The translations under genes were made by a program, and so were the position numbers. This document shows positions 1 through 64,000 of a stretch of DNA of 64,000 bases, in pieces. Origin of the DNA: Sinorhizobium saheli (GTDB lineage Bacteria; Pseudomonadota; Alphaproteobacteria; Rhizobiales; Rhizobiaceae); contig NZ_LNQB01000068.1 in assembly GCF_001651875.1 (NCBI RefSeq), positions 1 to 64,000 on the forward strand, read 5' to 3'. The notes under the pieces are model-generated. The model was not told where the DNA came from and did not search any database. It saw nothing but the letters and a program-made list of their open reading frames with translations. Positions within the stretch are counted from its first letter, which is position 1. Each line of letters opens with the position of its first letter.

Positions 1-1
1 C

Positions 2-136
2 AACCTGCCGACGGCCGGCGTCGATTTCCACGTGCCGTTCGGCGGCCGCAAGGGCTCGTCCTACGGCCCGCGCGAGCAGGGAAGATACGCCGCCGAATTC
101 TACACGACCGTCAAGACCGCCTACACGCTGGCTTGA
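2..136 (+). CDS. Aldehyde dehydrogenase, C-terminal fragment (cut by window edge)
   Basis: The first 45 codons hold only the C-terminal end of an NAD(P)-dependent aldehyde dehydrogenase. The reading frame has the family's closing pattern PFGGRKGSS, then GPREQG and EFYTTVKTAY just before the TGA stop. This end is typical of the 2,5-dioxovalerate (alpha-ketoglutarate semialdehyde) dehydrogenase branch. The next gene, 84 bases on and on the same strand, is an L-arabinonate dehydratase. The pair would therefore supply the second and last steps of the oxidative arabinose route to 2-oxoglutarate. The substrate is inferred from context, because the catalytic Cys and Glu lie outside the window. Confidence 0.8.
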   Translation, partial: NLPTAGVDFHVPFGGRKGSSYGPREQGRYAAEFYTTVKTAYTLA

Positions 137-220
137 CGAGCAGGGGGTGAGGAGACGGGCGGAACCGCCCGCTCCGACGCCCCCATGTTTCCGCCCGACC
201 AGGGCCAGAAGGAAGAAGAG

Positions 221-1966
221 ATGAAGAAGAAAGCTGAGTGGCCGCGTAAGCTCCGTTCGCAGGAATGGTTCGGGGGAACTGGCAAGAACGCCATCATGCA
301 TCGCTCGTGGATGAAGAACCAGGGGCTTCCTGCCGATACCTTCGACGGCCGGCCGATCATCGGCATCTGCAACACCTGGTCGGAACTGACCCCGTGCAAC
401 GCGCACCTGCGCGATCTTGCGGAGCGGGTGAAGCGTGGCGTGTACGAGGCCGGCGGCTTCCCGGTCGAGTTCCCGGTGTTCTCGACCGGTGAGAGCACGC
501 TGCGTCCGACGGCGATGATGTTCCGCAACCTCGCGGCCATGGACGTCGAAGAGGCGATCCGCGGCAATCCGGTCGATGGCGTCGTGCTGCTCGGCGGCTG
601 CGACAAGACCACGCCCAGCCTTCTGATGGGTGCGGCAAGCGTCGACATCCCGGCGATCGTCGTCTCGGGCGGTCCGATGCTGAATGGCAAATGGCGCGGC
701 AAGGATGTCGGCTCCGGCACCGCGGTCTGGCAGTTCTCCGAAATGGTCAAGTCCGGCGAGATGACGCTAGAGGAGTTCATGGATGCCGAGCAGGGCATGG
801 CCCGCTCGGCAGGAAGCTGTATGACCATGGGCACGGCCTCGACCATGGCGTCGATGGCCGAAGCGCTCGGCATGACGCTCTCGGGCAACGCCGCCATCCC
901 CGCGGTCGACGCGCGCCGGCGGGTGATCTCGCAGCTTACCGGCCGCCGCATCGTCGAGATGGTCAAGGAAGACCTGAAGCCTTCCGACATCCTGACCAAG
1001 CAGGCCTTCGAGAACGCCATCCGCGTCAACGGCGCCGTCGGCGGCTCGACCAATGCGGTGCTGCACCTCCTGGCGCTTGCCGGCCGTGTCGGCGTCGACC
1101 TGACGCTGGACGACTGGGACAGGCTCGGCCGCGACGTGCCGACGATCGTCAACCTGCAGCCCTCCGGCAAGTATCTGATGGAGGAGTTCTATTATGCCGG
1201 CGGCCTGCCGGTCGTCATCAAGGCGGTCGCCGAGATGGGGCTCCTGCACAACGATGCCATCACCGTCAGCGGCGACACGATCTGGAACGACGTCAAGGGC
1301 GTCGTCAACTACAATGACGACGTCATCCTGTCGCCGGAGAACGCCTTGACGAAGTCGGGCGGCATTGCCGTGCTGCGCGGCAACCTCGCGCCGCGCGGCG
1401 CCGTCCTGAAGCCCTCGGCCGCCTCGCCGCATCTGATGCAGCACAAGGGACGCGCGGTCGTCTTCGAGAGCATCGAGGACTATCACGCCCGCATCAACCG
1501 GGACGATCTCGACATCGACGAGAACTGCATCATGGTGCTGAAATATTGCGGCCCGAAGGGATATCCCGGCATGGCCGAGGTCGGCAACATGGGCCTGCCG
1601 CCGAAGGTGCTGAAGAAAGGCATCACCGACATGATCCGCATTTCGGATGCACGCATGTCGGGGACGGCCTACGGCACGGTCATCCTCCACACGGCGCCTG
1701 AGGCTGCCGAAGGCGGGCCGCTGGCGCTCGTCGAGAACGGCGACGTGATCGAGGTCGATATCCCGAACCGCAAGCTGCACCTGCATGTCTCGGACGAGGA
1801 ACTCGCCCGCCGCCGTGCCGCCTGGGTTTCTCCGGTCAAGCCGCTCACCGGCGGCTATGGCGGCCTCTACATCAAGACCGTCATGCAGGCCGACTCCGGC
1901 GCCGACCTCGACTTCCTCGTCGGCGCGCGCGGCGACCGCATCCCGATGGATCGCGACAGCCATTGA
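221..1966 (+). CDS. L-arabinonate dehydratase (IlvD/Edd family)
   Basis: This 581-aa enzyme of the dihydroxy-acid dehydratase family probably dehydrates L-arabinonate to 2-keto-3-deoxy-L-arabinonate in the cytoplasm. With the ATG at 221 (preceded by GGAAGAAGAG) the Fe-S cysteines fall at C59 (LTPCNAH), C127 (GGCDKTTPS) and C200 (AGSCMTMG). From memory these are the numbers of the [2Fe-2S] ligands in the Rhizobium leguminosarum L-arabinonate dehydratase, which supports this start over the in-frame ATG at 185. The C-terminal half carries the family's DARMSGT motif. The gene follows an aldehyde dehydrogenase in the same direction and ends just before degenerate RIME-like repeats. The family also includes IlvD, Edd and xylonate dehydratase. 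The sugar-acid branch is clear, but the exact substrate is inferred. Confidence 0.85.
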   Translation: MKKKAEWPRKLRSQEWFGGTGKNAIMHRSWMKNQGLPADTFDGRPIIGICNTWSELTPCNAHLRDLAERVKRGVYEAGGFPVEFPVFSTGESTLRPTAMMFRNLAAMDVEEAIRGNPVDGVVLLGGCDKTTPSLLMGAASVDIPAIVVSGGPMLNGKWRGKDVGSGTAVWQFSEMVKSGEMTLEEFMDAEQGMARSAGSCMTMGTASTMASMAEALGMTLSGNAAIPAVDARRRVISQLTGRRIVEMVKEDLKPSDILTKQAFENAIRVNGAVGGSTNAVLHLLALAGRVGVDLTLDDWDRLGRDVPTIVNLQPSGKYLMEEFYYAGGLPVVIKAVAEMGLLHNDAITVSGDTIWNDVKGVVNYNDDVILSPENALTKSGGIAVLRGNLAPRGAVLKPSAASPHLMQHKGRAVVFESIEDYHARINRDDLDIDENCIMVLKYCGPKGYPGMAEVGNMGLPPKVLKKGITDMIRISDARMSGTAYGTVILHTAPEAAEGGPLALVENGDVIEVDIPNRKLHLHVSDEELARRRAAWVSPVKPLTGGYGGLYIKTVMQADSGADLDFLVGARGDRIPMDRDSH

Positions 1967-2003
1967 TGGAAATAGGCTGAACTGTCTGAAGTCCCGGGCG
2001 CAT

Positions 2004-2200
2004 TTGCCCCTCACCCTGACCCTCTCCCCGTCCTGACATCGTTCTGGGGGGGGGGGAGGGGATTTGGAGTTCGCCGCTCGCCCTTTCTTCCGTGGCTCAG
2101 GAGAGGAGGCTGGGGCGGTGCGACGCGTCTCCTTCGCCCCGCTTGCGTTGCGACCGCCTGCGGGGAGAAAGTGCCGACAGGCCGGATGAAGGGCGAAATG
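2004..2200. repeat. Degenerate RIME-like palindromic repeat with a G11 run
   Basis: The stretch begins with CCCTCACCCTGACCCTCTCC and ends with GACAGGCCGGATGAAGGG. These are the two ends of the rhizobial intergenic mosaic palindromes seen elsewhere in the window. The middle is broken up, and an uninterrupted run of 11 G lies at 2046-2056. It fills the space between the convergent arabinonate dehydratase and transglutaminase genes. No reading frame here is convincing. Confidence 0.65.
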
Positions 2201-2214
2201 GGCCCGCCCGACGT

Positions 2215-3063
2215 TTACTGGCTCTGCGCCTGGCTCTGCTCGCCTTGCCTCTGACTTTGCGTCTGCCCCTGCCGCTCCACCGTCACCGCCACCTTCAAGG
2301 TCTCGCTTGCCACACCGTGCACCAGTCCGGAGACCGGTGCGGCGTCGCGGTAGCAGAGGCCAGAGGCGATGCGGACGTAGCGGTCGTCGGGGCAGATCTT
2401 GTTGGCGGGGTCGAAGCCGACCCAGCCGAGGCCGGGAATATGGATGTCGGCCCAGGCGTGGCTCGCGGTCTGTTCGGGATCACCCTCCACCATCAGGTAG
2501 CCGGAGACGTAGCGGGCCGGGTGGCCAAGCGTGCGGGCGGCGGCGATGAGGATGTGGGCGTGGTCCTGGCAGACGCCTTTGCCGCGCGCCAGAGCCTCCT
2601 CCGCGCTGGTGTCCGTGAGCGTCTCGCCCGACTTGTATTCGACCGTCTCGTGGATCATCGCCATCAGCGCATGCATGCGCTCGAGGTCAGTCTCGCCTTC
2701 GGCCGATTTCGCGAGATCGCGGACAAGCTTGCCTGCCTTGCTCAGCGGCGTCTCGCGCAGATAGAGCCAGAGCGGCACATGGGAATGGTGCGGCCCGAAG
2801 ACGCCGGCCTTATCCTCCGTATCGACCTCGCCGCTCGCCTCGATCCGGAAGGTCTTCCGGTCGGCATCGATGCTGACGAGATGCGTGCGATTGCCGAAGT
2901 GATCGTCATAGGCGACCTCGACGACGGCACCCTCGACGAGCGTGCGCCAGTTCAGGACCGTCTGGCCCGGCTGTGTCGTCGGCGTCAGGCGCAGGCGCTG
3001 CAGCGCATAGGGCACCGGCTCGTCGTAATGGTACTCGGTCGTGTGGCTGATTTTCAGGTGCAT
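2215..3063 (-). CDS. Transglutaminase-like protease family protein (COG1305)
   Basis: This 282-aa protein starts MHLKISHTTEYHYD, the usual N-terminal beta domain (Bact_transglu_N) of this family, with GAGGAGATTGGG as ribosome binding site. The transglutaminase core follows. Its Cys is in GKGVCQDHAHI, its His in ASHAWADIHIPG and its Asp in VGFDPANK, so the Cys-His-Asp triad is complete. The C-terminus is Gln/Ser-rich. It is the last gene of a minus-strand operon with the alpha-E and ATP-grasp genes, 16 bases behind the former. In the comparative genomic work of Iyer and colleagues on ATP-grasp amidoligases, this trio is predicted to make, modify or cleave a small peptide. No substrate is known. 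Confidence 0.88.
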   Translation of the reverse strand: MHLKISHTTEYHYDEPVPYALQRLRLTPTTQPGQTVLNWRTLVEGAVVEVAYDDHFGNRTHLVSIDADRKTFRIEASGEVDTEDKAGVFGPHHSHVPLWLYLRETPLSKAGKLVRDLAKSAEGETDLERMHALMAMIHETVEYKSGETLTDTSAEEALARGKGVCQDHAHILIAAARTLGHPARYVSGYLMVEGDPEQTASHAWADIHIPGLGWVGFDPANKICPDDRYVRIASGLCYRDAAPVSGLVHGVASETLKVAVTVERQGQTQSQRQGEQSQAQSQ

Positions 3064-3079
3064 CCCAATCTCCTCAGCC

Positions 3080-4021
3080 TCAGTGGTAGAACCGGTAGCC
3101 GTCGGTGATTTCCTGCCCCAGACGGTTGTTGTGGCTGATGAACTCTTCCAAATATTCGTGCAGCCCCTGATCCATGATGTCGTCGATCGATCGATTGCGA
3201 AGCGATTCGAGCGTCTGTTCCGCGGTCTCGTGAGCCGCATGCCGTTCGCCGTATTCGCGCGCGAGGTAGCCGAGATTGCTGACGATCTTCTCGTAGCAAT
3301 AGGCGAGCGAGCGCGGCATGCGGCCGTTCGAGATCAGGAAGTCGGCGATGTTCGCGGGCCTGAGCTCGGCGTCATAGACCCAGCCATAGGCCCGGTGCGC
3401 CGAGACCGAGCGCAGGATCGACTCCCATTGCACATTGTCCATCGACGACCCGACGGCGGAGACCGCCGGCAGCAGGACGTAATATTTCACGTCGAGGATG
3501 CGGGCGGTGTTGTCGGCCCTCTCGATGAAGGTGCCGATCCGCGAGAAGTTGAAGATCTCGTTCCTGAGCATCGTGCCGTGGAAGGCGCCGCGGATGAGGC
3601 CGGCCCGGCGCTTGATGGCGTCGATGATCTCGGGCATGTCGGCGGGCCGCGCCTTCTTGGCGAGCAAGGCCCTCATCTCGATCCAGCATTCGTTGGTCGC
3701 CTCCCAGGTCTCCCGCGTCAGCGCGGTGCGGACCATGCGGGCATTGTGGCGGCCCGCCTCGATGCAGGACATGACGCTCGAGGGATTGGCGCGGTCGCGC
3801 AGCAGGAAATCGATGGCGTCGGCGCTCGTCAGTGTGTCGTGCACCTCGTCGTAAAGCTCGCGCACGCCGGCGCTCTGCAGCACGCCGTCCCAGTCGCCCT
3901 CCGTCGATGCGCTGCGCGTCAGCGACATGCGCAGGCCGGCGTCGATCAGGCGGGCGCCGTTCTCGGCGCGCTCGATATATCGGAACATCCAGTAGAGGCC
4001 GTTTGCAGTTCTTCCCAACAT
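3080..4021 (-). CDS. Alpha-E domain protein (DUF403, COG2307)
   Basis: This 313-aa protein opens with MLGRTANGLYWMFRYIERAE, the signature of the all-helical alpha-E family. The length is normal for the family and no catalytic motif is apparent. It lies 4 bases downstream of the ATP-grasp gene and 16 bases upstream of the transglutaminase, so the three are almost certainly co-transcribed. Alpha-E proteins accompany circularly permuted ATP-grasp enzymes in many bacteria. They are proposed to be helical partners or substrates of the peptide ligase, but the role is unproven. Confidence 0.9.
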   Translation of the reverse strand: MLGRTANGLYWMFRYIERAENGARLIDAGLRMSLTRSASTEGDWDGVLQSAGVRELYDEVHDTLTSADAIDFLLRDRANPSSVMSCIEAGRHNARMVRTALTRETWEATNECWIEMRALLAKKARPADMPEIIDAIKRRAGLIRGAFHGTMLRNEIFNFSRIGTFIERADNTARILDVKYYVLLPAVSAVGSSMDNVQWESILRSVSAHRAYGWVYDAELRPANIADFLISNGRMPRSLAYCYEKIVSNLGYLAREYGERHAAHETAEQTLESLRNRSIDDIMDQGLHEYLEEFISHNNRLGQEITDGYRFYH

Positions 4022-4025
4022 GGCC

Positions 4026-5435
4026 TCAGTCCTCCAGTACCCAGGTATCCTTGGTGCCGCCGCCCTGGCTGGAATTCACCACCAGCGAGCCCTCCTTCAG
4101 CGCGACCCGCGTCAGGCCGCCGGGAATGATCTGCACCTTGTCCGAGACGAGAACGTAGGGACGCAAATCGACGTGCCGCGGCGCGATGCCCTTGTTGACG
4201 AGGATCGGCACGGTCGAGAGCGACAGTGTCGGCTGGGCGATATAATTGCCGGGGCGCTCCTTGAGTTTCTCGGCGAAGGCGGCGCGCTCCCGCTTGTTCG
4301 CCGTCGGGCCGACGAGCATGCCGTAGCCGCCGGAGCCGTGCACCTCCTTGACGACGAGTTCCTCGAGATGCTCGAGCACGTATTTGAGGCTCTGCGGCTC
4401 CGAGCAGCGCCAGGTCGGGACGTTCTCGAGCAGCGGCTTGCGGCCGGTATAGAACTCGACTATCTCCGGCATGTAGGAATAGATCGCCTTGTCGTCGGAG
4501 ATGCCGGTGCCGGGCGCGTTGGCGATGGTGATATTGCCGGCGCGATAGACGTCCATGATGCCGGGAATGCCGAGGGCCGAATCCGGCCGGAAGGTGAGGG
4601 GGTCGAGGAAGTCGTCGTCGACGCGGCGGTAGAGCACGTCGATCGCCTCATAGCCGCGCGTCGTGCGCATCTTCACCTTGCCGTCGATGACGCGCAGGTC
4701 CGAGCCCTCGACCAGCTCGACCCCCATCATGTCGGCGAGGAAGGCATGCTCGTAGAAGGCCGAATTGTAGATGCCGGGGGTGAGCACGGCGACGCGCGGC
4801 TTGCCGGTGCAGCCGGGGGGCGCGAGCGACGACAGGCTCTGGCGCAGCAGGTAGGGGTAGTTCTCCACCGGCCGGACCCGGTTCTCATGGAAGAGCTCCG
4901 GGAACATCTGCATCATGGTTTCGCGGTTTTCCAGCATGTAGCTGACGCCCGACGGCGTGCGGGCATTGTCCTCCAGCACGTAGAACTGGTCCTCGCCGGT
5001 GCGCACGATGTCGGTGCCGACGATGTGGGTGTAGACGCCGCCCGGCGGCCGGAAGCCGATCATCTGCGGCAGGAAGGCATCGTTCTTCTCGATCAGCTCG
5101 CGCGGGATGCGGCCGGCGCGGATGATCTCCTGCTTGTGGTAAATGTCGTCGAGGAAGGCGTTGAGCGCGATGACGCGCTGCTCGATTCCCTGGGCGAGGC
5201 GGCGCCACTCGCGGCCGGAAATGATGCGCGGAATGAGGTCGAAGGGGATGAGCTTTTCGGAGGAATCGGCGTGTCCGTAGACCGCGAAGGTGATGCCCGT
5301 CTTACGGAAGATGTTTTCCGCTTCTTTCGATTTCGCTATGAGCCGGTTTCTGTCCTGGCTGGCATACCATTGATGATAAGTCGAATATGGCTGGCGCGGA
5401 CTGCTGTCCGCATTGATCATTTCGTCAAATGCCAA
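4026..5435 (-). CDS. Circularly permuted type 2 ATP-grasp protein (COG2308)
   Basis: This protein of about 469 aa is predicted to be an ATP-dependent carboxylate-amine ligase. Family marks include ENIFRKTGITF near the N-terminus, YVLEDNARTPSGVSYM, VLTPGIYNSAFYEHAFLA and, near the C-terminus, KEVHGSGGYGMLVGP. The last is the ATP-binding segment displaced by permutation. A TTG at 5433-5435 lies 8 bases after AGGGGA and gives the start (M)AFDEMINAD, which resembles homologue N-termini as I recall them. An in-frame ATG at 5462 lacks a good ribosome binding site but would add 9 residues. It is the first gene of the ATP-grasp/alpha-E/transglutaminase operon. The Anbu-type peptidase often found with this trio is not in the window. 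Confidence 0.87.
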   Translation of the reverse strand: MAFDEMINADSSPRQPYSTYHQWYASQDRNRLIAKSKEAENIFRKTGITFAVYGHADSSEKLIPFDLIPRIISGREWRRLAQGIEQRVIALNAFLDDIYHKQEIIRAGRIPRELIEKNDAFLPQMIGFRPPGGVYTHIVGTDIVRTGEDQFYVLEDNARTPSGVSYMLENRETMMQMFPELFHENRVRPVENYPYLLRQSLSSLAPPGCTGKPRVAVLTPGIYNSAFYEHAFLADMMGVELVEGSDLRVIDGKVKMRTTRGYEAIDVLYRRVDDDFLDPLTFRPDSALGIPGIMDVYRAGNITIANAPGTGISDDKAIYSYMPEIVEFYTGRKPLLENVPTWRCSEPQSLKYVLEHLEELVVKEVHGSGGYGMLVGPTANKRERAAFAEKLKERPGNYIAQPTLSLSTVPILVNKGIAPRHVDLRPYVLVSDKVQIIPGGLTRVALKEGSLVVNSSQGGGTKDTWVLED

Positions 5436-5750
5436 AGGCGTGGTCCCCTTATTTTTGACCATTTGAGTACAACGCCGAGTGCAATGCAAGAAGCGTGCAC
5501 AGTCGTGCGTCAAGAATTTGCGAATCCCCGTCGGCCGATTTGAAAGCGCTTTCGCTTCAAGGCATCCGGATGGATTCCGTCACCGGCCAGCGTTGCGCGG
5601 CGACGGACTTCGCCGCCTGACCTGCAAATGGGCATGTGCCTAAACTTTGGGCGATGGAGCGGCGGCCGCGCCTTGCCGATCATGCCCTGCTCGCAAAGAG
5701 CGTGGTAGAATGGCGTCGCGGACGGCCGAGACAGGAATGGGAATGGCGGC

Positions 5751-6212
5751 ATGGAGGCAGTCTACGAGATCGCGCGACGGCCGGCGCAGCGCATCACTGG
5801 TCGCATCTGGGAGGGCACGTTCGTCGAAGCGGCCGACGGTGCCGTCCATCGGCTGATCGCCGAGACGCAGGAGCATCGCCGGCGGACGCATCCGCGCGAC
5901 CATTCCGCCCTCATCGGCCTTTCCTGGAATGTCCGGCCCGAGGGCTTCAGCTATCTCGTCGGCTATGTCGGCGACGATCACACGACATTCGCCGAGCCGG
6001 AGCACCGGGACCTGCCGGCCATGCTCTTCGCGACGACGATACACCACCCGGAGGACGGAGACGTCTTCGTCCAATACCGGCGGATGTACGACTGGATCGC
6101 CGCCGAGGGACACATCGTCGACGCGACCTGTCTCCAGTATCGTGAAGAATACGAGGCCGGTTTCGTTTCCCCGTCCGCTTCTTCCCTCCGCCTGATGGTT
6201 CCGATCCGCTGA
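5751..6212 (+). CDS. GyrI-like / effector-binding domain protein
   Basis: This 153-aa soluble protein resembles the GyrI-like small-molecule binding domain found at the end of AraC regulators and as free proteins. The pattern includes RRPAQRITGRIWEGTF at the start, LSWNVRPEGFSYLVGY in the middle and VFVQYRRMYDWIAAEGH near the end. It carries no DNA-binding domain. It stands alone, divergent from the ATP-grasp operon and just upstream of a drug/metabolite exporter on the same strand, so a ligand-sensing or sequestering role is possible. The antisense frame at 5640-6113 was rejected in its favour. The fold call is by eye. Confidence 0.68.
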   Translation: MEAVYEIARRPAQRITGRIWEGTFVEAADGAVHRLIAETQEHRRRTHPRDHSALIGLSWNVRPEGFSYLVGYVGDDHTTFAEPEHRDLPAMLFATTIHHPEDGDVFVQYRRMYDWIAAEGHIVDATCLQYREEYEAGFVSPSASSLRLMVPIR

Positions 6213-6309
6213 TGGTCACATCAGAAAAATTGCTTTGACGGCGCGCATCGCGCCCTCTATCGCAACGGTTCCGATCCCGTGTGGATCGCCATGTGGCAGG
6301 GAAACGCCG

Positions 6310-7233
6310 ATGATGCTCGCCCGCCTGGCTCCGGCCATCTTCGTGCTGCTCTGGTCGACCGGCTGGGTCGTTGCCAAATATGCGGCCTTTTTCGCCGATC
6401 CCTTGACCTTCCTGGCGCTGCGCTACAGCTTCGCCATTCTGCTCTTCATCGGCTTCTGCATGGCGACCGGCGCGCGTTGGCCGCGCTCCCTGCCCGTGAT
6501 CGGCCATGCGGTCGTCTCCGGCATCCTGCTGCACGGTTTCTATCTCGGTGCCGTCTGGTGGGCGATCGGGCAGGGCGTACCGGCGGCGATCTCCGGCATC
6601 ATCGCCGGCCTGCAGCCGCTGATGACGGCTGCGGTCGCGCCGTTCCTGATCGGTGAAAGATTGAGCGGGCAGCAGCGGCTCGGGCTCGTGCTCGGCTTCT
6701 TCGGCATCGCGCTCGCGGTCGCGCCGAAGATGCTGGCGATCGATACGGGCGCGACGCCGATCGACCTCCTGCCGGTGATCGTCAACGTCGTCGGCATGGC
6801 GGCGGTGACCTACGGAACGCTCTACCAGAAGCGGCACCTGCAGAACGGCGACATCCGGTCGATCGCGGCCCTGCAATATGCCGGCGCGCTCATCGTCACC
6901 ATCCCGCTCGCGCTGATGCTCGAGGACCTCAACGTCACCTGGAACCTCCAGCTCGTCGCGGCCCTTGCCTGGTCGGTGCTCGGCCTCTCCATGGGAGCGA
7001 TCGCGCTGCTCCTCTACCTCATCCGCAGAGGCCAGGTGTCGCGGGCCGCATCGCTCATCTATCTCGTACCCCCGCTTGCGGCGGTGCAGGCGGCGCTCTT
7101 CTTCGGCGAGGCGCTGACCTGGCCGATGATCGTCGGCACCATCATCGCGGTGACGGGTGTCTATCTCACCAACCGCAAGGTCGCGGGCCCGGCCGCCTCC
7201 GGCGAGCGCGCGAGCGGCGTGGCGGCGCGTTGA
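6310..7233 (+). CDS. DMT family transporter (two EamA domains)
   Basis: This 307-aa inner-membrane protein has about ten hydrophobic helices in two EamA repeats. It begins MMLARLAPAIFVLLWSTGW and has GRxxG-like turns and the late helix VPPLAAVQAALFFGEAL. The first ATG at 6310 follows CAGGGAAACG. A longer frame from 6235 adds a non-hydrophobic leader of low quality and was not used. Family members export amino acids or other small metabolites, and the substrate cannot be told here. The next gene, an isochorismatase-like hydrolase, follows after 49 bases and may be co-transcribed. Confidence 0.88.
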   Translation: MMLARLAPAIFVLLWSTGWVVAKYAAFFADPLTFLALRYSFAILLFIGFCMATGARWPRSLPVIGHAVVSGILLHGFYLGAVWWAIGQGVPAAISGIIAGLQPLMTAAVAPFLIGERLSGQQRLGLVLGFFGIALAVAPKMLAIDTGATPIDLLPVIVNVVGMAAVTYGTLYQKRHLQNGDIRSIAALQYAGALIVTIPLALMLEDLNVTWNLQLVAALAWSVLGLSMGAIALLLYLIRRGQVSRAASLIYLVPPLAAVQAALFFGEALTWPMIVGTIIAVTGVYLTNRKVAGPAASGERASGVAAR

Positions 7234-7282
7234 GACGGGCGGCAATCAACGATTACAGGCGGATTCCGGAGCTCGACCGATA

Positions 7283-7840
7283 ATGACCAAAGCGCTTCTG
7301 ATCATCGACGTACAAAACGCGATCCTGTCGGGAAAAGGCACGCCGGAGCGGCAGCCGCACATCGATGCGGCGCTCAACGAGACGGTGGAGCGCCTGCGCA
7401 TCCTTCAACGGGAGGCCCGCCGTGCCGGCATCCCGGTGGTGCTCGTCCAGCATGACGGCGCGCCGGACCATCGCCTGGCCGTGGGCACCCATGGCTGGGC
7501 CATTCGCGAGGAAATCGCACCCGGGCCAAGCGACGTTGTCGTGCACAAGACGAGTTGCGACTCCTTCTTCGAAACCGATCTTGCAGAGCGCCTTCAGGAG
7601 CGCTCGGTGACGCATCTGGTCGTCGGCGGATGCATGACTCAGTTCTGCGTCGATACGACCGTGCGGCGCGCCGTCTCGCTTGGATTTGACGTGACGCTCG
7701 TCGCCGATGGCCACATGACGGGGGATACGGGGAGCCTGTCGTTTCCCGAGATCATCGCGCATCACAACGGAACGCTCGACGGCTTTGATGCGGGCCGGGC
7801 CCAGGTCGAGGTCCGCCCCGCCGCCGAGATCGCGTTCTAA
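7283..7840 (+). CDS. Isochorismatase-family cysteine hydrolase
   Basis: This 185-aa protein has the isochorismatase-like fold. An N-terminal catalytic Asp sits in ALLIIDVQNAIL, a Lys in VVHKTSCDSFFET, and the nucleophile Cys in LVVGGCMTQFCVDTTVRRA after the usual cis-peptide region. Relatives hydrolyse N-carbamoyl compounds, nicotinamide or isochorismate. The start at 7283 (MTKALLIID) fits the family length, and the frame upstream to 7157 is a shadow of the transporter gene. It follows the EamA transporter closely. The substrate is not predictable from sequence. Confidence 0.85.
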   Translation: MTKALLIIDVQNAILSGKGTPERQPHIDAALNETVERLRILQREARRAGIPVVLVQHDGAPDHRLAVGTHGWAIREEIAPGPSDVVVHKTSCDSFFETDLAERLQERSVTHLVVGGCMTQFCVDTTVRRAVSLGFDVTLVADGHMTGDTGSLSFPEIIAHHNGTLDGFDAGRAQVEVRPAAEIAF

Positions 7841-8171
7841 AAAGCCGGCGGCGATCGATCGTAGCAAACGGGGCCGCAACGCAATGTGCTGCAGCGACCT
7901 TCGCCGACAGATCACAGTGCACGGCAGCGGCCGATTGCTGCGTCGGCGGCTGTGGTCGGCACACGCTCCTCTCCGAACCTCATTCCTGTGCTTGTCACAG
8001 GAATCCAGCCAGCCCAAGTCCTTGGGCTGAAGAGATTCTTCCGCGCCGCAGACGCGGCGCTGCTGGATCCCTGTGACAACAGGGACGAGGGAGAAAAAGC
8101 AGCGGACGCCAACCTCAGTTGCGTTGCCGTCGTGTACCGCGCGTCTGACAAGACGCGCGGCGCTGTATGGG
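7841..8171. repeat. Intergenic region with a large imperfect palindrome (7985-8090)
   Basis: No gene is seen between the hydrolase and the convergent helicase gene. The region holds a long imperfect inverted repeat. GTCACAGGAATCCAGC around 7994 pairs with GCTGGATCCCTGTGAC around 8070, and a nested perfect-type palindrome AGCCCAAGTCCTTGGGCT lies at 8011-8028. The left half, including the nested palindrome, recurs in inverted orientation at 15424-15482. A fragment of the GCAGCGACCTT repeat family lies at about 7890. It could fold as a transcript end for both flanking genes. Confidence 0.7.
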
Positions 8172-9680
8172 TCAGCCTTGGCGGCCGCGGTTGTCGGCGC
8201 GGCGCATGCCCCGGCCGTCTTCGCGGCGATTGCCGGGCTCCTGGCGCCGGCCATCATGCTTCGGCCCCGGGCGGCCGTGGTGCTTCTTGGCGTCGTGATT
8301 GCGGTTGCCTTCCGACCGGGCATCCTGGTGGCCGTGGCCCGCGGCGCGGTGATCGCGGCGCTCGTGCTTCTGCGGGCGGTCTTCGCGCAGAAGCTCGTCG
8401 CCGGCAAAGCCCGCCGCCGCCGGTTCCCGTGCCGGCCGCTTGCCGCGTTGGTTGCCGCGCTGATTGCCGCCTTGGCGCTCGCCGCCATTGCCGCGATGCT
8501 GGCCGTTGCCGCGACCGCCGCGCCCCTTGGACGGGCGCGCCTGGTCGGCCGGCGCCTCGCCGCTGGCAACGGCGATCTCGATGCCCATCAGTCTCTCGAT
8601 GTCGCGCAGCAGCCGGATTTCGTCCGGCGTGCAGAAGGCGATCGCGACGCCGTCGCGGCCGTTACGCGCCGTGCGGCCGATGCGATGGACATAGGCATCC
8701 GGCACTTCCGGCAGGTCGTAGTTGTAGACGTGCGTGACCCCCGGAATGTCGATGCCCCGGGCGGCGACGTCGGTTGCGACAAGCACGCGGATTTCGCCGT
8801 CGCGGAAAGCCTTCAGCGCGCGCTCGCGCTGGTTCTGGCTCTTGTTGCCGTGGATGGAGGCGGCCTTGAAGCCGACATGGTCGAGATGCTTCATCAGCTT
8901 CTCCGCACCGTGCTTGGTGCGGCTGAAGATCAGCGACAGACCGTCGGGATTGCTGGTGAGCGACTGCTTGAGAATCTGCGTCTTCAGGTCCTTGCCGGGC
9001 ACGAAATGCACGTACTGCTCGACCTTGTCGGCCGCCTTGCCGGGCGGCGTCACTTCGACCTTGAGCGGGTCGGTCAGGTACTCGCCGGCAAGCTCGGCGA
9101 TCTGCTTCGGCATCGTCGCGGAGAAGAGCAGCGTCTGGCGGTTTTTCGGCACCAGCTTCGAAATCTTGCGCAGGTCGTGGATGAAGCCGAGGTCAAGCAT
9201 CTGGTCGGCCTCGTCGAGGACGAGATAGCGCCCTTGCGTCAGCGTCACCGCCTTGCGGGCGACGAGGTCGAGCAGGCGGCCGGGAGTCGCGACGAGGATG
9301 TCGACGCCGCGGGCGAGCTGTTCGGTCTGCTTATTGATCGAAACGCCACCGACGACGAGGCCGATCTTGAGCGGCGTGTTCTTGACGAAGAGCCTCAGAT
9401 TGGTGGCGATCTGGTTGACGAGTTCACGCGTCGGCGCAAGCACCAGCGCGCGGATGTTTCGCGGATCGGCGCGGCGGCCGTCGGCAAGGAGTTTTTCGAT
9501 CATCGGCAGGCCGAATGCGGCCGTCTTGCCGGTGCCGGTCTGGGCGAGGCCGATGAGATCATGGCCTTTGAGGACGAGCGGAATCGCCTGCGTCTGGATG
9601 GGCGTCGGCTTGTCGAAGCCATTGGCGGAGAGGGTCGCCAGGATCTGCTCGGAGAGGCCAAGCTCTTTAAATGTGGACAA
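8172..9680 (-). CDS. DEAD-box ATP-dependent RNA helicase (RhlE/CsdA type)
   Basis: This 502-aa cytoplasmic RNA helicase carries the full motif set: Q motif in GFDKPTPIQTQAIP, AQTGTGKTAAF (Walker A), PTRELVNQ, VATPGRLLD, VLDEADQML (DEAD), LFSATMP, VATDVAARGIDI and HRIGRTAR. The last 110 or so residues are a Gly/Arg/Gln/His-rich basic tail likely to bind RNA. A TTG start at 9680 with AAAGG 8 bases upstream gives (M)STFKELGLS, the normal N-terminus. The frame to 9734 would add 18 atypical residues. Helicases of this group help ribosome assembly and mRNA turnover, often in the cold. Gene-level assignment (rhlE or deaD) is uncertain. Confidence 0.93.
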   Translation of the reverse strand: MSTFKELGLSEQILATLSANGFDKPTPIQTQAIPLVLKGHDLIGLAQTGTGKTAAFGLPMIEKLLADGRRADPRNIRALVLAPTRELVNQIATNLRLFVKNTPLKIGLVVGGVSINKQTEQLARGVDILVATPGRLLDLVARKAVTLTQGRYLVLDEADQMLDLGFIHDLRKISKLVPKNRQTLLFSATMPKQIAELAGEYLTDPLKVEVTPPGKAADKVEQYVHFVPGKDLKTQILKQSLTSNPDGLSLIFSRTKHGAEKLMKHLDHVGFKAASIHGNKSQNQRERALKAFRDGEIRVLVATDVAARGIDIPGVTHVYNYDLPEVPDAYVHRIGRTARNGRDGVAIAFCTPDEIRLLRDIERLMGIEIAVASGEAPADQARPSKGRGGRGNGQHRGNGGERQGGNQRGNQRGKRPAREPAAAGFAGDELLREDRPQKHERRDHRAAGHGHQDARSEGNRNHDAKKHHGRPGPKHDGRRQEPGNRREDGRGMRRADNRGRQG

Positions 9681-10382
9681 GGGATATACCTTTCGGGGGC
9701 GCCAAACACATCCGCCGGAATCGCTCACATGCAATTCCGGTGTCGTCTGGCGTCAAGAACCCCGCGTGAATTGGGAACTTGTGGGTTAAGGAAAGTCGTC
9801 AAGCGCCTGTGCTGCCGCTGATCGCGGCGATGTTCGCGCATTCCTTCTTCACGGCTCAATAGTCATTGCCGAGGGCGCGCTCACGCGGCGGCCGGAAGGT
9901 GACGCGGGCTTTAGATCGTCGTTTTGGCTCGGAAAGTCAAGCTGCATCTTTTCGCACTCGCGAAATCTCACGCAACCCGGGCGAGGGCAGGCTCGAAATC
10001 TGCCTCCCGGCGGGCACCCGCTTATCCGGCGATCGCCGATGCGCGCAGGCTTCACATCGCAGATGAAAGCCTTGCAGAAGAAACGTCCGAGCGTACAATC
10101 TGCCCTCTCGGCCTTAGCGTTTTCGGGCACTTTTGGCTGCTGACGGCCTGGTGCGACTTGCGCCCAGGATTCCGCGTCTTCCGGGTCGACCGGCTCCGCC
10201 CAACACGGGTCGGGAGCGGTACGAGCCGGCACGCAGCCTTCATGCCTGTCTTGTCCCGAATGGTGCTGGGGCGCGCGACATCGCATGCGAAAGATTCGCG
10301 GGAAAAGGGAACATGACGCGGCTCACCTTGTTTCGCCCATGTCCGCCGACCTATCTGCCACCCGAGATACGAGGAGAAAATA
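9681..10382. other. 702-bp intergenic region without a convincing gene
   Basis: It lies between the divergent helicase and host-attachment genes, so both promoters should be here. Frames on either strand (for example 9924-10316 plus and 10052-10624 minus) have unusual composition, no good ribosome binding site and no recognisable domain. No strong hairpin with a T tract, tRNA or long repeat was seen. A small RNA or long leader is possible but not supported. Confidence 0.5.
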
Positions 10383-10835
10383 GTGCGGAACCGGATTTGG
10401 ATACTGGCAGCCGATGGAAACACGGCGCACATCGTCAAGGACGTCAACTTGCTGAAGGACGGACGCCAGCAGCCGGAAGTGGAGACATTCCAAATCGAGA
10501 CCAAACGCCGCCAGGACATCATGGCCGACAAGCCCGGCCGCAGCCACTCGTCGGTCGGCTTCGGCCGCTCGGCCATGGAATACAGCAGCGATCCGGTCCG
10601 CGAGGAGCAGCACCGCTTCGCCATGGAGATCGCCGGAAAACTCGACCACTACGCGCATGAGCACGCCTTCGAGAACCTCGTGATCTGCGCGGCCCCGAAA
10701 ACCCTGGGCGACCTCAGGAAGTTGCTTTCCAATCAGGTCAAGGAAAAGACCTTGGCCGAGATCGATCGCAACTGCGTGGCAGTGCCGACCGACCAGTTGA
10801 TCGCGACGGTCAAGGCCGTGGTGTTTCCCGGCTAG
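10383..10835 (+). CDS. Host attachment family protein
   Basis: This 150-aa protein belongs to the host-attachment family (Host_attach), named after Agrobacterium/Rhizobium proteins linked with binding to plant cells. It starts with GTG (RNRIWILAADGNTAHIV) 7 bases after AGGAG. Family marks are the early WILAADG strand, the middle RSHSSVGFGRSAMEYSSDP and the late NLVICAAPKTLGDLR. It has no signal peptide or membrane helix, so a direct surface role is doubtful. It stands alone between a helicase gene and a GCAGCGACC-type repeat. The function is poorly defined throughout the family. Confidence 0.82.
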   Translation: MRNRIWILAADGNTAHIVKDVNLLKDGRQQPEVETFQIETKRRQDIMADKPGRSHSSVGFGRSAMEYSSDPVREEQHRFAMEIAGKLDHYAHEHAFENLVICAAPKTLGDLRKLLSNQVKEKTLAEIDRNCVAVPTDQLIATVKAVVFPG

Positions 10836-10847
10836 AGCCCCCTACTG

Positions 10848-10936
10848 CATGTCTCCTTTAAGGACAAGGACGTGCAGCAATTCAAAGTCCTGCAGCGACC
10901 TTTGCGCGTCGATAAAACGCGCGGCGCCGTAGTCCC
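10848..10936. repeat. Short RIME-like repeat, GCAGCGACCTTTGCGCG family (copy 1)
   Basis: About 90 bases abutting the stop codon of mnmD. It contains CTACTGCATGTCTCCTTTAA, then TGCAGCGACCTTTGCGCGTC and ACGCGCGGCGCCGTAG. The same order recurs at 30828-30912 and, more degraded, at 12895-12955 and 49069-49134. It is intergenic in every case. Confidence 0.75.
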
Positions 10937-11656
10937 TCACGGCTTGTCGCCGCGCAGCATCTCGCGCTTTCCGGCAAAGCCCGGAAGTCGTTCGACGCCG
11001 AAGCCGGCTGCCGTGAGGTTGCGACGCACGAAACCGGCGGCGGCATAGGTCGCGAAGGTGCCGCCGGAGACGGTCCTGGCGAAGACCAGTCGCATCAGCT
11101 CCTCGGACCACATGTCCGGATTGCGGGATGGCGCGAAGCCGTCGAGATACCAGGCATCGAAGGTTTCAGGCGACGCGGCGAGGCCTTCGAGCGCGGGGCC
11201 AATGACGACCGAGAGCCGCACCGTCTCGCTGAAGTCGATATCGACGCGGCCCTCTGGCGTTCGCGGCCAACGGGCGACGAGCGACTGCCGCTCCGCATCG
11301 ATCTCCGGCCAGTGGCAAAGCGCCCGATCGATATCGGCGGCGCGCAGCGGAAATCGTTCGAAGGAGATGAAGTGGAGGCGCTTGCCGGCGGCCGGCAGTT
11401 CCTTCCACCGTCGCCAGGTTTCCGAGAAATTGAGACCGGTGCCGAAGCCGAGTTCTCCGATCGTGAAGGTGCCGGCTGCGCGCCAGCGCTCGGGCAGCCT
11501 GTTGCCGGCGAGGAAGACATGGCCGCATTCGAGCCGCCCGTCCGTGCGGCAATAAAAGTGATCGCCAAATTCCCGTGAATAGGGCATATCGCCGTCGTGC
11601 CATTCGAGGCTTTGCCGCGATGGCGGATGGCTCTGGCTGAGGTCGCTTCCCGTCAT
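10937..11656 (-). CDS. mnmD: tRNA (5-methylaminomethyl-2-thiouridine)(34)-methyltransferase MnmD
   Basis: This 239-aa protein matches the N-terminal methyltransferase half of bifunctional E. coli MnmC (DUF752). It has LEWHDGDMPYSREFGDHFY at the start, the SAM-binding motif TFTIGELGFGTGLNFSETW, WYLDGFAPSRNPDMWSEEL in the middle and GGTFATYAAAGFVRRNL near the end. It would finish the wobble uridine of certain tRNAs as mnm5s2U by methylating the aminomethyl group. The ATG at 11656 fits the family N-terminus. The longer frame to 12070 is a shadow of the neighbour. It is divergent, 39 bases apart, from an FAD oxidoreductase resembling the other half of MnmC. Confidence 0.88.
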   Translation of the reverse strand: MTGSDLSQSHPPSRQSLEWHDGDMPYSREFGDHFYCRTDGRLECGHVFLAGNRLPERWRAAGTFTIGELGFGTGLNFSETWRRWKELPAAGKRLHFISFERFPLRAADIDRALCHWPEIDAERQSLVARWPRTPEGRVDIDFSETVRLSVVIGPALEGLAASPETFDAWYLDGFAPSRNPDMWSEELMRLVFARTVSGGTFATYAAAGFVRRNLTAAGFGVERLPGFAGKREMLRGDKP

Positions 11657-11695
11657 GGAGATGCGGATAGTTCTCCGGCCCGAAAAGGTCAATCG

Positions 11696-12826
11696 ATGAG
11701 TGAAGTTCTGATCGTCGGCGGCGGGGTCATGGGGCTCTGGGCCGCGTTGATGGCCGGCCGGGCAGGCCTCGAGACGCGCCTCATCGAGCGCGGGCGGATC
11801 GGCGCCGGCGCGAGTGGCGGCCTGCTCGGGGCCCTCATGCCGCACATGCCTGACCGCTGGAACGCGAAGAAGCAATTGCAGTTCGATGCCCTCGTCGCGC
11901 TCGAAGGCGAGATCGCCGCGCTCGAGTCGGCGACGGGCGTGTCTGCCGGCTACCGGCGCTGCGGTCGGATCATGCCGCTCGGCAAGCCGCATCTGCGCGA
12001 CATCGCGCTCGCTCACGAGCAGGATGCGGCGCGGCACTGGATCGCCGGCGAGCGGCGGTTCCACTGGCACGTCCGCGACGGCGAAGCCGACGGCTGGCCG
12101 ACGGCCGATTCAGCACCCTTCGGTGTCGTCCATGACACGCTCGCCGCGAGGGTGGCGCCGCGACGCCTGCTTGCGACGCTCCGGGCGGCGCTCGAGCAAC
12201 TACCGCATGTCCGGATCGAAGAGGGCGCCGATGTCGTCGCGATCGACCCGGAGCGCGGCCGCGCCTCGCTTGGCGACGGGCGCGTGCTGACGTTCGATCG
12301 CTGCATCCTTGCCGCGGGCGTCGAGAGCTTCGCCTTCCTGGACCGGTTGTCGGAGCGGCGGCGGGCGCCGAGCGGCAGCGCGGTGAAAGGCCAGGCGGCG
12401 CTGCTCAGGGCCGATATCGATCCCGCGACGCCGATCATCTTCACCGACGGGCTCTATATCGTTGCCCATGAAAACGGCCACGTCGCCGTCGGCAGCACCA
12501 GCGAGAACGCGTTCGACGAGCCGCACTCCACCGACGGGCAGCTGGATGCGCTGATCGAGCGGGCGGCCGCCCTGGCGCCCGTGCTGCGCCACGCGCCGGT
12601 GATCGAGCGCTGGGCGGGGCTGCGTCCGAAGGCGGCGGGCCGCGAACCCATGGTCGGCCGCCATCCAGACCACGAAAGGCTGTTCGTGCTGACCGGCGGC
12701 TTCAAGGTCAGTTTCGGCCTGGCGCATGTCCTCGCGCGAATCGTGGTCGACGAGATTGCCGGGCGGCCGACGGGCGACCTGCCCGACAGTTTCGCGTGTG
12801 CCCGTCACATCGCTGCCCTGCGCTAG
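11696..12826 (+). CDS. FAD-dependent oxidoreductase, DAO family (MnmC C-domain-like)
   Basis: This 376-aa flavoprotein has the Rossmann dinucleotide motif VLIVGGGVMGLWAALMAGRAG at its start, RGRIGAGASGGLLGALMPHM after it, and the DAO closing pattern GLRPKAAGREPMVGRHPD with LFVLTGGFKVSFGLA. Its relatives include glycine and D-amino-acid oxidases, ThiO and the oxidase half of MnmC, which removes carboxymethyl from cmnm5U in tRNA. Sharing a 39-bp divergent promoter region with mnmD makes the tRNA role plausible. Context and family similarity suggest it, but sequence alone cannot exclude a free amino-acid oxidase. Confidence 0.8.
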   Translation: MSEVLIVGGGVMGLWAALMAGRAGLETRLIERGRIGAGASGGLLGALMPHMPDRWNAKKQLQFDALVALEGEIAALESATGVSAGYRRCGRIMPLGKPHLRDIALAHEQDAARHWIAGERRFHWHVRDGEADGWPTADSAPFGVVHDTLAARVAPRRLLATLRAALEQLPHVRIEEGADVVAIDPERGRASLGDGRVLTFDRCILAAGVESFAFLDRLSERRRAPSGSAVKGQAALLRADIDPATPIIFTDGLYIVAHENGHVAVGSTSENAFDEPHSTDGQLDALIERAAALAPVLRHAPVIERWAGLRPKAAGREPMVGRHPDHERLFVLTGGFKVSFGLAHVLARIVVDEIAGRPTGDLPDSFACARHIAALR

Positions 12827-12894
12827 CCTTCGGTCTTGGGCCCGCGACGGGCGGCCTTTCGACCGCATGGCTCCGGGGATCGGGCCGGTTCATC

Positions 12895-12955
12895 ATGCAG
12901 CCTCTCAAGGTGCAACGACGACCTTTGCACGTCCGATCAGAGGCGCGGCGCGGCA
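12895..12955. repeat. GCAGCGACC-type repeat, degraded copy
   Basis: TCATGCAGCCTCTCAAGGTG, GACGACCTTTGCACGTCCGA and GGCGCGGCGCGGCAC follow the same order as the clearer copy at 10848-10936. It sits just upstream of the puuE promoter region. Confidence 0.55.
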
Positions 12956-13020
12956 CGTCATTTTCATCTCGACAATCCGCTTCGCGGTGATACCGTTCCG
13001 GAAAGATCGAAGGTGATTTC

Positions 13021-13950
13021 ATGACGGAAAAATCCTACCCGCGCGACCTCGTCGGCTATGGCCGCACGCCGCCGCGACCGCACTGGCCGGGCGATGCGCG
13101 CATCGCCGTACAGTTCGTCCTGAACTACGAAGAGGGCGGCGAGAGCTCAATTCTCGATGGCGATCCTGCCTCGGAAAGCCTCCTGTCCGAGATCGTCGGC
13201 GCCCAGCCCTGGCCGGGGCAGCGCAACCTCAACATGGAGTCGATCTACGAATACGGCGCGCGCGCCGGCTTCTGGCGCCTGTGGCGGATGTTCACGAGCC
13301 GGGGCGTGACGCTGACGGTCTATGGCGTGACGCTCGCCATGGCGCGCAATCCGGAGGCGGTCGCGGCGATGAAGGAGGCGGGCTGGGAGATCGCCAGCCA
13401 CGGCCTGCGCTGGCTCGAATACAAGGATTTTCCGGAAGAGGTCGAACGGCAGCACATCCGCGAGGTGGTGCGGCTGCACACGGAACTCACCGGCGAACGG
13501 CCGCTCGGCATCTACCAGGGCAAGCCCTCGGTCAACACGCTGAAGCTCGTCCTCGAGGAGGGCGGTTTCCTCTATTCCTGCGATTCCTACGCGGACGAGC
13601 TTCCCTACTGGGTGCCGGGGCTGACGCCCGACAAGCCGCATCTCATCATTCCCTACACGCTCGACGCCAACGACATGCGTTTTGCGACCAATCAGGGTTT
13701 CAACTCGGGCGACCAGTTCTTCACCTATCTCAAGGACACCTTCGACTTCCTCTACGCCGAGGGCAGGGAAGGCAGCCCGAAGATGATGAATGTGGGGCTC
13801 CATTGCCGCCTCGTCGGCCGGCCCGGCCGCGCAGCGGCGCTCGCCCGCTTCATCGATTACGTGACGTCGCACGAGAAGGTCTGGGTGCCGCGCCGCATCG
13901 ACATCGCGCGCCACTGGTATGAGCATCACAAGCCCGAAGGAGCGCGCTGA
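13021..13950 (+). CDS. puuE: Allantoinase PuuE (polysaccharide-deacetylase fold)
   Basis: This 309-aa cytoplasmic enzyme hydrolyses allantoin to allantoate. It belongs to the metal-independent PuuE allantoinases, which use the NodB-like fold rather than the amidohydrolase fold. Recognition marks are YPRDLVGYGRTPPRPHWPG at the N-terminus, FVLNYEEGGE, ASHGLRWLEYKDF and the late MNVGLHCRLVGRPGR. It is the first gene of a four-gene plus-strand run for urate breakdown, and its stop overlaps the start of uraD by one base. The ATG at 13021 is the only sensible start. Confidence 0.94.
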   Translation: MTEKSYPRDLVGYGRTPPRPHWPGDARIAVQFVLNYEEGGESSILDGDPASESLLSEIVGAQPWPGQRNLNMESIYEYGARAGFWRLWRMFTSRGVTLTVYGVTLAMARNPEAVAAMKEAGWEIASHGLRWLEYKDFPEEVERQHIREVVRLHTELTGERPLGIYQGKPSVNTLKLVLEEGGFLYSCDSYADELPYWVPGLTPDKPHLIIPYTLDANDMRFATNQGFNSGDQFFTYLKDTFDFLYAEGREGSPKMMNVGLHCRLVGRPGRAAALARFIDYVTSHEKVWVPRRIDIARHWYEHHKPEGAR

Positions 13951-14453
13951 TGTCCGAGCGCGAGGATTTCGTCCGCCGCTTCGGCGGCGTCTTCGAGCAT
14001 TCGCCCTGGGTTGCGGAACGGGCCTTCGATCGCGCGGCCTCCGTAGGGCTGACGGCCGGCAATGTCCATTCGGCGCTTTGCAACGCCTTTCGCGCGGCCT
14101 CGCCCGCCGAGCGGCGCGCGGTGTTGCGCGCCCATCCGGATCTCGCCGGCAAGCTGGCGCTCGCGGGCAAGCTCACCGCCGCTTCGACGGTCGAGCAGGC
14201 ATCGGCGGGACTCGACCGCCTGTCGCCCGAGGAGCACCAGCGCTTCACCGAGCTCAACGCGGCCTATATGAAGAAATTCGGCTTTCCCTTCATCATCGCG
14301 GTGAAGGGATTGACGAAGGAGGACATCCTCGCCGCCTTCGAAAGGCGCATTGACAATTCCCCGGAAGAGGAATTTGAAACCGCTTGCGCGCAGGTGGAGC
14401 AGATCGCCCGCCTGCGGCTTCGTTCCATGCTTCCGGGAGAAGATAATGCCTGA
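13950..14453 (+). CDS. uraD: 2-oxo-4-hydroxy-4-carboxy-5-ureidoimidazoline (OHCU) decarboxylase
   Basis: This 167-aa all-helical enzyme performs the last step from urate to S-allantoin by decarboxylating OHCU. It shows FVRRFGGVFEHSPWVAERAF at the start, the active-site segment LRAHPDLAGK (His and nearby residues), and KKFGFPFIIAVKGLTK near the end, all diagnostic. The TGATG overlap with puuE suggests translational coupling. 84 bases then separate it from allA. Together with UraH and PuuD in this window it completes urate to allantoin. Confidence 0.95.
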   Translation: MSEREDFVRRFGGVFEHSPWVAERAFDRAASVGLTAGNVHSALCNAFRAASPAERRAVLRAHPDLAGKLALAGKLTAASTVEQASAGLDRLSPEEHQRFTELNAAYMKKFGFPFIIAVKGLTKEDILAAFERRIDNSPEEEFETACAQVEQIARLRLRSMLPGEDNA

Positions 14454-14537
14454 TGCCCGTCCCGACCGATCCATATGCGCAACCGGGGTGTCTCCTTGTC
14501 CCGGTGCCGAAGGGCCGCGCGTCGGACTGACGGCCTG

Positions 14538-15029
14538 ATGTCTCGCATGCTTTCGATCGAGCCCCTGACGAAGGAGGCTTTTGCACCGTTCGGCAGCGTC
14601 ATCGAGACCGACCGGGCGTCGATGCGCCTCATCAACGGCGGCAATACCGAACGGTTTCATGCGCTGGCGCGGGTAGACGTCGTCGGTGCCGGTGCCATCA
14701 TCAACATCTTTCGCGGCCAGCCGCGGGCCTTCCCCTATGCGCTCGCGATGATGGAGCGTCATCCGCTCGGCAGCCAGAGTTTTTCGCCGGTGGATGACCG
14801 GCCCTGGCTGGTGGTGGTCGCCGCGGACGAGGGCGGCCGGCCGGGCCGGCCGCGGGTCTTCCTGGCGAGCGGCCGGCAGGGGGTCAATTACGGCCGCAAT
14901 GTCTGGCATCATCCGTTGATGGCCCTCGGCGCCGCCAGCGACTTCATCGTCGTCGACCGTGAAGCGCCGGGCGACAATCTCGAGGAGTTCTTCTACGACG
15001 AGGCTTTCGTCATTCCCGATCCGCTTTGA
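14538..15029 (+). CDS. allA: Ureidoglycolate lyase
   Basis: This 163-aa enzyme of the AllA family splits ureidoglycolate to glyoxylate and urea. It carries [14 protein letters not shown] at the N-terminus, [15 protein letters not shown], the metal/active-site region [12 protein letters not shown] and late [16 protein letters not shown], all typical. ATG at 14538 (MSRML) or 14547 could start it. The enzyme that would feed it, allantoicase, is not in this window, so ureidoglycolate must come from a gene elsewhere. uraH begins 11 bases after its stop. Confidence 0.93.
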
Positions 15030-15040
15030 AGGAAAGAACG

Positions 15041-15403
15041 ATGAGCAAGACCGGCCGTCTCACGACCCATGTTCTCGACACCGCGCTCGGCAAGCCGGCT
15101 CAAGGCCTGAAGATCGATCTCTATCGGCTCGAAGGCGAGGAGCGGCGGCTGATCCGCAGCGTCCGCACCAATAGCGACGGGCGCGTCGACGGGCCGATGA
15201 TCGAGGGCGCCGGTTTCACGGCGGGGAATTACGAACTGGTCTTTTACGCCGGCGACTATCTCCGCGCGGCAGGCCTCGCCCTTCCCGAGCCTGCCTTCCT
15301 CGATCTCATCCCGTTGCGGTTCGGGATCGCCGATCCCGAGAGCCACTATCACGTGCCGCTGCTCCTCTCACCCTACGGCTATTCGACCTATCGCGGCAGT
15401 TGA
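15041..15403 (+). CDS. uraH: 5-hydroxyisourate hydrolase (transthyretin-like)
   Basis: This 120-aa protein converts 5-hydroxyisourate, the product of PuuD, to OHCU. It has [18 protein letters not shown] at the N-terminus, a central Arg in [14 protein letters not shown], and the C-terminal signature [18 protein letters not shown], with the catalytic His/Arg/Tyr-Arg-Gly-Ser set present. Start at 15041 with GGAAAG seven bases upstream. It is the last gene of puuE-uraD-allA-uraH, and the inverted repeat downstream at 15424-15482 may end the transcript. No Sec/Tat signal is seen, so it should be cytoplasmic. Confidence 0.95.
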
Positions 15404-15423
15404 GGAGTTGGGGAAAACCGCGC

Positions 15424-15482
15424 AGGAAGAGCCTTTCAGCCCAAGGACTTGGGCTGGCTGAATTCCTGTGGCAAGCACCGGA
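15424..15482. repeat. Palindromic repeat, inverted copy of the element at 7985-8050
   Basis: Read on the minus strand this matches the 7985-8050 element closely: GTGCTTGCCACAGGAATTCA, then the palindrome AGCCCAAGTCCTTGGGCT, then GAAAGGCTCTT. The palindrome itself is 15438-15455 on the plus strand. It lies between the convergent uraH and hydroxy-acid oxidase genes, where it could act as a bidirectional terminator. A further partial GCATGTCC-type repeat lies at about 15500-15537. Confidence 0.75.
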
Positions 15483-15569
15483 TTGAGGAGGGGAGCCTGC
15501 TGCATGTCCGCTCAAATCGACCTAAAGAGATGCAGCAAACGACCGGGGCTACCTGCTCGGTGACCCACC

Positions 15570-16706
15570 CTACTCCGCGATGATATCGCGGCCGACGTCG
15601 GTGATGCGGCGCTTGCCGCAGAGCGCCATGGTGATGTCCATCTCCTTGCGGATGATGTCGAGCGCGAGGGTCACGCCTTCCTTGCCCATGGCGCCGAGGC
15701 CGTAGAGGAAGGGACGGCCGATGAAGGTGCCCTTGGCGCCGAGCGCGATCGCCTTCAGCACGTCCTGGCCCGAGCGGATGCCGCCGTCGAGATGCACCTC
15801 GATTTGATCCCCGACCGCATCGACGATCTTCGGCAGCATGCTGATCGAGGAATGCGCCCCGTCGAGCTGGCGGCCGCCGTGGTTGGACACCACGATCGCG
15901 TCCGCGCCGGTCTTCGCCGCCATCCTGGCGTCCTCCGGATCGAGAATGCCCTTGAGGATCAGCGGACCGCCCCAGCGCTCCTTGATCCACTCGACATCCT
16001 TCCAGGAAAGCTGCGGATCGAATTGCTCGGCGGTCCAGGAATGGAGCGAGGAAAGCTCGCTCACGCCCTTGGCGTGGCCGACGATGTTGCGGAAGGTGCG
16101 CCGCTTGGTGCCGAGCATCTTCATGCACCAGCGCGGCCGCGTCGCCATCATCCACAGATGCTTCGGCGTCAGCCGCGGCGGCGCCGACAGGCCGTTGCGG
16201 AGATCCTTGTGGCGCTGGCCGAGGATCTGCAGGTCGAGCGTCAGCACCAGTGCCGAGCATTTGGCGGCCTTCGCCCGGTCGATGAGGTCGAGGACGAAGC
16301 CGCGCTCGCGCATCACATAGAGCTGGAACCAGAAGGGCCTGGTGGTGACCGATGCAACGTCCTCGATCGAGCAGATGCTCATGGTCGAGAGCGTGAAGGG
16401 GACTCCATAGGCCTCCGCCGCCTGCGCCGCCAGCATTTCGCCGTCGGCGTGCTGCATGCCGGTCAGGCCGGTCGGAGCGAGCGCCACCGGCATCGACACC
16501 TTCTGGCCGATCATCGTCGTCTCGAGCGAGCGGTTGGTCATGTCGACCAGAACCCGCTGGCGCAGCTTGATCTTGGCAAAATCCTCCTCGTTCGCCCGAT
16601 AGGTTCCCTCGGTCCAGGCGCCGCTGTCGGCATAGTCGAAGAAGAGTTTCGGGACGCGCCGCCTGGCAAGCGCCTTGAGGTCGTGGATGTCGAGGATTTG
16701 CGTCAT
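15570..16706 (-). CDS. FMN-dependent alpha-hydroxy-acid oxidase/dehydrogenase (LldD family)
   Basis: This 378-aa flavoenzyme oxidises a 2-hydroxy acid such as L-lactate or glycolate. It has the N-terminal segment RRVPKLFFDYADSGA, the LAPTGLTGMQHADGE FMN region, the active-site signature VVSNHGGRQLDGA (His acts as base) and LDGGIRSGQDVLKAIALGAK near the C-terminus. The start at 16706 (MTQILDIHDLKALARRR) follows AAGG; an ATG 15 bases upstream is possible. It lies between the ureide genes and guaD, so a role in glyoxylate/glycolate metabolism downstream of AllA is conceivable. Lactate oxidation is equally likely. Confidence 0.88.
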   Translation of the reverse strand: MTQILDIHDLKALARRRVPKLFFDYADSGAWTEGTYRANEEDFAKIKLRQRVLVDMTNRSLETTMIGQKVSMPVALAPTGLTGMQHADGEMLAAQAAEAYGVPFTLSTMSICSIEDVASVTTRPFWFQLYVMRERGFVLDLIDRAKAAKCSALVLTLDLQILGQRHKDLRNGLSAPPRLTPKHLWMMATRPRWCMKMLGTKRRTFRNIVGHAKGVSELSSLHSWTAEQFDPQLSWKDVEWIKERWGGPLILKGILDPEDARMAAKTGADAIVVSNHGGRQLDGAHSSISMLPKIVDAVGDQIEVHLDGGIRSGQDVLKAIALGAKGTFIGRPFLYGLGAMGKEGVTLALDIIRKEMDITMALCGKRRITDVGRDIIAE

Positions 16707-16820
16707 GGGCTCGGCCTTCATCGCTGGATGACTGCCGAGCCCTTACCATTTTTTGACGTGGGTTGTAATAGCCACGGAGGGCAAGAGGTAAAAAAATTTG
16801 ACCTCTCGCCTCGGCGCCTG

Positions 16821-18137
16821 TCAGCTCATGCCGAGCACGGATTTGCAGGGCTTGCCAGCGACGTAGGTTTCGACGATCGCCCGGTCGTCGCCCATCGTCT
16901 GCAGCAGGAAGAGCTCGTCCGCCAGCGAATTGACCACTTCGGCCCTGAGCGCCATGGCCGGCGTCGCCGCCATGTCGAGGACCACGAGGTCGGCATCGCT
17001 GCCGGGCTCCAGCGTGCCCAGCCGGTCGGCCAGCGAAAGCGCCTCGGCATTGCCGCGGGTCATCAGGTGGAAGCTGTCGAAGGGGTTCAGCCGTTCGCCC
17101 TGCAACTGCAGGATCTTGTAGGCCTCGTCGAGCGTCCTCAGCATCGAATAGCTGGTGCCGCCGCCGATGTCGGAGGCGATGGAAACGCGCACCGGCTTCT
17201 GCCGCCGCGTCAGCGCCCGCAGCGGAAACAGGCCGGAGCCGAGGAAGAGATTGGAGGTCGGGCAGAAGACGGCGACCGAACCGGTCTCGCTCATCGCGTC
17301 CGCCTCGCGCTCCGACAGATGGATGCAATGGCCGAAGAGGCTTTTGGGGCCGAGCAGGCCGTAGCGGGCGTAGACGTCGGTATAGTCCTTCGCCTCCGGA
17401 TAGAGCTCCGAGGTGAAGGCGATCTCGTCGCGGTTCTCGGAGAGATGCGTCTGCACGTGCAGGTGGGGGAACTCGCGGACCAGCGATTGCGCGACCTCCA
17501 TCTGCTCCGGCGTCGAGGTGATGGCGAAGCGCGGGGTGATGGCCACGTGGTTGCGGCCCTTGCCGTGCCAGTCGTCAATGACCGCGCGGGTCTCGTCGTA
17601 GCTCATCTCGGGCGTGTCGAGCAGGCCCTGCGGCGCGTTGCGGTCCATCATCACCTTGCCGGCGATCATGCACATGTTGCGCTTCAGGCTCTCGGCGAAG
17701 AATGCGTCGGCGGAGGTCTTGTGAACGGAGCAATAGGCGGTCGCCGTCGTCGTGCCGTGGCGGATCATCTCGTCGAAGAAATGGACGGCGATCCGCTCGG
17801 CATGGGCCGGCTCGACGAAGCGGCACTCCTCCGGAAAGGTGTAGGTGTTCAGCCATTCCAAGAGATCGGCCGCATAGGAGGCCATCACCTGCATCTGGGG
17901 AAAATGCAGATGCGTGTCGATGAAGCCCGGCATGATCAGGTGCGGCCGATGGTCGACTTCCGCGACATCCTGAGGCGCTGTGGCCTTGACCGCCGCATAG
18001 GCGCCCGCGGCCGCGATCACGCCGTCCTCGATGAGCAGGCCGCCGTCGCTCTCGTAGGTGTAGGCGGCGCTGTCGTCGATGTCTTCGGGTGCGCGGTTGA
18101 AGCTCAGCAGGCGGCCGCGGATGAGGGTGGATGTCAT
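16821..18137 (-). CDS. guaD: Guanine deaminase
   Basis: This 438-aa amidohydrolase converts guanine to xanthine. Metal-binding and active-site motifs are present: [55 protein letters not shown] and FCPTSNLFLGSGLFP, then SIASDIGGGTS. The ATG at 18137 overlaps the stop of puuD by four bases (ATGA type), so the two are translationally coupled. Its product is the substrate of xanthine dehydrogenase, encoded 2.7 kb away on the same strand. The longer frame toward 19340 is a shadow of puuD. Confidence 0.95.
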   Translation of the reverse strand: MTSTLIRGRLLSFNRAPEDIDDSAAYTYESDGGLLIEDGVIAAAGAYAAVKATAPQDVAEVDHRPHLIMPGFIDTHLHFPQMQVMASYAADLLEWLNTYTFPEECRFVEPAHAERIAVHFFDEMIRHGTTTATAYCSVHKTSADAFFAESLKRNMCMIAGKVMMDRNAPQGLLDTPEMSYDETRAVIDDWHGKGRNHVAITPRFAITSTPEQMEVAQSLVREFPHLHVQTHLSENRDEIAFTSELYPEAKDYTDVYARYGLLGPKSLFGHCIHLSEREADAMSETGSVAVFCPTSNLFLGSGLFPLRALTRRQKPVRVSIASDIGGGTSYSMLRTLDEAYKILQLQGERLNPFDSFHLMTRGNAEALSLADRLGTLEPGSDADLVVLDMAATPAMALRAEVVNSLADELFLLQTMGDDRAIVETYVAGKPCKSVLGMS

Positions 18138-19366
18138 TGTGTCTCCCCGACGGCGCTTTCGAACCAGGCCGCCAGAAGCCTGCGCTCGTCCGCCGTCATA
18201 TCGGTTAGGTTGCCGGGCGGCATGGCATGGCTGCGCCCGGCCTGGATATAGATTTCGCGCGCACGGGCGGCAATCTCGGCGTCGCTTTCGAGTATGACGC
18301 CGTTCGGCGCCCGGGCAATGCCCTCGTAGACCGGCTCGGCCGCGTGGCACATGCTGCAGCGGGTCGAGATCGCATCCTTCACCGCCGGAAAATGCGGGTT
18401 TTCGGCGAAGCGCCTGAAGGCCGGCGCGATGGCCGCCTGTTCCCCGCCCGTCAGCACCTTCGGCACGGTCGAGAGCCAGATGATCAGGATGAAGAGGATG
18501 ACGGTCGCGAGCCAGGTCCAGGTCGGCTTGCCCTTGCGCGCATGCGTCGTGTTGAACCAGTGGCGGATGGTGACGCCCATCAGGAAGACCAGCGCGGCGA
18601 TGATCCAGTTGAAGGCCGTCGCAAACGCCAGCGGATAGTGATTCGACAGCATGAAGAAAATGACGGGCAGCGTCAGGTAGTTGTTGTGCAGCGAGCGCTG
18701 CTTCGCCTGGGCGCCGAGCCTCGGATCGGGGGTGCGCCCGGCGATGAGGTCGGCGACGACGATCTTCTGGTTGGGAATGATGATGAAGAAGACGTTGGCC
18801 GACATGATCGTCGCGGTGAAGGCGCCGAGATGCAGGAAGGCGGCGCGGCCGGTGAAGACCTGCGTATAGCCCCAGGCCATGGCGACGAGCACGAGATAGA
18901 GGAGCGCCATCAGCCCCCAGGTGTGCTTGCCGACCGGAGACTTGCAGAGAAGATCGTAGAGGACCCAGCCGAGGCCGAGCGAGGCAAGCGAGATCAGGAT
19001 CGCCGTCGTCGCGGAGACGTCGAGCACATGCCGGTCGACGAGGAAGAGATCGGCGCCGCCATAATAGACGATGCAGAGCATCGCAAAACCTGAGAGCCAG
19101 GTCGAATAGGACTCCCATTTGAACCAGGTGAGGTGTTCCGGCATCGTCGCCGGGGCCACCAGGTATTTCTGGATGTGATAAAAGCCGCCGCCATGCACCT
19201 GCCATTCCTCGCCGTAGGCGCCTGCGGGCAGGTGGTCGCGCTTCACCAGGCCAAGATCGAGCGCGATGAAATAGAAGGATGAGCCGATCCAGGCGATGGC
19301 GGTGATGACATGCAGCCAGCGGACGGCAAAGGCCAGCCATTCCCAGGCAATGGCGAATTCATACAT
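18134..19366 (-). CDS. puuD: Urate hydroxylase PuuD (membrane protein with C-terminal cytochrome c)
   Basis: This 410-aa inner-membrane enzyme oxidises urate to 5-hydroxyisourate. It has about eight hydrophobic segments (for example WLHVITAIAWIGSSFYFIAL early, ATIMSANVFFIIIPNQKI mid) and then a soluble cytochrome c domain with the haem motif CSMCH at about residues 337-341, followed by AGRSHAMPPGNLTDM, whose Met is a candidate axial ligand. The haem tail suggests electrons go to the respiratory chain rather than straight to oxygen. It is coupled to guaD by a four-base overlap. A frameshifted LysR gene lies just upstream on the same strand. Confidence 0.94.
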   Translation of the reverse strand: MYEFAIAWEWLAFAVRWLHVITAIAWIGSSFYFIALDLGLVKRDHLPAGAYGEEWQVHGGGFYHIQKYLVAPATMPEHLTWFKWESYSTWLSGFAMLCIVYYGGADLFLVDRHVLDVSATTAILISLASLGLGWVLYDLLCKSPVGKHTWGLMALLYLVLVAMAWGYTQVFTGRAAFLHLGAFTATIMSANVFFIIIPNQKIVVADLIAGRTPDPRLGAQAKQRSLHNNYLTLPVIFFMLSNHYPLAFATAFNWIIAALVFLMGVTIRHWFNTTHARKGKPTWTWLATVILFILIIWLSTVPKVLTGGEQAAIAPAFRRFAENPHFPAVKDAISTRCSMCHAAEPVYEGIARAPNGVILESDAEIAARAREIYIQAGRSHAMPPGNLTDMTADERRLLAAWFESAVGETQ

Positions 19367-19517
19367 TCAGGTGCCCCTTTCTCTCCGTTGCGGCAAGCTT
19401 GCGAGAAAAAGCGGGAGCGGGGAAGAGGCGATTTCGATCGCTCGCGCCGTATTTTGCCGCTCGTGTTTGGCGGCCCTGAGCCGATCGCTTGCAGGAGGTT
19501 AGCGTGTTTCCGGCGGC

Positions 19518-20415
19518 TCAAGCGCTGTCCGGAGTGAGCTCGCCAAGGATCCACTCGCGGAAGGCGCGGATCTTCGGCGCATTGCGCCGAGCATGCGGAT
19601 AGACGAGCCAGTAGTTGCGCCCCTCGCTGCAGCGCAGTTCGAAGGGCTGGTAAAGCCGGCCGAGCGCCACGTCGTCGCTGTAGAACTCCGGCGTCAGAAT
19701 CGCAACGCCCTGGCCCGCGACCGCGGCTCGCGCCTCGAAGGATTGGGCGCCGAGCCGGCTTGCCGGTCGGCCGGCGAGACTGGGCTCGTCGACCGCCGGC
19801 GGCACGGAACCAGAGCGTCCACCAGGGATCGTTCGGATCGATGATTCTGAGTTTCAGGAGGTCGCGCGGCTCATGCACACCGCCGATCGTCTCCGCCAGT
19901 GCCGGGCTCAGCATGGGCGTAAACTCCACTCGCATCAGCGGGTGGCTGGTCAGCCCTGCCCAAGTGCCGTCACCATAGCGAATGGCGATATCGGCCGCTT
20001 CCTCGCTGAAATCGACGATCCTGTCACCTGTTGTCAGCCGCACCGCGATGTTTGGATGGGCGATCTGGAAGGTGCCGATATTGCGCGCCAGCCATTGCCC
20101 AGCGAAGGTCGGCGTGGAGTGAACGAACAGCGTGTCATCCGCGTCGCCACGGGCTGTCGAAACCGCCTCCTGCAGCATCTCGAAGGCTTCCGTCACCTTC
20201 GGCGCCAACCGCTGGCCCACTTCCGTCAGCGTGACCTGCCGCGGCCGCCTCAGGAACAGCGGTTCGCCGACGTTCTCCTCGATCACCTTGATCTGGTAGC
20301 TGACCGCCGTCTGGGTCATGCCCAGTTCCGCGCCGGCCCTGGTGAAGCTGCCGAGCCGGGCGGCGGCCTCGAAGACCCTCAGCGCATTCAGCGGGAACTG
20401 CTTCGACATCTTCAT
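19518..20415 (-). pseudogene. LysR-type regulator (GcvA-like), broken by a one-base frameshift
   Basis: The first about 205 codons (from ATG 20415, after AAAGAGAG) give a clean LysR protein: FPLNALRVFEAAARLGSFTRAG and TQTAVSYQIKVIEENVGEPL form the HTH, and the effector domain follows to IDPNDPWWTLWFRAAGG. Near 19797-19803 one extra base in the GGCGGT run shifts the frame. The right continuation, VDEPSLAG to WLVYPHARRNAPKIRAFREW, is in another frame and ends at 19518. The intact gene would encode about 298 aa, normal for the family. Position upstream of puuD-guaD suggests it once controlled purine catabolism. The cause is either a real mutation or a sequencing error in a GC-rich run. Confidence 0.82.
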
Positions 20416-20517
20416 GGATAAGCTCTCTTTATGCATAGAGACGGATGTTCGATTGGAATTCGAGCATTTTTGCGGGCAAGCTGCAAGGCAACTTCACCGC
20501 GTCAGAAGGGTGCTCAG

Positions 20518-20721
20518 ATGTCCTGCGATGTATCGGAATTTGTTGAAAGTAAGCCGTCTTCCGCAGCAGGCGGGATCATCCGCGTCGCTGCTTCCGCGCT
20601 CCGCCGTATGAGGGGCCGCCGCTTGAGGCTCGACCTTGAATCGACCTCCGATTACCTCAAGAAGGACTTGGGATTGCTGGACGGGCGGATGCCGCGGATG
20701 GACGATGACATGCTGCGATAG
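20518..20721 (+). CDS. Small DUF1127-like protein
   Basis: This 67-aa basic protein starts MSCDVSEFVES after AGAAGGG. Its second half, RRMRGRRLRLDLESTSDYLKK followed by DLGL, resembles the short Arg-rich DUF1127/YjiS proteins common in rhizobia, where some small relatives affect RNA turnover or phosphate and carbon metabolism. It is divergent from the LysR gene and ends in front of a RIME element. An in-frame start at 20431 would add 29 residues of poor quality. Assignment to the family is tentative. Confidence 0.6.
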   Translation: MSCDVSEFVESKPSSAAGGIIRVAASALRRMRGRRLRLDLESTSDYLKKDLGLLDGRMPRMDDDMLR

Positions 20722-20734
20722 GGCAGGCATTTTT

Positions 20735-20849
20735 GCCCCTCATCCGGCCTGCCGGCCACCTTCTCCCCGCAGGCGGGGCGAAGGGGACTCGCGGCACCGC
20801 CTCCGTCCCCTTTACCCGTCAAAACGGGAGAGGGTTAAGGTGAGGGGCA
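20735..20849. repeat. RIME element overlapping the 3' end of xdhB
   Basis: About 115 bases with the classic RIME layout: CCCTCATCCGGCCTGCCGGC, CTTCTCCCCGCAGGCGGGGC, then an inner spacer and AACGGGAGAGGGTTAAGGTG at the far end. The xdhB stop codon (20835-20837) and its last three or four codons lie inside the element. It separates the convergent DUF1127-like gene and xdhB. Confidence 0.85.
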
Positions 20850-23186
20850 TTGTTGGGTTTTCAGCCGCTCCACCGCCAGCAGCACCCGTTCCGGCGTGGC
20901 CGGGGTGTCGAGCCGCGGGCACGCGCGGTAGTCGGCGACGCTGGTGACCGCCATTGACAGCGCTTCGACGACCGAGATCGGAAGCATCAGCGGCGGCTCC
21001 CCCACGGCCTTCGAGCGGCCGATCGTCATCTCCGCGTTTTCCGACCATTCGGCAAGGCGCACGTTGAAGATCTTCGGCCGGTCGGAGGCGAGCGGGATCT
21101 TGTAGGTGGAGGGGGCATGTGTGCGGAGCCGCCCCTTCTCGTCCCACCAGAGCTCTTCCGTCGTCAGCCAGCCCATGCCCTGGACGAAGCCGCCCTCGAC
21201 CTGGCCGACGTCGATCGCCGGGTTGAGCGAGCGGCCGACATCGTGGAGCACGTCGACGCGGTCGACCATGTATTCGCCGGTCAACGTATCGACCGACACT
21301 TCGGAAACGGCGGCTCCGTAGGCGAAATAGTAGAACGGGTTGCCGCGGCCGGTCGTCCGGTCCCAGTGGATCTTCGGCGTCGCATAGAAGCCGGCGGCGG
21401 AAAGCTGGACGCGCGCGCCATAGGCCTGCTGAACGAGTTCCGTGAAGGGAACGAGCTCTTCGCCGATCCTGACGTGATTGGCGACGAAGGTGACGTTCTC
21501 GGCCGTCGTCTGCCAGCGCTCGGCCGCGAAGGCGACAAGCCGCTCCTTGATCTGGCGGGCGGCGTCGAAGGCGGCCATGCCGTTGAGGTCGGAACCGGAG
21601 GAGGCCGCTGTCGCCGAGGTGTTCGGCACCTTGCCGGTCGTCGTCGCGGTGATCTTCACGCGGTCGATGTCGATCTGGAAACTCTCGGCGAGGACCTGCG
21701 CGACCTTGGTGTAGACACCCTGGCCCATCTCCGTGCCGCCGTGGTTGAGGTGCACCGACCCGTCGGTATAGACATGGACGAGGGCGCCCGCCTGGTTGAG
21801 ATGGGTGAGGGTGAAGGAGATGCCGAACTTCACCGGCGTCAGCGCGATGCCCTTGCGGATCACCCGGCTCGATCTGTTGAAGTCGATCACTGCGGCCCGC
21901 CGCGCCCGATAGTCGGCGCTCGCTTCCAGTTCGTCGACGATCCGGGAGATGATGTTGTCTTCGACCGTCTGGTGGTAGGGCGTGACGTTGCGGCCGGAAT
22001 CCTTGTCGCCGTAGAAGTTAAGCTTTCGGATGTCGAGCGGGTCCTTGCCGAGGGCGTAGGCGATTTCCTCGATGATCCGTTCGCCGCCGAGCATGCCCTG
22101 CGGTCCGCCGAAGCCGCGAAAGGCCGTGTTGGATACCGTATTGGTTTTCAAGGGTTGCGAGGTCAGCCTCACATGCGGGTAGAAATAGGCATTGTCGGCA
22201 TGGAAGAGCGCGCGGTCGGTGACCGGGCCGGAGAGATCGGCGGAATAGCCGCAACGGGCGGCGTAATTCGCCTCTACCGCGAGGATGCGGCCTTCGTCAT
22301 CGAAGCCGACGTCGTAGTCGACGAGGAAGTCGTGGCGCTTGCCGGTGGCGGTCATGTCGTCGTCGCGGTCCGGGCGGAACTTGACGGCGCGGCGGAGTTT
22401 CCGCGCGGCGACGGCGGCAAGTGCGGCGAACTGGTTGCCCTGCGTTTCCTTGCCGCCGAAGCCGCCGCCCATGCGGCGCACATTGACGGTGACGGCGTTT
22501 GCGGGCACGCCGAGCACCTGTGCGACCATGCGCTGGACCTCGCTCGGGTGCTGGGTCGAGACCCAGACGGTCACCTCGTCGTCTTCGCCGGGGATGGCGA
22601 GTGCGATGTGCCCCTCCAGGTAGAAGTGCTCCTGGCCGCCGATCCGCATCCTTCCCTTGAGCCGGCGCGGTGCCCGCGCAAGCTCGCCTTCGGCATCGCC
22701 GCGCGCGAGTGTCAGCGGCGGCGTCACGAATTCGCCACCGGCCGCGATGGCGTCGGCGACGTCGATTGCGGCCGGCAGGTCGCGGTAGGTGATCCTCGCC
22801 ATGCGCGCGGCGCGGCGGGCGATGTCGCGGGTCTCAGCGATCACCGCAAAGGCCGGCTGGCCGTGGAACTGCACCAGCCCGTCGGCGAGCACCGGCTCGT
22901 CATGCAGATGGGTGGGGCTGATGTCGTTCGCATGCGGCATGTCTTCTGCCGTCAATACGCAGACGACGCCGGGGAGGGCGGCAACGGCCGAGAGGTCCAT
23001 CTCGAGGATTTCGGCACTGGCGCGGTCCGTCAGGCCGAGCGCGCCATGCAGGGTGCCGACCGGTTCCGGCATGTCGTCGATATAGTCGGCGGTCCCTGCC
23101 ACATGCTTGTGCGCGCTGTCATGGGGCAGCGGCGCGTGCATCGCGCCTGTGATCGTGCTGCGGTCTTCGAAGGTGGATTTATCCAT
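20835..23186 (-). CDS. xdhB: Xanthine dehydrogenase, molybdopterin-binding subunit
   Basis: This 783-aa large subunit oxidises hypoxanthine and xanthine to urate. It contains VGTADYIDDMPEPVGTLHGA at the N-terminus, the molybdopterin motif RMGGGFGGKETQ, FRGFGGPQGM, GGTEMGQGVYTK and the active-site Glu in SKAVGEPPLMLPIS. ATG at 23186 follows AAGGAG. The gene is downstream of xdhA with a RIME repeat between them. Its own end, encoding CPSP, is made by another RIME, so the native C-terminus may have been changed by repeat insertion. XdhC, needed to load the cofactor, is not in the window. Confidence 0.95.
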   Translation of the reverse strand: MDKSTFEDRSTITGAMHAPLPHDSAHKHVAGTADYIDDMPEPVGTLHGALGLTDRASAEILEMDLSAVAALPGVVCVLTAEDMPHANDISPTHLHDEPVLADGLVQFHGQPAFAVIAETRDIARRAARMARITYRDLPAAIDVADAIAAGGEFVTPPLTLARGDAEGELARAPRRLKGRMRIGGQEHFYLEGHIALAIPGEDDEVTVWVSTQHPSEVQRMVAQVLGVPANAVTVNVRRMGGGFGGKETQGNQFAALAAVAARKLRRAVKFRPDRDDDMTATGKRHDFLVDYDVGFDDEGRILAVEANYAARCGYSADLSGPVTDRALFHADNAYFYPHVRLTSQPLKTNTVSNTAFRGFGGPQGMLGGERIIEEIAYALGKDPLDIRKLNFYGDKDSGRNVTPYHQTVEDNIISRIVDELEASADYRARRAAVIDFNRSSRVIRKGIALTPVKFGISFTLTHLNQAGALVHVYTDGSVHLNHGGTEMGQGVYTKVAQVLAESFQIDIDRVKITATTTGKVPNTSATAASSGSDLNGMAAFDAARQIKERLVAFAAERWQTTAENVTFVANHVRIGEELVPFTELVQQAYGARVQLSAAGFYATPKIHWDRTTGRGNPFYYFAYGAAVSEVSVDTLTGEYMVDRVDVLHDVGRSLNPAIDVGQVEGGFVQGMGWLTTEELWWDEKGRLRTHAPSTYKIPLASDRPKIFNVRLAEWSENAEMTIGRSKAVGEPPLMLPISVVEALSMAVTSVADYRACPRLDTPATPERVLLAVERLKTQQCPSP

Positions 23187-23211
23187 GCCCCGGACTCCTT
23201 GCGAAGGAAGC

Positions 23212-23327
23212 ACCCCTCATCCGGCCTGCCGGCCACCTTCTCCCCGTACTGACGGGGAGAAGGGACATTGCCGCGCCGCCCCTGTCCGCTCTCCCCGCGT
23301 GCGGGGAGAGGGCTAGGGTGAGGGGCA
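23212..23327. repeat. RIME element between xdhA and xdhB
   Basis: It begins CCCTCATCCGGCCTGCCGGC, has two GGGGAGA-type hairpins (CTCCCCGTACTGACGGGGAG and CTCCCCGCGTGCGGGGAG) and ends GGGCTAGGGTGAGGGGCA. It fills nearly all of the 165-base gap inside what should be one operon, so it would be transcribed as a strong double hairpin between the two subunit genes. Confidence 0.88.
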
Positions 23328-23351
23328 ATCGCGGCGTGCCGCCCGCCGGTC

Positions 23352-24842
23352 TCACGCCACCTCCTCGAACCGCCTAAGCTGCGCCGTCTCCCCCGTGCTC
23401 TCCAGGAAGAAGCGCATGAGCAGGTTCTTGGCCGCCAGCAGGCGATAGGCGCTGGTGGCGCGCCAGTCGGTGATCGGCTGGTAATCGGTGTCGAAAGCGG
23501 CCTGCGCCGCGCGGATCGTCTCCTCGCTCCAGGGCTGTCCGATCAGCGCGGCCTCGACGGCCTTCGCGCGCTTCGGGGTTGCGGCCATGCCGCCGAAGGC
23601 GATGCGGGCGGACGTCACCCGGTTGTCCGGGGCGAGGGCAATGCGGAAGGCGCCGAGCAGGGCGGAAATGTCCTCGTCGCGCCGCTTCGAGATCTTGTAG
23701 GCGGCGAAGCGTTCGCCGGCGGGAAGTGCCGGAACGAAGACGCTCTCGACGAACTCGCCGGGCTTTCGATCCTGCCTGCCGTAGGCGATGAAGAAATCCT
23801 CGAGCGGCAGGCTGCGCGTCCCGTCGCTGGAGCGGAGCGTGACCGTGGCTGCGAGCGCGATCAGCGGCGGCGGGCTGTCGCCGATCGGCGAGCCGTTGGC
23901 GATATTGCCGCCGATCGTGCCCATGTTGCGAATCTGTTCGCCGCCGATGCGTTCGATCAGCCGGCCAAGCGTGGGGTAGGCGGCGGAGAGCGCCTCGAAC
24001 GCGGCCGTGTAACTCACGCCGGCGCCGATCGTGAGGCCGGCCTCAGAGCTTTCGAGCCGCTGCAGTTCCGCAATGCCGTTGATGAAGACCACCGGATTGA
24101 GCGAGCGCAATTGCTTCGTCACCCAGAGGCCGACATCCGTGGAGCCGGCAACGATCGTTGCATCCGGATGGTCCGCGAGGACGCGCGCGAGGTCGGCGGC
24201 GTCGACGGGCACGATGAGACAGTCCTCGCCCCTGCGGATGACGATCGTCTTGTCCTGCCGCAGCGCCTTCAGCCGGGCGATCACCGTCTCCCGCGCCCGC
24301 GCGATCGGATCGAACAGCGCCGAGGGCCGTTCCCTGGCGGCCGCTTCGGCCGCACGCACGATCGGCTCGTAGCCGGTGCAGCGACAGAGATTGCCCTGCA
24401 GCGCCTTCTCGATCGCCGCGCGGCTCGGCTTGTCGTTCGCGAGCCATAACCCATAGAGCGACATGACGATGCCGGGGGTGCAGAAGCCGCATTGCGAGCC
24501 GTGGAAGTCCACCATCGCCTGCTGCACCGGATGCAGCCTGCCGTCCTTGCGCGCGAGGTGCTCGACGGTCACGACGTGGGTGGCGTTGAGCGAGCCCAGG
24601 AATCGGATGCAGGCGTTGACGCTTTCATAGGCGAGGGTTTCGTCACCCTGCCCATCCTTCGCAAGGCGGCCGACAAGCACGGTGCAGGCGCCGCAGTCGC
24701 CTTCGGCGCAGCCTTCCTTGGTGCCGGTGAGGCGCCGTTCGAGCCTCAGATAATCGAGCAGCGTCGCGGTCGGCGCGACATCGGAAACGGCGACCTCCGT
24801 GTCGTTCAGGATGAAGCGGATGCTGCCTGATGACTGGTCCAT
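23352..24842 (-). CDS. xdhA: Xanthine dehydrogenase, Fe-S/FAD subunit
   Basis: This 496-aa small subunit carries two [2Fe-2S] clusters and FAD. The plant-type cluster motif is EGCAEGDCGACTV near residue 45. The second cluster uses GFCTPGIVM and NLCRCTGYEPIV. The FAD domain follows with TIVAGSTDVGLWVTK and GTIGGNIANGSPIGDSPP. Start at 24842 gives MDQSSGSIRFILND. It lies 21 bases after bdhA on the same strand, as in the S. meliloti bdhA-xdhA2-xdhB2 operon described for hydroxybutyrate dehydrogenase. Electrons from purine oxidation go through it to NAD+. Confidence 0.95.
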   Translation of the reverse strand: MDQSSGSIRFILNDTEVAVSDVAPTATLLDYLRLERRLTGTKEGCAEGDCGACTVLVGRLAKDGQGDETLAYESVNACIRFLGSLNATHVVTVEHLARKDGRLHPVQQAMVDFHGSQCGFCTPGIVMSLYGLWLANDKPSRAAIEKALQGNLCRCTGYEPIVRAAEAAARERPSALFDPIARARETVIARLKALRQDKTIVIRRGEDCLIVPVDAADLARVLADHPDATIVAGSTDVGLWVTKQLRSLNPVVFINGIAELQRLESSEAGLTIGAGVSYTAAFEALSAAYPTLGRLIERIGGEQIRNMGTIGGNIANGSPIGDSPPPLIALAATVTLRSSDGTRSLPLEDFFIAYGRQDRKPGEFVESVFVPALPAGERFAAYKISKRRDEDISALLGAFRIALAPDNRVTSARIAFGGMAATPKRAKAVEAALIGQPWSEETIRAAQAAFDTDYQPITDWRATSAYRLLAAKNLLMRFFLESTGETAQLRRFEEVA

Positions 24843-24863
24843 GGCCTTCCTCCGAGAAGCCGC

Positions 24864-25640
24864 CTACTGCGCCGTCCAGCCGCCATCCATCGAGACATGC
24901 GTGCCGGTGATCTGCGCGGCGCCGTCGCTGGCAAGATAAAGCGCCAGCGAGGCGACCTGCTCGACGGTTATGAACTTCTTCGTCGGCTGGCCCTTGAGCA
25001 TCACCTCGCTGACAACCTGCTCCTCGGTGATGCCGCGCGTTCTCGCCTGGTCCGGTATCTGCTTTTCGACCAGCGGCGTCAGCACGTAGCCGGGGCAGAT
25101 CGAGTTCACGGTGATGCCGTTTTCCGCCACCTCCAGCGCGACGGTCTTCGTCAGCCCCATGATACCATGCTTCGCCGCCACATAGGCGGACTTGAAGGGC
25201 GAGGCGACGAGCCCATGCGCCGAGGCGACATTGATGATGCGCCCCCAGCCTTTCTTCTTCATCGGCGGGACGGCGGCCCTGATCGTGTGGAAGGAGGAGG
25301 AGAGATTGATGGCGATGATCCGGTCCCATTGCTCGACCGGAAAATCCTCGATCTTCTCGACGAACTGCACGCCGGCATTGTTGACGAGAATGTCGGCCCC
25401 GCCGAAGCGCGAGACGGCCGTCGCCATCAGGTCGGCGATTTCCTCCGGTTTCGTCATGTCGGCGGGGTGATGAAGCACCGTGCCGGAAGTGAGGCTCGCG
25501 ACGTCGTCCGTCACTCTCCTGATTTCCTCCGCCGTGCCGAAGCCGTTCAGCACGATGTTGGCGCCGGTGTTGGCAAAGGCTTTGGCAACCGCCAGCCCGA
25601 TGCCGCTCGTCGATCCGGTTATCACCGCAGTCTTCGTCAT
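24864..25640 (-). CDS. bdhA: D-3-hydroxybutyrate dehydrogenase
   Basis: This 258-aa short-chain dehydrogenase converts D-3-hydroxybutyrate to acetoacetate with NAD+, the entry to catabolism of the storage polymer PHB. It has AVITGSTSGIGLAVAKAFA (cofactor site), ILVNNAGVQFVE, the catalytic Ser-Tyr-Lys (NVASAHG and SAYVAAKHG), and the family end TGTHVSMDGGW. The unusual linkage bdhA-xdhA-xdhB is known from S. meliloti, which makes the substrate call firm. It is the first gene of the operon, divergent from glpK with about 280 bases between. Confidence 0.94.
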   Translation of the reverse strand: MTKTAVITGSTSGIGLAVAKAFANTGANIVLNGFGTAEEIRRVTDDVASLTSGTVLHHPADMTKPEEIADLMATAVSRFGGADILVNNAGVQFVEKIEDFPVEQWDRIIAINLSSSFHTIRAAVPPMKKKGWGRIINVASAHGLVASPFKSAYVAAKHGIMGLTKTVALEVAENGITVNSICPGYVLTPLVEKQIPDQARTRGITEEQVVSEVMLKGQPTKKFITVEQVASLALYLASDGAAQITGTHVSMDGGWTAQ

Positions 25641-25823
25641 GCTCGATCTCTCCCTTCGCGCCTTGCGATTGCCGTCCGCGAAGCTTCCTCGTTCCCGCCC
25701 GCCGTTTTGCGACGCAACAGGCTCAGCCTACGCGCAAATGCGCGGCGGTGACAATTGTGTTTTTCGGATCGCCTACGCAGAGTCGGCGCCGGCGTCCGCC
25801 GCCTGGTGTGGAGTTGCGTTTTG

Positions 25824-25857
25824 TTTTCGTTTGACATTCGTTTTCTCGTCGTATTGA
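25824..25857 (+). promoter_or_regulatory. Candidate glpK promoter with TTCGTTT-type repeats (DeoR/GlpR-like operator)
   Basis: Upstream of glpK, TTTTCGTTTGACATTCGTTT contains two TTCGTTT repeats spaced about one helical turn around a perfect -35 box TTGACA (25831-25836). DeoR-family regulators such as GlpR often bind T-rich TTCG repeats of this type. A good -10 box at the right distance is not obvious. No glpR gene is in the window. Confidence 0.35.
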
Positions 25858-25918
25858 AGTTTTCCGAATGTCGCCTCTGAGGAAGGGCGAAATGAGACTT
25901 CGTGCCGAGGAGGGGCAT

Positions 25919-27412
<1,494 letters not shown>

Positions 27413-27673
27413 GGCGGCGCGGTTTGCCTTTTCCGTCGATGGTCGCACCTTTTCCCAAGAGGCGGCCCCGGCATCCGGTGCGAATGCATAGTCAATGAGG
27501 TATATTCGCCGCGCCTCGCGCCCGGCATCCCCGCCATGTAGTCGATGCCTGAAAGCATCGCTCCCATTGATCCGCAAGCCTATACTGCACCGCTCCGGGC
27601 AGTGCGGCACACAGTTTTTCCGTACGTTTCCTGGGAGATACTCATCCGATCCAGGTGCAGGCTTGACGCACAC
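27413..27673. other. Intergenic region downstream of glpK, nothing recognised
   Basis: Between the glpK stop and the ArsR operator no gene is supported. Short frames such as 27495-27830 overlap the regulator and have no domain. An imperfect hairpin CACCGCTCCGGGCAGTGCGG lies near 27590 but has no T tract. Base composition is somewhat less GC-rich than in glpK. Confidence 0.45.
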
Positions 27674-27715
27674 ATATCTGGTTGGCTATATGTCAATCCA
27701 TAGCCAACCAGGTAT
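27664..27715 (+). promoter_or_regulatory. Promoter with a long palindromic operator before the arsR-type gene
   Basis: The arms ATATCTGGTTGGCTAT (27674-27689) and ATAGCCAACCAGGTAT (27700-27715) are inverted repeats matching at 15 of 16 positions, with a 10-base spacer. A -35-like TTGACG at 27664-27669 precedes them, and TATATG at the end of the left arm is a possible -10 box. The operator ends 9 bases before the ATG of the regulator, so it most likely binds the regulator itself and shuts off its operon. Confidence 0.7.
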
Positions 27716-27724
27716 GAGTCCGAC

Positions 27725-28048
27725 ATGTCAGAGGCTCACGATGTTCTTTTCAGGACGCTCGCCGACCCAACGCGGCGGGCCCTTTTTGAACGACTCTGCC
27801 GCGAAGGGGAAAGAACGGTCGGAGCCTTGACGGAGCGGGCGGGTGTCTCGCAGCCAGTCGTCTCCAAGCATCTCGGCCTATTGAAGCAAGCCGGTCTCGT
27901 GCGTGATCGCCATCAAGGTCGCCACACCTATTACAGCGCCCAACTCGGGGCGCTCGCCCCCTTGGTCGACTGGACAAGCGAAATGGCTGGATTCTGGCAG
28001 AGCCGTTTCGACGACCTCGAAGATTTGCTGAAAAGGATGGACCAATGA
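27725..28048 (+). CDS. ArsR-family transcriptional regulator
   Basis: This 107-aa winged-helix repressor begins MSEAHDVLFRTLADPTRRAL and has the recognition region AGVSQPVVSKHLGLLKQAGLV followed by a wing (RDRHQGRHTYYSAQ). No Cys-rich metal site is visible, so it is probably of the SdpR/YgaV-like group often paired with SRPBCC proteins. Its stop overlaps the start of the SRPBCC gene by four bases. The 16-bp palindrome just upstream is a strong candidate for its own operator. The inducing signal is unknown. Confidence 0.9.
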   Translation: MSEAHDVLFRTLADPTRRALFERLCREGERTVGALTERAGVSQPVVSKHLGLLKQAGLVRDRHQGRHTYYSAQLGALAPLVDWTSEMAGFWQSRFDDLEDLLKRMDQ

Positions 28049-28464
28049 ATGAAACCCGCACCGTCGTAGTCGAACGCGACATACCGTATCCGCCGGAGAA
28101 GATCTGGCGCGCACTCACCCAACCACACCTCATCGAGGAATGGCTGATGAAGAACGACTTTCAGGCCGTCGTCGGTCATCGTTTCAATCTGCGCGGAGAA
28201 TGGGGTGGTGAGCTGGACTGCGAAGTCCTCGCCGTGGAGCCGAACAGAAGGCTGACATACACTTGGAATTTCGTGCACGAGGATGCCGCCTTCGACCTCA
28301 AAAGCGTGGTGACGTTCACCCTCACCCCAACGACCACGGGCACCCAGCTACGCATGGAGCAGTCGGGCTTCCGGCCGGAGCAGCGCCAGGCCTTTGGTGG
28401 CGCCAAGGCCGGGTGGCAGCAGTTTCTTGCAAATTTGGAGGAGGTTCTGGCGCGGACGAATTGA
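28045..28464 (+). CDS. SRPBCC (AHSA1-like) domain protein
   Basis: This 139-aa protein has the START/Bet v1-like fold of the AHSA1 group: VVVERDIPYPPEKIWRALTQP at the start, EEWLMKNDF, FNLRGEWGGELDCEVLAVEP, LTYTWNFV and GWQQFLANLEEVLAR at the end. Such proteins bind hydrophobic ligands and are often in two-gene operons with an ArsR regulator, as here (ATGA overlap). It has no signal peptide. The ligand and physiological role are not known. Confidence 0.88.
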   Translation: MNETRTVVVERDIPYPPEKIWRALTQPHLIEEWLMKNDFQAVVGHRFNLRGEWGGELDCEVLAVEPNRRLTYTWNFVHEDAAFDLKSVVTFTLTPTTTGTQLRMEQSGFRPEQRQAFGGAKAGWQQFLANLEEVLARTN

Positions 28465-28535
28465 GTGTCCGCCAGCCTGTCAAACTGCAGCCAATCGGGT
28501 TCGATTCGCTGCGACTAATTTGATTGGAGATTCGA

Positions 28536-28751
28536 ATGAATTGGAGCATTTGGATTCGGCAAACCCACCGGTGGCTGTCCATCGCCTTCACCGTGACCGT
28601 GATCGCCAACTTCGTCGCCATGGGACTGGGCGAGCCTCCCGCCTGGGTGGTCTATTCGCCGCTTCCCCCGCTCTTCCTGCTGCTGTTCACTGGCCTCTAC
28701 ATGTTCGCGTTGCCGTATGCTCGACGCGGAGCTCGCAACGAGGCGGAATAG
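28536..28751 (+). CDS. Small membrane protein with two predicted helices
   Basis: This 71-aa protein has two hydrophobic segments, roughly residues 15-32 (SIAFTVTVIANFVAMGLG) and 42-59 (PLPPLFLLLFTGLYMFAL), and a basic tail RRGARNEAE. ATG at 28536 has GGAGATTCG before it. It follows the ArsR/SRPBCC pair by 71 bases on the same strand and probably belongs to that operon. No named family is recognised with certainty. Confidence 0.7.
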   Translation: MNWSIWIRQTHRWLSIAFTVTVIANFVAMGLGEPPAWVVYSPLPPLFLLLFTGLYMFALPYARRGARNEAE

Positions 28752-28802
28752 GCGGAGGTCGATTTGAGGACAAAGACATGCAGTAGTAAATGTTTCATCG
28801 CC

Positions 28803-29117
28803 TCACTGCACGAGGTCGCGCGCACGACGGCTTCGATAGATTCTCGGGCCCAGCCGGAACCATTGCGCATACCCCAACGCAGCAAAGATCGGGGTCGTTA
28901 CGAGGGTAATCTCTGCAGGCGTTGAAAGCCCCATGTACAGGAGAACAAAGCCGATTGCTGACGCAAAGACCCCGATCGGAAAAGTGAGTACTGCGAGAAT
29001 CCAATGGCTTATAGCCATTATAAGAAGCTCGTTTTCGGGATAAACGAAATTCATGCCGATGCTCCCGAAGCCGGCGATGAACACCACCGCGATATAGGCT
29101 GCTTTGTAGCCCTGCAT
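28803..29117 (-). CDS. Small membrane protein, function unknown
   Basis: This 104-aa protein starts MQGYKAAYIAVVFIAGFGSI after a strong GGGGGAGAGA site. It has about three membrane helices (residues about 5-22, 31-60 with a break, and 65-85) and a basic C-terminus GPRIYRSRRARDL. It is convergent with the preceding small membrane protein gene and lies about 35 bases downstream of another unknown gene on the same strand. No family recognised. Confidence 0.62.
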   Translation of the reverse strand: MQGYKAAYIAVVFIAGFGSIGMNFVYPENELLIMAISHWILAVLTFPIGVFASAIGFVLLYMGLSTPAEITLVTTPIFAALGYAQWFRLGPRIYRSRRARDLVQ

Positions 29118-29151
29118 TCTCTCCCCCCTGTGCACACGCACCAGCGAACGT

Positions 29152-29487
29152 TTAGAGGACGCCTGTCGACGTCCAGCCGCGTGCTATTGCCCATTTGTCG
29201 TAGACGCGGCGCATTTCGGTTCGGTTAGCGCCGGCCAGTTCCACCGCTCTTGCATCGGATATCCCGAGCCCGTGAAGAAGGTCATTGAGCGAATTGTTGA
29301 TCGCGAGGCAAACCGGCCCGCTGTCGACCGAGTCATCCACGTCCGGCCATTTCGCAAGGATGCCGCGCATCTCGCCCTCGGTCACACCGAACCGCGTTTC
29401 AATGTCCCACCCGTGGTGCAGCAGAGCACCTTCGATGGAGCGGCGTACGACGTCGAGTTCTTGTTCGGATAACGCAGCGAGCGACAT
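29152..29487 (-). CDS. Hypothetical protein, 111 aa
   Basis: This acidic, soluble protein starts [20 protein letters not shown] and contains [20 protein letters not shown] and a late [19 protein letters not shown]. The two similar W-ending helices suggest an internal duplication. No known domain or catalytic motif is visible. It sits upstream of the small membrane protein gene on the minus strand and could share a transcript with it. Coding character is supported by length and sensible composition only. Confidence 0.6.
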
Positions 29488-29739
29488 CTGGAGTCCGGTG
29501 CAAATGAATCAACTAGAGCGAGAGGGGTAGCACTAATCGCTTTCGCTCGCGATAGCCTGACAAACCTAGTCGCCAGCCTCGGCACCGGCCGGATAAAGCA
29601 ACGGTCAACCTGCGGGGGCCGTGCAGCATGGATTGATTGCTACTCGGACGGACCTGGAAACGGTGCGTTTCCTTCGCGTGCATTTGCAGCCTGGTCCTGC
29701 GCGATCTATCTGTGGCGGAACGACAGCAGGAAGCCAATC

Positions 29740-30780
29740 ATGGAACTCGGACTCTATACTTTCGCCGACGTCGATCCCAATGCGGCCGACAAGGGTGCCG
29801 AAGGACGCCGGCGGCTTGCCAATCTCCTGGAGGAGATCGAGCTTGCCGATCAGGTCGGGCTCGACGTCTTCGGCCTGGGCGAGCATCATCGGCCCGATTA
29901 TGCGGTCTCCGCGCCGGCGGTGGTGCTGGCGGCGGCGGCAGCGCGCACCAGCCGCATCCGGCTGACGAGCGCGGTCACGGTGCTGAGCTCCGACGAGCCG
30001 GTGCGCGTCTTCCAGCAGTTTGCGACGCTCGACCTCCTCTCCAACGGGCGCGCCGAGATCATGGCCGGGCGCGGCTCCTTCATCGAATCCTTCCCGCTCT
30101 TCGGTCAATCGCTGGACGACTACGACGGGCTTTTTGCCGAGAAGCTGGACCTGCTGCTGACGCTGCGCGACAGCGAGAAGGTCACGTGGTCGGGCGAAAT
30201 GCGGCCGCCGATCAACGACCGCGGCGTCTATCCGCGGCCGCTGCAGAACCCGCTGCCGCTCTGGATCGCCGTCGGCGGCACGCCGCAGTCGGTGGCGCGC
30301 GCCGGGGCGCTCGGCTTACCCGTGGCGCTCGCGATCATCGGCGGCGAGCCGCGGCGGTTCGCGCCGCTCTTCGACCTCTATCGCGAGGCCGCACGCCGCG
30401 CCGGACAGGACGCCTCGACGCTGAAGACGAGCATCAACGTGCACGGCTTCATCGCCGAGACGACCGAGAAGGCGGCCGACCAGTTCTACGGTCCGCAGGC
30501 GGAGGTGATGAACCGCATCGGCCGCGAACGCGGCTGGGGGCCGACCAATCGCGCCCATTTCGACCAGGCACGCAGCCCGACCGGCAATCTCTTCCTCGGG
30601 GATCCGGAGAGCGTGGCGAAGAAGATCGTCGCCCACCAGAAAATCTTCCGCAACGATCGCTTTCTGCTGCAGATGGCGATCGGGCTCATGCCGCACGACC
30701 AGATCATGCGCGGCATCGAGCTTTACGGCACGAAGGTCGCGCCGCTCGTGCGCGAGATGCTGGCCGAAGAGCGCCCGTAA
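29740..30780 (+). CDS. LLM-class flavin-dependent oxidoreductase
   Basis: This 346-aa protein of the luciferase-like monooxygenase family begins [14 protein letters not shown] and has [57 protein letters not shown] and [20 protein letters not shown], all typical of the F420/FMN TIM-barrel group. It likely uses reduced FMN to oxidise a small molecule, but the substrate is unknown. ATG at 29740 follows CAGGAAG. It stands alone and is followed by a GCAGCGACC repeat and a map gene. Confidence 0.88.
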
Positions 30781-30827
30781 AGGGACCTGCGTCGACTTGC
30801 GGCACTGGCATCTCCGGCGTTGAGCCG

Positions 30828-30912
30828 CTACTGCATGTTTCCTTGAACATGCAGCCGTTCGAAGTGCTACAGCGACCCTTGCGCGTTCGATAGACGCGCG
30901 GCGCTGTAGATG
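30828..30912. repeat. GCAGCGACC-type repeat (copy 2), just upstream of map
   Basis: CTACTGCATGTTTCCTTGAA, ACAGCGACCCTTGCGCGTTC and GACGCGCGGCGCTGTAGA follow the same order as the copy at 10848-10936, with about 75 percent identity by eye. It ends 19 bases before the map start codon, so it will form part of the promoter or leader of that gene. Confidence 0.72.
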
Positions 30913-30931
30913 CCGGCGAAAGCGAGACACG

Positions 30932-31681
30932 ATGACCCTCAACAACGATGAAGACCTCGAGCGGCTGAAGGAAATCGGCCGCATCTGTGCCAATGCGCTG
31001 CAGGCGATGGGCGAGGCGCTCCAGCCGGGCATCACAACGGCGGAACTCGACGCGATCGGTCGCAAGGTGCTCGACGAGGCGGGCGCGCGCTCAGCGCCCG
31101 AGCTCTGCTACAACTTCCCCGGCGCAACCTGCATCAGCGTCAACGAGGAAATCGCCCATGGCATTCCGGGCAGCCGGGTGATCCAGGCGGGCGACCTCGT
31201 CAATATCGACGTTTCGGCGGAAAAGGACGGCATCTTCGCCGATACCGGCGCGTCCTTCCCGGTGCCGCCGGTGACGAGCGCCATCGACAGGCTCTGCCGC
31301 GACGGCAAGCGCGCCATGTGGGTCGGCCTGAAGCAGGTCCGGCCGGGGCAGTCGCTGGCGGCGATCGGCAACGCCATCGGCGAGTTCGCCCGCAATAACC
31401 GCTACTCGCTCGTCACCAACCTGGCGAGCCACGGCATCGGCCGCTCGCTGCACGAGGAACCGGCCGAGATCGCCACCTGGCCGGACCCGTCCGAGCGGCG
31501 GCGGATGGCCGAGGGCATGGTCTTCACCGTCGAGCCGTTCCTGTCGATGGGCGCGCACTGGGCCGGGGGCGGCGACGACGACTGGACGCTCTACAGCGAG
31601 CCGCGTGCGCCGACCGTGCAATATGAGCATACGGTCGTGGTCACCCGCGGCGGACCGCTGGTCGTGACGCTGCCGGGGTAG
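30932..31681 (+). CDS. map: Type I methionine aminopeptidase
   Basis: This 249-aa metalloenzyme removes the initiator methionine from new proteins. The five metal ligands are in NIDVSAEKDG (Asp), FADTGASF (Asp), SHGIGRSLHEEP (His), VFTVEPFL (Glu) and VQYEHTVVV (Glu); the extra active-site His is in EEIAHGIPG. The segment around FADTGASFPV differs a little from housekeeping MAPs, so this may be a second copy in a genome that has another map. Start ATG at 30932 is close behind a RIME-like repeat. Confidence 0.88.
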   Translation: MTLNNDEDLERLKEIGRICANALQAMGEALQPGITTAELDAIGRKVLDEAGARSAPELCYNFPGATCISVNEEIAHGIPGSRVIQAGDLVNIDVSAEKDGIFADTGASFPVPPVTSAIDRLCRDGKRAMWVGLKQVRPGQSLAAIGNAIGEFARNNRYSLVTNLASHGIGRSLHEEPAEIATWPDPSERRRMAEGMVFTVEPFLSMGAHWAGGGDDDWTLYSEPRAPTVQYEHTVVVTRGGPLVVTLPG

Positions 31682-31778
31682 AGCACCTTGCGGTCAGGTG
31701 GAATCGCCTGACGTCGCGCAAATGCGGCAAAAGCAAACAGATCGAGCGGTGCGCAAACGCATGGGAGCGCCGCTCTAG
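31682..31778. repeat. Repeat with TCAGGTGGAATC hairpin (copy 1)
   Basis: A 97-base element directly after the map stop: AGCACCTTGCGGTCAGGTGG, AATCGCCTGACGTCGCGCAA, ATGCGGCAAAAGCAAACAGA, then GAGCGGTGCGC and a CTCTAG end. The same element, about 80 percent identical by eye, lies at 38681-38782 directly after der. Its internal TCAGGTG/CACCTGA hairpin is exact in the second copy. Confidence 0.8.
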
Positions 31779-31916
31779 GACCCGGTTGCCGAGCCGCACC
31801 TCCCTCTGGCGCCGATGTCGCGGCATTCCCCCGCGGCCGGGAGCGTTCGATTCCTTCGATGGCTCGTTCAATTATAATGATTTGTCGGCTTCTTGTTGCG
31901 ATGCAATAAGAAGGAC

Positions 31917-33215
31917 ATGAGCACTCTCCAGAGACTGCAGGGCAGCGAAGGGACCGGATCGAAGCGATCCGTTGGGGGCAACGACCCTCATCGGGACCAA
32001 TCGTCGCCGGCCTCCGACCGCTCCCTCAAAAGCGTCAATCTCGCCGCAACCGCTCTCGCCGGGGCGATCGCCATGGCGGCGGCCATGGGCTTCGGCCGGT
32101 TCTCCTATACGCCGATCCTGCCGGCGATGATGGCCGATCATGGGCTTTCTCCGGGCGATGCCGGCCTCATCGCCTCGGCGAATTTCATCGGCTATCTCCT
32201 CGGCGCGGTCTCTGCCGCCTATGGCTGGGCGCACGGGCGCGAGCGCGGGATCGGGCTTGCCGCGCTGGCCGCAACGACCCTGTTGCTCGCCGCCATGGGC
32301 CTCACGTCCTCCGTCCTCGTCTTTTCCATCATCCGCTTCCTCGCGGGGCTCGCGAGCGCCTTTGCGATGATCTTCGTCTCGGGGATCGTGCTGGGGCAGG
32401 GGCTCGCCGCGAGGTCGCAGCACGTTCCCTCCGTGCATTTCGGCGGCGTCGGGGCCGGCATCGCGCTGTCCTCGCTCGCCGTCTGGGCGGCGCCGCTTGC
32501 AGGCGTCGCCGGGTTTTCGGGCTCACAGGCCGACTGGTTCACCGGTGCGCTCGTCGCGGCGGCGGGGACCGTCGCGGCGGCCGTGCTGCTGCCGGCGGGT
32601 CATCATGCCGCCGCCGGCGGTCGCCCGGAGCCGCCGCTCACCTGGACGCGACCGCTCAAGGTGATGACGCTCACCTACGGCTTCTTCGGCTTCGGCTACG
32701 TCATCACCGCCACCTTCCTCGTCGCCATGGCGCGCGGGTCGAACGGCGGCCACGGCGTCGAGTTTCTCGCCTGGCTGATCACCGGCGCCAGCGCCGCGCT
32801 CTCGATCTGGCTCTGGCGTTTCGCCGTGCCGAGGCTTGGCTTGGCAGGCGTCTATGCCGCCGGGCTCCTCTTCGAGGCCGCCGGCCTCGTTCTGACCGTG
32901 TCTCTGCCTTCGCCTTTCGCGCCGCTCGTCGGCGGGCTGATGCTGGGGGCGACCTTCATGATGGTCACCGCCTACGGCCTGCAGATCGGCCGGCAACTGG
33001 CCCCGGAAAGCCCCCGCCGGGCGCTCGCCTTCATGACCGCCGCCTTCGGCGTCGGCCAGATCGTCGGGCCGCTGGTAGCAGGGTGGCTCGCCGAGCGGAC
33101 CGGTAGTTACGCCTTGCCGACGCTTGCCGCGGCGTTCGTGCTGCTCGGGTGCGGTGGCGTTGTTTTGGTCGAACTGCCGCGTATCAGGACCGCTTTGGCT
33201 GGGCGGCAGCTTTAA
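31917..33215 (+). CDS. YbfB/YjiJ-family MFS transporter
   Basis: This 432-aa inner-membrane protein has about 12 hydrophobic helices after a 40-residue polar N-terminus. The first helix contains AMAAAMGFGRFSYTPILPAM, the hallmark of the YbfB/YjiJ branch of the major facilitator superfamily; later comes ASANFIGYLLGAVSAAYGW and SPRRALAFMTAAFGVGQIVGP. ATG at 31917 follows AAGAAGG. The substrate of this branch is generally unknown. It stands alone between map and bacA. Confidence 0.87.
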   Translation: MSTLQRLQGSEGTGSKRSVGGNDPHRDQSSPASDRSLKSVNLAATALAGAIAMAAAMGFGRFSYTPILPAMMADHGLSPGDAGLIASANFIGYLLGAVSAAYGWAHGRERGIGLAALAATTLLLAAMGLTSSVLVFSIIRFLAGLASAFAMIFVSGIVLGQGLAARSQHVPSVHFGGVGAGIALSSLAVWAAPLAGVAGFSGSQADWFTGALVAAAGTVAAAVLLPAGHHAAAGGRPEPPLTWTRPLKVMTLTYGFFGFGYVITATFLVAMARGSNGGHGVEFLAWLITGASAALSIWLWRFAVPRLGLAGVYAAGLLFEAAGLVLTVSLPSPFAPLVGGLMLGATFMMVTAYGLQIGRQLAPESPRRALAFMTAAFGVGQIVGPLVAGWLAERTGSYALPTLAAAFVLLGCGGVVLVELPRIRTALAGRQL

Positions 33216-33367
33216 GATTTTGCTGCACAGGAGCTAGGTTCCGGCCCGCAGCCCCATGAAATATCAGCAATGTTCGCTTTAGAAGATTGTTGCAGATCGG
33301 CTTTTGCCCTAGTTTCGGCGCATGGGACGGCAAGCTGTCCGTCTTCCTGAAACGCGAGTTGACTCCC

Positions 33368-34633
33368 TTGTTCCATTCATTCTTTCCCAAGCCGAAGCTG
33401 TTCTTCGCGTCCGGCGCGATCTGGTCGCTTATCTGCATTCTTATCTGGTACACCGTCGGACCGCAGGTGGGAGCAGCAGTCGGCTTGCCGCCTCTTGCTC
33501 CGGATCAGAAGGCGCCGATCGGTCTCGCCTACTTCTTCACTCCCGACAATCTTTGGTTTTATCTCTATTTCACTATCTTTGTGCTGATCTTCGGCGGTGT
33601 TTGGAAAATAATCGCCAGGGATCACCCGTGGGTAAACTGGTCTATCTGGGGTTCGGCGTTCATCATTTTCATCGCCTATTTCGCAGTGCAGACTTCGGTT
33701 GCGGTCAATAATTGGCGCGGCCCGTTCTTCGATTTGCTGCAAGACGCTCTTGCAAGGAAGCCGGGGATCACGGCCAGTCAGTTCTACCTGCTCCAACTGC
33801 GCTTCCTCGAAATCGGGTTCGTCGGTGTTACACTGAACGTCATCACGGCCTTCTTCACCAATCATTACGTGTTCCGCTGGCGCACGGCGATGAATGATTT
33901 CTATATGTCGAAGTGGGAGCAACTTCGGCACATCGAAGGTGCCTCGCAACGTGTTCAGGAAGACACGATGCGTTTCGCCAACATCCTCGAAGGACTAGGC
34001 GTCACGCTCATCAACTCGGTGATGACTCTCGTGGTCTTTCTGCCACTGCTCTTCGATATGTCAAAGCATGTCGCCGATCTGCCTGTGCTCGGCGCCATTC
34101 CTCACTCACTTTTTTGGCTTGCGATCATATGGTCTCTCTTCGGCACCATGCTTTTGGCGGGCGCCGGCATCAAGCTACCTGGGTTGAATTTTCGTAATCA
34201 GCGTGTTGAAGCAGCCTACCGCAAGGAGCTCGTCTACGGTGAGGATCATGCAGATCGCGCGCAACCTCTTACAGTAAGAGAGCTTTACAGTAATGTCCGT
34301 CGAAATTATTTCCGTATGTACTGGCATTATCTGTACTTCAATGTCGCCCGTTATTCTTATGGGCAGCTCGATGCGATTTTCTTGAACTTCATGCTTATTC
34401 CTACCTTCGTTGCCGGAAAGATAACGTTGGGTATCTGGCAGCAGATATCCACGGCCTTTGGCGAGGTCAGCAATTCGTTCCAGTATCTGGTGAACTATTG
34501 GCCGACGATCGTCGAACTCCTGTCGATCCAAAAACGCCTCAAGGCCTTCGAAGCAGCGATCGAGGAAGAACCGCTGCCGGAGATCGACCAGCAGTTCATC
34601 GAAGCCGGCGGCAAGGAAGAACTTGCCCTCTAA
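33368..34633 (+). CDS. bacA: BacA/SbmA-family peptide transporter
   Basis: This 421-aa inner-membrane protein belongs to the SbmA/BacA family, which imports peptides in a proton-dependent way. In Sinorhizobium BacA is needed to survive legume NCR peptides during symbiosis. Marks are FFPKPKLFFASGAIWSL at the start, FRWRTAMNDFY, LRHIEGASQRVQEDTMRFA, LPGLNFRNQRVEAAYRKELVYGEDHADRAQPL and NSFQYLVNYWPTIVELLSI. A TTG at 33368 gives LFHSFFPKP and the family length of about 420; the frame open to 33287 adds atypical residues. Its GC content looks lower than that of its neighbours. Whether it is the symbiotic bacA or a paralogue cannot be settled here. Confidence 0.88.
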   Translation: MFHSFFPKPKLFFASGAIWSLICILIWYTVGPQVGAAVGLPPLAPDQKAPIGLAYFFTPDNLWFYLYFTIFVLIFGGVWKIIARDHPWVNWSIWGSAFIIFIAYFAVQTSVAVNNWRGPFFDLLQDALARKPGITASQFYLLQLRFLEIGFVGVTLNVITAFFTNHYVFRWRTAMNDFYMSKWEQLRHIEGASQRVQEDTMRFANILEGLGVTLINSVMTLVVFLPLLFDMSKHVADLPVLGAIPHSLFWLAIIWSLFGTMLLAGAGIKLPGLNFRNQRVEAAYRKELVYGEDHADRAQPLTVRELYSNVRRNYFRMYWHYLYFNVARYSYGQLDAIFLNFMLIPTFVAGKITLGIWQQISTAFGEVSNSFQYLVNYWPTIVELLSIQKRLKAFEAAIEEEPLPEIDQQFIEAGGKEELAL

Positions 34634-34642
34634 CGCGCGGCA

Positions 34643-35647
34643 TCAGAAGGCGGAGCGATCCGCCTTCTTTCTTGCCTCCTCGATCAGGGGCAATGCCTCG
34701 GCATAGCTGACACAGGCGACCTCCGGCTTGCCGCAGGTCTCCGTCAGGAAACGATCGAGTGCGCGCCAATAGGCGCCGCCGTTCATCTCGACGAAATGGA
34801 AGCCGAGCTGCAGCGGGATGCGCTCGCCGTCATATTCCTTCTGGAAGGCCTTGCGGTAGGCTTCGAGCGTGCGCTCCTCGAAGCGGGCGCTGTCCTTCCT
34901 GTTCTCGACGCCCATCGAATGGCGGATGAAGAGATTGTAGTCCATGCCGATCACCGGGCGACGGGAAGGACCTTCGGGAATGAGAGGCAGGCCGAACCGC
35001 GGCATGCCGTCTTTCGTCATGGGCCAGCCGGGCCCCTTGGTGACGAGGCTGGCATCGTAGCTGAAGCCGAAGTCCTTGACGGCGGGCAGGAGGCCGTCGC
35101 TCAGCGACAGATAGGGGGCGCGGAAACCCTCGATGCCGTGTTCGGCGAAATCCGCCCAGCCCGGCGGCTCGGCTTCCGGTTTGCCTGCCTTTTTCCAGGC
35201 GTCGCGCAACGCCGTCCGGAAGGCGGTGAATTCGCTTTCCCAGTCGGCCTTGCTCCAACCCCCGCCGTCGAAATGGCCGCAGGCATGGCTGCCGATGTCA
35301 TGGCCCTCGAGATGCGCCCGCCAGATGTTCGCAGCGCGAACGGCGATCTCCTCGCGGCTCTGGGCAAAGCCGACATTCGACCGCCCGGCCTTCTGGCCCG
35401 GCGCCTTGTATTCCCTCTTGGCGTCTGCCTTCGTCATCAGGAAGGTGCAGGAGAGGAAATAGGTGAAATGCGCGCCGGTGCGGCTCGCCATGGCGAGGCT
35501 TTTCTCCCACAGCGCATTGTCGTGCGCGCCGTCGAAGGAGACGATGACGAGCTGCTTTTCCTTGACGGGCAGGGGTGCCGCTGGCGGATCGGCGAGCGTG
35601 GCCGTGGGAAAAAGACAAAGCGAGAGCGCGAGGATCTTGCGTGGCAT
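34643..35647 (-). CDS. Exported polysaccharide deacetylase family protein
   Basis: This 334-aa protein has a Sec signal peptide (MPRKILALSLCLFPTATLA, cut before DPP), so it acts in the periplasm or beyond. The NodB-type catalytic motifs are QLVIVSFDGAHDN (Asp pair) and GHDIGSHACGHFDGG (two His metal ligands), followed by GIEGFRAPYLS. It resembles the group of secreted deacetylases with a long insert between the motifs. The substrate, perhaps a surface glycan or peptidoglycan, is unknown. Its last codons form the terminator hairpin of bacA. Confidence 0.86.
   Translation of the reverse strand: MPRKILALSLCLFPTATLADPPAAPLPVKEKQLVIVSFDGAHDNALWEKSLAMASRTGAHFTYFLSCTFLMTKADAKREYKAPGQKAGRSNVGFAQSREEIAVRAANIWRAHLEGHDIGSHACGHFDGGGWSKADWESEFTAFRTALRDAWKKAGKPEAEPPGWADFAEHGIEGFRAPYLSLSDGLLPAVKDFGFSYDASLVTKGPGWPMTKDGMPRFGLPLIPEGPSRRPVIGMDYNLFIRHSMGVENRKDSARFEERTLEAYRKAFQKEYDGERIPLQLGFHFVEMNGGAYWRALDRFLTETCGKPEVACVSYAEALPLIEEARKKADRSAF
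34645..34673 (+). terminator. Rho-independent terminator of bacA
   Basis: A perfect 10-bp stem AGAAGGCGGA/TCCGCCTTCT with loop GCGA begins 12 bases after the bacA stop and is followed by TTCTT. It lies wholly within the last codons of the convergent deacetylase gene. Confidence 0.75.
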
Positions 35648-35899
35648 GGGGACGGCTTCTCGGGAGAATCAGCGGATGCGAGGAGTGGTTCCCGCCGTCC
35701 CTTCTTCAACAATGCGGCAATCCTTTGATCTCGCCGGAATTTCGCGGGGACATCGTCACGCCATGGTAAACGAAGGAATAAAGCAGGAATCCAAAGGGTT
35801 TGATGCGGGGAACCGCTTGCATACCGCGCTCATTTTTTGATTGATGGGCGTTACAGTCCGGACGTTCCGGAAGCGGCATCATCTAGCGGCGGGTGAATT

Positions 35900-36478
35900 A
35901 TGACTCTACTGGTTCTGGGCATCGTGATCTTTCTCGGCATGCACCTCGTCCGCGTCGTCGCGCCCGGGCTGCGCGCTCGCGTCATCGAGGGCGTCGGCAA
36001 AGGTCCGTGGATGGGGCTCTATGCGCTCATCAGCCTCGTCGGCCTCGGTCTCATCATCTACGGGTTCGGGCAGGCGCGTGGCGAAACGGGAGTGCTCTAC
36101 AATCCTCCGGTCTTCCTGAAGCACATCGCCCTCCTGCTGATGCTCCTCGCCTTCATCTCGCTTGCGGCGGGTTTCCTTCCGGCGGGCCGTATCGCCGTGG
36201 CGTTGAAACATCCGCAGATCCTCGCGATCAAGATCTGGGCGCTTGCGCACCTGCTCGCCAATGGCGAGACGTCTTCGGTGCTGCTCTTCGGTTCCTTTCT
36301 CGCCTGGGCGGTGATCCTGCGCATTTCGTTGAAACGACGGGAGCGTGCGGGCGAACGCGTGCTGCCGATGTTCAAGTCGGCGCGCAACGATGTGCTGGCG
36401 GTCGTTGTCGGCCTTGCCGCCTACCTGCTCTTCGTCTGGAGGCTGCATGAGCTCCTGATCGGCGTTCAACCGCTCTAA
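35900..36478 (+). CDS. NnrU family membrane protein
   Basis: This 192-aa inner-membrane protein has about five to six helices and the family pattern MTLLVLGIVIFLGMHLVRVV, GPWMGLYALISLVGLGLIIYG, FLPAGRIAVALKHPQILAIK and LWALAHLLANGE-like text (WALAHLLANGETSSVLLF). NnrU was first linked to denitrification, but most family members lie outside such clusters. Here it is 87 bases upstream of a YfgM-like gene and der. Divergent from the deacetylase gene. Confidence 0.9.
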   Translation: MTLLVLGIVIFLGMHLVRVVAPGLRARVIEGVGKGPWMGLYALISLVGLGLIIYGFGQARGETGVLYNPPVFLKHIALLLMLLAFISLAAGFLPAGRIAVALKHPQILAIKIWALAHLLANGETSSVLLFGSFLAWAVILRISLKRRERAGERVLPMFKSARNDVLAVVVGLAAYLLFVWRLHELLIGVQPL

Positions 36479-36565
36479 ATGACGATCTCCCCCTTACAAG
36501 CGTCGCAAAATCGGGTAGAAGGCGCCAGTTTCATTGCATGAAGGCCGGAGAACCCGGGACGGGAC

Positions 36566-37234
36566 ATGGTAAATCAGGACGACAGCTTTATCCGCGAGGT
36601 CAATGAAGAACTCCGCTCCGACCAGATGAAAGCCATCTGGACGCGTTTCGGCGGTCTCATCATCGGCCTTGCCGTCCTGATCGTGCTCGGCACCGTCGGC
36701 AAGGTCGGTTACGACTACTGGCAGGAGACATCCTCGTCGCAATCGGGCGATCAGTTCCTCGCCGCGCTCAATCTGGCGCGGGAAAACAAGTCGGACGAGG
36801 CCCTTTCGGCGCTCGCCGAGCTCCAGAAGGAGGGCTACGGCTCCTATCCGGTTCTGGCGCGGCTGCGTGCGGCGACCCTGCAGGCACAGAAGGGCGAAAC
36901 CGAGGCGGCCGTCGCGGCGTTTTCCGAGATCGGCAAGGACACGCGCATTCCGCCGGCCCTGCGCGATGCGGCGCGGCTGCGTGCGGCTTATCTCCTCATC
37001 GATGCGGGGACCTACGAGCAGGTCTCCTCCGAGGTCGAGCAATTGGCCGTTCCGCAGAACGCCATGCGCCATTCGGCGCGCGAGGCGCTCGGCCTTGCGG
37101 CCTACAAGGCGGGCGACTACGCCAAGGCGAAGAGCTGGTTCCAGCAGATCGCCGACGATGCCGAGAGCCCGCGCGGCATCGCAAGCCGCGCGCAGATGCT
37201 GCTTGACGTGATCGCGGCCAGCGGCAAAGCCTGA
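36566..37234 (+). CDS. YfgM-like TPR protein (ancillary SecYEG subunit family)
   Basis: This 222-aa protein has a short cytoplasmic N-terminus, one membrane helix (about residues 28-48, [20 protein letters not shown]) and a periplasmic TPR-like helical domain with repeats such as [41 protein letters not shown] units. This is the layout of YfgM, which binds the SecYEG translocon and periplasmic chaperones in E. coli. It is 13 bases upstream of der, the same neighbour as in many proteobacteria, but bamB, which often lies between them, is absent. Confidence 0.84.
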
Positions 37235-37247
37235 CCAGGATTTCGAG

Positions 37248-38675
37248 ATGAGCTTCACCGTCGCCATCGTCGGGCGCCCCAATGTCGGCAAGTCCACCTT
37301 GTTCAACCGCCTGGTTGGCAAGAAGCTGGCGCTCGTCGACGATACGCCGGGGGTGACCCGCGACCGGCGGCCCGGCGACGCGAGGCTCGTCGACCTCAAG
37401 TTCCGCATCATCGACACCGCCGGTCTCGAGCAATCGGCGCCCGATAGCCTGCAGGGGCGGATGTGGGCGCAGACCGAGGCGGCGATCGACGAGGCGGACC
37501 TGTCGCTCTTCGTCGTCGACGCCAAGGCCGGCCTGACGCCGGCCGACGAGACGCTCGCCGAGATGCTGCGCCGCCGGGGAAAACCGGTGATCGTCGTCGC
37601 CAACAAGGCGGAAGCGCGCGGCTCCGAAGGCGGCTTCTACGATGCCTTCACGCTCGGCCTCGGCGAGCCGTGCCCGATCTCGGCCGAACACGGCCAGGGC
37701 ATGCTCGACCTGCGCGACGCGATCGTCGCCGCGCTCGGGGAGGAGAGGGCGTTTCCGCCGGCCGAGGACGTCGCCGAGACCGATGTCGATCTCAGCCCGA
37801 CCGTCCCGGGCGAGGAGGAGGAAGAGGCGGAGCCCGTCTATGACGAGACGAAGCCGTTGCGGGTTGCGATCGTCGGCCGGCCGAATGCCGGCAAGTCGAC
37901 GCTCATCAACCGCTTCCTCGGCGAGGACCGGCTGCTGACCGGCCCCGAGGCCGGCATCACCCGGGATTCCATCTCGGTCGAGTGGCATTGGCGCGGACGC
38001 ACGATCAAGATGTTCGACACCGCCGGCATGCGCCGCAAGGCGAAGGTGCAGGAGAAGCTCGAAAAGCTCTCGGTCGCCGACGCGCTGCGCGCCATCCGTT
38101 TTGCCGAGACAGTCGTCATCGTCTTCGACGCCACGATCCCCTTCGAAAAGCAGGACCTGCAGATCGTCGATCTGGTCCTGCGCGAGGGCCGCGCCGCCGT
38201 GCTTGCCTTCAACAAATGGGATCTCGTCGAGAACTGGCAGGCGGTGCTTGCGGACCTGCGCGAAAAGACCGAGCGCCTCCTGCCGCAGGCGCGCGGCATC
38301 CGGGCGGTGCCGATTTCCGGGCACACCGGCTACGGCCTCGACCGGCTGATGCAGGCGATAATCGAAACCGACAAGGTCTGGAACCGGCGCATCTCGACCG
38401 CGCGCCTCAACCGCTGGCTCGAGCAGCAACAGGTGCAGCATCCGCCGCCGGCCGTCTCCGGCCGCCGCCTGAAGCTCAAATACATGACCCAGGTGAAGGC
38501 CCGTCCGCCGGGCTTCATGATCTCCTGCACGCGGCCGGAGGCCGTGCCGGAATCCTATGTCCGTTACCTGATCAACGGCCTGCGCAACGATTTCGACATG
38601 CCGGGCGTGCCGATCCGCATGCATTTCCGGGCGTCGGACAACCCTTACGAATCGAGGGCGCGCAAGAAGCGCTAG
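37248..38675 (+). CDS. der: GTPase Der (EngA), ribosome assembly factor
   Basis: This 475-aa essential GTPase acts in late 50S ribosome assembly. It has two complete G domains: [16 protein letters not shown] with DTAGLEQ and NKAEAR in the first, and [16 protein letters not shown] with DTAGMR and NKWD in the second. The C-terminal KH-like domain ends in [19 protein letters not shown]. The linker carries an acidic run (EEEEEAEP). In S. meliloti engA is reported to be one of two essential genes on pSymB and to have come from the chromosome with flanking DNA. Downstream lies a repeat element and no further gene on this strand. Confidence 0.97.
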
Positions 38676-38680
38676 ATGTG

Positions 38681-38782
38681 AGCATTTTGCAGTCAGGTGG
38701 AATCACCTGACGTCGTAGAAATGCGGCAAAAACAAAAAGATAGAGCGGTGGCGCGAACGCATGTGCGCGCATCCGGCTCTAG
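38681..38782. repeat. Repeat with TCAGGTGGAATC hairpin (copy 2)
   Basis: Directly after der: AGCATTTTGCAGTCAGGTGG, AATCACCTGACGTCGTAGAA, ATGCGGCAAAAACAAAAAGA, TAGAGCGGTGGCGCGAACGC and a CTCTAG end. TCAGGTG-GAAT-CACCTGA is an exact hairpin. It matches the element after map at 31682-31778 in the same orientation relative to the upstream gene. Confidence 0.8.
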
Positions 38783-38813
38783 CCGATTTCTAAGGTCGTG
38801 AAAGCCCCTCATC

Positions 38814-38940
38814 CGGCTGCCGCCACCTTCTCCCCGCAGGCGGGGCGAAGGGACGATGCCGCGTCGCCCGAGTCCTCTCCCCGCAAGCGACGCAAGCGGG
38901 GAGAGGGTTAGTCTTCGGGTAAACCCGAGGAGAGGGGCGA
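38814..38940. repeat. RIME element between der and the sugar kinase gene
   Basis: It begins GCCCCTCATCCGGCTGCCGC, has CTCCCCGCAGGCGGGGC and a second hairpin CCCCGCAAGCG...GCGGGGAGAGGG, and ends AGAGGGGCGA 6 bases from the stop of the convergent kinase gene. Confidence 0.82.
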
Positions 38941-38948
38941 GCGCAGCC

Positions 38949-39875
38949 TCACATCATGCTGTCTGCCGGCAATTTCTTCCGTTCCACCAGCGCCCCGTGA
39001 TGGCCGATCACGGCTGCCGCTACCCGCGCGGCGAAGGCTGCGGCGTCGGCGGGGCGGTCGCCGGCTGCGAGGCGGGCGAGGAACGAGCCGTTGAAGCTGT
39101 CGCCGGCGCTGGTGGTGTCGACGATGCGGGAAACGGGTGCGGCCGGGACATGCAGGCGGGCTTCCTTGCCGAACTCAAGCGTGACGCCGTTGGCGCCGTC
39201 CTTGACGGCGACGTCTTCGGCGCCGAGCGCACGGTAGCGCTCGATCGTCGCGCCGACGGATGCGTCGCCGAAATGCGCGGCCTCGTCGTCGTAGCTCGGC
39301 AGGACCATCGTCGCAGCGCGGGCGCCGGCCTCGATGGTCGCACGCATCCGCGCTGCGTCGTCCCAGAGGCGCGGGCGGATATTGGGGTCGAAGGCGACGC
39401 GCTTGCCGCCCGCCTTGGCGCGCCGCATCTCCGACAGCAGCGTTTCGACGGCGTCGGGCGCAAGGATCGCGAGCGTGATGCCCGAGAAGAAGACGACGTC
39501 GGCCGCCTCGATCGCGCTCCTCAGCCGGTCGGGATCGTCAGCGAGCCGCTTGGCGGCGGAGGTGGAGCGCCAATAGGAGAAGCTCCGTTCGCCATCCTTG
39601 AGATGGATCATGTAGAGGCCGGGCATCAGCCCCTCCAGGCGGCGGATCCGCGCCGTTCGAACCCCGGTATCCTCCATGAAGGCAAGCATCTCGTCCGACA
39701 CGACGTCGGTGCCGACGGCGGTGAAATAATCCACCGTCCAATCCGCCGGCAGGAAGAGCCGTGCATAGTAGGCGGTGTTGAATGTGTCGCCGGCATAGCC
39801 CTTGCGCAGCATGCCTCCTTCCGCCTGCATCAGCTCGACCATGCATTCGCCGATCGACAGCATGCTGCCCTTCAT
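38949..39875 (-). CDS. kdgK: PfkB-family sugar kinase, probably 2-keto-3-deoxygluconate kinase
   Basis: This 308-aa ribokinase-fold enzyme has MLSIGECMVELMQAEGGML at the start, GYAGDTFNTAYYARLFLP, FDPNIRPRLWDD and the catalytic/anion-hole motif DTTSAGDSFNGSFLA near the end. The YAGDTFNTAYY and FDPNIRPRLW patterns are typical of KDG kinases, which make 2-keto-3-deoxy-6-phosphogluconate for the Entner-Doudoroff aldolase. ATG at 39875 has GGGAGGAACAG before it. It is divergent from an alpha-glucosidase gene. Other PfkB sugar kinases remain possible. Confidence 0.82.
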   Translation of the reverse strand: MKGSMLSIGECMVELMQAEGGMLRKGYAGDTFNTAYYARLFLPADWTVDYFTAVGTDVVSDEMLAFMEDTGVRTARIRRLEGLMPGLYMIHLKDGERSFSYWRSTSAAKRLADDPDRLRSAIEAADVVFFSGITLAILAPDAVETLLSEMRRAKAGGKRVAFDPNIRPRLWDDAARMRATIEAGARAATMVLPSYDDEAAHFGDASVGATIERYRALGAEDVAVKDGANGVTLEFGKEARLHVPAAPVSRIVDTTSAGDSFNGSFLARLAAGDRPADAAAFAARVAAAVIGHHGALVERKKLPADSMM

Positions 39876-40016
39876 CTGTTCCTCCCTTTCGTGCCGCATT
39901 CGCCCAATGGGTTAGCGGCGCGCCGTCGCTTCGGCAAGCGAATGTTGACAGCGGCGTTTACGCGGGCGACGCCTGACGGTAAATCTTGGTTCGGAACTCG
40001 TGCCGAGGGAGATCGA

Positions 40017-41663
40017 ATGGCGACAGCACCGAGATCGGGCAAGGACTGGTGGCGTGGTGCGGTGATCTACCAGGTCTATCCGCGGTCCTTCCAGGATACG
40101 AACGGCGACGGTATCGGCGACCTGCGCGGCGTCACCCGGCGGCTTCCCCACATCGCATCGCTGGGCGTCGACGCCATATGGCTGTCCCCCTTCTTCACCT
40201 CGCCCCAGGCGGACATGGGTTACGACGTTTCCGATTATTGCGACGTCGATCCGATGTTCGGCACGCTCGCCGATTTCGACGAGATGCTTGCCGAGGCGCA
40301 CCGGCTGGGGCTGAAGGTGATCATCGACCAGGTCATCTCGCACACCTCCGACCAGCACCCCTGGTTCATCGAAAGCCGGTCGAGCAGGACCAATGCGAGG
40401 GCTGACTGGTACGTCTGGGCGGACCCGAAGCCGGACGGCACGGCGCCGAACAACTGGCTTTCGATCTTCGGCGGCCCCGCCTGGGAATGGGACGGCGTCC
40501 GCAGGCAATATTACATGCACAATTTCCTGTCGTCGCAGCCGGACCTCAACTTCCATAATCCGGAAGTGCAGGAGGCGGTGCTTTCGACCGTCCGCTTCTG
40601 GCTCGACCGCGGCGTCGACGGGTTCCGCCTAGACACCGCGAATTTCTATTTCCATGACCGGCATCTGCGGGACAACCCGCCGCGCGTTCCCGATCCGGAC
40701 GCGATCGGCCTCGATGCGCCCGACGTCAACCCCTACGGCATGCAGGATCACCTTTACGACAAGAGCCAGCCCGAGAATATCGGCTTCCTGAGGCGGCTGC
40801 GGGCGCTGCTCGACGCCTATGGCGACCGCGCGACGGTTGGCGAGGTCGGCGACGGCCCGCGCTCGCTGAAGACCGTTGCCGCCTATACCGGCGGCAACGA
40901 CAAGCTCAACATGTGCTACACCTTCGACCTGCTCGGGCCGGATTTTACCGCAAGCCACATCCGCCGCTGCGTCGCCGATTTCCAGGCGATCGTCGCCGAT
41001 GGCTGGGTCTGCTGGGCCTTCTCGAACCACGACGTCATGCGCCATGTCAGCCGCTTCGCGCTCGGCGAGGCCGACCGGGAACGGGTGGCGAAGCTCGCCA
41101 TTGCGCTGCTTGCCAGCCTGCGCGGCTCGATCTGCCTTTACCAGGGCGAGGAACTGGGCCTGCCGGAGGCGGAGCTCACCTTCGAGGAACTGCGCGATCC
41201 CTACGGCATCCGCTTCTGGCCCGCTTTCAAGGGCCGCGACGGCTGCCGCACGCCGATGGTCTGGGAACGGGACCGGCCGAATGCCGGCTTTTCCGCCGCG
41301 AACCCATGGCTGCCGGTGCACGATGACCAGCGGCTGCTGGCGGTGGACGCGCAGGACGGCGTTGCCGGATCGGTGCTGGACCATTACCGCCGGACACTCG
41401 CCTTCCGCCGCATGCACGCGCCGCTCCTCGACGGGGACCTGGCGTTTCTCACCATCAGGCAAGACGTTCTCGCTTTCACGAGGGAGAAGGACGGCGAGCG
41501 GCTGCTCTTCGTCTTCAACCTGACGCGGGAGCGGGAGCGGGTTCGGCTGCCTGCCGACACACGCGTCATCGAGCCGCTGCCAATGCCCGGTTTTGCGCCG
41601 GCCTTTATCGACGAGGTGGTTGTCCTCAAGGGCCTTGACGTGTTTTGCGGAAGGCTGCGGTGA
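40017..41663 (+). CDS. Alpha-glucosidase (GH13)
   Basis: This 548-aa enzyme hydrolyses alpha-glucosides such as sucrose, maltose or trehalose in the cytoplasm (no signal peptide). GH13 regions are complete: VIYQVYPRSFQDTNGDGIGD, DQVISHTSDQHPWF (region I), GFRLDTANFYFHD (nucleophile Asp), ATVGEVGD (acid/base Glu) and FSNHDVMRH (third Asp). It resembles rhizobial AglA-type enzymes, but no agl ABC transporter is adjacent. ATG at 40017 follows GAGGGA. A much longer frame from 38856 is antisense to the kinase and was rejected. Confidence 0.92.
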   Translation: MATAPRSGKDWWRGAVIYQVYPRSFQDTNGDGIGDLRGVTRRLPHIASLGVDAIWLSPFFTSPQADMGYDVSDYCDVDPMFGTLADFDEMLAEAHRLGLKVIIDQVISHTSDQHPWFIESRSSRTNARADWYVWADPKPDGTAPNNWLSIFGGPAWEWDGVRRQYYMHNFLSSQPDLNFHNPEVQEAVLSTVRFWLDRGVDGFRLDTANFYFHDRHLRDNPPRVPDPDAIGLDAPDVNPYGMQDHLYDKSQPENIGFLRRLRALLDAYGDRATVGEVGDGPRSLKTVAAYTGGNDKLNMCYTFDLLGPDFTASHIRRCVADFQAIVADGWVCWAFSNHDVMRHVSRFALGEADRERVAKLAIALLASLRGSICLYQGEELGLPEAELTFEELRDPYGIRFWPAFKGRDGCRTPMVWERDRPNAGFSAANPWLPVHDDQRLLAVDAQDGVAGSVLDHYRRTLAFRRMHAPLLDGDLAFLTIRQDVLAFTREKDGERLLFVFNLTRERERVRLPADTRVIEPLPMPGFAPAFIDEVVVLKGLDVFCGRLR

Positions 41664-41743
41664 ATTGAGCCTTCCCTTTCGCCGTCATCCTCGGCTCAAG
41701 GCAGCTCAAGGCCGGGGATGACCTCCGGCGGGGGAGGGGATCC

Positions 41744-43441
41744 TCACCCGATCAACGCGAACTTGTCCACATCGACCAGGCCGCGGTCGGAAATCTTCAG
41801 GTGCGGGATCACCGGCAGCGGCAGGAAGGCGAGTTGCAGGAAGGGCTCTTCGAGCGTCGCTCCGAGCGCGAAGGCGGCCTGGCGCAGATGATGCAGGGTG
41901 TCGCGGACGCGCTCGTAGGGTTCGAGGCTCATGAGACCGGCGACGGGCAGCGCGATCTCGCCGGTGACCTTGCCGTCCTCGACGACGACGAAGCCGCCCT
42001 TGATCTCGCCGAGCCGATTGGCGGCAAGCGCCATGTCTTCGTCGCTGACGCCGACGACGCAGATATTGTGGCTGTCGTGACCGACGGTGGAGGCGATCGC
42101 CCCTTTCTTCAGCCCGAAGCCCTGGACGAAGCCGTTGGCGTGATTGCCGTTGACGCCGTGGCGCTCGATGACCGCGACCTTGATGATGTCGCGGCCGAGA
42201 TCGACGCCGGTCTGGTTGCCCTCGGCCGGCAGCCGATAGCGGCGGTGTTCGGTGATGATCTTGCCGGGTAGAACGCCGATCACCGACGTCTCGGTCTCGC
42301 TATAGGGGACGCCGAAGTCGGCGGTCTTTACCGCGCGCGCCCTGACGCTGTCGAGCCCCACCGGCTCCACCGCCTTGCGGCGGGCGAAGAGCGCGTCCGT
42401 GACGCGTCTTCCGGCGGAAAAGACCATTTCGGCCCGGCAGCTCTCCAGGCTGTCGATGACGACGAGGTCGGCGCGCCAGCCGGGCGCGACGAGGCCGCGA
42501 TCCCTGAGGCCGAAGGCGCGCGCGGCCGAGATCGAGGCGGCGCGGTAGATCGCGAGCGGCTCGACGCCGGCGGCAATCGCCGTACGGATCATGTGGTCGA
42601 GATGGCCCTGCTCGGCGATGTCGAGCGGATTGCGGTCGTCGGTGCAGAGCGCGAGATAGGGCGACAGCCGCTCGGTGATGATCGGCATCAGGGCATGCAG
42701 GTCCTTCGACACCGACCCTTCGCGCACGAGGATGTGCATGCCCTTGCGGATTTTCTCGAGTGCTTCCTCGGCCGTCGTGCATTCATGGTCAGTGCGGATG
42801 CCGGTTGCGAGGTAACCGTTCAGGTCCTTGCCGCGCAGAAGCGGTGCGTGACCGTCGATGTGTCCGCCCTGGAAGGCGTCGAGTTTTGCGAGGCAGACCG
42901 GATCCTTGTGGAGGACGCCGGGGAAGTTCATGAATTCGGCCAGCCCGATCACCTTCGGATGATGGCGGAAGGGCACGAGCCGTTCGACCGGCAGGTCGGC
43001 ACCGGCGGTCTCGAGATGCGTCGCCGGCACGCAGGAGGAAAGCTGGACGCGGATGTCCATGACCGTTTCCATCGCCGAATCCAGGAAGAACTGGATGCCT
43101 TCGGTGCCAAGCACATTGGCGATCTCGTGCGGGTCGCAGATGGCGGTGGTGATGCCGAGCGGCAGGACGCAGCGGTCGAATTCATGCGGCGTGACGAGCG
43201 AGGACTCGATGTGCAGATGCGTGTCGATGAAGCCGGCGACGACGATGCGGCCGGAGACGTCGATTTCCTCGCGCCCCTGATAATCGCCGCAGGTGCCGAC
43301 GATCCGGTCGCCCGAGATCGCGATGTCGGACGCGACGAGCTCGCCGGTGACGAGATCGAAGAAGCGCCCGCCCTTGAGCACGATGTCCGCCGGCTCGCGG
43401 CCGACGCCCTGATCGATGAACCGTTCCAGCGCTTCGGACAT
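41744..43441 (-). CDS. ade: Adenine deaminase
   Basis: This 565-aa amidohydrolase converts adenine to hypoxanthine. It has [21 protein letters not shown] (metal ligands), [44 protein letters not shown] and [10 protein letters not shown], then the C-terminal domain with [15 protein letters not shown] at 43441 sits after GAGCGAGGG. Its product joins the xanthine dehydrogenase pathway encoded 20 kb upstream. It lies 91 bases downstream of an aminotransferase gene, separated by a RIME fragment at 43480-43510. Confidence 0.95.
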
Positions 43442-43532
43442 GCGTGCACCCTCGCTCTTCCACATTGATTCATAACAATAACCCTCTCCCCGCATGCGGG
43501 GAAAGGGCGTCCGTAAATCTCGAAGATAAGGC

Positions 43533-44861
43533 TCAGATGTTGTTTTTCAGGACGTCGCGCAGCTTGTCGAAGAGTTCGTCGATCTGTTTCTTCTCGATGA
43601 TCAGCGGCGGCGAAAGCGCGATGATGTCGCCGGTGGTGCGGATCAACAGGCCCTTTTCATAGGCCTTGAGGAAGGCCGAGAAGGCGCGCTTCGTCGGCTC
43701 TCCGGCAATCGGCTCGAGCTCGATCGCGCCGATCAAACCGATATTGCGGATGTCGATCACATGCGGGCAATCCTTCAGCGAATGCAGCGCCTCTTCCCAA
43801 TAGGGGGCGAGCTCGGCGGCCCGCGTCAGGAGACCCTCTTCCTTGTAGGTGTCGAGCGTTCCGAGTGCGGCGGCGGAAGCGATCGGGTTGCCCGAATAGG
43901 TATAGCCGTGGAAGAACTCGATGAGGTGCTCGGGGCCGGTCATGAAGGCGTCATGGATTTCCGAGGTGACGAAAACCGCGCCCATCGGGATGACGCCGTT
44001 GGTCAGCCCCTTCGCCGTGGTGATGATGTCCGGCTTCACGTCGAAATATTGCGCGGCAAAGGGCGTGCCGAGGCGGCCATAGCCGGTGATGACCTCGTCG
44101 AAGATCAACAGGATGCCGTGCCTGGTGCAGATTTCGCGCAACTTCTGGAGATATCCCTTCGGCGGAACGAGCACGCCCGTGGAGCCTGCGACCGGCTCGA
44201 CGATGACAGCGGCGATCGTCGAAGCATCATGCAGGGTGACGATGCGCTCGAGTTCCGCAGCGAGATCGGCACCGTGCTCGGGCTCGCCGCGCGTGAAAGA
44301 ATTTTTCGCCGGCAGGTGCGTGTGCGGCAGATGGTCGACGCCGGTCAGCAGCGTGCCGAACATCTTGCGATTGGCGACGATGCCGCCGACCGAGATGCCG
44401 CCGAAATTGACACCGTGATAGCCGCGCTCGCGGCCGATCAGCCGGAAGCGCGAGCCGTTGCCCTTGGCGCGGTGATAGGCGAGCGCCACCTTCAGGGCGG
44501 TGTCGACCGATTCCGAACCGGAATTGGTGTAGAGAACGTGGTTCAGGCCTTCGGGCGCGATGTCGACCAGCCGGTTCGCCAGCTCGAACGCCTTCGGATG
44601 GCCGAGCTGGAAGGCCGGCGCATAGTCGAGCTCGCCCGCCTGCTCGCGGATCGCTTCGGTGATCTTGGGCCGACAATGGCCGGCATTGACGCACCAGAGG
44701 CCCGCCGTGCCGTCCAGCACCGTCCTGCCGTCATGCGTCGTGTAGTACATGTCCTTGGCACCGACGAAGAGGCGCGGCTCCTTCTTGAACTGCCGGTTGG
44801 CGGTGAACGGCATCCAGAAGGCCCTGAGATCGTTCGGCGTGGTGTTCAGGCGGTTCGACAT
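43533..44861 (-). CDS. Class III (omega) aminotransferase
   Basis: This 442-aa PLP enzyme has [20 protein letters not shown] and [16 protein letters not shown] at the start, [34 protein letters not shown] (cofactor Asp) and the PLP Lys in [17 protein letters not shown]. The N-terminal pattern is typical of beta-alanine/taurine:pyruvate aminotransferases. It may serve beta-alanine from pyrimidine or polyamine breakdown, but this is not shown by the sequence. Start ATG at 44861 after GAGGAGAACC. Confidence 0.9.
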
Positions 44862-45031
44862 GTCGGTTCTCCTCGGTGGATTCTGCCCATGCTGCAATGG
44901 CTTAGGCCGGATTCTTTTACCTGTTGGTCAAACTATCAGCGCGCCGATAAGCGTCAAGCCTGCGGTCGATCGCGTCCCACACACCATGAACTGTCGCAAT
45001 GCTCGGCTGCGCACATGCTCGAAGCTGCCGT

Positions 45032-45067
45032 GTTGCAGGGCATGCAGGGCATGCAGGGCACGCAGGA
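45032..45067. repeat. Four imperfect 9-bp tandem repeats (GCATGCAGG)
   Basis: GTTGCAGG, GCATGCAGG, GCATGCAGG and GCACGCAGG stand head to tail in the gap between the kinase-like gene and the aminotransferase promoter. Noncoding. Confidence 0.7.
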
Positions 45068-45112
45068 TGACCGCGATGCTTGCGAGCTGGTTCGTGCGAG
45101 CTCGCCTATTTG

Positions 45113-45649
45113 TCATGTCGGCAGGCGAAACGACCCGCTTTTCACGGCCTCGATCACCGCGCTCAGGGTGTCGTCCCGACTGTGTCCGTTGGTTGACAGG
45201 ACATGCCGCTCAAGCAGCCCCAGCGATGAGAGCTGTCGGTACAGCTGCGTGATAGGCCCCGGGTCGGTCAAGGTGTCCCCGCCACGCTCCTGGCAACGCC
45301 AGATCGCGACATCGAGCGGTGGACGTAGAACGACGTAGTGGAGCGGCGCTGAGATCTTCTTGAATGGTTCCAAGAACCACGGTCCGACAATGCCGTCTAC
45401 CACGACAAAATAGCCACCCTCGGCGTACGCCGCGGCCACCTTCGTCAAAATATCGACCACAAGGATGTTTTGTTCACGCGCTTCAGGCAGATAGGGCGGA
45501 ATCGCTCCGTTCTTGATGAAGTGCCAGAAGTCGTCGCAATGCAGATGGACCTTCGATGATCCAGGCTCTCCGGCAAGCTTCTGCGCTGTCGTGGTTTTTC
45601 CAGAACCGGGCGGCCCGGTGAGTATGAGAATTTCGCCCGCGTGATCCAT
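45113..45649 (-). CDS. Small P-loop kinase / AAA-type NTPase
   Basis: This 178-aa protein has Walker A in ILTGPPGSGKTTTAQKLAG, then HLHCDDFWHFIKNGAIPPY, a Walker B-like YFVVVDGIVGPWFLEP and a later lid RCQERGGDTLTDP. It looks like a member of the shikimate-kinase/chloramphenicol-phosphotransferase-like group of small-molecule kinases. The substrate is unknown. ATG at 45649 or an in-frame ATG at 45688 could start it; neither has a clear ribosome binding site. It lies directly downstream of nolR, with a hairpin between them. GC content looks a little lower than in its neighbours. Confidence 0.72.
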   Translation of the reverse strand: MDHAGEILILTGPPGSGKTTTAQKLAGEPGSSKVHLHCDDFWHFIKNGAIPPYLPEAREQNILVVDILTKVAAAYAEGGYFVVVDGIVGPWFLEPFKKISAPLHYVVLRPPLDVAIWRCQERGGDTLTDPGPITQLYRQLSSLGLLERHVLSTNGHSRDDTLSAVIEAVKSGSFRLPT

Positions 45650-45688
45650 GGCGCGATCAATAGCATGCAGCCGCGCAATACAAAACAT

Positions 45689-45718
45689 AAGCCCCGCGCG
45701 ACTGGGTCGCCGGGGCTT
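45689..45718 (-). terminator. Hairpin downstream of nolR, probable terminator
   Basis: On the minus strand AAGCCCCG...CGGGGCTT forms an 8-bp stem with a 14-base loop, followed by ATGTTTTGT. It lies 36 bases after the nolR stop, and the start of the kinase-like gene overlaps its edge. Confidence 0.5.
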
Positions 45719-45753
45719 GTAAGGCTGGTCTGTCGGCCTGGCGTCTTGGGAGG

Positions 45754-46122
45754 CTACGCCGACTTGCGGATCAGGGGTTTTTCTTCTGCGGCACTCGCGT
45801 CTTCGCCGTAGATCTCGGAGAGGGCGCCCAAAATCTTCATGACCGCGTCAGAGGAGCTCGAATAATAGATCGTCTGCGCGTCACGACGGGTGCTGACCAG
45901 ATTCTGGGCACGCAGTTTCGAAAGGTGCTGGGAAAGAGCCGACTGGCTCAGCCCGACCTTGTTGGCCAATGCACCGACGGCCATCTCCTCCTTGACCAGC
46001 GAGTCGAGGATGAGCAGGCGCTTCGGATTTGCCATGGCCGAAAGGAAACCGGCTGCTATCTCGGCTTCCTCGTGTTTTTCTGGCGAGAGAGGCTGCATCG
46101 CGTGCTCCATGCGAAGATTCAT
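45754..46122 (-). CDS. nolR: NolR, ArsR-family nodulation regulator
   Basis: This 122-aa winged-helix protein matches rhizobial NolR as I recall it: MNLRMEHAMQPLSPEKHEE at the start, AAGFLSAMANPKRLLILDSL, the recognition helix VGLSQSALSQHLSKLRAQNLV, and a wing with TRRDAQTIYYSSSSDAV. NolR represses nod genes, its own gene and other loci in Sinorhizobium. The start at 46122 gives the known length. A perfect match to the NolR box, ATTAG-N9-AT, lies 32 bases upstream of the start codon. The gene is intact here, unlike in S. meliloti 1021, where it is reported to be mutated. Confidence 0.88.
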   Translation of the reverse strand: MNLRMEHAMQPLSPEKHEEAEIAAGFLSAMANPKRLLILDSLVKEEMAVGALANKVGLSQSALSQHLSKLRAQNLVSTRRDAQTIYYSSSSDAVMKILGALSEIYGEDASAAEEKPLIRKSA

Positions 46123-46153
46123 CACACGTAGTTATGTTTGACGAAGGACGATA

Positions 46154-46169
46154 ATTAGCCGTGATGCAT
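46154..46169 (-). promoter_or_regulatory. NolR box upstream of nolR
   Basis: ATTAGCCGTGATGCAT reads ATTAG, nine bases, AT. This fits the published NolR consensus (A/T)TTAG-N9-A(T/A). Its place 32 bases before the nolR start codon is right for autorepression. Confidence 0.7.
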
Positions 46170-46216
46170 AAAAGGGCAACCACCCACTGCAAGAAATGGG
46201 GGTAGGTAGATGCGGT

Positions 46217-46960
46217 TTAACCGTAAAGTTTTTTCAAAATTGGCCGTAACTCGGCCACATCGCGGATCGGCGTTTCGAATTCGAGGCGCTTGAGCTGCTC
46301 GCCGTCCGAGAGGTCGAGACCCGCCGCATCGATGCCGACGATTCGCCAGTCGCCCTCCCGTGCCTTGCAATGAGTCGTTGCATAGAACTGCACCGCGTCG
46401 AGATGATCGGTGTTCATGTGCTCGATTGCGCTGGCTTCCATTTCGGCCAATGCGGAGAGCGCCGGGGAGTCGACGGCGAGATCTTCGGCCGCCAAGGCAT
46501 AGGCGCGCCCGAAGCCGCCGTTCAGGCTTGCGCGCAGCGGATTGAGGCGGAAGAAGCCGAAATCGGGGAAATCGATGTAGAGCGCGGCCTTCGAATGCCG
46601 GCGGAGGAAACGCTCGCGAATGCGGACATGGGTCGCGGAGTCACGCGCCACCTCCTCGGCGTCGCACTGAACGGTCAGCCGCGGATGGGCGAGCGGATCG
46701 CCCTTTCCCGGTTCGCCGGTCAGAAGGGAGGCGCGGCTGTCGGCGAGGAGCGCCCGGGTGTGCGTCGACAGCCGCGAGACGAGGATTACCGGCGCTCCGT
46801 CGACGTCGAAGCCGATGAGTACACGGCTGACGAAGGGGAAGCCGCCGCTGTCGGGCTCGATGGCGGCAAGCGCGCCGCTTCTTGCCGAACGCAGCAGCAT
46901 GCGCGCGAGCTTGCGGGCCTCGTCATCGGTCTCGCGCAGGACGTTCTGTTTCTCGCTCAT
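46217..46960 (-). CDS. HugZ-like pyridoxamine-phosphate-oxidase-fold protein (with DUF2470)
   Basis: This 247-aa protein has an N-terminal split-barrel flavin-like domain (ARMLLRSARSGALAAIEPD, FPFVSRVLIGFDVDG, PLAHPRLTVQCDAEEV) and a C-terminal DUF2470 domain with EHMNTDHLDAVQFYA, whose His residues are typical of haem-binding HugZ/HutZ proteins. Such proteins help degrade or handle haem. It is the only gene here that may be linked with the iron-regulated TonB receptor at the right edge. ATG at 46960. It is divergent from nothing and shares the minus strand with nolR, 95 bases upstream of it. Confidence 0.83.
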   Translation of the reverse strand: MSEKQNVLRETDDEARKLARMLLRSARSGALAAIEPDSGGFPFVSRVLIGFDVDGAPVILVSRLSTHTRALLADSRASLLTGEPGKGDPLAHPRLTVQCDAEEVARDSATHVRIRERFLRRHSKAALYIDFPDFGFFRLNPLRASLNGGFGRAYALAAEDLAVDSPALSALAEMEASAIEHMNTDHLDAVQFYATTHCKAREGDWRIVGIDAAGLDLSDGEQLKRLEFETPIRDVAELRPILKKLYG

Positions 46961-47006
46961 GGTTCGCCTCCTCGCGCCGGATATCGTTTCCTTGCCGCTC
47001 CAAAAC

Positions 47007-47039
47007 AAAAAGCCTGGAGCGACCGCTCCAGGCTTTTTT
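47007..47039 (-). terminator. Bidirectional Rho-independent terminator after choV
   Basis: A perfect 10-bp stem AGCCTGGAGC/GCTCCAGGCT (47011-47034) with a 4-base loop is flanked by five A on one side and six T on the other. It would therefore work on both strands. It lies 20 bases after the choV stop and ends the choXWV transcript. Confidence 0.85.
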
Positions 47040-47059
47040 GAACCGTGCGGCGTGCCGCG

Positions 47060-48106
47060 TCAATTTTTGCTGCGATGGCGCGTCAGCCCTTCGACGATGT
47101 TCTGCGCGTCGATCGTGCCGACTACCGAGCCGTTATCGACGACGCCGATGCTGCCGGGCTGGCGGGACATGGCGTCGAGGATATCGACGAGCGGCGTCGT
47201 CGGCTTGGCGGTCGCCGTCACGCCGGCGCCGGCCGCCCGCTCGACGCCGGTGGCCATCACGTCCTTCGCCGTCAGCATGGTGATCGGGTTCATGTGCTGG
47301 ACGAAATCGGCCACGTACTGGTTGGCCGGGTTCTTGACGATCTCCTGCGGTGTTCCGCACTGGATGATGCGTCCGCCCTCCATGATGGCGATTCGGTTGC
47401 CGATGCGGAAGGCCTCGTCGAGGTCGTGGCTGACGAAGATGATCGTCTTTTTCAGCCGCCGCTGGAATTCGAGCAGCTCGTCCTGCAGGCGCGTGCGGAT
47501 CAGGGGATCGAGCGCGGAGAACGGCTCGTCCATCAGCAGGATGGGGGCGCCGGTGGCAAAGGCGCGGGCGAGGCCGACGCGCTGCTGCATGCCGCCCGAA
47601 AGCTCGTTGACCTTGCGCTCGGCCCATTTCGTCAGGTTGACGAGCTCGAGCTGCTCGCCGACGAGCTTTTTCCTTTCCGCTTCCGGAACGCCGGCGAGCT
47701 CCAGTCCGAAACCGACATTGTCCGCGACCGTGCGCCACGGCAGGAGCGCGAACTGCTGGAACACCATCGAGACCGTGTGCATGCGGAAATCGCGCAGGGA
47801 CTTCGCGTTGCAGCGATAGGGATTGAGCGATCCGCCCGCGGTCTTCACCTCGACTTCGCCGCGTACCACCGGGGCCAGGCCGTTGACGGCCCTCAGCAGC
47901 GTCGATTTGCCGGAGCCGGAGAGCCCCATCAGGACGAGGATCTCGCCCTCGTGGATCGACAGCGACGCGCCGGCGACGCCCAGCACCAGGCCGGTGGCGG
48001 CGCCGATCTCGTCGCGGGTCTTGCCCTGGTCGACCATCTGCAGGGCGGTCTGCGGGTTCTTGCCGAAGATGATGTCGACATTCTTGAAAACGACGGCGTC
48101 TGTCAT
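47060..48106 (-). CDS. choV: Choline ABC transporter, ATP-binding protein
   Basis: This 348-aa ATPase drives choline uptake. Walker A is LMGLSGSGKSTLLRAVNGL, the signature NELSGGMQQRVGLARAFA, Walker B ILLMDEPFSALDPLIR, and the switch His is in FVSHDLDEAF. The C-terminal 70 residues form a CBS-like domain (DVMATGVERAAG, GSIGVVDNGSVVGTID), as in osmoregulated or choline ABC ATPases. It has a Q-loop with FQQFALLPWRTV. Its start overlaps the choW stop by four bases. A strong terminator follows. Confidence 0.94.
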   Translation of the reverse strand: MTDAVVFKNVDIIFGKNPQTALQMVDQGKTRDEIGAATGLVLGVAGASLSIHEGEILVLMGLSGSGKSTLLRAVNGLAPVVRGEVEVKTAGGSLNPYRCNAKSLRDFRMHTVSMVFQQFALLPWRTVADNVGFGLELAGVPEAERKKLVGEQLELVNLTKWAERKVNELSGGMQQRVGLARAFATGAPILLMDEPFSALDPLIRTRLQDELLEFQRRLKKTIIFVSHDLDEAFRIGNRIAIMEGGRIIQCGTPQEIVKNPANQYVADFVQHMNPITMLTAKDVMATGVERAAGAGVTATAKPTTPLVDILDAMSRQPGSIGVVDNGSVVGTIDAQNIVEGLTRHRSKN

Positions 48107-48948
48107 GCGCCTTCTCCTTCATCGGACGTGCGGAACAGACGGTCGAGAACGATGGCAAGGATGACGATGCAGAGTCCGGATTCGAAGCCCTTGGCGATGT
48201 TGACCGTGTTCAGCGCCCTGAGGACAGGCACGCCGAGACCGTCTGCACCGACGAGCGCGGCGATGACCACCATCGACAGCGACAGCATGATCGTCTGGGT
48301 GAGACCGGCCATGATCTGCGGCATCGCGAAAGGCAGTTCCACTTTTCGCAGCACCTGCCACGGGGTGGCGCCAAAGGATTCGGCCGCCTCGACGAGCGAC
48401 GGCGGCGTCGAGATGATGCCAAGGCGCGTCAGGCGGATGGGTGCGGGAATGGCGAAGATGACCGTTGCGATCAGCCCGGGCACCATGCCGAGGCCGAAAA
48501 GGATCAGCGCCGGAATGAGATAGACGAAGGTGGGGATCGTCTGCATGAGATCGAGGATCGGGCGCATGATCGAGTAGATCCAGGCGCGCCGCGCGGCAGC
48601 GATGCCGAGCGGTACGCCGACGGCCATGCTGACGAAGGTCGCAGCGAGCACGAGGGCCAGCGTCTCCGTCGTTTCCTGCCAATAGCCCTGATTGACGATC
48701 AGGAGCAAACCAAGACAGGTGAAGAGGGCGATGCCGATCGAGCGGCGGAACCACCATGCAAGCGCAGTGACCAGCGCGATGACGACAAGGGGATGCGGCG
48801 CCTGGAGGATGTAGAGCAGGACGGAGATGATCGCCGAGAGCAGATTTGCGAGCTGGTCGAAGAACAGCGCGAAGTTCGTCGTCAGCCAGTCGACGAACGC
48901 CTTGGCCCAGCCGCCGATGGGGATGCGGTTTTCAGTCAGAAATTCCAC
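48103..48948 (-). CDS. choW: Choline ABC transporter, permease
   Basis: This 281-aa inner-membrane permease has about six to seven helices and the EAA-like loop SLVEAAESFGATPWQVLRKVELPFAMPQIM-type segment (EAAESFGATPWQVLRKVELP). A GTG at 48948, 8 bases after AGAGGG, gives (M)EFLTENRIPIGGW, matching other ChoW proteins; the frame goes on to a TTG at 48975 without a good site. It pairs with ChoV (four-base overlap) and with the binding protein ChoX encoded 190 bases upstream. A short repeat of the GCAGCGACC family lies between choW and choX. Confidence 0.93.
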   Translation of the reverse strand: MEFLTENRIPIGGWAKAFVDWLTTNFALFFDQLANLLSAIISVLLYILQAPHPLVVIALVTALAWWFRRSIGIALFTCLGLLLIVNQGYWQETTETLALVLAATFVSMAVGVPLGIAAARRAWIYSIMRPILDLMQTIPTFVYLIPALILFGLGMVPGLIATVIFAIPAPIRLTRLGIISTPPSLVEAAESFGATPWQVLRKVELPFAMPQIMAGLTQTIMLSLSMVVIAALVGADGLGVPVLRALNTVNIAKGFESGLCIVILAIVLDRLFRTSDEGEGA

Positions 48949-49068
48949 GAACTGGATCCCTCTTGTCAGGGTCAAACATTGATCGCATGACGCGGTGAAG
49001 GAAGGCGGAGGGATTCCCCGCCTCTATCCGCAGGCTCTCCTGAAGTCGTCGCCGACTCAAGCAAGCCA

Positions 49069-49134
49069 TGCGCCAATTCAGAGCGCGACAGCGACCTTTG
49101 CGCGGGCCTTTGGAGGCGCGCCGGCGCCGCGGTC
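49069..49134. repeat. GCAGCGACC-type repeat between choX and choW
   Basis: GCCATGCGCCAATTCAGAGC, GACAGCGACCTTTGCGCGGG and GGAGGCGCGCCGGCGCCGCG follow the family order. It ends two bases from the choX stop codon, inside the cho operon, and might lower expression of the downstream membrane genes relative to choX. Confidence 0.62.
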
Positions 49135-49136
49135 GA

Positions 49137-50099
49137 TCAGAGACCGAGGGCCGTCTTCACTGCGGCAAGGCCGTCGCCGCCGTCCTTGGTGGTAACGCCT
49201 GCGAGCCAAGGTTCGACGGCGGACGGATTATCCTTGAGCCAGGCCGCAGCCGCCTTTTCCGGGTCTTCGCCGTCGTTCAGGATCTTGCCCATGATCTCGT
49301 TCTCCATCGGGAGCGAGAACTTCATGTTCTTGAGCAGGGCGCCGACATTCGGGCATTCGGTCGTATAGCCGGCACGCACGTTGGTGTAGACCGTGGCACC
49401 GCCGTAGTTCGGGCCAAAAATGTCGTCGCCGCCGGAAAGATAGGTGAGCTTGAAGTTGGCGTTCATCGGATGCGGCTCCCATCCGAGGAAGACGATCGGC
49501 TCGCCGCCCTTCTCGGCACGCGCCACCTGCGCGAGCATGCCCTGCTCGGAGGACTCGACGACCTCGAAGCCCTTGAGATCGAAGGTGCCCTTCTCGACCA
49601 TGTCGATGATCAGACGGTTGCCGTCATTGCCGGGTTCGATCCCGTAGATCTTGCCGCCGAGCTCGTCCTTGTGGCCAGCGATGTCCTTGAAGTCCTTGAT
49701 GCCGAGCTCGGCACCCTTGGCATTGGTCGCGAGCGTGTACTTCGCGCCCTCGAGGTTCTCGCGCACCGTTTCGACCGACTTGTCGTCGCGATAGGGCGCG
49801 ATGTCGGCTTCCATCGTCGGCATCCAGTTGCCGAGGAAGACGTCGATATCCTTGTTCTTCAAGGACGTATAGGTGACCGGAACCGACAGGACCTTCACGT
49901 CCGTCTGGTAGCCGAGCGCCTTGAGGATGGTCGTCGCGGTCGCGGTCGTGGCGGTGATGTCCGTCCAACCGACATCGGAGAAGCGGACGGTGCCGCAGCT
50001 TTCCGGCTCGGCCGCAAGCGCGCTGCCTGCGGTGAGCGCTGCCATGCAAACGGCGCCCGCCAGCATGAACTTGAGAGAATAGGTCCTTATCATCGTCAT
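49137..50099 (-). CDS. choX: Choline ABC transporter, periplasmic binding protein
   Basis: This 320-aa protein has a Sec signal peptide (MLAGAVCMAALTAGSALAA then EPES) and binds choline, with lower affinity for acetylcholine in the S. meliloti protein. Aromatic ligand-box residues are visible in FSDVGWTDITA, VFLGNWMPTMEADIAPYR, FLGWEPHPMNANFKLTYL and GPNYGGATVYTNVRAGY. It is the first gene of choXWV. ATG at 50099 or 50093. Upstream 280 bases separate it from tdk on the other strand and contain no gene; a BetI-type site could not be identified with confidence. Confidence 0.95.
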   Translation of the reverse strand: MTMIRTYSLKFMLAGAVCMAALTAGSALAAEPESCGTVRFSDVGWTDITATTATATTILKALGYQTDVKVLSVPVTYTSLKNKDIDVFLGNWMPTMEADIAPYRDDKSVETVRENLEGAKYTLATNAKGAELGIKDFKDIAGHKDELGGKIYGIEPGNDGNRLIIDMVEKGTFDLKGFEVVESSEQGMLAQVARAEKGGEPIVFLGWEPHPMNANFKLTYLSGGDDIFGPNYGGATVYTNVRAGYTTECPNVGALLKNMKFSLPMENEIMGKILNDGEDPEKAAAAWLKDNPSAVEPWLAGVTTKDGGDGLAAVKTALGL

Positions 50100-50379
50100 C
50101 GTTCCCCTGCGTCAGTTGTTTTTTTAGCCAAACACCAATGAAGCCCGAATTCAAGCGCCTTGGCGTCGACGGCAGTGTATTGCCTCATTACATTAAGGGG
50201 GCGCACAGAGCGACGCGGAATGTCGCAATGGCAGCTAAAAAGGACGCGGCGCGGCCATGCGACGGCCATGGCGGCGGTTCGCGGGGCGCCTGCGAAATTC
50301 TGTGGGTCGCGCCGCCATGCTCTGGCCATTCGTCGCCGGCCTCGTCATGTAGCGCCATGCGATTCCGGAGACGGGGACA

Positions 50380-50967
50380 ATGGCCAAGCTCTACTTCAGC
50401 TATGCGACGATGAATGCGGGCAAGAGCACGCTGCTCCTGCAGGCCGCCTACAACTATCAGGAGCGCGGCATGCGCGTCGTCATGCTGATCGCCGCCTTCG
50501 ACGACCGCGCCGGCACGGGCCGCATCGCGTCGCGCATCGGCCTCGAATCGGAGGCGATTCCCTTCCACGCGAAGGACGATCTCTACGGGCTCATCGAGCG
50601 CCTGACCGGCGACGGCTCCGGCGAAATCGCCTGCGTCTTCGTGGACGAGGCGCAGTTCCTCGGCGAGGAGCAGGTCTAGCAGCTTGCCCGCGTCGCCGAT
50701 CGCCTCGGCATCCCGGTGATGGCCTATGGCTTGCGCACCGATTTCCAGGGCAAGCTCTTTCCGGGCTCGATGGCGCTTCTGGCGCTTGCGGACGAATTGC
50801 GCGAGGTCAGGACGATCTGCCATTGCGGGCGCAAGGCGACGATGGTCGTGCGCCTCGACGGCGACGGCAAGGTCGTGCGCGAGGGAGCGCAGGTGGATGT
50901 CGGCGGCAATGAAAAGTACGTCTCCTATTGCCGGCGCCACTGGGAAGAGCGGATTCGCAAGGGCTGA
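50380..50967 (+). pseudogene. tdk: Thymidine kinase, interrupted by an in-frame TAG
   Basis: The frame begins MAKLYFSYATMNAGKSTLLLQ (P-loop) and reaches the catalytic Glu in VFVDEAQFLGEEQV. A TAG stop then stands at codon 100 (50677-50679), and the same frame runs on with [22 protein letters not shown], the substrate lasso region and zinc cysteines ICHCGRK and SYCRRH to 50967. Homologues have an aromatic residue at this place (Tyr in E. coli, Trp in rhizobia as I recall), so a single TGG to TAG change explains it. The enzyme makes dTMP from thymidine. The truncated product lacks the lasso and the zinc site and should be inactive. Confidence 0.9.
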
Positions 50968-51178
50968 CCATCGCCGGCCGCGCCGGCGGCGACGCCGTCG
51001 CACCTTGAATTTGCTGCATGCCGCCCGAAACCGCCGAACCGTTTCGGGCCGTATGCGTTTAAGCGAAAAAGCCGGCGCGCCACCTTGTCGTTATCCTGTA
51101 AACACCCTTTATATAACTGCAATCGAGGGCTGAATAATCCGGCGCGCACATGCTTGCCCGGACGGAGGGAGAAATCGA

Positions 51179-52267
51179 ATGGCGACGCTTCAGAATTTTG
51201 ACGCGGAAATCGAGAAGACGCGCGGCGTCGTTGACCAGATGCGCAGCAAGCTGGAGCAGTCCGGCGTCGTCCTCGAACAGTTCGCCAAGGCCGACACGAA
51301 GCTCGGCGACGTCAATTTCGATATCGAGAACGCCCGCATCCAGGACGTGATCAGCCAGCAGAAGGTGATGGAAGCCAACATTGCCGATCTCATCATCGGG
51401 CTGGAGGACGCGACCAATGTCTTCGGCGCCGAATTCGAAAGCATGAAGAGCTATACCGGCTACGAGAAGTTCATCGGCATCTTCTCCAAGCAGGCGATGC
51501 AGCGGATGCGCACCGATCGCGTCCGAAACATGTCGCTCGCCGGCAACCTGCAGGAACTGCTCTCCAAGTCCGACACCATCGTCGGCATCCTCAAGGAGCA
51601 GCGGTCGATCCTCGACCAGCGCTACAAGACCTCCGAACAGAGCCTCATCCAGGTGATCGAGCGGCGCAAGGGCACCATGGCGGCGCTCGAGGAGACGCAG
51701 AAGCGTATCGAGGAACTCAATCCGCTGCTGCTCGACATCGAGAACCGGATCGCCGCCTCGACCGACCAGATGACCCGCACCGGACTCGAAGCCGAGCGTT
51801 CGCAGCTTGCCACCGAGTATAACGAGAAGCAGGCGAAGGAGCAGGAGCTGCTCGCCGAGAGCCAGACGCTCGAGCGCTACACGGCGATGTTCCAGACCTT
51901 CGTCGATTCGCTCAACAACCAGATCGCCGCCCAGAACACGCTGATCAACAAGCTGACCATCGACACCGAGCAGCGCATCGTCCTCTACAAGGCGCTCGAG
52001 GACTCGCTGAAGACGGCGGCGCAGCAGGACGTTGCCCACAAGATCAACACGCTCGGCAGCCAGGTCGACACGGCCGCCGAGGAGACGATGGCGGGGATCG
52101 GCGCCGCCGCGCAGCGCCATATCGGCGACCTCTTGGAAATGCATGAAAAGAACATGCTTGCGACGCAGGATATCCAGCGGCGCAAGAAGCTCGCCGATGA
52201 CGCCTTTGCCCGTCGCTTCCAGTCGGTGATGGACAAGCACAATGCCGCAAACTACGTGAAGCAGTGA
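51179..52267 (+). CDS. Coiled-coil protein of unknown function, first gene of the AAA ATPase cluster
   Basis: This 362-aa protein is almost wholly helical, with long heptad-like runs such as LEEFAK, RIEELNPLLLDIENRIAAS and NEKQAKEQELLAESQTLERY. It has no signal peptide or membrane helix. A weaker resemblance to TelA/toxic-anion-resistance-type coiled-coil proteins is possible but not convincing. It has ATG at 51179 after GGAGGGAGAAATCGA, and is 60 bases upstream of a second unknown gene, then an AAA ATPase, all on the same strand. A role as scaffold or substrate of the ATPase is inferred from context only. Confidence 0.8.
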   Translation: MATLQNFDAEIEKTRGVVDQMRSKLEQSGVVLEQFAKADTKLGDVNFDIENARIQDVISQQKVMEANIADLIIGLEDATNVFGAEFESMKSYTGYEKFIGIFSKQAMQRMRTDRVRNMSLAGNLQELLSKSDTIVGILKEQRSILDQRYKTSEQSLIQVIERRKGTMAALEETQKRIEELNPLLLDIENRIAASTDQMTRTGLEAERSQLATEYNEKQAKEQELLAESQTLERYTAMFQTFVDSLNNQIAAQNTLINKLTIDTEQRIVLYKALEDSLKTAAQQDVAHKINTLGSQVDTAAEETMAGIGAAAQRHIGDLLEMHEKNMLATQDIQRRKKLADDAFARRFQSVMDKHNAANYVKQ

Positions 52268-52327
52268 TCGGCAAGGCGGCATGACCAGCTTTCCGACCGC
52301 CTTTCGGCATTTGCCGGGAGGACTTGA

Positions 52328-53476
52328 ATGAACACCGCGGTTCCCCCTGCCGTCAGGCAGTATTTCGCCTCCATTCGCGCCGCTTTGGCCGGGCTCGAGC
52401 TCTTCCTCGGCGAGCGCAATTCGCCGCTCTACCGCAACACGGTCGTCGGGGAGGTCATCGTTCCCTTTCTCGCCCGGCTGAAGGCCTCCGTTGCTTGCTG
52501 GGAGAACCGCATCGGCTTCGTCGAGCATTTCCGGATATCGCGTGCGGAAAGCGGATTCCCCGTTTTCCAGAGCGTGCTGGAGCTCGAGAACGACCGGCAG
52601 AGCGCGGAGAAGCGCCTGGCGAACATCCCTGCCGCCGATGCGCTGCGCGAGGAGATGGTGGATTTCATCCTCCGCCAGAAGGCCTTTCCGGAGGCGCTGC
52701 AGGCCCGCATGGCCGAGAGGCTCTATCTCGAGCAGATCGGCAAGGGCGACATCTTCTCGCCGTTCATCCTGCCGGAGACGATCCGGGTCGCCGTCAATCC
52801 GAGGACGATGCGGCCCTATTACGTCGTCTCCTGGGGGGCCTTCGACGGCAGCCAGACCTTGCCCATGGTCTATATGGCGACGATCGAGGATTCCTCGGAA
52901 GACATCGTCCGGATGCTGGTCACCGAAGACGGCAGGCTCAACCCCGACGTGGATATCCCGCTTCCGGTCGGCGGCCTGCTCAATCCGGAGCTTGCGAGCC
53001 GTTTCGACGATTTCGCCTCGAAGAACAGCGCCTATTCGCTGACGCCGGTGACGATCGCCACCAATCTCGACAAGGATTTCCCGGAACTGCACCCGAAGCA
53101 GCTTCGGCGCATCGTGCTCGGACCGTTCTATTCGGCCGGCATCACCGAGAACAATGCGAGGATCAACGAGATCCTCTCCAAGGTGCGCAAGAGCGAAAAT
53201 GCCTGGCTGCTCACCTGGACGGTGCAGGAGGTCTTCTCGAAGGCGGAGCGGCCGGCGAGGCGAGGCTTCTGGTCGACGACGCCGGCGCAGGAGGAATTCC
53301 ATATCGATACCGCCAATCTCGAGGCGGCGCGCATGGGGGTGAGCGCCTACGAGAAGCACGCGCTGGTGCCGCACGACGCCTACCAGGCACTCTATGCCGC
53401 CGGCGAGGCGGGGCAGGTCTTCGGCGATTACAAGGTGCATGTCATTTCCGGCAACCAGGTGGTGAGCGAGGTTTGA
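52328..53476 (+). CDS. Protein of unknown function, 382 aa (AAA ATPase cluster)
   Basis: This soluble protein begins MNTAVPPAVRQYFASIRAAL. It has an N-terminal helical part (to about residue 130) and a C-terminal alpha/beta part with RPYYVVSWGAFDGSQTLPMV, EDSSEDIVRMLVTEDGRLN and LRRIVLGPFYSAGITENN. No catalytic motif of a known family is seen. It ends 3 bases before the AAA ATPase start, so the two are surely co-translated. A partner or adaptor of the ATPase is the natural guess. ATG at 52328 after GGGAGGACTTGA. Confidence 0.82.
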   Translation: MNTAVPPAVRQYFASIRAALAGLELFLGERNSPLYRNTVVGEVIVPFLARLKASVACWENRIGFVEHFRISRAESGFPVFQSVLELENDRQSAEKRLANIPAADALREEMVDFILRQKAFPEALQARMAERLYLEQIGKGDIFSPFILPETIRVAVNPRTMRPYYVVSWGAFDGSQTLPMVYMATIEDSSEDIVRMLVTEDGRLNPDVDIPLPVGGLLNPELASRFDDFASKNSAYSLTPVTIATNLDKDFPELHPKQLRRIVLGPFYSAGITENNARINEILSKVRKSENAWLLTWTVQEVFSKAERPARRGFWSTTPAQEEFHIDTANLEAARMGVSAYEKHALVPHDAYQALYAAGEAGQVFGDYKVHVISGNQVVSEV

Positions 53477-53479
53477 GCC

Positions 53480-55396
53480 ATGACGTTGAATGCGGGCCTG
53501 ACGACGCTGCACGAGGACGACATCGCCAAGCATCAGGCGGTGGCCCAGAGCCTCGTGACCAAGCTGGTGATCCTGGAGAAGGAAGATGCCGCCGCCGGAA
53601 CCCCGATCGCCGGCACCGGCCGCCGCTTCGTCTCCACCGTTTCGACCGGGGGCCAGCGCCGCACCCGCGAGATCGAACTTCAGCGCACCATCCAGGCGGT
53701 GCGCGGCGCCGATCCGCTGCTGTCACCGGCGCAGCATGCGGTGCTCTACCGCACGCGCCGCGGCATCCAGGTGGCGCTTGCGGTGGCCGAGGTCTTCGGG
53801 CGGCAGACCGATCTCGAACAATTGCAGGCGCGCAATGCGAGCGCACCGCTTGCCGGCGAGGACGCCGCACACTTCAAGGCGCTGCTGTCGGCTTCGGCCT
53901 ATGTCGCGGCCTTCACGCTTGCCGCCTATATAGGCGCGACGCTTGCGGGGGAGGGCGAGCCCGTCGACGACGCCGCCGAGCCGGATTTCCTCTTCGACAC
54001 GCCGCAGGACGCACTGAAGAGCATGGTTGCCGGCCTTGAGCGCAGCATCGCCGGCGCGCCGGACGACCTGACGCTCACCGCGCGGGCGCGCGCCTTCTCG
54101 CGCGTCGCGATCGAGGGATTGATCGCCCGCAAGGCGCGCTTCACCGGGCTGCAGAGTTTCGAGACCGTGCATCTCCGGCTCGACCAGGACGACTTCACCC
54201 TCAACGGCTTCGATGTCGCGCCCGGGCAGAAGCGCAAGCCCCTGGTGATGACCTTCAAGAAGCCCGAGGAGATCATCGGCAACCACATCGCCAAGTACCA
54301 GGCGCTGAAGCTCGCCAAGATGCTGATGGCCTACGATTTCGACCGGCAGATGAACCCCTTCGTCGAGCTCGGCGGCTTCCTCTTCACCTTCATCGGCGAC
54401 GGCATGCCCGGCACCGGCAAGACGATTCTCATCCAGATGCTCGCCGGCATGCTTCACGACTATTGCGGCGTCGCCGGCTACCCCTTCCACTACGAGAATT
54501 TCGGCGTCGACCAGATATCATCCTACCAGGGCAAATCCGGCCAGAACTGCAAGGAGTTCGTCAACAACGTGATGAACCCGCGGGCGATCGGCTTCGGCAC
54601 GATCGACGATGTCGACCAGGTGGCGGCGAAGCGTTTCGACGACCGGGCCTCGGCCGGCCAGCACGAGGTGACGGCGGTGCTGATGGAGAGCTTCGCCGGC
54701 GCCTCCACCGTGGTGCGCGGCAACTGCACCTTCGGCATGTTCTCGAACTACCCGGAGAATGTCGACGATGCGCTGCGCCAGCGGGCCGGCGCACGCTGGC
54801 TGGTCGACGGGCCGCAGACGGAGACGGACTATATCGATATCTTCGCGCTCCTCGTCGGCAAAAACCACGAGATTCCGCTCGGGCAACACGAGCTCTATGC
54901 CGGCCAGGAAATCAAGCGCGCGGTTTCGCAATCCTACGCCGCGCATTCGCGTCCGCAGGAGGAGGGGCTCGCCGCGGTCTGGGAACGCTACGAGAAAGAG
55001 AAGGGCAAGATCGCCACGCTCGCCGATGTCGGCGCCTATCTGCACATGATCAAGGAAGCCGAACCGCGCTTCACCGGCCGGGCGATCAGGAACATCACCG
55101 ATGCGATCAAGATGCGGGCGATCGACGTCGAACTGCCTGACGACTGGTTCAAGGATGCGGGCTCCTTCATGCACAAGTCCTACGACGAGAAGAAGGCCAT
55201 GATCGAGGAACTGCGCGGGCCCATCACCATCGACATGGTGCTGCAGGAAATCAACCGCTATGCCGACAGCGAGTTCCGCTACACCGACAAGTCCGACGAT
55301 GCCGCCGTCGCCGACATCATCCGCCGCGAGCGGCAGCGGGAAAAGGCGATCCGCGAGATCGAGACGATGAAGCGCGAGGGCAGGTGGCAGGGATGA
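53480..55396 (+). CDS. AAA-family ATPase, 638 aa, core of an uncharacterised cluster
   Basis: Residues 1-280 form a mostly helical N-terminal region with no known domain. The AAA module follows: Walker A FIGDGMPGTGKTILIQ (about 306-315) and Walker B AIGFGTIDDVDQV (about 370-379), in which the catalytic Glu seems to be replaced by Asp. Then come MESFAGASTVVRGNCTFGMFSN, a sensor 1-like region, and RQRAGARWLVDGP, a possible Arg finger. The tail is charged and helical. It lies 3 bases after the 382-aa gene. The DUF559 gene and repeats then interrupt before the next cluster gene. A MoxR-like or disaggregase-type remodelling role is inference. Confidence 0.85.
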   Translation: MTLNAGLTTLHEDDIAKHQAVAQSLVTKLVILEKEDAAAGTPIAGTGRRFVSTVSTGGQRRTREIELQRTIQAVRGADPLLSPAQHAVLYRTRRGIQVALAVAEVFGRQTDLEQLQARNASAPLAGEDAAHFKALLSASAYVAAFTLAAYIGATLAGEGEPVDDAAEPDFLFDTPQDALKSMVAGLERSIAGAPDDLTLTARARAFSRVAIEGLIARKARFTGLQSFETVHLRLDQDDFTLNGFDVAPGQKRKPLVMTFKKPEEIIGNHIAKYQALKLAKMLMAYDFDRQMNPFVELGGFLFTFIGDGMPGTGKTILIQMLAGMLHDYCGVAGYPFHYENFGVDQISSYQGKSGQNCKEFVNNVMNPRAIGFGTIDDVDQVAAKRFDDRASAGQHEVTAVLMESFAGASTVVRGNCTFGMFSNYPENVDDALRQRAGARWLVDGPQTETDYIDIFALLVGKNHEIPLGQHELYAGQEIKRAVSQSYAAHSRPQEEGLAAVWERYEKEKGKIATLADVGAYLHMIKEAEPRFTGRAIRNITDAIKMRAIDVELPDDWFKDAGSFMHKSYDEKKAMIEELRGPITIDMVLQEINRYADSEFRYTDKSDDAAVADIIRRERQREKAIREIETMKREGRWQG

Positions 55397-55422
55397 TTGA
55401 TCGTCTCATTGCCCTGGGCTTT

Positions 55423-55636
55423 GCCCCTCACCCTAACCCTCTCCCCGCAGGCGGGGAGAGGGGACGAGGTCCGCGTTTGGGATTGCCGTTGGTGGATTCC
55501 GGACACGCCTTTGCTGGATTAGGCGGGTGCAAATCGCCCCCGGCTGACGGCCATTTGTGTCTCGGACTGGCACCGTCGGCCGCAACGGAATCCCCTCTCC
55601 CCGCGTGCGGGGAGAGGGCCAGGGTGAGGGGCAGCC
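55423..55636. repeat. Palindromic repeat, left of the DUF559 gene (about 214 bp)
   Basis: It begins GCCCCTCACCCTAACCCTCT, has CTCCCCGCAGGCGGGGAGAG, an inner spacer with CTTTGCTGGATTAGGCGGGT, then CTCCCCGCGTGCGGGGAGAG and ends GGCCAGGGTGAGGGGCAG. The whole is an interrupted RIME-like palindrome of the same build and orientation as 56087-56298. Confidence 0.85.
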
Positions 55637-55652
55637 ACAAGGTGAAGCGCGC

Positions 55653-56060
55653 ATGAGAGGGGCCAACGAACGCCGGACGCAGCGCGCCAGAGACCTCAGA
55701 CAAGGCGACAACGACGCAGAGTCGATCCTGTGGTCGGAACTGCGGGACAGGCGCCTCAACGGCTTCAAGTTCGTCCGGCAGTTTCCGATCGGCGCTTACT
55801 TCGCCGATTTCGCCTGCCGCGATGCGCGGTTGGTCGTTGAAGTAGACGGCAGCCAGCACGCCGTCAGTAGCCGCGATGTTGCGCGCGACAAGTACATGCT
55901 CCTGAACGGTTGGAGCGTGGCTCGCTTTTGGAACACGCACATATTCCGCGATCGCGCCGGGGTTTTGGAGACGATCGTTGCCATTTTGGAGAAGCGATTG
56001 GTGCGCGAGGTAAGGACGACGGATTTGACGTTCATTCCTGCGGGTGGAAGACATGATTGA
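55653..56060 (+). CDS. DUF559 (Vsr-like, PD-(D/E)XK) endonuclease-domain protein
   Basis: This 135-aa protein starts MRGANERRTQRARDLRQGD just behind a palindromic repeat and has the DUF559 pattern LWSELRDRRLNGFKFVRQ, FPIGAYFADFACRDARLVVE, VDGSQHA and WSVARFWNTHIF. The Asp in YFADF, the E-V-D pair and Gln-His form the nuclease-like active site of this superfamily. Members are widespread, often near repeats, but their DNA target is not known. The gene lies between two copies of one palindromic element and cuts into an otherwise compact operon, which suggests it came in with them. Confidence 0.85.
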   Translation: MRGANERRTQRARDLRQGDNDAESILWSELRDRRLNGFKFVRQFPIGAYFADFACRDARLVVEVDGSQHAVSSRDVARDKYMLLNGWSVARFWNTHIFRDRAGVLETIVAILEKRLVREVRTTDLTFIPAGGRHD

Positions 56061-56086
56061 AATGTCGAGATTTGCCTTGCGATTTG

Positions 56087-56298
56087 CCCCTCTCCTCGGG
56101 TTCAACCCGAAAACTAGCCCTCTCCCCGCTCGCGGGGAGAGGGGACGAAATCGCTTGACCGCATTGTATTATCCGGATTCGGGGTTGTTTGATGGTCGGT
56201 TTCGACGCACTTCGGCTGGGTGGGGCGGAGCGTCCACGCACGACGCTGGCATCCCCTCTTTCCGTGCGCGGGGAGAGGGCCAGGGTGAGGGGCAGAGG
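56087..56298. repeat. Palindromic repeat, right of the DUF559 gene (about 212 bp)
   Basis: It begins GCCCCTCTCCTCGGGTTCAA, has CTCCCCGCTCGCGGGGAGAG, a spacer with CACTTCGGCTGGGTGGGGCG, then CTTTCCGTGCGCGGGGAGAG and ends GGCCAGGGTGAGGGGCAG. It is a second copy, same orientation, of the element at 55423-55636; the outer parts are near-identical and the spacers are related but diverged. Confidence 0.85.
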
Positions 56299-56345
56299 CG
56301 GAGGCTCGGTGAGAGGCAGAGGATGCGCCGTGGGAGCACCACCGC

Positions 56346-57635
56346 ATGAAACGCCTCCTCGAAGCGGAACTCATCTACGGGCGGCTGCTCGAGATCGCCG
56401 AGCCGCATTTGATCGCACGCTACAACAAGGCGCTCGGGGGCTTCGGGTTGAAGCCGACCGGGCTCGCGCGCTTCAGCATCGACATGACCGGCTTCTCGCC
56501 GGAGGTCGCCCACGAGCTCGGCGATCGCGACTATCTCGATCCCAATCGCGTCAACCGCCGCTTCATCATCCTGACGCCCGCGCAGGCGGAGCTGCCCGTG
56601 GTTCACACGAGCTTTTCCAACACCGCGGCGCTGATGCATGAATTCTTCAACGCCAACAGCCGGGCGATCAATGCGGTTACGATCAAGGACACGCTCTATG
56701 GCGAGATCGAGGATTCGGTCTCAATGGTCGAGGATATCGACGATCTCCTGTCGATCAACGAAGTGCGCTTCCGGGTGCTTTCGGCCGAGGACATGCTCGG
56801 CAAGGCGACCGAGCTTCGCGAACTCATCGACCGGCTGAAGAAGGTGCCCAATGCCTGGGCCGACGACCCCATGCTCGAGCGGATGGTGGAACTCGCCAGG
56901 ACGACCGGCGACATCCGGCAGAACGCGCTCGTTCCCGACGAGCTCGTCTTCCGCCACCAGGCCTTCTGGGCCAACCATTTCGGCGGTGTCTACGTCTTCC
57001 TCGACGAGAAGACGACGACGGTCATCTGCGATCCTTCGGTGCCGGGTTTCCGGCGGTCGCGGCCCTGGCAGGTGAGCTACATCGCGATTACCGACCACGC
57101 CCGCATCTACGACTTTCTCGCGACGACCAGGCGGCTGCAATTGCCGCAGGCATCCTGGGTGCAGGAATCCGGTCTTTTCCAGCACCGTGCGGACATGGTC
57201 GTGCGCGGCCTCATCAACGATGTCGATCCTGGGGCCGATCTGACGAATGCCGACCGGATCTGGCTGCAGACCTGGATTCACCGCAACGCCGCCCTCGTCG
57301 CGCGCGATGGGCTCTATCCGTTCCTCCAGGAAATGTCGCGGGCGATCGCCGCGACCGGCTCGATCAAGATGCAGGAGATCGCGCCCGAAAATCGTTTCCT
57401 CCTGGTGAGGGCCGCACCCGACCACCCCGACCGGTGGCTCGTCAACCAGCTCATTTCACAGCTCGTCCCCCGCGATTTCGTCTCGCGTTTCGTGTTCGAC
57501 AAGCAAGGCTTCTACGGCGCCTACGAACGCTACGGCGAAAAGTTCCGCGAATATGTTGTGGCAACGCTGACCGGCACATATCTCAGCGACAAGGCCGCCT
57601 TCCGCCACAAGCTCTACGGTCTCAAAGAGGAATAG
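56346..57635 (+). CDS. Protein of unknown function, 429 aa (DUF6638-like), AAA ATPase cluster
   Basis: This soluble protein starts MKRLLEAELIYGRLLEIAEP and has FSIDMTGFSPEVAHELGDRDYLDPNRVN, LMHEFFNANSRAINAV, FWANHFGGVYVFLDEKTT and GLYPFLQEMSRAIAATGS. The acidic stretch SMVEDIDDLLSINEVRF lies near residue 125. I recall it as a DUF6638 protein, but this is not certain. It has no membrane helix or signal. Its stop is 3 bases before the DUF2333 gene. It is separated from the AAA gene only by the DUF559/repeat insert, so it was probably in the same operon originally. Confidence 0.8.
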   Translation: MKRLLEAELIYGRLLEIAEPHLIARYNKALGGFGLKPTGLARFSIDMTGFSPEVAHELGDRDYLDPNRVNRRFIILTPAQAELPVVHTSFSNTAALMHEFFNANSRAINAVTIKDTLYGEIEDSVSMVEDIDDLLSINEVRFRVLSAEDMLGKATELRELIDRLKKVPNAWADDPMLERMVELARTTGDIRQNALVPDELVFRHQAFWANHFGGVYVFLDEKTTTVICDPSVPGFRRSRPWQVSYIAITDHARIYDFLATTRRLQLPQASWVQESGLFQHRADMVVRGLINDVDPGADLTNADRIWLQTWIHRNAALVARDGLYPFLQEMSRAIAATGSIKMQEIAPENRFLLVRAAPDHPDRWLVNQLISQLVPRDFVSRFVFDKQGFYGAYERYGEKFREYVVATLTGTYLSDKAAFRHKLYGLKEE

Positions 57636-57638
57636 GAC

Positions 57639-58859
57639 ATGTTCGATCCGATCGTTGCGTTCTTCCAGCGTGTTTTCACGGCGATCGGCCGTGGCATCGG
57701 CCTGGCGGTGGCGTGGATTCTCTGGCCCTTCGTCGCGCTCGGCGCCTGGTACCGGGGGCGGAGCTGGATCATCAAGGGGCCGATCGCGCTGATCCTCCTG
57801 GCACTCGTCGTCTTCTACGGATACTTCATCTGGCAGACGCAGGCCTGGACCAATTTCGATCCGGACTACGTCGATCGCTACAAGCTTGCCGAGCGCACGG
57901 TGCCGGCCGGTTCGCCGGTCAGCGGCCCGGGTGCGGCGACGGGTCAGTCCGGTGCCGCGGCGGGCGCAAACCAGGCCGCGGTCCAACCCTCCGGTGCCGA
58001 CAGCACGACCGAGGCGCTCGCCGTCGTGCAACTTCCGGCCGGAACGGTCTGCCAGACCTCGGCCATCGTCGACGTGACGGCGGATCTGATAGACCTCAAC
58101 GTCAACCAGAATGCCTGGATATCCTCGATGCTCGCCTACAAGCTCGGCTTTTTCGGGCTCGACTGGGACGACACGCCCTGGCTCGACAACAAGGCGTCGT
58201 TCCAGCGCGGCATAAACCAGGCGGTGCGGCGCACGGCGGTCGAGCTCGTCGATTCGCTCGGCCGCGTCCGCGGCACCTCAGGCATCAACAACGACCTGCA
58301 GAGCGCCCGCGGCAACATCCAGTTCGACGAGGAGACCTGGTATTTCGGCCTCAACCCCTTCGGCCCCAAGACCCCGACGCCGAGCTTCTACCGCGCCGCC
58401 GAGCGCGACTTCCGGAAGTTCAACGTCTCGCTCGGAAAATGCGAAGCGGTCTTCGACGGCCGGTCCGACAACATGGTCGAGTTCCTCGACCGCATCGCCA
58501 ACGACCTCGGCAATACCTCCGCCATCATCCGCGAGCGCTCGGAATTCCACAATGGCGGCTGGTTCGACACGCGGGCCGACGACCGCTTCTGGTTCTCCTT
58601 CGGCCAGCTCTACGGCTATTACGGCATCCTTTCGGCCGCCGGTGCCGACTTCGAGAATGTCGTCCAGCAACGCGGCCTGACGCCAATCTACACCGAGACG
58701 CTGAAGCAGCTTCGCTCGGCGCTGCGCATCCAGCCGCTCATCATCTCGAACGGCCGCGAGGATGGCTGGATCATGCCGACTCATCTCGCCACCATGGGCT
58801 TCTACATCCTTCGCGTCCGCTCGAACCTCGTCGAAATGCGCGACATCCTTGCGCGCTGA
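57639..58859 (+). CDS. DUF2333 family membrane-anchored protein
   Basis: This 406-aa protein has a short N-terminus with one or two membrane segments (about residues 8-32 and 46-67, PIALILLALVVFYGYFIWQ) and a large periplasmic domain with QTSAIVDVTADLIDLNVNQN, FFGLDWDDTPWLDNKASFQ, RGNIQFDEETWYFGLNPFGP and FGQLYGYYGILSAAGADFEN. This is the DUF2333 layout. A Gly/Ala/Gln-rich linker lies near residues 90-120. As last gene of the cluster it would place the system at the inner membrane facing the periplasm. Function is unknown across the family. Confidence 0.86.
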   Translation: MFDPIVAFFQRVFTAIGRGIGLAVAWILWPFVALGAWYRGRSWIIKGPIALILLALVVFYGYFIWQTQAWTNFDPDYVDRYKLAERTVPAGSPVSGPGAATGQSGAAAGANQAAVQPSGADSTTEALAVVQLPAGTVCQTSAIVDVTADLIDLNVNQNAWISSMLAYKLGFFGLDWDDTPWLDNKASFQRGINQAVRRTAVELVDSLGRVRGTSGINNDLQSARGNIQFDEETWYFGLNPFGPKTPTPSFYRAAERDFRKFNVSLGKCEAVFDGRSDNMVEFLDRIANDLGNTSAIIRERSEFHNGGWFDTRADDRFWFSFGQLYGYYGILSAAGADFENVVQQRGLTPIYTETLKQLRSALRIQPLIISNGREDGWIMPTHLATMGFYILRVRSNLVEMRDILAR

Positions 58860-58945
58860 CGGGCGGCATGCCAGCGTAAGCGCAAAGAAACGCAGCGCGC
58901 GTTCCGCGGAGGAGGCGGAGTGCGCGAGCGAAAAAGGGGGGAGAC

Positions 58946-60625
58946 ATGCCGGAGGTCAGATCCGATATCGAGATCGCGCGCGCCGCGAAGAAGAAGCCGA
59001 TCACGGAGATCGGTGAAAAGCTCGGCATACCGCCGGAGCATCTTTTGCCCTACGGCCACGACAAGGCGAAGGTCAGCGCCGCGTTCATCGCCGCGCAAAA
59101 GGAGAAAAGCAGCGGCCGGCTCATCCTGGTGACGGCGATCAACCCGACGCCGGCGGGCGAGGGCAAGACGACGACGACCGTCGGCCTCGGCGACGGCCTC
59201 AACCGCATCGGCAAGAAGGCGATCGTCTGCATCCGGGAAGCCTCGCTCGGCCCCTGCTTCGGCAGCAAGGGCGGTGCGGCCGGCGGCGGCTACGCCCAGG
59301 TCGTGCCCATGGAGGACATCAACCTTCACTTCACCGGTGACTTCCACGCGATCACGGCGGCGCACAACCTGCTCTCGGCCCTGATCGACAACCATATCTA
59401 CTGGGGCAACGAACAGGCGATCGACATCCGCCGCATCGCCTGGCGCCGCGTGATGGACATCAACGATCGGGCGCTGCGCCAGATCGTCGGTTCGCTCGGC
59501 GGCGTCGCCAACGGCTATCCGCGCGAGACCGGTTTCGACATCACCGTCGCCTCTGAAGTCATGGCGATCCTGTGCCTGGCGATGGACCTCAAGGACCTCG
59601 AGACGCGACTCGGCAACATCATCATCGGGTACCGGCGCGACAAGAGCCCGGTCTTTGCGCGCGACATCAAGGCGGACGGGGCGATGACGGTGCTGCTCAA
59701 GGATGCGATGCAGCCGAATCTGGTGCAGACGCTCGAGAACAACCCGGCCTTCGTCCATGGCGGGCCTTTCGCCAATATCGCCCACGGCTGCAATTCGGTC
59801 GTGGCCACGGCGACGGCGCTGAAGCTCGCCGACTATGTCGTGACCGAGGCCGGTTTCGGCGCCGACCTCGGGGCGGAGAAATTCTTCGACATAAAGTGCC
59901 GCAAGGCGGGCCTGAAGCCGGACGCTGCCGTCGTCGTCGCGACCGTCAGGGCGATCAAGATGAATGGCGGCGTGAAAAGGGAGGACCTCGGCCGGGAGAA
60001 TGTCGAGGCGGTCAGGAAGGGCTGCGCCAACCTCGGCCGGCACGTGCAGAACGTCAAGAAATTCGGCGTGCCGGTGCTGGTCGCGATCAACCATTTCACG
60101 ACCGATACGGAAACGGAAATCCAGGCGATCAAGGCCTATGTCGCCACTCTCGGTTCCGAGGCGATCCTCTGCAAGCACTGGGCCCAGGGCTCGGCGGGGA
60201 CCGAGGAGCTCGCGCGCAAGGTCGTGGACCTCGCCAATGCCGGGCATTCGCAGTTCTCGCCGCTTTACCCGGACGACATGCCGCTCTTCCAGAAGATCGA
60301 GACGATCGCCAAGGACATCTATCACGCGAGCGAGGTCATCGCCGACAAGGTCGTGCGCGACCAGCTCAGGACCTGGGAGGACCAGGGCTACGGGCAACTG
60401 CCGATCTGCATGGCCAAGACCCAATATTCCTTCTCGACCGACCCGAACCTGCGCGGCGCGCCGAGCGGCCACACCGTACCGATCCGCGAGGTGCGGCTTG
60501 CCGCCGGCGCCGGCTTCATCGTCGTCATCACCGGGGAGATCATGACGATGCCGGGCCTGCCGAAGGTGCCTTCGTCGGAGCGAATCTGCCTCAACGAGGA
60601 GGGGCTGATCGAGGGGCTGTTTTAA
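58946..60625 (+). CDS. fhs: Formate-tetrahydrofolate ligase
   Basis: This 559-aa enzyme makes 10-formyl-THF from formate, THF and ATP. It has the P-loop [40 protein letters not shown], the folate region [22 protein letters not shown] and late [22 protein letters not shown] at 58946 follows GGGGGGAGAC. It supplies one-carbon units for purine synthesis, a thematic counterpoint to the purine catabolic genes of the window, but this is no operon link. The gene is 86 bases after the DUF2333 gene. Confidence 0.97.
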
Positions 60626-60643
60626 CACCGTCGCGGGCGTCCA

Positions 60644-60828
60644 CCCCCTCTGGCCTGCCGGCGATCTCCCCCACAGGGGGCCACAAGGGGGAGAAGCGGT
60701 GTGGCACCGTCTACGCCACCGCGGGAGCGTGCCGCTTGCAGGACGGCTCGTCGGAGCAAGGCGCCCGCCGCATATGTTCTCCCCCCTTGTGGGGCTTGTG
60801 GGGGAGATGGCCGGCAGGCCAGAGGGGG
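60644..60828. repeat. MITE-like element with 32-bp terminal inverted repeats
   Basis: The ends CCCCCTCTGGCCTGCCGGC (60644-60662) and GCCGGCAGGCCAGAGGGGG (60810-60828) are perfect 19-bp inverted repeats, and the match extends to 32 bases with one mismatch. The total length is 185 bases and it has no coding capacity. A target-site duplication was not obvious. Its sequence differs from the RIME copies elsewhere in the window. Confidence 0.85.
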
Positions 60829-60855
60829 TAAGACGCGGAGGCAGAAAGTATAGAA

Positions 60856-61365
60856 CTACCCGAGCCCGACGATGAAATCCGACTTGCCGATCGGAACGCC
60901 CTTGTGCCGGAGGATGGCGTAAGCGGTGGTGACGTGGAAGTAGAAGTTCGGCAATACGAATTTGAGGAGATAGTCCTCGCCGCTGAAGGTCATCTTGAAG
61001 TTGGGGAAGCTGAGCGTCACTTCGCGGCTCTCGCTGCCTTCGAGATCTTCCGGTTTGACCGTCTCGAAGAACGCCACGGTTTTTCCGATCCGCTGGCGCA
61101 GATCGTCGAAATTCCTTTCGTCATCGGGAAACCGCGGCACTTCGAGGGTGGTCAGCCGGGCGATGGCATTCTTGCTCGTGTCGCTCGCCCTCTGGACCTG
61201 CCCCGAGAGCGGCAGCATGTCCGGTGCCAGCCGCGCATCGAAGAGTTCGGAGAGCGGCAGGCCACTTTCAGAGGCGAAGGCCTCGGCCTTGTCGAGAAGG
61301 CCGCTGAGGGCGGAAAAGCCACGGGTGAAGGCGGGAACGGAAAGCGTGTGCATGGTGAGCGGCAT
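60856..61365 (-). CDS. DUF1993 family protein
   Basis: This 169-aa protein has the DUF1993 pattern (a DinB-like four-helix bundle group): MHTLSVPAFTRGFSALSGLLDKAEAFA, ARLAPDMLPLSGQVQRASD and late SFPNFKMTFSGEDYLLKFVLPNFYFHVTTAYAILRH with a His-rich C-terminal helix. ATG at 61365 follows GAGGAGCATT. Function is unknown; some DinB-like proteins bind metals or thiols. It is divergent from the thioesterase gene. The 44-residue-longer frame to 61431 was not used. Confidence 0.82.
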   Translation of the reverse strand: MPLTMHTLSVPAFTRGFSALSGLLDKAEAFASESGLPLSELFDARLAPDMLPLSGQVQRASDTSKNAIARLTTLEVPRFPDDERNFDDLRQRIGKTVAFFETVKPEDLEGSESREVTLSFPNFKMTFSGEDYLLKFVLPNFYFHVTTAYAILRHKGVPIGKSDFIVGLG

Positions 61366-61572
61366 GGAATGCTCCTCGGGTGGGGCGGGTGACGGCGGGA
61401 TGAGCCAAAGGAAGATCGGCTGCGGTTTCATAGATCGTGTCGCGTGCCGATAATTTCAATCGAGACGGGAGCGCTTGCCTATCCGAAAGCCGACTTGCGG
61501 CCACTCGCTCGATGTGCTTTCGCTCGAGCACTACGTCTCCGATAGCGTCGCCGGGAACAACAGGGAGGCATC

Positions 61573-62013
61573 ATGACACCAACGGAACTGCAGGCCTACC
61601 TCCACACCCACATACCGCTTTCCGCCGCGATGAAGGTCGAGGTGGTGGCCGCCGATTGGGATCACGTGCTCCTTCAGGCGCCGCTGGCACCGAACATAAA
61701 CCATCGTGAAACCGTGTTCGGCGGCAGCGCTTCCGCCCTTGCGATTCTCTCCGCCTGGTCGCTCCTGCACCTTCGACTTCGTTCGAGCGGCGTTGCCGGC
61801 CGCCTGGTGATCCAGAGCAACACCATGGACTACCTAAAGCCCATGGCAGGCGCATTCTCGGCCCGCTCGAGCCTTGCGGACCCAGGGCAATGGCCGAGCT
61901 TCCTGCGATTGCTGGAACGACGGGGCCGGGCGCGCCTCGTGGTCACCGCCGAGCTCATGAGCGAGGGCGAGGCAGCCGGCCGCTTCTCCGGCGAGTTCGT
62001 GGCGCTTCGATAG
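61573..62013 (+). CDS. YiiD C-terminal-domain thioesterase (hot-dog fold)
   Basis: This 146-aa protein has MTPTELQAYLHTHIPLSAAM, APLAPNINHRETVFGGSASALAIL and TMDYLKPMAGAFSARSSL, matching the thioesterase-like domain at the C-terminus of E. coli YiiD/FabY. The catalytic region around NHRETVFGGS is conserved. FabY-type proteins help start fatty-acid synthesis in some bacteria. Here only the C-terminal domain is present, as in many proteobacteria. Start ATG at 61573. Confidence 0.83.
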   Translation: MTPTELQAYLHTHIPLSAAMKVEVVAADWDHVLLQAPLAPNINHRETVFGGSASALAILSAWSLLHLRLRSSGVAGRLVIQSNTMDYLKPMAGAFSARSSLADPGQWPSFLRLLERRGRARLVVTAELMSEGEAAGRFSGEFVALR

Positions 62014-62052
62014 TATCTCGCAGGGCGGAGCAGAAGCGAAGGTCGAGGATTT

Positions 62053-62106
62053 TGCCCCCCACCCTGAGCCTCTCCCCGCTTGCCCACCGCATGCATGAGG
62101 GGCGAT
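62053..62106. repeat. RIME fragment
   Basis: GCCCCCCACCCTGAGCCTCT, CCCCGCTTGCCCACCGC and ATGAGGGGCGA form a short degraded copy between the convergent thioesterase and extensin-like genes. Confidence 0.6.
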
Positions 62107-62118
62107 TCCCAGCCGGTT

Positions 62119-62982
62119 CTATCGACAGTAGCGGTACCCGTTCTCCCGCTCGATGACGTCGAGATGCAGGTGCATCTCGTGCGCCTCGTCGCTGCCCGGA
62201 TCGAGCACGGTCGTGAAGTAGAGGCAGGCCGAGGCCGTGACGGCGCGCTGGAACGCGCCGGTCAAGGTGCCGTCCTCGTCGCGTGGCTGGATGACGATGG
62301 TCTTGCCGTCGGCGAGCTCGAAGGAGGCGATGTCGACGGCGTTGCCGTGGGCGTGTTCCGATATCTTGCCCGTGCTCGCACCGTTCCTGTGCCGGCAGAC
62401 ATAGGTGGAGGCCTGGTTCAAGGCGGTGATGCGGGTATCCGGCCCGAAGGCCGTGCGGGCCGCCGGGGCCGCCGCTTCCTTGGTCCAGGTGGCGAGCGCC
62501 AGTGCCGTCCGGCAGCGCATCCTTCCCCCTGGGGAGAGGGCCACGCCGGGCAATATCGTCTCGACCTCGATCGGCTTGTCGATGCCGCAGCCGCTGCCGT
62601 CGTCGATGCGTGCCGCCTCGGTGAAGCGGCTGCCGATCTTCCTCAGCGCGGCGAGACAGGATGCATATTCCTCGGCGGACTCCGTCTTGACTGGAACGAT
62701 CACCTCCGCCGGGGCCGCGCTCCCGGGCGGAGGGGGAAGCGCGTCATCCTTCTGCGGCAGGTCCTCACCTTTCCCGGGCGGGCTCTCCGCCTTGCTCGCG
62801 TCGTTGGCGAGACCTTCATCGCCGTCGCGCGCCTTCGCCGGTTTCGATGGGGGTCGCGGCATCGGTGTCGGTTGTCCGCCGAGGGTCGCGGGCTTTGCAA
62901 CAGGCACCGGCCCCTTCTTCGGCAGCGTCGCGCCCGTAAGGATCACGGAGGAAAGCAGTATCATTCCGACGGCGTGGCGCAT
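62119..62982 (-). CDS. Extensin-like family protein, secreted
   Basis: This 287-aa protein has a signal peptide (MRHAVGMILLSSVILTGATL), a Pro/Lys-rich linker to about residue 95, and the bacterial extensin-like C-terminal domain: CLAALRKIGSRFTEAA, GCGIDKPIEVETIL, STYVCRHRNG and SEHAHGNAVDIASFELADGK, with DEAHEMHLHLDVIERENGYRYCR at the end. The HAHGNAVD motif is like D-Ala-D-Ala carboxypeptidase metal sites, so a cell-wall hydrolase role is plausible. Cysteines could form disulfides in the periplasm. Confidence 0.87.
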   Translation of the reverse strand: MRHAVGMILLSSVILTGATLPKKGPVPVAKPATLGGQPTPMPRPPSKPAKARDGDEGLANDASKAESPPGKGEDLPQKDDALPPPPGSAAPAEVIVPVKTESAEEYASCLAALRKIGSRFTEAARIDDGSGCGIDKPIEVETILPGVALSPGGRMRCRTALALATWTKEAAAPAARTAFGPDTRITALNQASTYVCRHRNGASTGKISEHAHGNAVDIASFELADGKTIVIQPRDEDGTLTGAFQRAVTASACLYFTTVLDPGSDEAHEMHLHLDVIERENGYRYCR

Positions 62983-63123
62983 TGAGGTCCTCCCGTGTAG
63001 CGGCCGAAGCGGCGTAACGCGCGGAAAAACAATCCTGTTTCAAATTGTGCTGAAATTCAGGACGGGCCCGTCAGGAGGTCGTCGGGAGGGGAGGGGGACG
63101 TCCTTCCCCACCCTAATTTATAT

Positions 63124-63138
63124 TGACTATTACACTCA
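63124..63138 (+). promoter_or_regulatory. Iron-responsive (RirA/IRO-type) operator before the TonB receptor gene
   Basis: TGACTATTACACTCA reads TGA-N9-TCA, the IRO consensus for RirA in rhizobia. It lies 128 bases upstream of the receptor start codon in an AT-rich stretch with ATATTGACT as promoter-like sequence. Confidence 0.65.
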
Positions 63139-63265
63139 TGTTTTCTTATGTGGCGCAAATAAGGCGAGCGAAGCCCGTCTTGCCCGATTTCCGACACATG
63201 CCCAGCCAGCCCTTGAGTTCGCCGCTCAACAGCAAGCCCGGCCAACATCTCAAAAGGACTGGTCC

Positions 63266-64000
63266 ATGCTCAACCGGCATCATCGCCTGGCGCTCCTCGC
63301 ATGCACGGCATTCGTCACCCTCGCCGGGACGACATTTTCCCGTGCGCAATCGGCCGACGAAGCGGCAACGGCCAATGAAAAACAAGATCGCGTCACCGTG
63401 CTGAAAAAGCTGACCGTCAAAGGCGGGGGGGAGGAAGGCGTGGCCGACACCCCGCTTGCCGAAGAGGTGACGCAAGAGGAGCTCGACAACAACCAGATAT
63501 CGAGCTTCGAGGATCTGGGCAGAAGCCTGGAGCCCGGCGTGGGCTTCAACCGCTCGAACGGCAGCGTCAACATTCGCGGCCTCGAGGGGCCTCGTGTGCT
63601 GACGACGATAGACGGCATTCCGATCCCGTTCATCGATGACGGTGCGCGCGACGCGGACGGCGGGATCGACAGCTTCGATTTCGCCGCCCTCTCGGCCGTC
63701 GACATCGTGCGCGGTGCCGATTCCAGCCGCGCCGGCGGCGGCGCGCTCGGCGGCGCCGTGGTGCTCAGGACACTCGAGCCGGAAGACCTGATCGGCGAGG
63801 GCAGGACCTGGGGCGGCATCTTCAAGCTCGCCTATGACGGCGAAGACGAGGGCCTCGGCGGATCCGCCGCCGGTGCCGCGCGCTACGATAACACCGCGGT
63901 CCTGGTCCAGGGCGGTTACAAGAGGGGACACGAAAGGAAGAGCAACGGCGATGTCGGCGGTTATTCCACGACGCGCACTGAGGCGGATCCCGCCGACTAC
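63266..64000 (+). CDS. TonB-dependent outer-membrane receptor, probably haem/haemoglobin type (N-terminal 245 aa, cut by window edge)
   Basis: The frame starts MLNRHHRLALLACTAFVTLA with a signal peptide ending near SRAQS, then DRVTVLKKLTVKGGGEEG before the plug, which shows EELDNNQISSFEDLGRSLEP, NGSVNIRGLEGPRVLTTIDG, DIVRGADSSRAGGGALGGAV and the first barrel strands. The VNIRGLEGPRVL and DGIP text is typical of the haemoglobin/transferrin/lactoferrin receptor group (as ShmR/HmuR). A TGA-N9-TCA iron operator lies upstream. The rest of the gene is outside the window. Haem is inferred from the family and the iron box. Confidence 0.85.
   Translation, partial: MLNRHHRLALLACTAFVTLAGTTFSRAQSADEAATANEKQDRVTVLKKLTVKGGGEEGVADTPLAEEVTQEELDNNQISSFEDLGRSLEPGVGFNRSNGSVNIRGLEGPRVLTTIDGIPIPFIDDGARDADGGIDSFDFAALSAVDIVRGADSSRAGGGALGGAVVLRTLEPEDLIGEGRTWGGIFKLAYDGEDEGLGGSAAGAARYDNTAVLVQGGYKRGHERKSNGDVGGYSTTRTEADPADY

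What the first reader, a model, noticed from the sequence alone, without database searches (positions are those of the whole stretch)
51179..58859. Uncharacterised five-gene AAA ATPase / coiled-coil / membrane protein cluster
Seen: five same-strand genes of matching style. They encode a long coiled-coil protein, a 382-aa unknown, a 638-aa AAA ATPase (3-base gap), a 429-aa unknown and a DUF2333 inner-membrane protein with a periplasmic domain (3-base gap). The ATPase has Walker A near residue 306 and a Walker B ending in Asp-Asp instead of Asp-Glu. Known: AAA ATPases with dedicated partners often remodel complexes or load metals, as MoxR/VWA systems do. Inference: these genes form one cytoplasm-to-periplasm machine with no described function. 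It is the best candidate in the window for a new system.
Basis: partly seen in the sequence, partly recalled or inferred. Interest (0 to 1): 0.8.

Follow-up and report, generated by a model that had tools for sequence, protein, structure and literature searches.

The report
Undescribed bacterial AAA ATPase five-gene module
A soil bacterium carries a five-gene cluster, built around an ATP-driven protein-remodelling enzyme, whose first four genes keep the same order in many other proteobacteria; it looks like an inner-membrane machine for which no description was found, and its job is still unknown.

Summary
Genes A (coiled coil), B (no family), C (AAA ATPase), D (DUF6638) and E (DUF2333, membrane) lie where stated; a DUF559 insert separates C from D. 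In a sample of 397 proteobacterial genomes, full-length A, C and D occur in exactly the same 34, always close together. A-B-C-D is colinear in 24 of 24 flank-checked loci, one from Vibrio, and in 75 of 80 species-genome loci; four of the other five are cut by contig ends. The fifth slot is exchangeable: DUF2333 in 23 and the unrelated DUF1523 in 52 of the 80, never both. DUF2333 also occurs widely alone. In seven same-family genomes lacking C and D, a diverged A still stands beside DUF2333. There A residues 276-320, 0.80 conserved elsewhere, are mostly lost, which suggests that this segment couples A to the ATPase module. Best reading: a membrane-tethered AAA machine remodelling A, with B and D as adaptors; contacts and function are inferred. 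MoxR/VWA, TelA and PspA/ESCRT-III kinship were not supported. I found no paper describing it.

The parts
51179..52267 (+). Gene A: 362-aa helical coiled-coil protein, no Pfam family; residues 276-320 are the candidate segment that couples it to the ATPase module
   Evidence: ORF; no Pfam match above cut-off; model (mean pLDDT 69.8) all helix with a long hairpin 120-193/197-278; segment analysis
52328..53476 (+). Gene B: 382-aa soluble protein, no family; helical N-terminal part, then a domain with strands and helices in the order beta-beta-alpha-alpha-beta-beta
53480..55396 (+). Gene C: 638-aa protein with one classical AAA ATPase domain and a long N-terminal part; Walker B ends Asp-Asp
   Evidence: Pfam PF00004; alignment; residues counted in 103 sequences
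55397..56345 (.). 949-base C-D gap with palindromic repeats and an inserted DUF559 (endonuclease-like) ORF at 55557-56060 (+); judged to be a hitch-hiker, not part of the machine
   Evidence: PF04480 117.8 bits; repeats; DUF559 in the C-D gap of 9 other loci (8 distinct contigs); lower GC3 (0.73)
56346..57635 (+). Gene D: 429-aa DUF6638 soluble protein
   Evidence: PF20343 249 bits; in the same 34 of 397 genomes as C
57639..58859 (+). Gene E: 406-aa DUF2333 protein with hydrophobic segments 16-34 and 40-67 and a large C-terminal part, presumably periplasmic
   Evidence: PF10095 55 bits; hydropathy

Best explanation
A-B-C-D-(E or DUF1523) encodes one inner-membrane-associated AAA machine. Shown: the four core genes keep together and in order; a protein with hydrophobic N-terminal segments follows them in nearly all loci; that slot is filled by one of two unrelated families; and where C and D are absent, a diverged A keeps its neighbour E but has largely lost one segment (276-320) that is conserved elsewhere. 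Inferred: A forms elongated helical assemblies near the membrane, tethered or regulated by E or DUF1523, whose large domain would lie in the periplasm. A C hexamer grips A through segment 276-320 and remodels or disassembles it with ATP. B and D, soluble proteins, act as adaptor and regulator. The biological output, most likely envelope maintenance or envelope-stress adaptation, is unknown.
For: Identical presence of full-length A, C and D in 34 of 397 genomes; match-to-match distances C-D at most 1.1 kb and A-C at most 2.4 kb. B was not searched genome-wide, but lies before C in all 33 loci. A-B-C-D colinear in 24 of 24 loci with flanks (20 of those 34 genomes and 4 of the 10 plasmid records, one a Vibrio with 40% identical C) and in 75 of 80 species-genome loci. 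One of DUF2333 (23) or DUF1523 (52) follows in 75 of those 80, both in none. E and DUF1523 show no kinship by profile comparison (0.5% probability), yet N-terminal hydrophobic segments are present in 30 of 30 E and 41 of 50 DUF1523 proteins. A diverged A and E stand side by side in seven genomes where C and D were not found. In these A proteins identity to the A consensus is 0.07 with 46% gaps over 276-320, against 0.31 over 225-275 and 0.29 over 321-355, although full A is 0.80 conserved there. C has Walker A residues 310-315, sensor-1 Asn423 and Arg433/Arg435 in 103 of 103. Independently, DUF2333 lies 0.7-2.2 kb from a PspA_IM30 gene in 13 of 16 genomes of one other, unnamed family, so DUF2333 sits beside a helical protein in two settings.
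Against: No physical interaction was predicted or measured. The segment loss is seen in one family and may be one event; the diverged A is also poorly alike at 21-40 (0.06, where full A is 0.57 conserved) and at 181-220 (0.12-0.15, 29% gaps), so 276-320 is the largest drop, not the only one. The Vibrio and R. leguminosarum plasmid loci have neither E nor DUF1523. DUF2333 occurs without C and D in 98 of its 110 genomes. Gaps are often too long for an obvious operon (median C-D 587, A-B 188 bases). One locus with ample flank, L063, has A-B-C but no D and no fifth gene. The A model is low-confidence; Foldseek gives no match at E 0.001. The PspA link of DUF2333 holds in 13 of the 67 genomes examined, all of one family, and may be one ancestral arrangement. 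Nothing points directly to envelope stress.
Confidence: 0.4

Rival explanations
1. Functional analogue of the PspA/ESCRT-III plus Vps4 pair: A is a membrane-remodelling polymer and C its disassembling ATPase, without common descent.
For: Helical hairpin in the model of A; DUF2333 near PspA in 13 of 16 genomes of one family; Ravi et al. 2024 (PMC11237479, passages seen) describe PspA/Snf7 with AAA ATPases in other bacteria and archaea.
Against: A vs PspA profile comparison gives 5.7-14.7% probability over 43-44 columns, and the diverged A 1.3%; no PspA or Snf7 match in Pfam for A and no MIT or Vps4 C-terminal match for C up to E 1; no significant Foldseek match of A.
Confidence: 0.15
2. A protein quality-control unfoldase with dedicated adaptors: C unfolds soluble or membrane clients and A is a scaffold rather than the substrate.
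For: The AAA domain of C is closest by sequence to FtsH-type, proteasomal and Cdc48-type AAA domains.
Against: No protease family matched among the five proteins; does not explain why A segment 276-320 decays where C and D are absent.
Confidence: 0.12
3. MoxR/VWA-like cofactor or metal insertion system; B would bind a small ligand.
Confidence: 0.06
4. Anti-phage defence system.
For: AAA plus unknown partners; weak PADLOC matches: TRIP13 to the AAA domain (E 2e-4) and LmuB to A (E 0.09).
Against: No other PADLOC match up to E 0.1; one copy per genome in all 34 and conserved order; next to fhs in L003, L035, L037 and L054 as in the window (by eye except in L054); no close relative found in viral contigs.
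Confidence: 0.04

Closest known systems
Classical AAA ATPases (Pfam PF00004; FtsH, proteasomal Rpt, Cdc48, katanin)
   Same: Walker A, sensor-1 Asn, second-region-of-homology arginines (motif names recalled)
   Different: Asp instead of Glu after the Walker B Asp, invariant in the 29 aligned; long N-terminal part without any family match; fixed neighbours A, B, D
PspA/Vipp1-ESCRT-III with AAA ATPase partners (PMC11237479, passages)
   Same: Helical protein beside a AAA ATPase and a membrane partner; DUF2333 lies near PspA in one other family
   Different: No sequence relation of A to PspA detected, no MIT domain detected in C, two extra soluble proteins B and D; the main text of that paper has neither DUF2333 nor DUF1523
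DUF2333 (PF10095), DUF6638 (PF20343), DUF1523 (PF07509)
   Same: E and D are members; the alternative fifth protein is DUF1523 in the three loci tested with Pfam and by tblastn in the others
   Different: Families of unknown function; no paper found for DUF6638, one for DUF2333 (two passages seen: a gene near a T6SS hcp locus) and four for DUF1523 (listing and abstract starts only)
TelA (toxic-anion resistance, PF05816)
   Same: Similar length and helical character of A (TelA character recalled)
   Different: Profile comparison 2.2% probability; own genome has no PF05816 match

Membership tests
Classical AAA ATPase (PF00004) - gene C | Match to the family above its cut-off | tested here: met
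   42 bits, cut-off 21.2
Classical AAA ATPase (PF00004) - gene C | Walker A GxxxxGKT (motif recalled) | tested here: met
   Residues 308-315; P310 to T315 invariant in 103 of 103
Classical AAA ATPase (PF00004) - gene C | Walker B with catalytic Glu after Asp (motif recalled) | tested here: not met
   Asp376-Asp377 in all 29 rows of A3, none of which came from the pattern scan; 103 of 103, but 78 of those came from a scan one of whose two patterns holds DD
Classical AAA ATPase (PF00004) - gene C | Sensor 1 Asn and second-region arginines (motifs recalled) | tested here: met
   N423, R433, R435 invariant in 103 of 103
MoxR/VWA systems | MoxR-type AAA plus VWA-domain partner | tested here: not met
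   No MoxR or VWA family among Pfam matches of the five proteins up to E 1
PspA/ESCRT-III - gene A | Sequence or profile relation to PspA_IM30/Snf7 | tested here: not met
   No Pfam match; hhalign 5.7-14.7% against a profile of 18 PspA sequences; positive controls within the A, B and D families 99.9-100%
PspA/ESCRT-III - gene A | ESCRT-III fold | tested here: inconclusive
Vps4 - gene C | N-terminal MIT domain and Vps4 C-terminal domain | tested here: not met
   Only PF00004 matched up to E 1
TelA - gene A | Match to PF05816 | tested here: not met
   No Pfam match; hhalign 2.2% against 20 extracted TelA ORFs, two of them badly cut
DUF6638 - gene D | Match to PF20343 above cut-off | tested here: met
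   249.4 bits, cut-off 27; Vibrio D 201.6 bits
DUF2333 - gene E | Match to PF10095 above cut-off | tested here: met
   55 bits, cut-off 22
T-fold enzymes - gene B | Tunnelling fold with ligand-anchoring acid (recalled) | tested here: inconclusive
Membrane-tethered remodelling machine (works like) | Physical contacts A-C, B-C, D-C and membrane tether | not testable with these tools
   Only single chains were folded here

The most novel reading that the evidence does not exclude
A separately evolved, ESCRT-like membrane-remodelling machine of proteobacteria: A polymerises at the inner membrane, the C ATPase depolymerises it through segment 276-320, B and D control loading, and interchangeable periplasmic sensors (DUF2333 or DUF1523) tell it when the envelope needs repair.
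Probability: 0.15. Interest if true: 0.85.

Novelty: new variant of a known kind. Interest (0 to 1): 0.6.

Why it matters
It is a compact, strongly conserved ATPase module in many proteobacteria (466 of 591 pattern-matching stretches in one species-genome scan encode a relative of C) for which I found no described function. The swap of the membrane partner and the loss of one segment of A where the ATPase is absent give direct, testable predictions about which protein the ATPase acts on and where.

Tried and rejected

Literature: DUF6638 0 papers, DUF2333 1, DUF1523 4; a combined search found none; a broad search gave noise. Tag search SMc02730-SMc02735 led to PMC3687685, one passage seen: a ChvI-bound fragment inside SMc02733. 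That this tag belongs to the cluster is my guess from recalled choXWV tags and was not verified, so it is not used. That I found no description in print rests, in a library that lacks most subscription journals.

The 80 are the best-scoring of 466, so not a random draw. One Shinella C ORF (L003) was read through to 904 aa by my extraction; it was left out of alignment A3 but is in the 103-sequence set. The sets (98, 100, 103, 100, 30 and 50 sequences) are smaller than the locus counts because ORFs of odd length or without a start were dropped. The PspA search was given 67 of the 73 same-phylum genomes with DUF2333; strand agreement and the absence of linkage in the other 54 were read by eye (three of the 54 were also checked). 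The tdk and fhs genes in unannotated loci were recognised by eye. Fifteen of 103 C sequences have a stretch that passes the hydropathy threshold; the window's C has none.
Full report
What is there. Third-position GC of 0.84-0.89 is close to the 0.90 of the downstream fhs gene. Pfam gives AAA (PF00004) for C, DUF6638 for D, DUF2333 for E and nothing above cut-off for A and B. NCBIfam gives nothing above its cut-offs. C and D are separated by 949 bases with a DUF559 ORF among palindromic repeats. A related ORF sits in the C-D gap of 9 other loci, 8 distinct contigs, so it is read as a hitch-hiker.

Is it a unit? In a sample of 397 genomes of the phylum (own genome included), C (E up to 1e-25) is in 34 and DUF6638 in 34. 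Gene A is in 39 at E up to 1e-5: 34 over nearly the whole profile and five over part of it and with weaker scores. The 34 genomes of full-length A, of C and of D are the same set; in each all three lie on one contig, with C-D at most 1.1 kb and A-C at most 2.4 kb apart, match to match. B was not searched genome-wide; it precedes C in all 33 loci. With wider flanks A-B-C-D is colinear in 24 of 24 loci (20 of the 34 genomes and 4 of the 10 plasmid records), from Sinorhizobium to a Vibrio record whose A, B, C and D are 38, 29, 40 and 26% identical. A scan of species genomes found 466 relatives of C among 591 matching stretches and kept the best 80. Of these, 51 read A-B-C-D-DUF1523, 22 A-B-C-D-DUF2333, 2 A-B-C-D, 3 A-B-C, one B-C-D-DUF1523 and one C-D-DUF2333. 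The incomplete ones end at contig ends except L063 (Roseovarius sp. ZX-A-9), a real exception without D and without a fifth gene.

The fifth slot. DUF2333 fills it in 23 of the 80 and DUF1523 in 52; both together in none. In the 24-locus set the numbers are 6 and 16, with neither in Vibrio and in an R. leguminosarum plasmid. Profile comparison finds no kinship between the two (0.5%). Hydrophobic segments near the N terminus are found in 30 of 30 DUF2333 and 41 of 50 DUF1523 proteins, and in none of the A, B and D proteins. DUF2333 by itself is much more common, 110 of 397 genomes, only 12 of them among the 34, so it looks like a recruited part.

Where the ATPase is absent. Five genomes and two more found with a local profile (seven: L155-L159, L171, L172) carry a diverged A beside DUF2333. 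These genomes had no C at E 1e-25 and no DUF6638, and the B profile found nothing in these loci. By eye, fhs lies 1.2-4.0 kb downstream in L155-L158 and L171, and tdk directly upstream in L155, L157 and L158, the neighbours of the window's cluster; so loss of B-C-D from the same place is the simplest history. Against 98 full A sequences, this diverged A has identity to the A consensus of 0.31 over residues 225-275, 0.29 over 321-355 and only 0.07, with 46% gaps, over 276-320, although full A is 0.80 conserved there. It is also low at 21-40 (0.06; full A 0.57) and 181-220 (0.12-0.15). The drop is largest at 281-300 (0.82 to 0.06). The simplest reading is that 276-320 serves the B-C-D part and the rest serves E or A itself. 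It may be a single evolutionary event.

A second context for DUF2333. In one unnamed family (f43) DUF2333 lies 659 to 2172 bases from a PspA_IM30 gene in 13 of 16 genomes; it is 13 of the 67 genomes given to that search. PspA is a membrane-stabilising coiled-coil protein that shares ancestry with ESCRT-III Snf7 (PMC11237479, passages seen). That a DUF2333 protein twice stands beside a helical protein is suggestive, no more.

Reading. I propose a membrane-tethered AAA machine in which C acts on A through segment 276-320, E or DUF1523 provides the membrane and periplasmic side, and B and D are adaptors. The unit and the segment loss are shown; the contacts, order of events and purpose are inferred. 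The ESCRT-like version is kept as a bold alternative, since sequence tests for PspA kinship were negative and the fold test was inconclusive. MoxR/VWA, TelA and defence readings have little or no support.

Novelty. The ATPase belongs to a known kind, but the module as a whole is undescribed in the papers I could search (the main text of Ravi et al. 2024 contains neither DUF2333 nor DUF1523). Hence new variant of a known kind, interest 0.6.

Noticed in passing
window 50380-50967 (+): The thymidine kinase gene upstream has one in-frame stop codon at about residue 100, while the S. meliloti Ak57 copy is annotated at full length; nonsense mutation or assembly error, not resolved.
   Followed up: partly
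window 55397-56345: DUF559 ORF among palindromic repeats of some 26-48 nt, inserted between C and D; a related DUF559 ORF is in the C-D gap of nine other loci (eight distinct contigs) and in the B-C gap of L068, which looks like a small repeat-borne mobile element.
   Followed up: partly
L002 12283-15744: In the Vibrio record a gene annotated as mfd (transcription-repair coupling factor) directly follows the A-B-C-D genes, in place of a membrane protein.
   Followed up: no
L175, L189-L199: DUF2333 near PspA_IM30 in 13 of 16 genomes of one unnamed family; in L175 two small ORFs lie between them.
   Followed up: partly
C-D gaps of L040, L041, L053 and of L044, L046: Two different extra ORFs (about 240 aa in the first three loci, about 277 aa in the other two) recur between C and D (compared by eye); possible accessory genes.
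   Followed up: no
L054 10688-11851: S. meliloti Ak57 has an IS4-type element in the C-D gap beside the DUF559 ORF; the gap seems to be a repeated insertion target.
   Followed up: no
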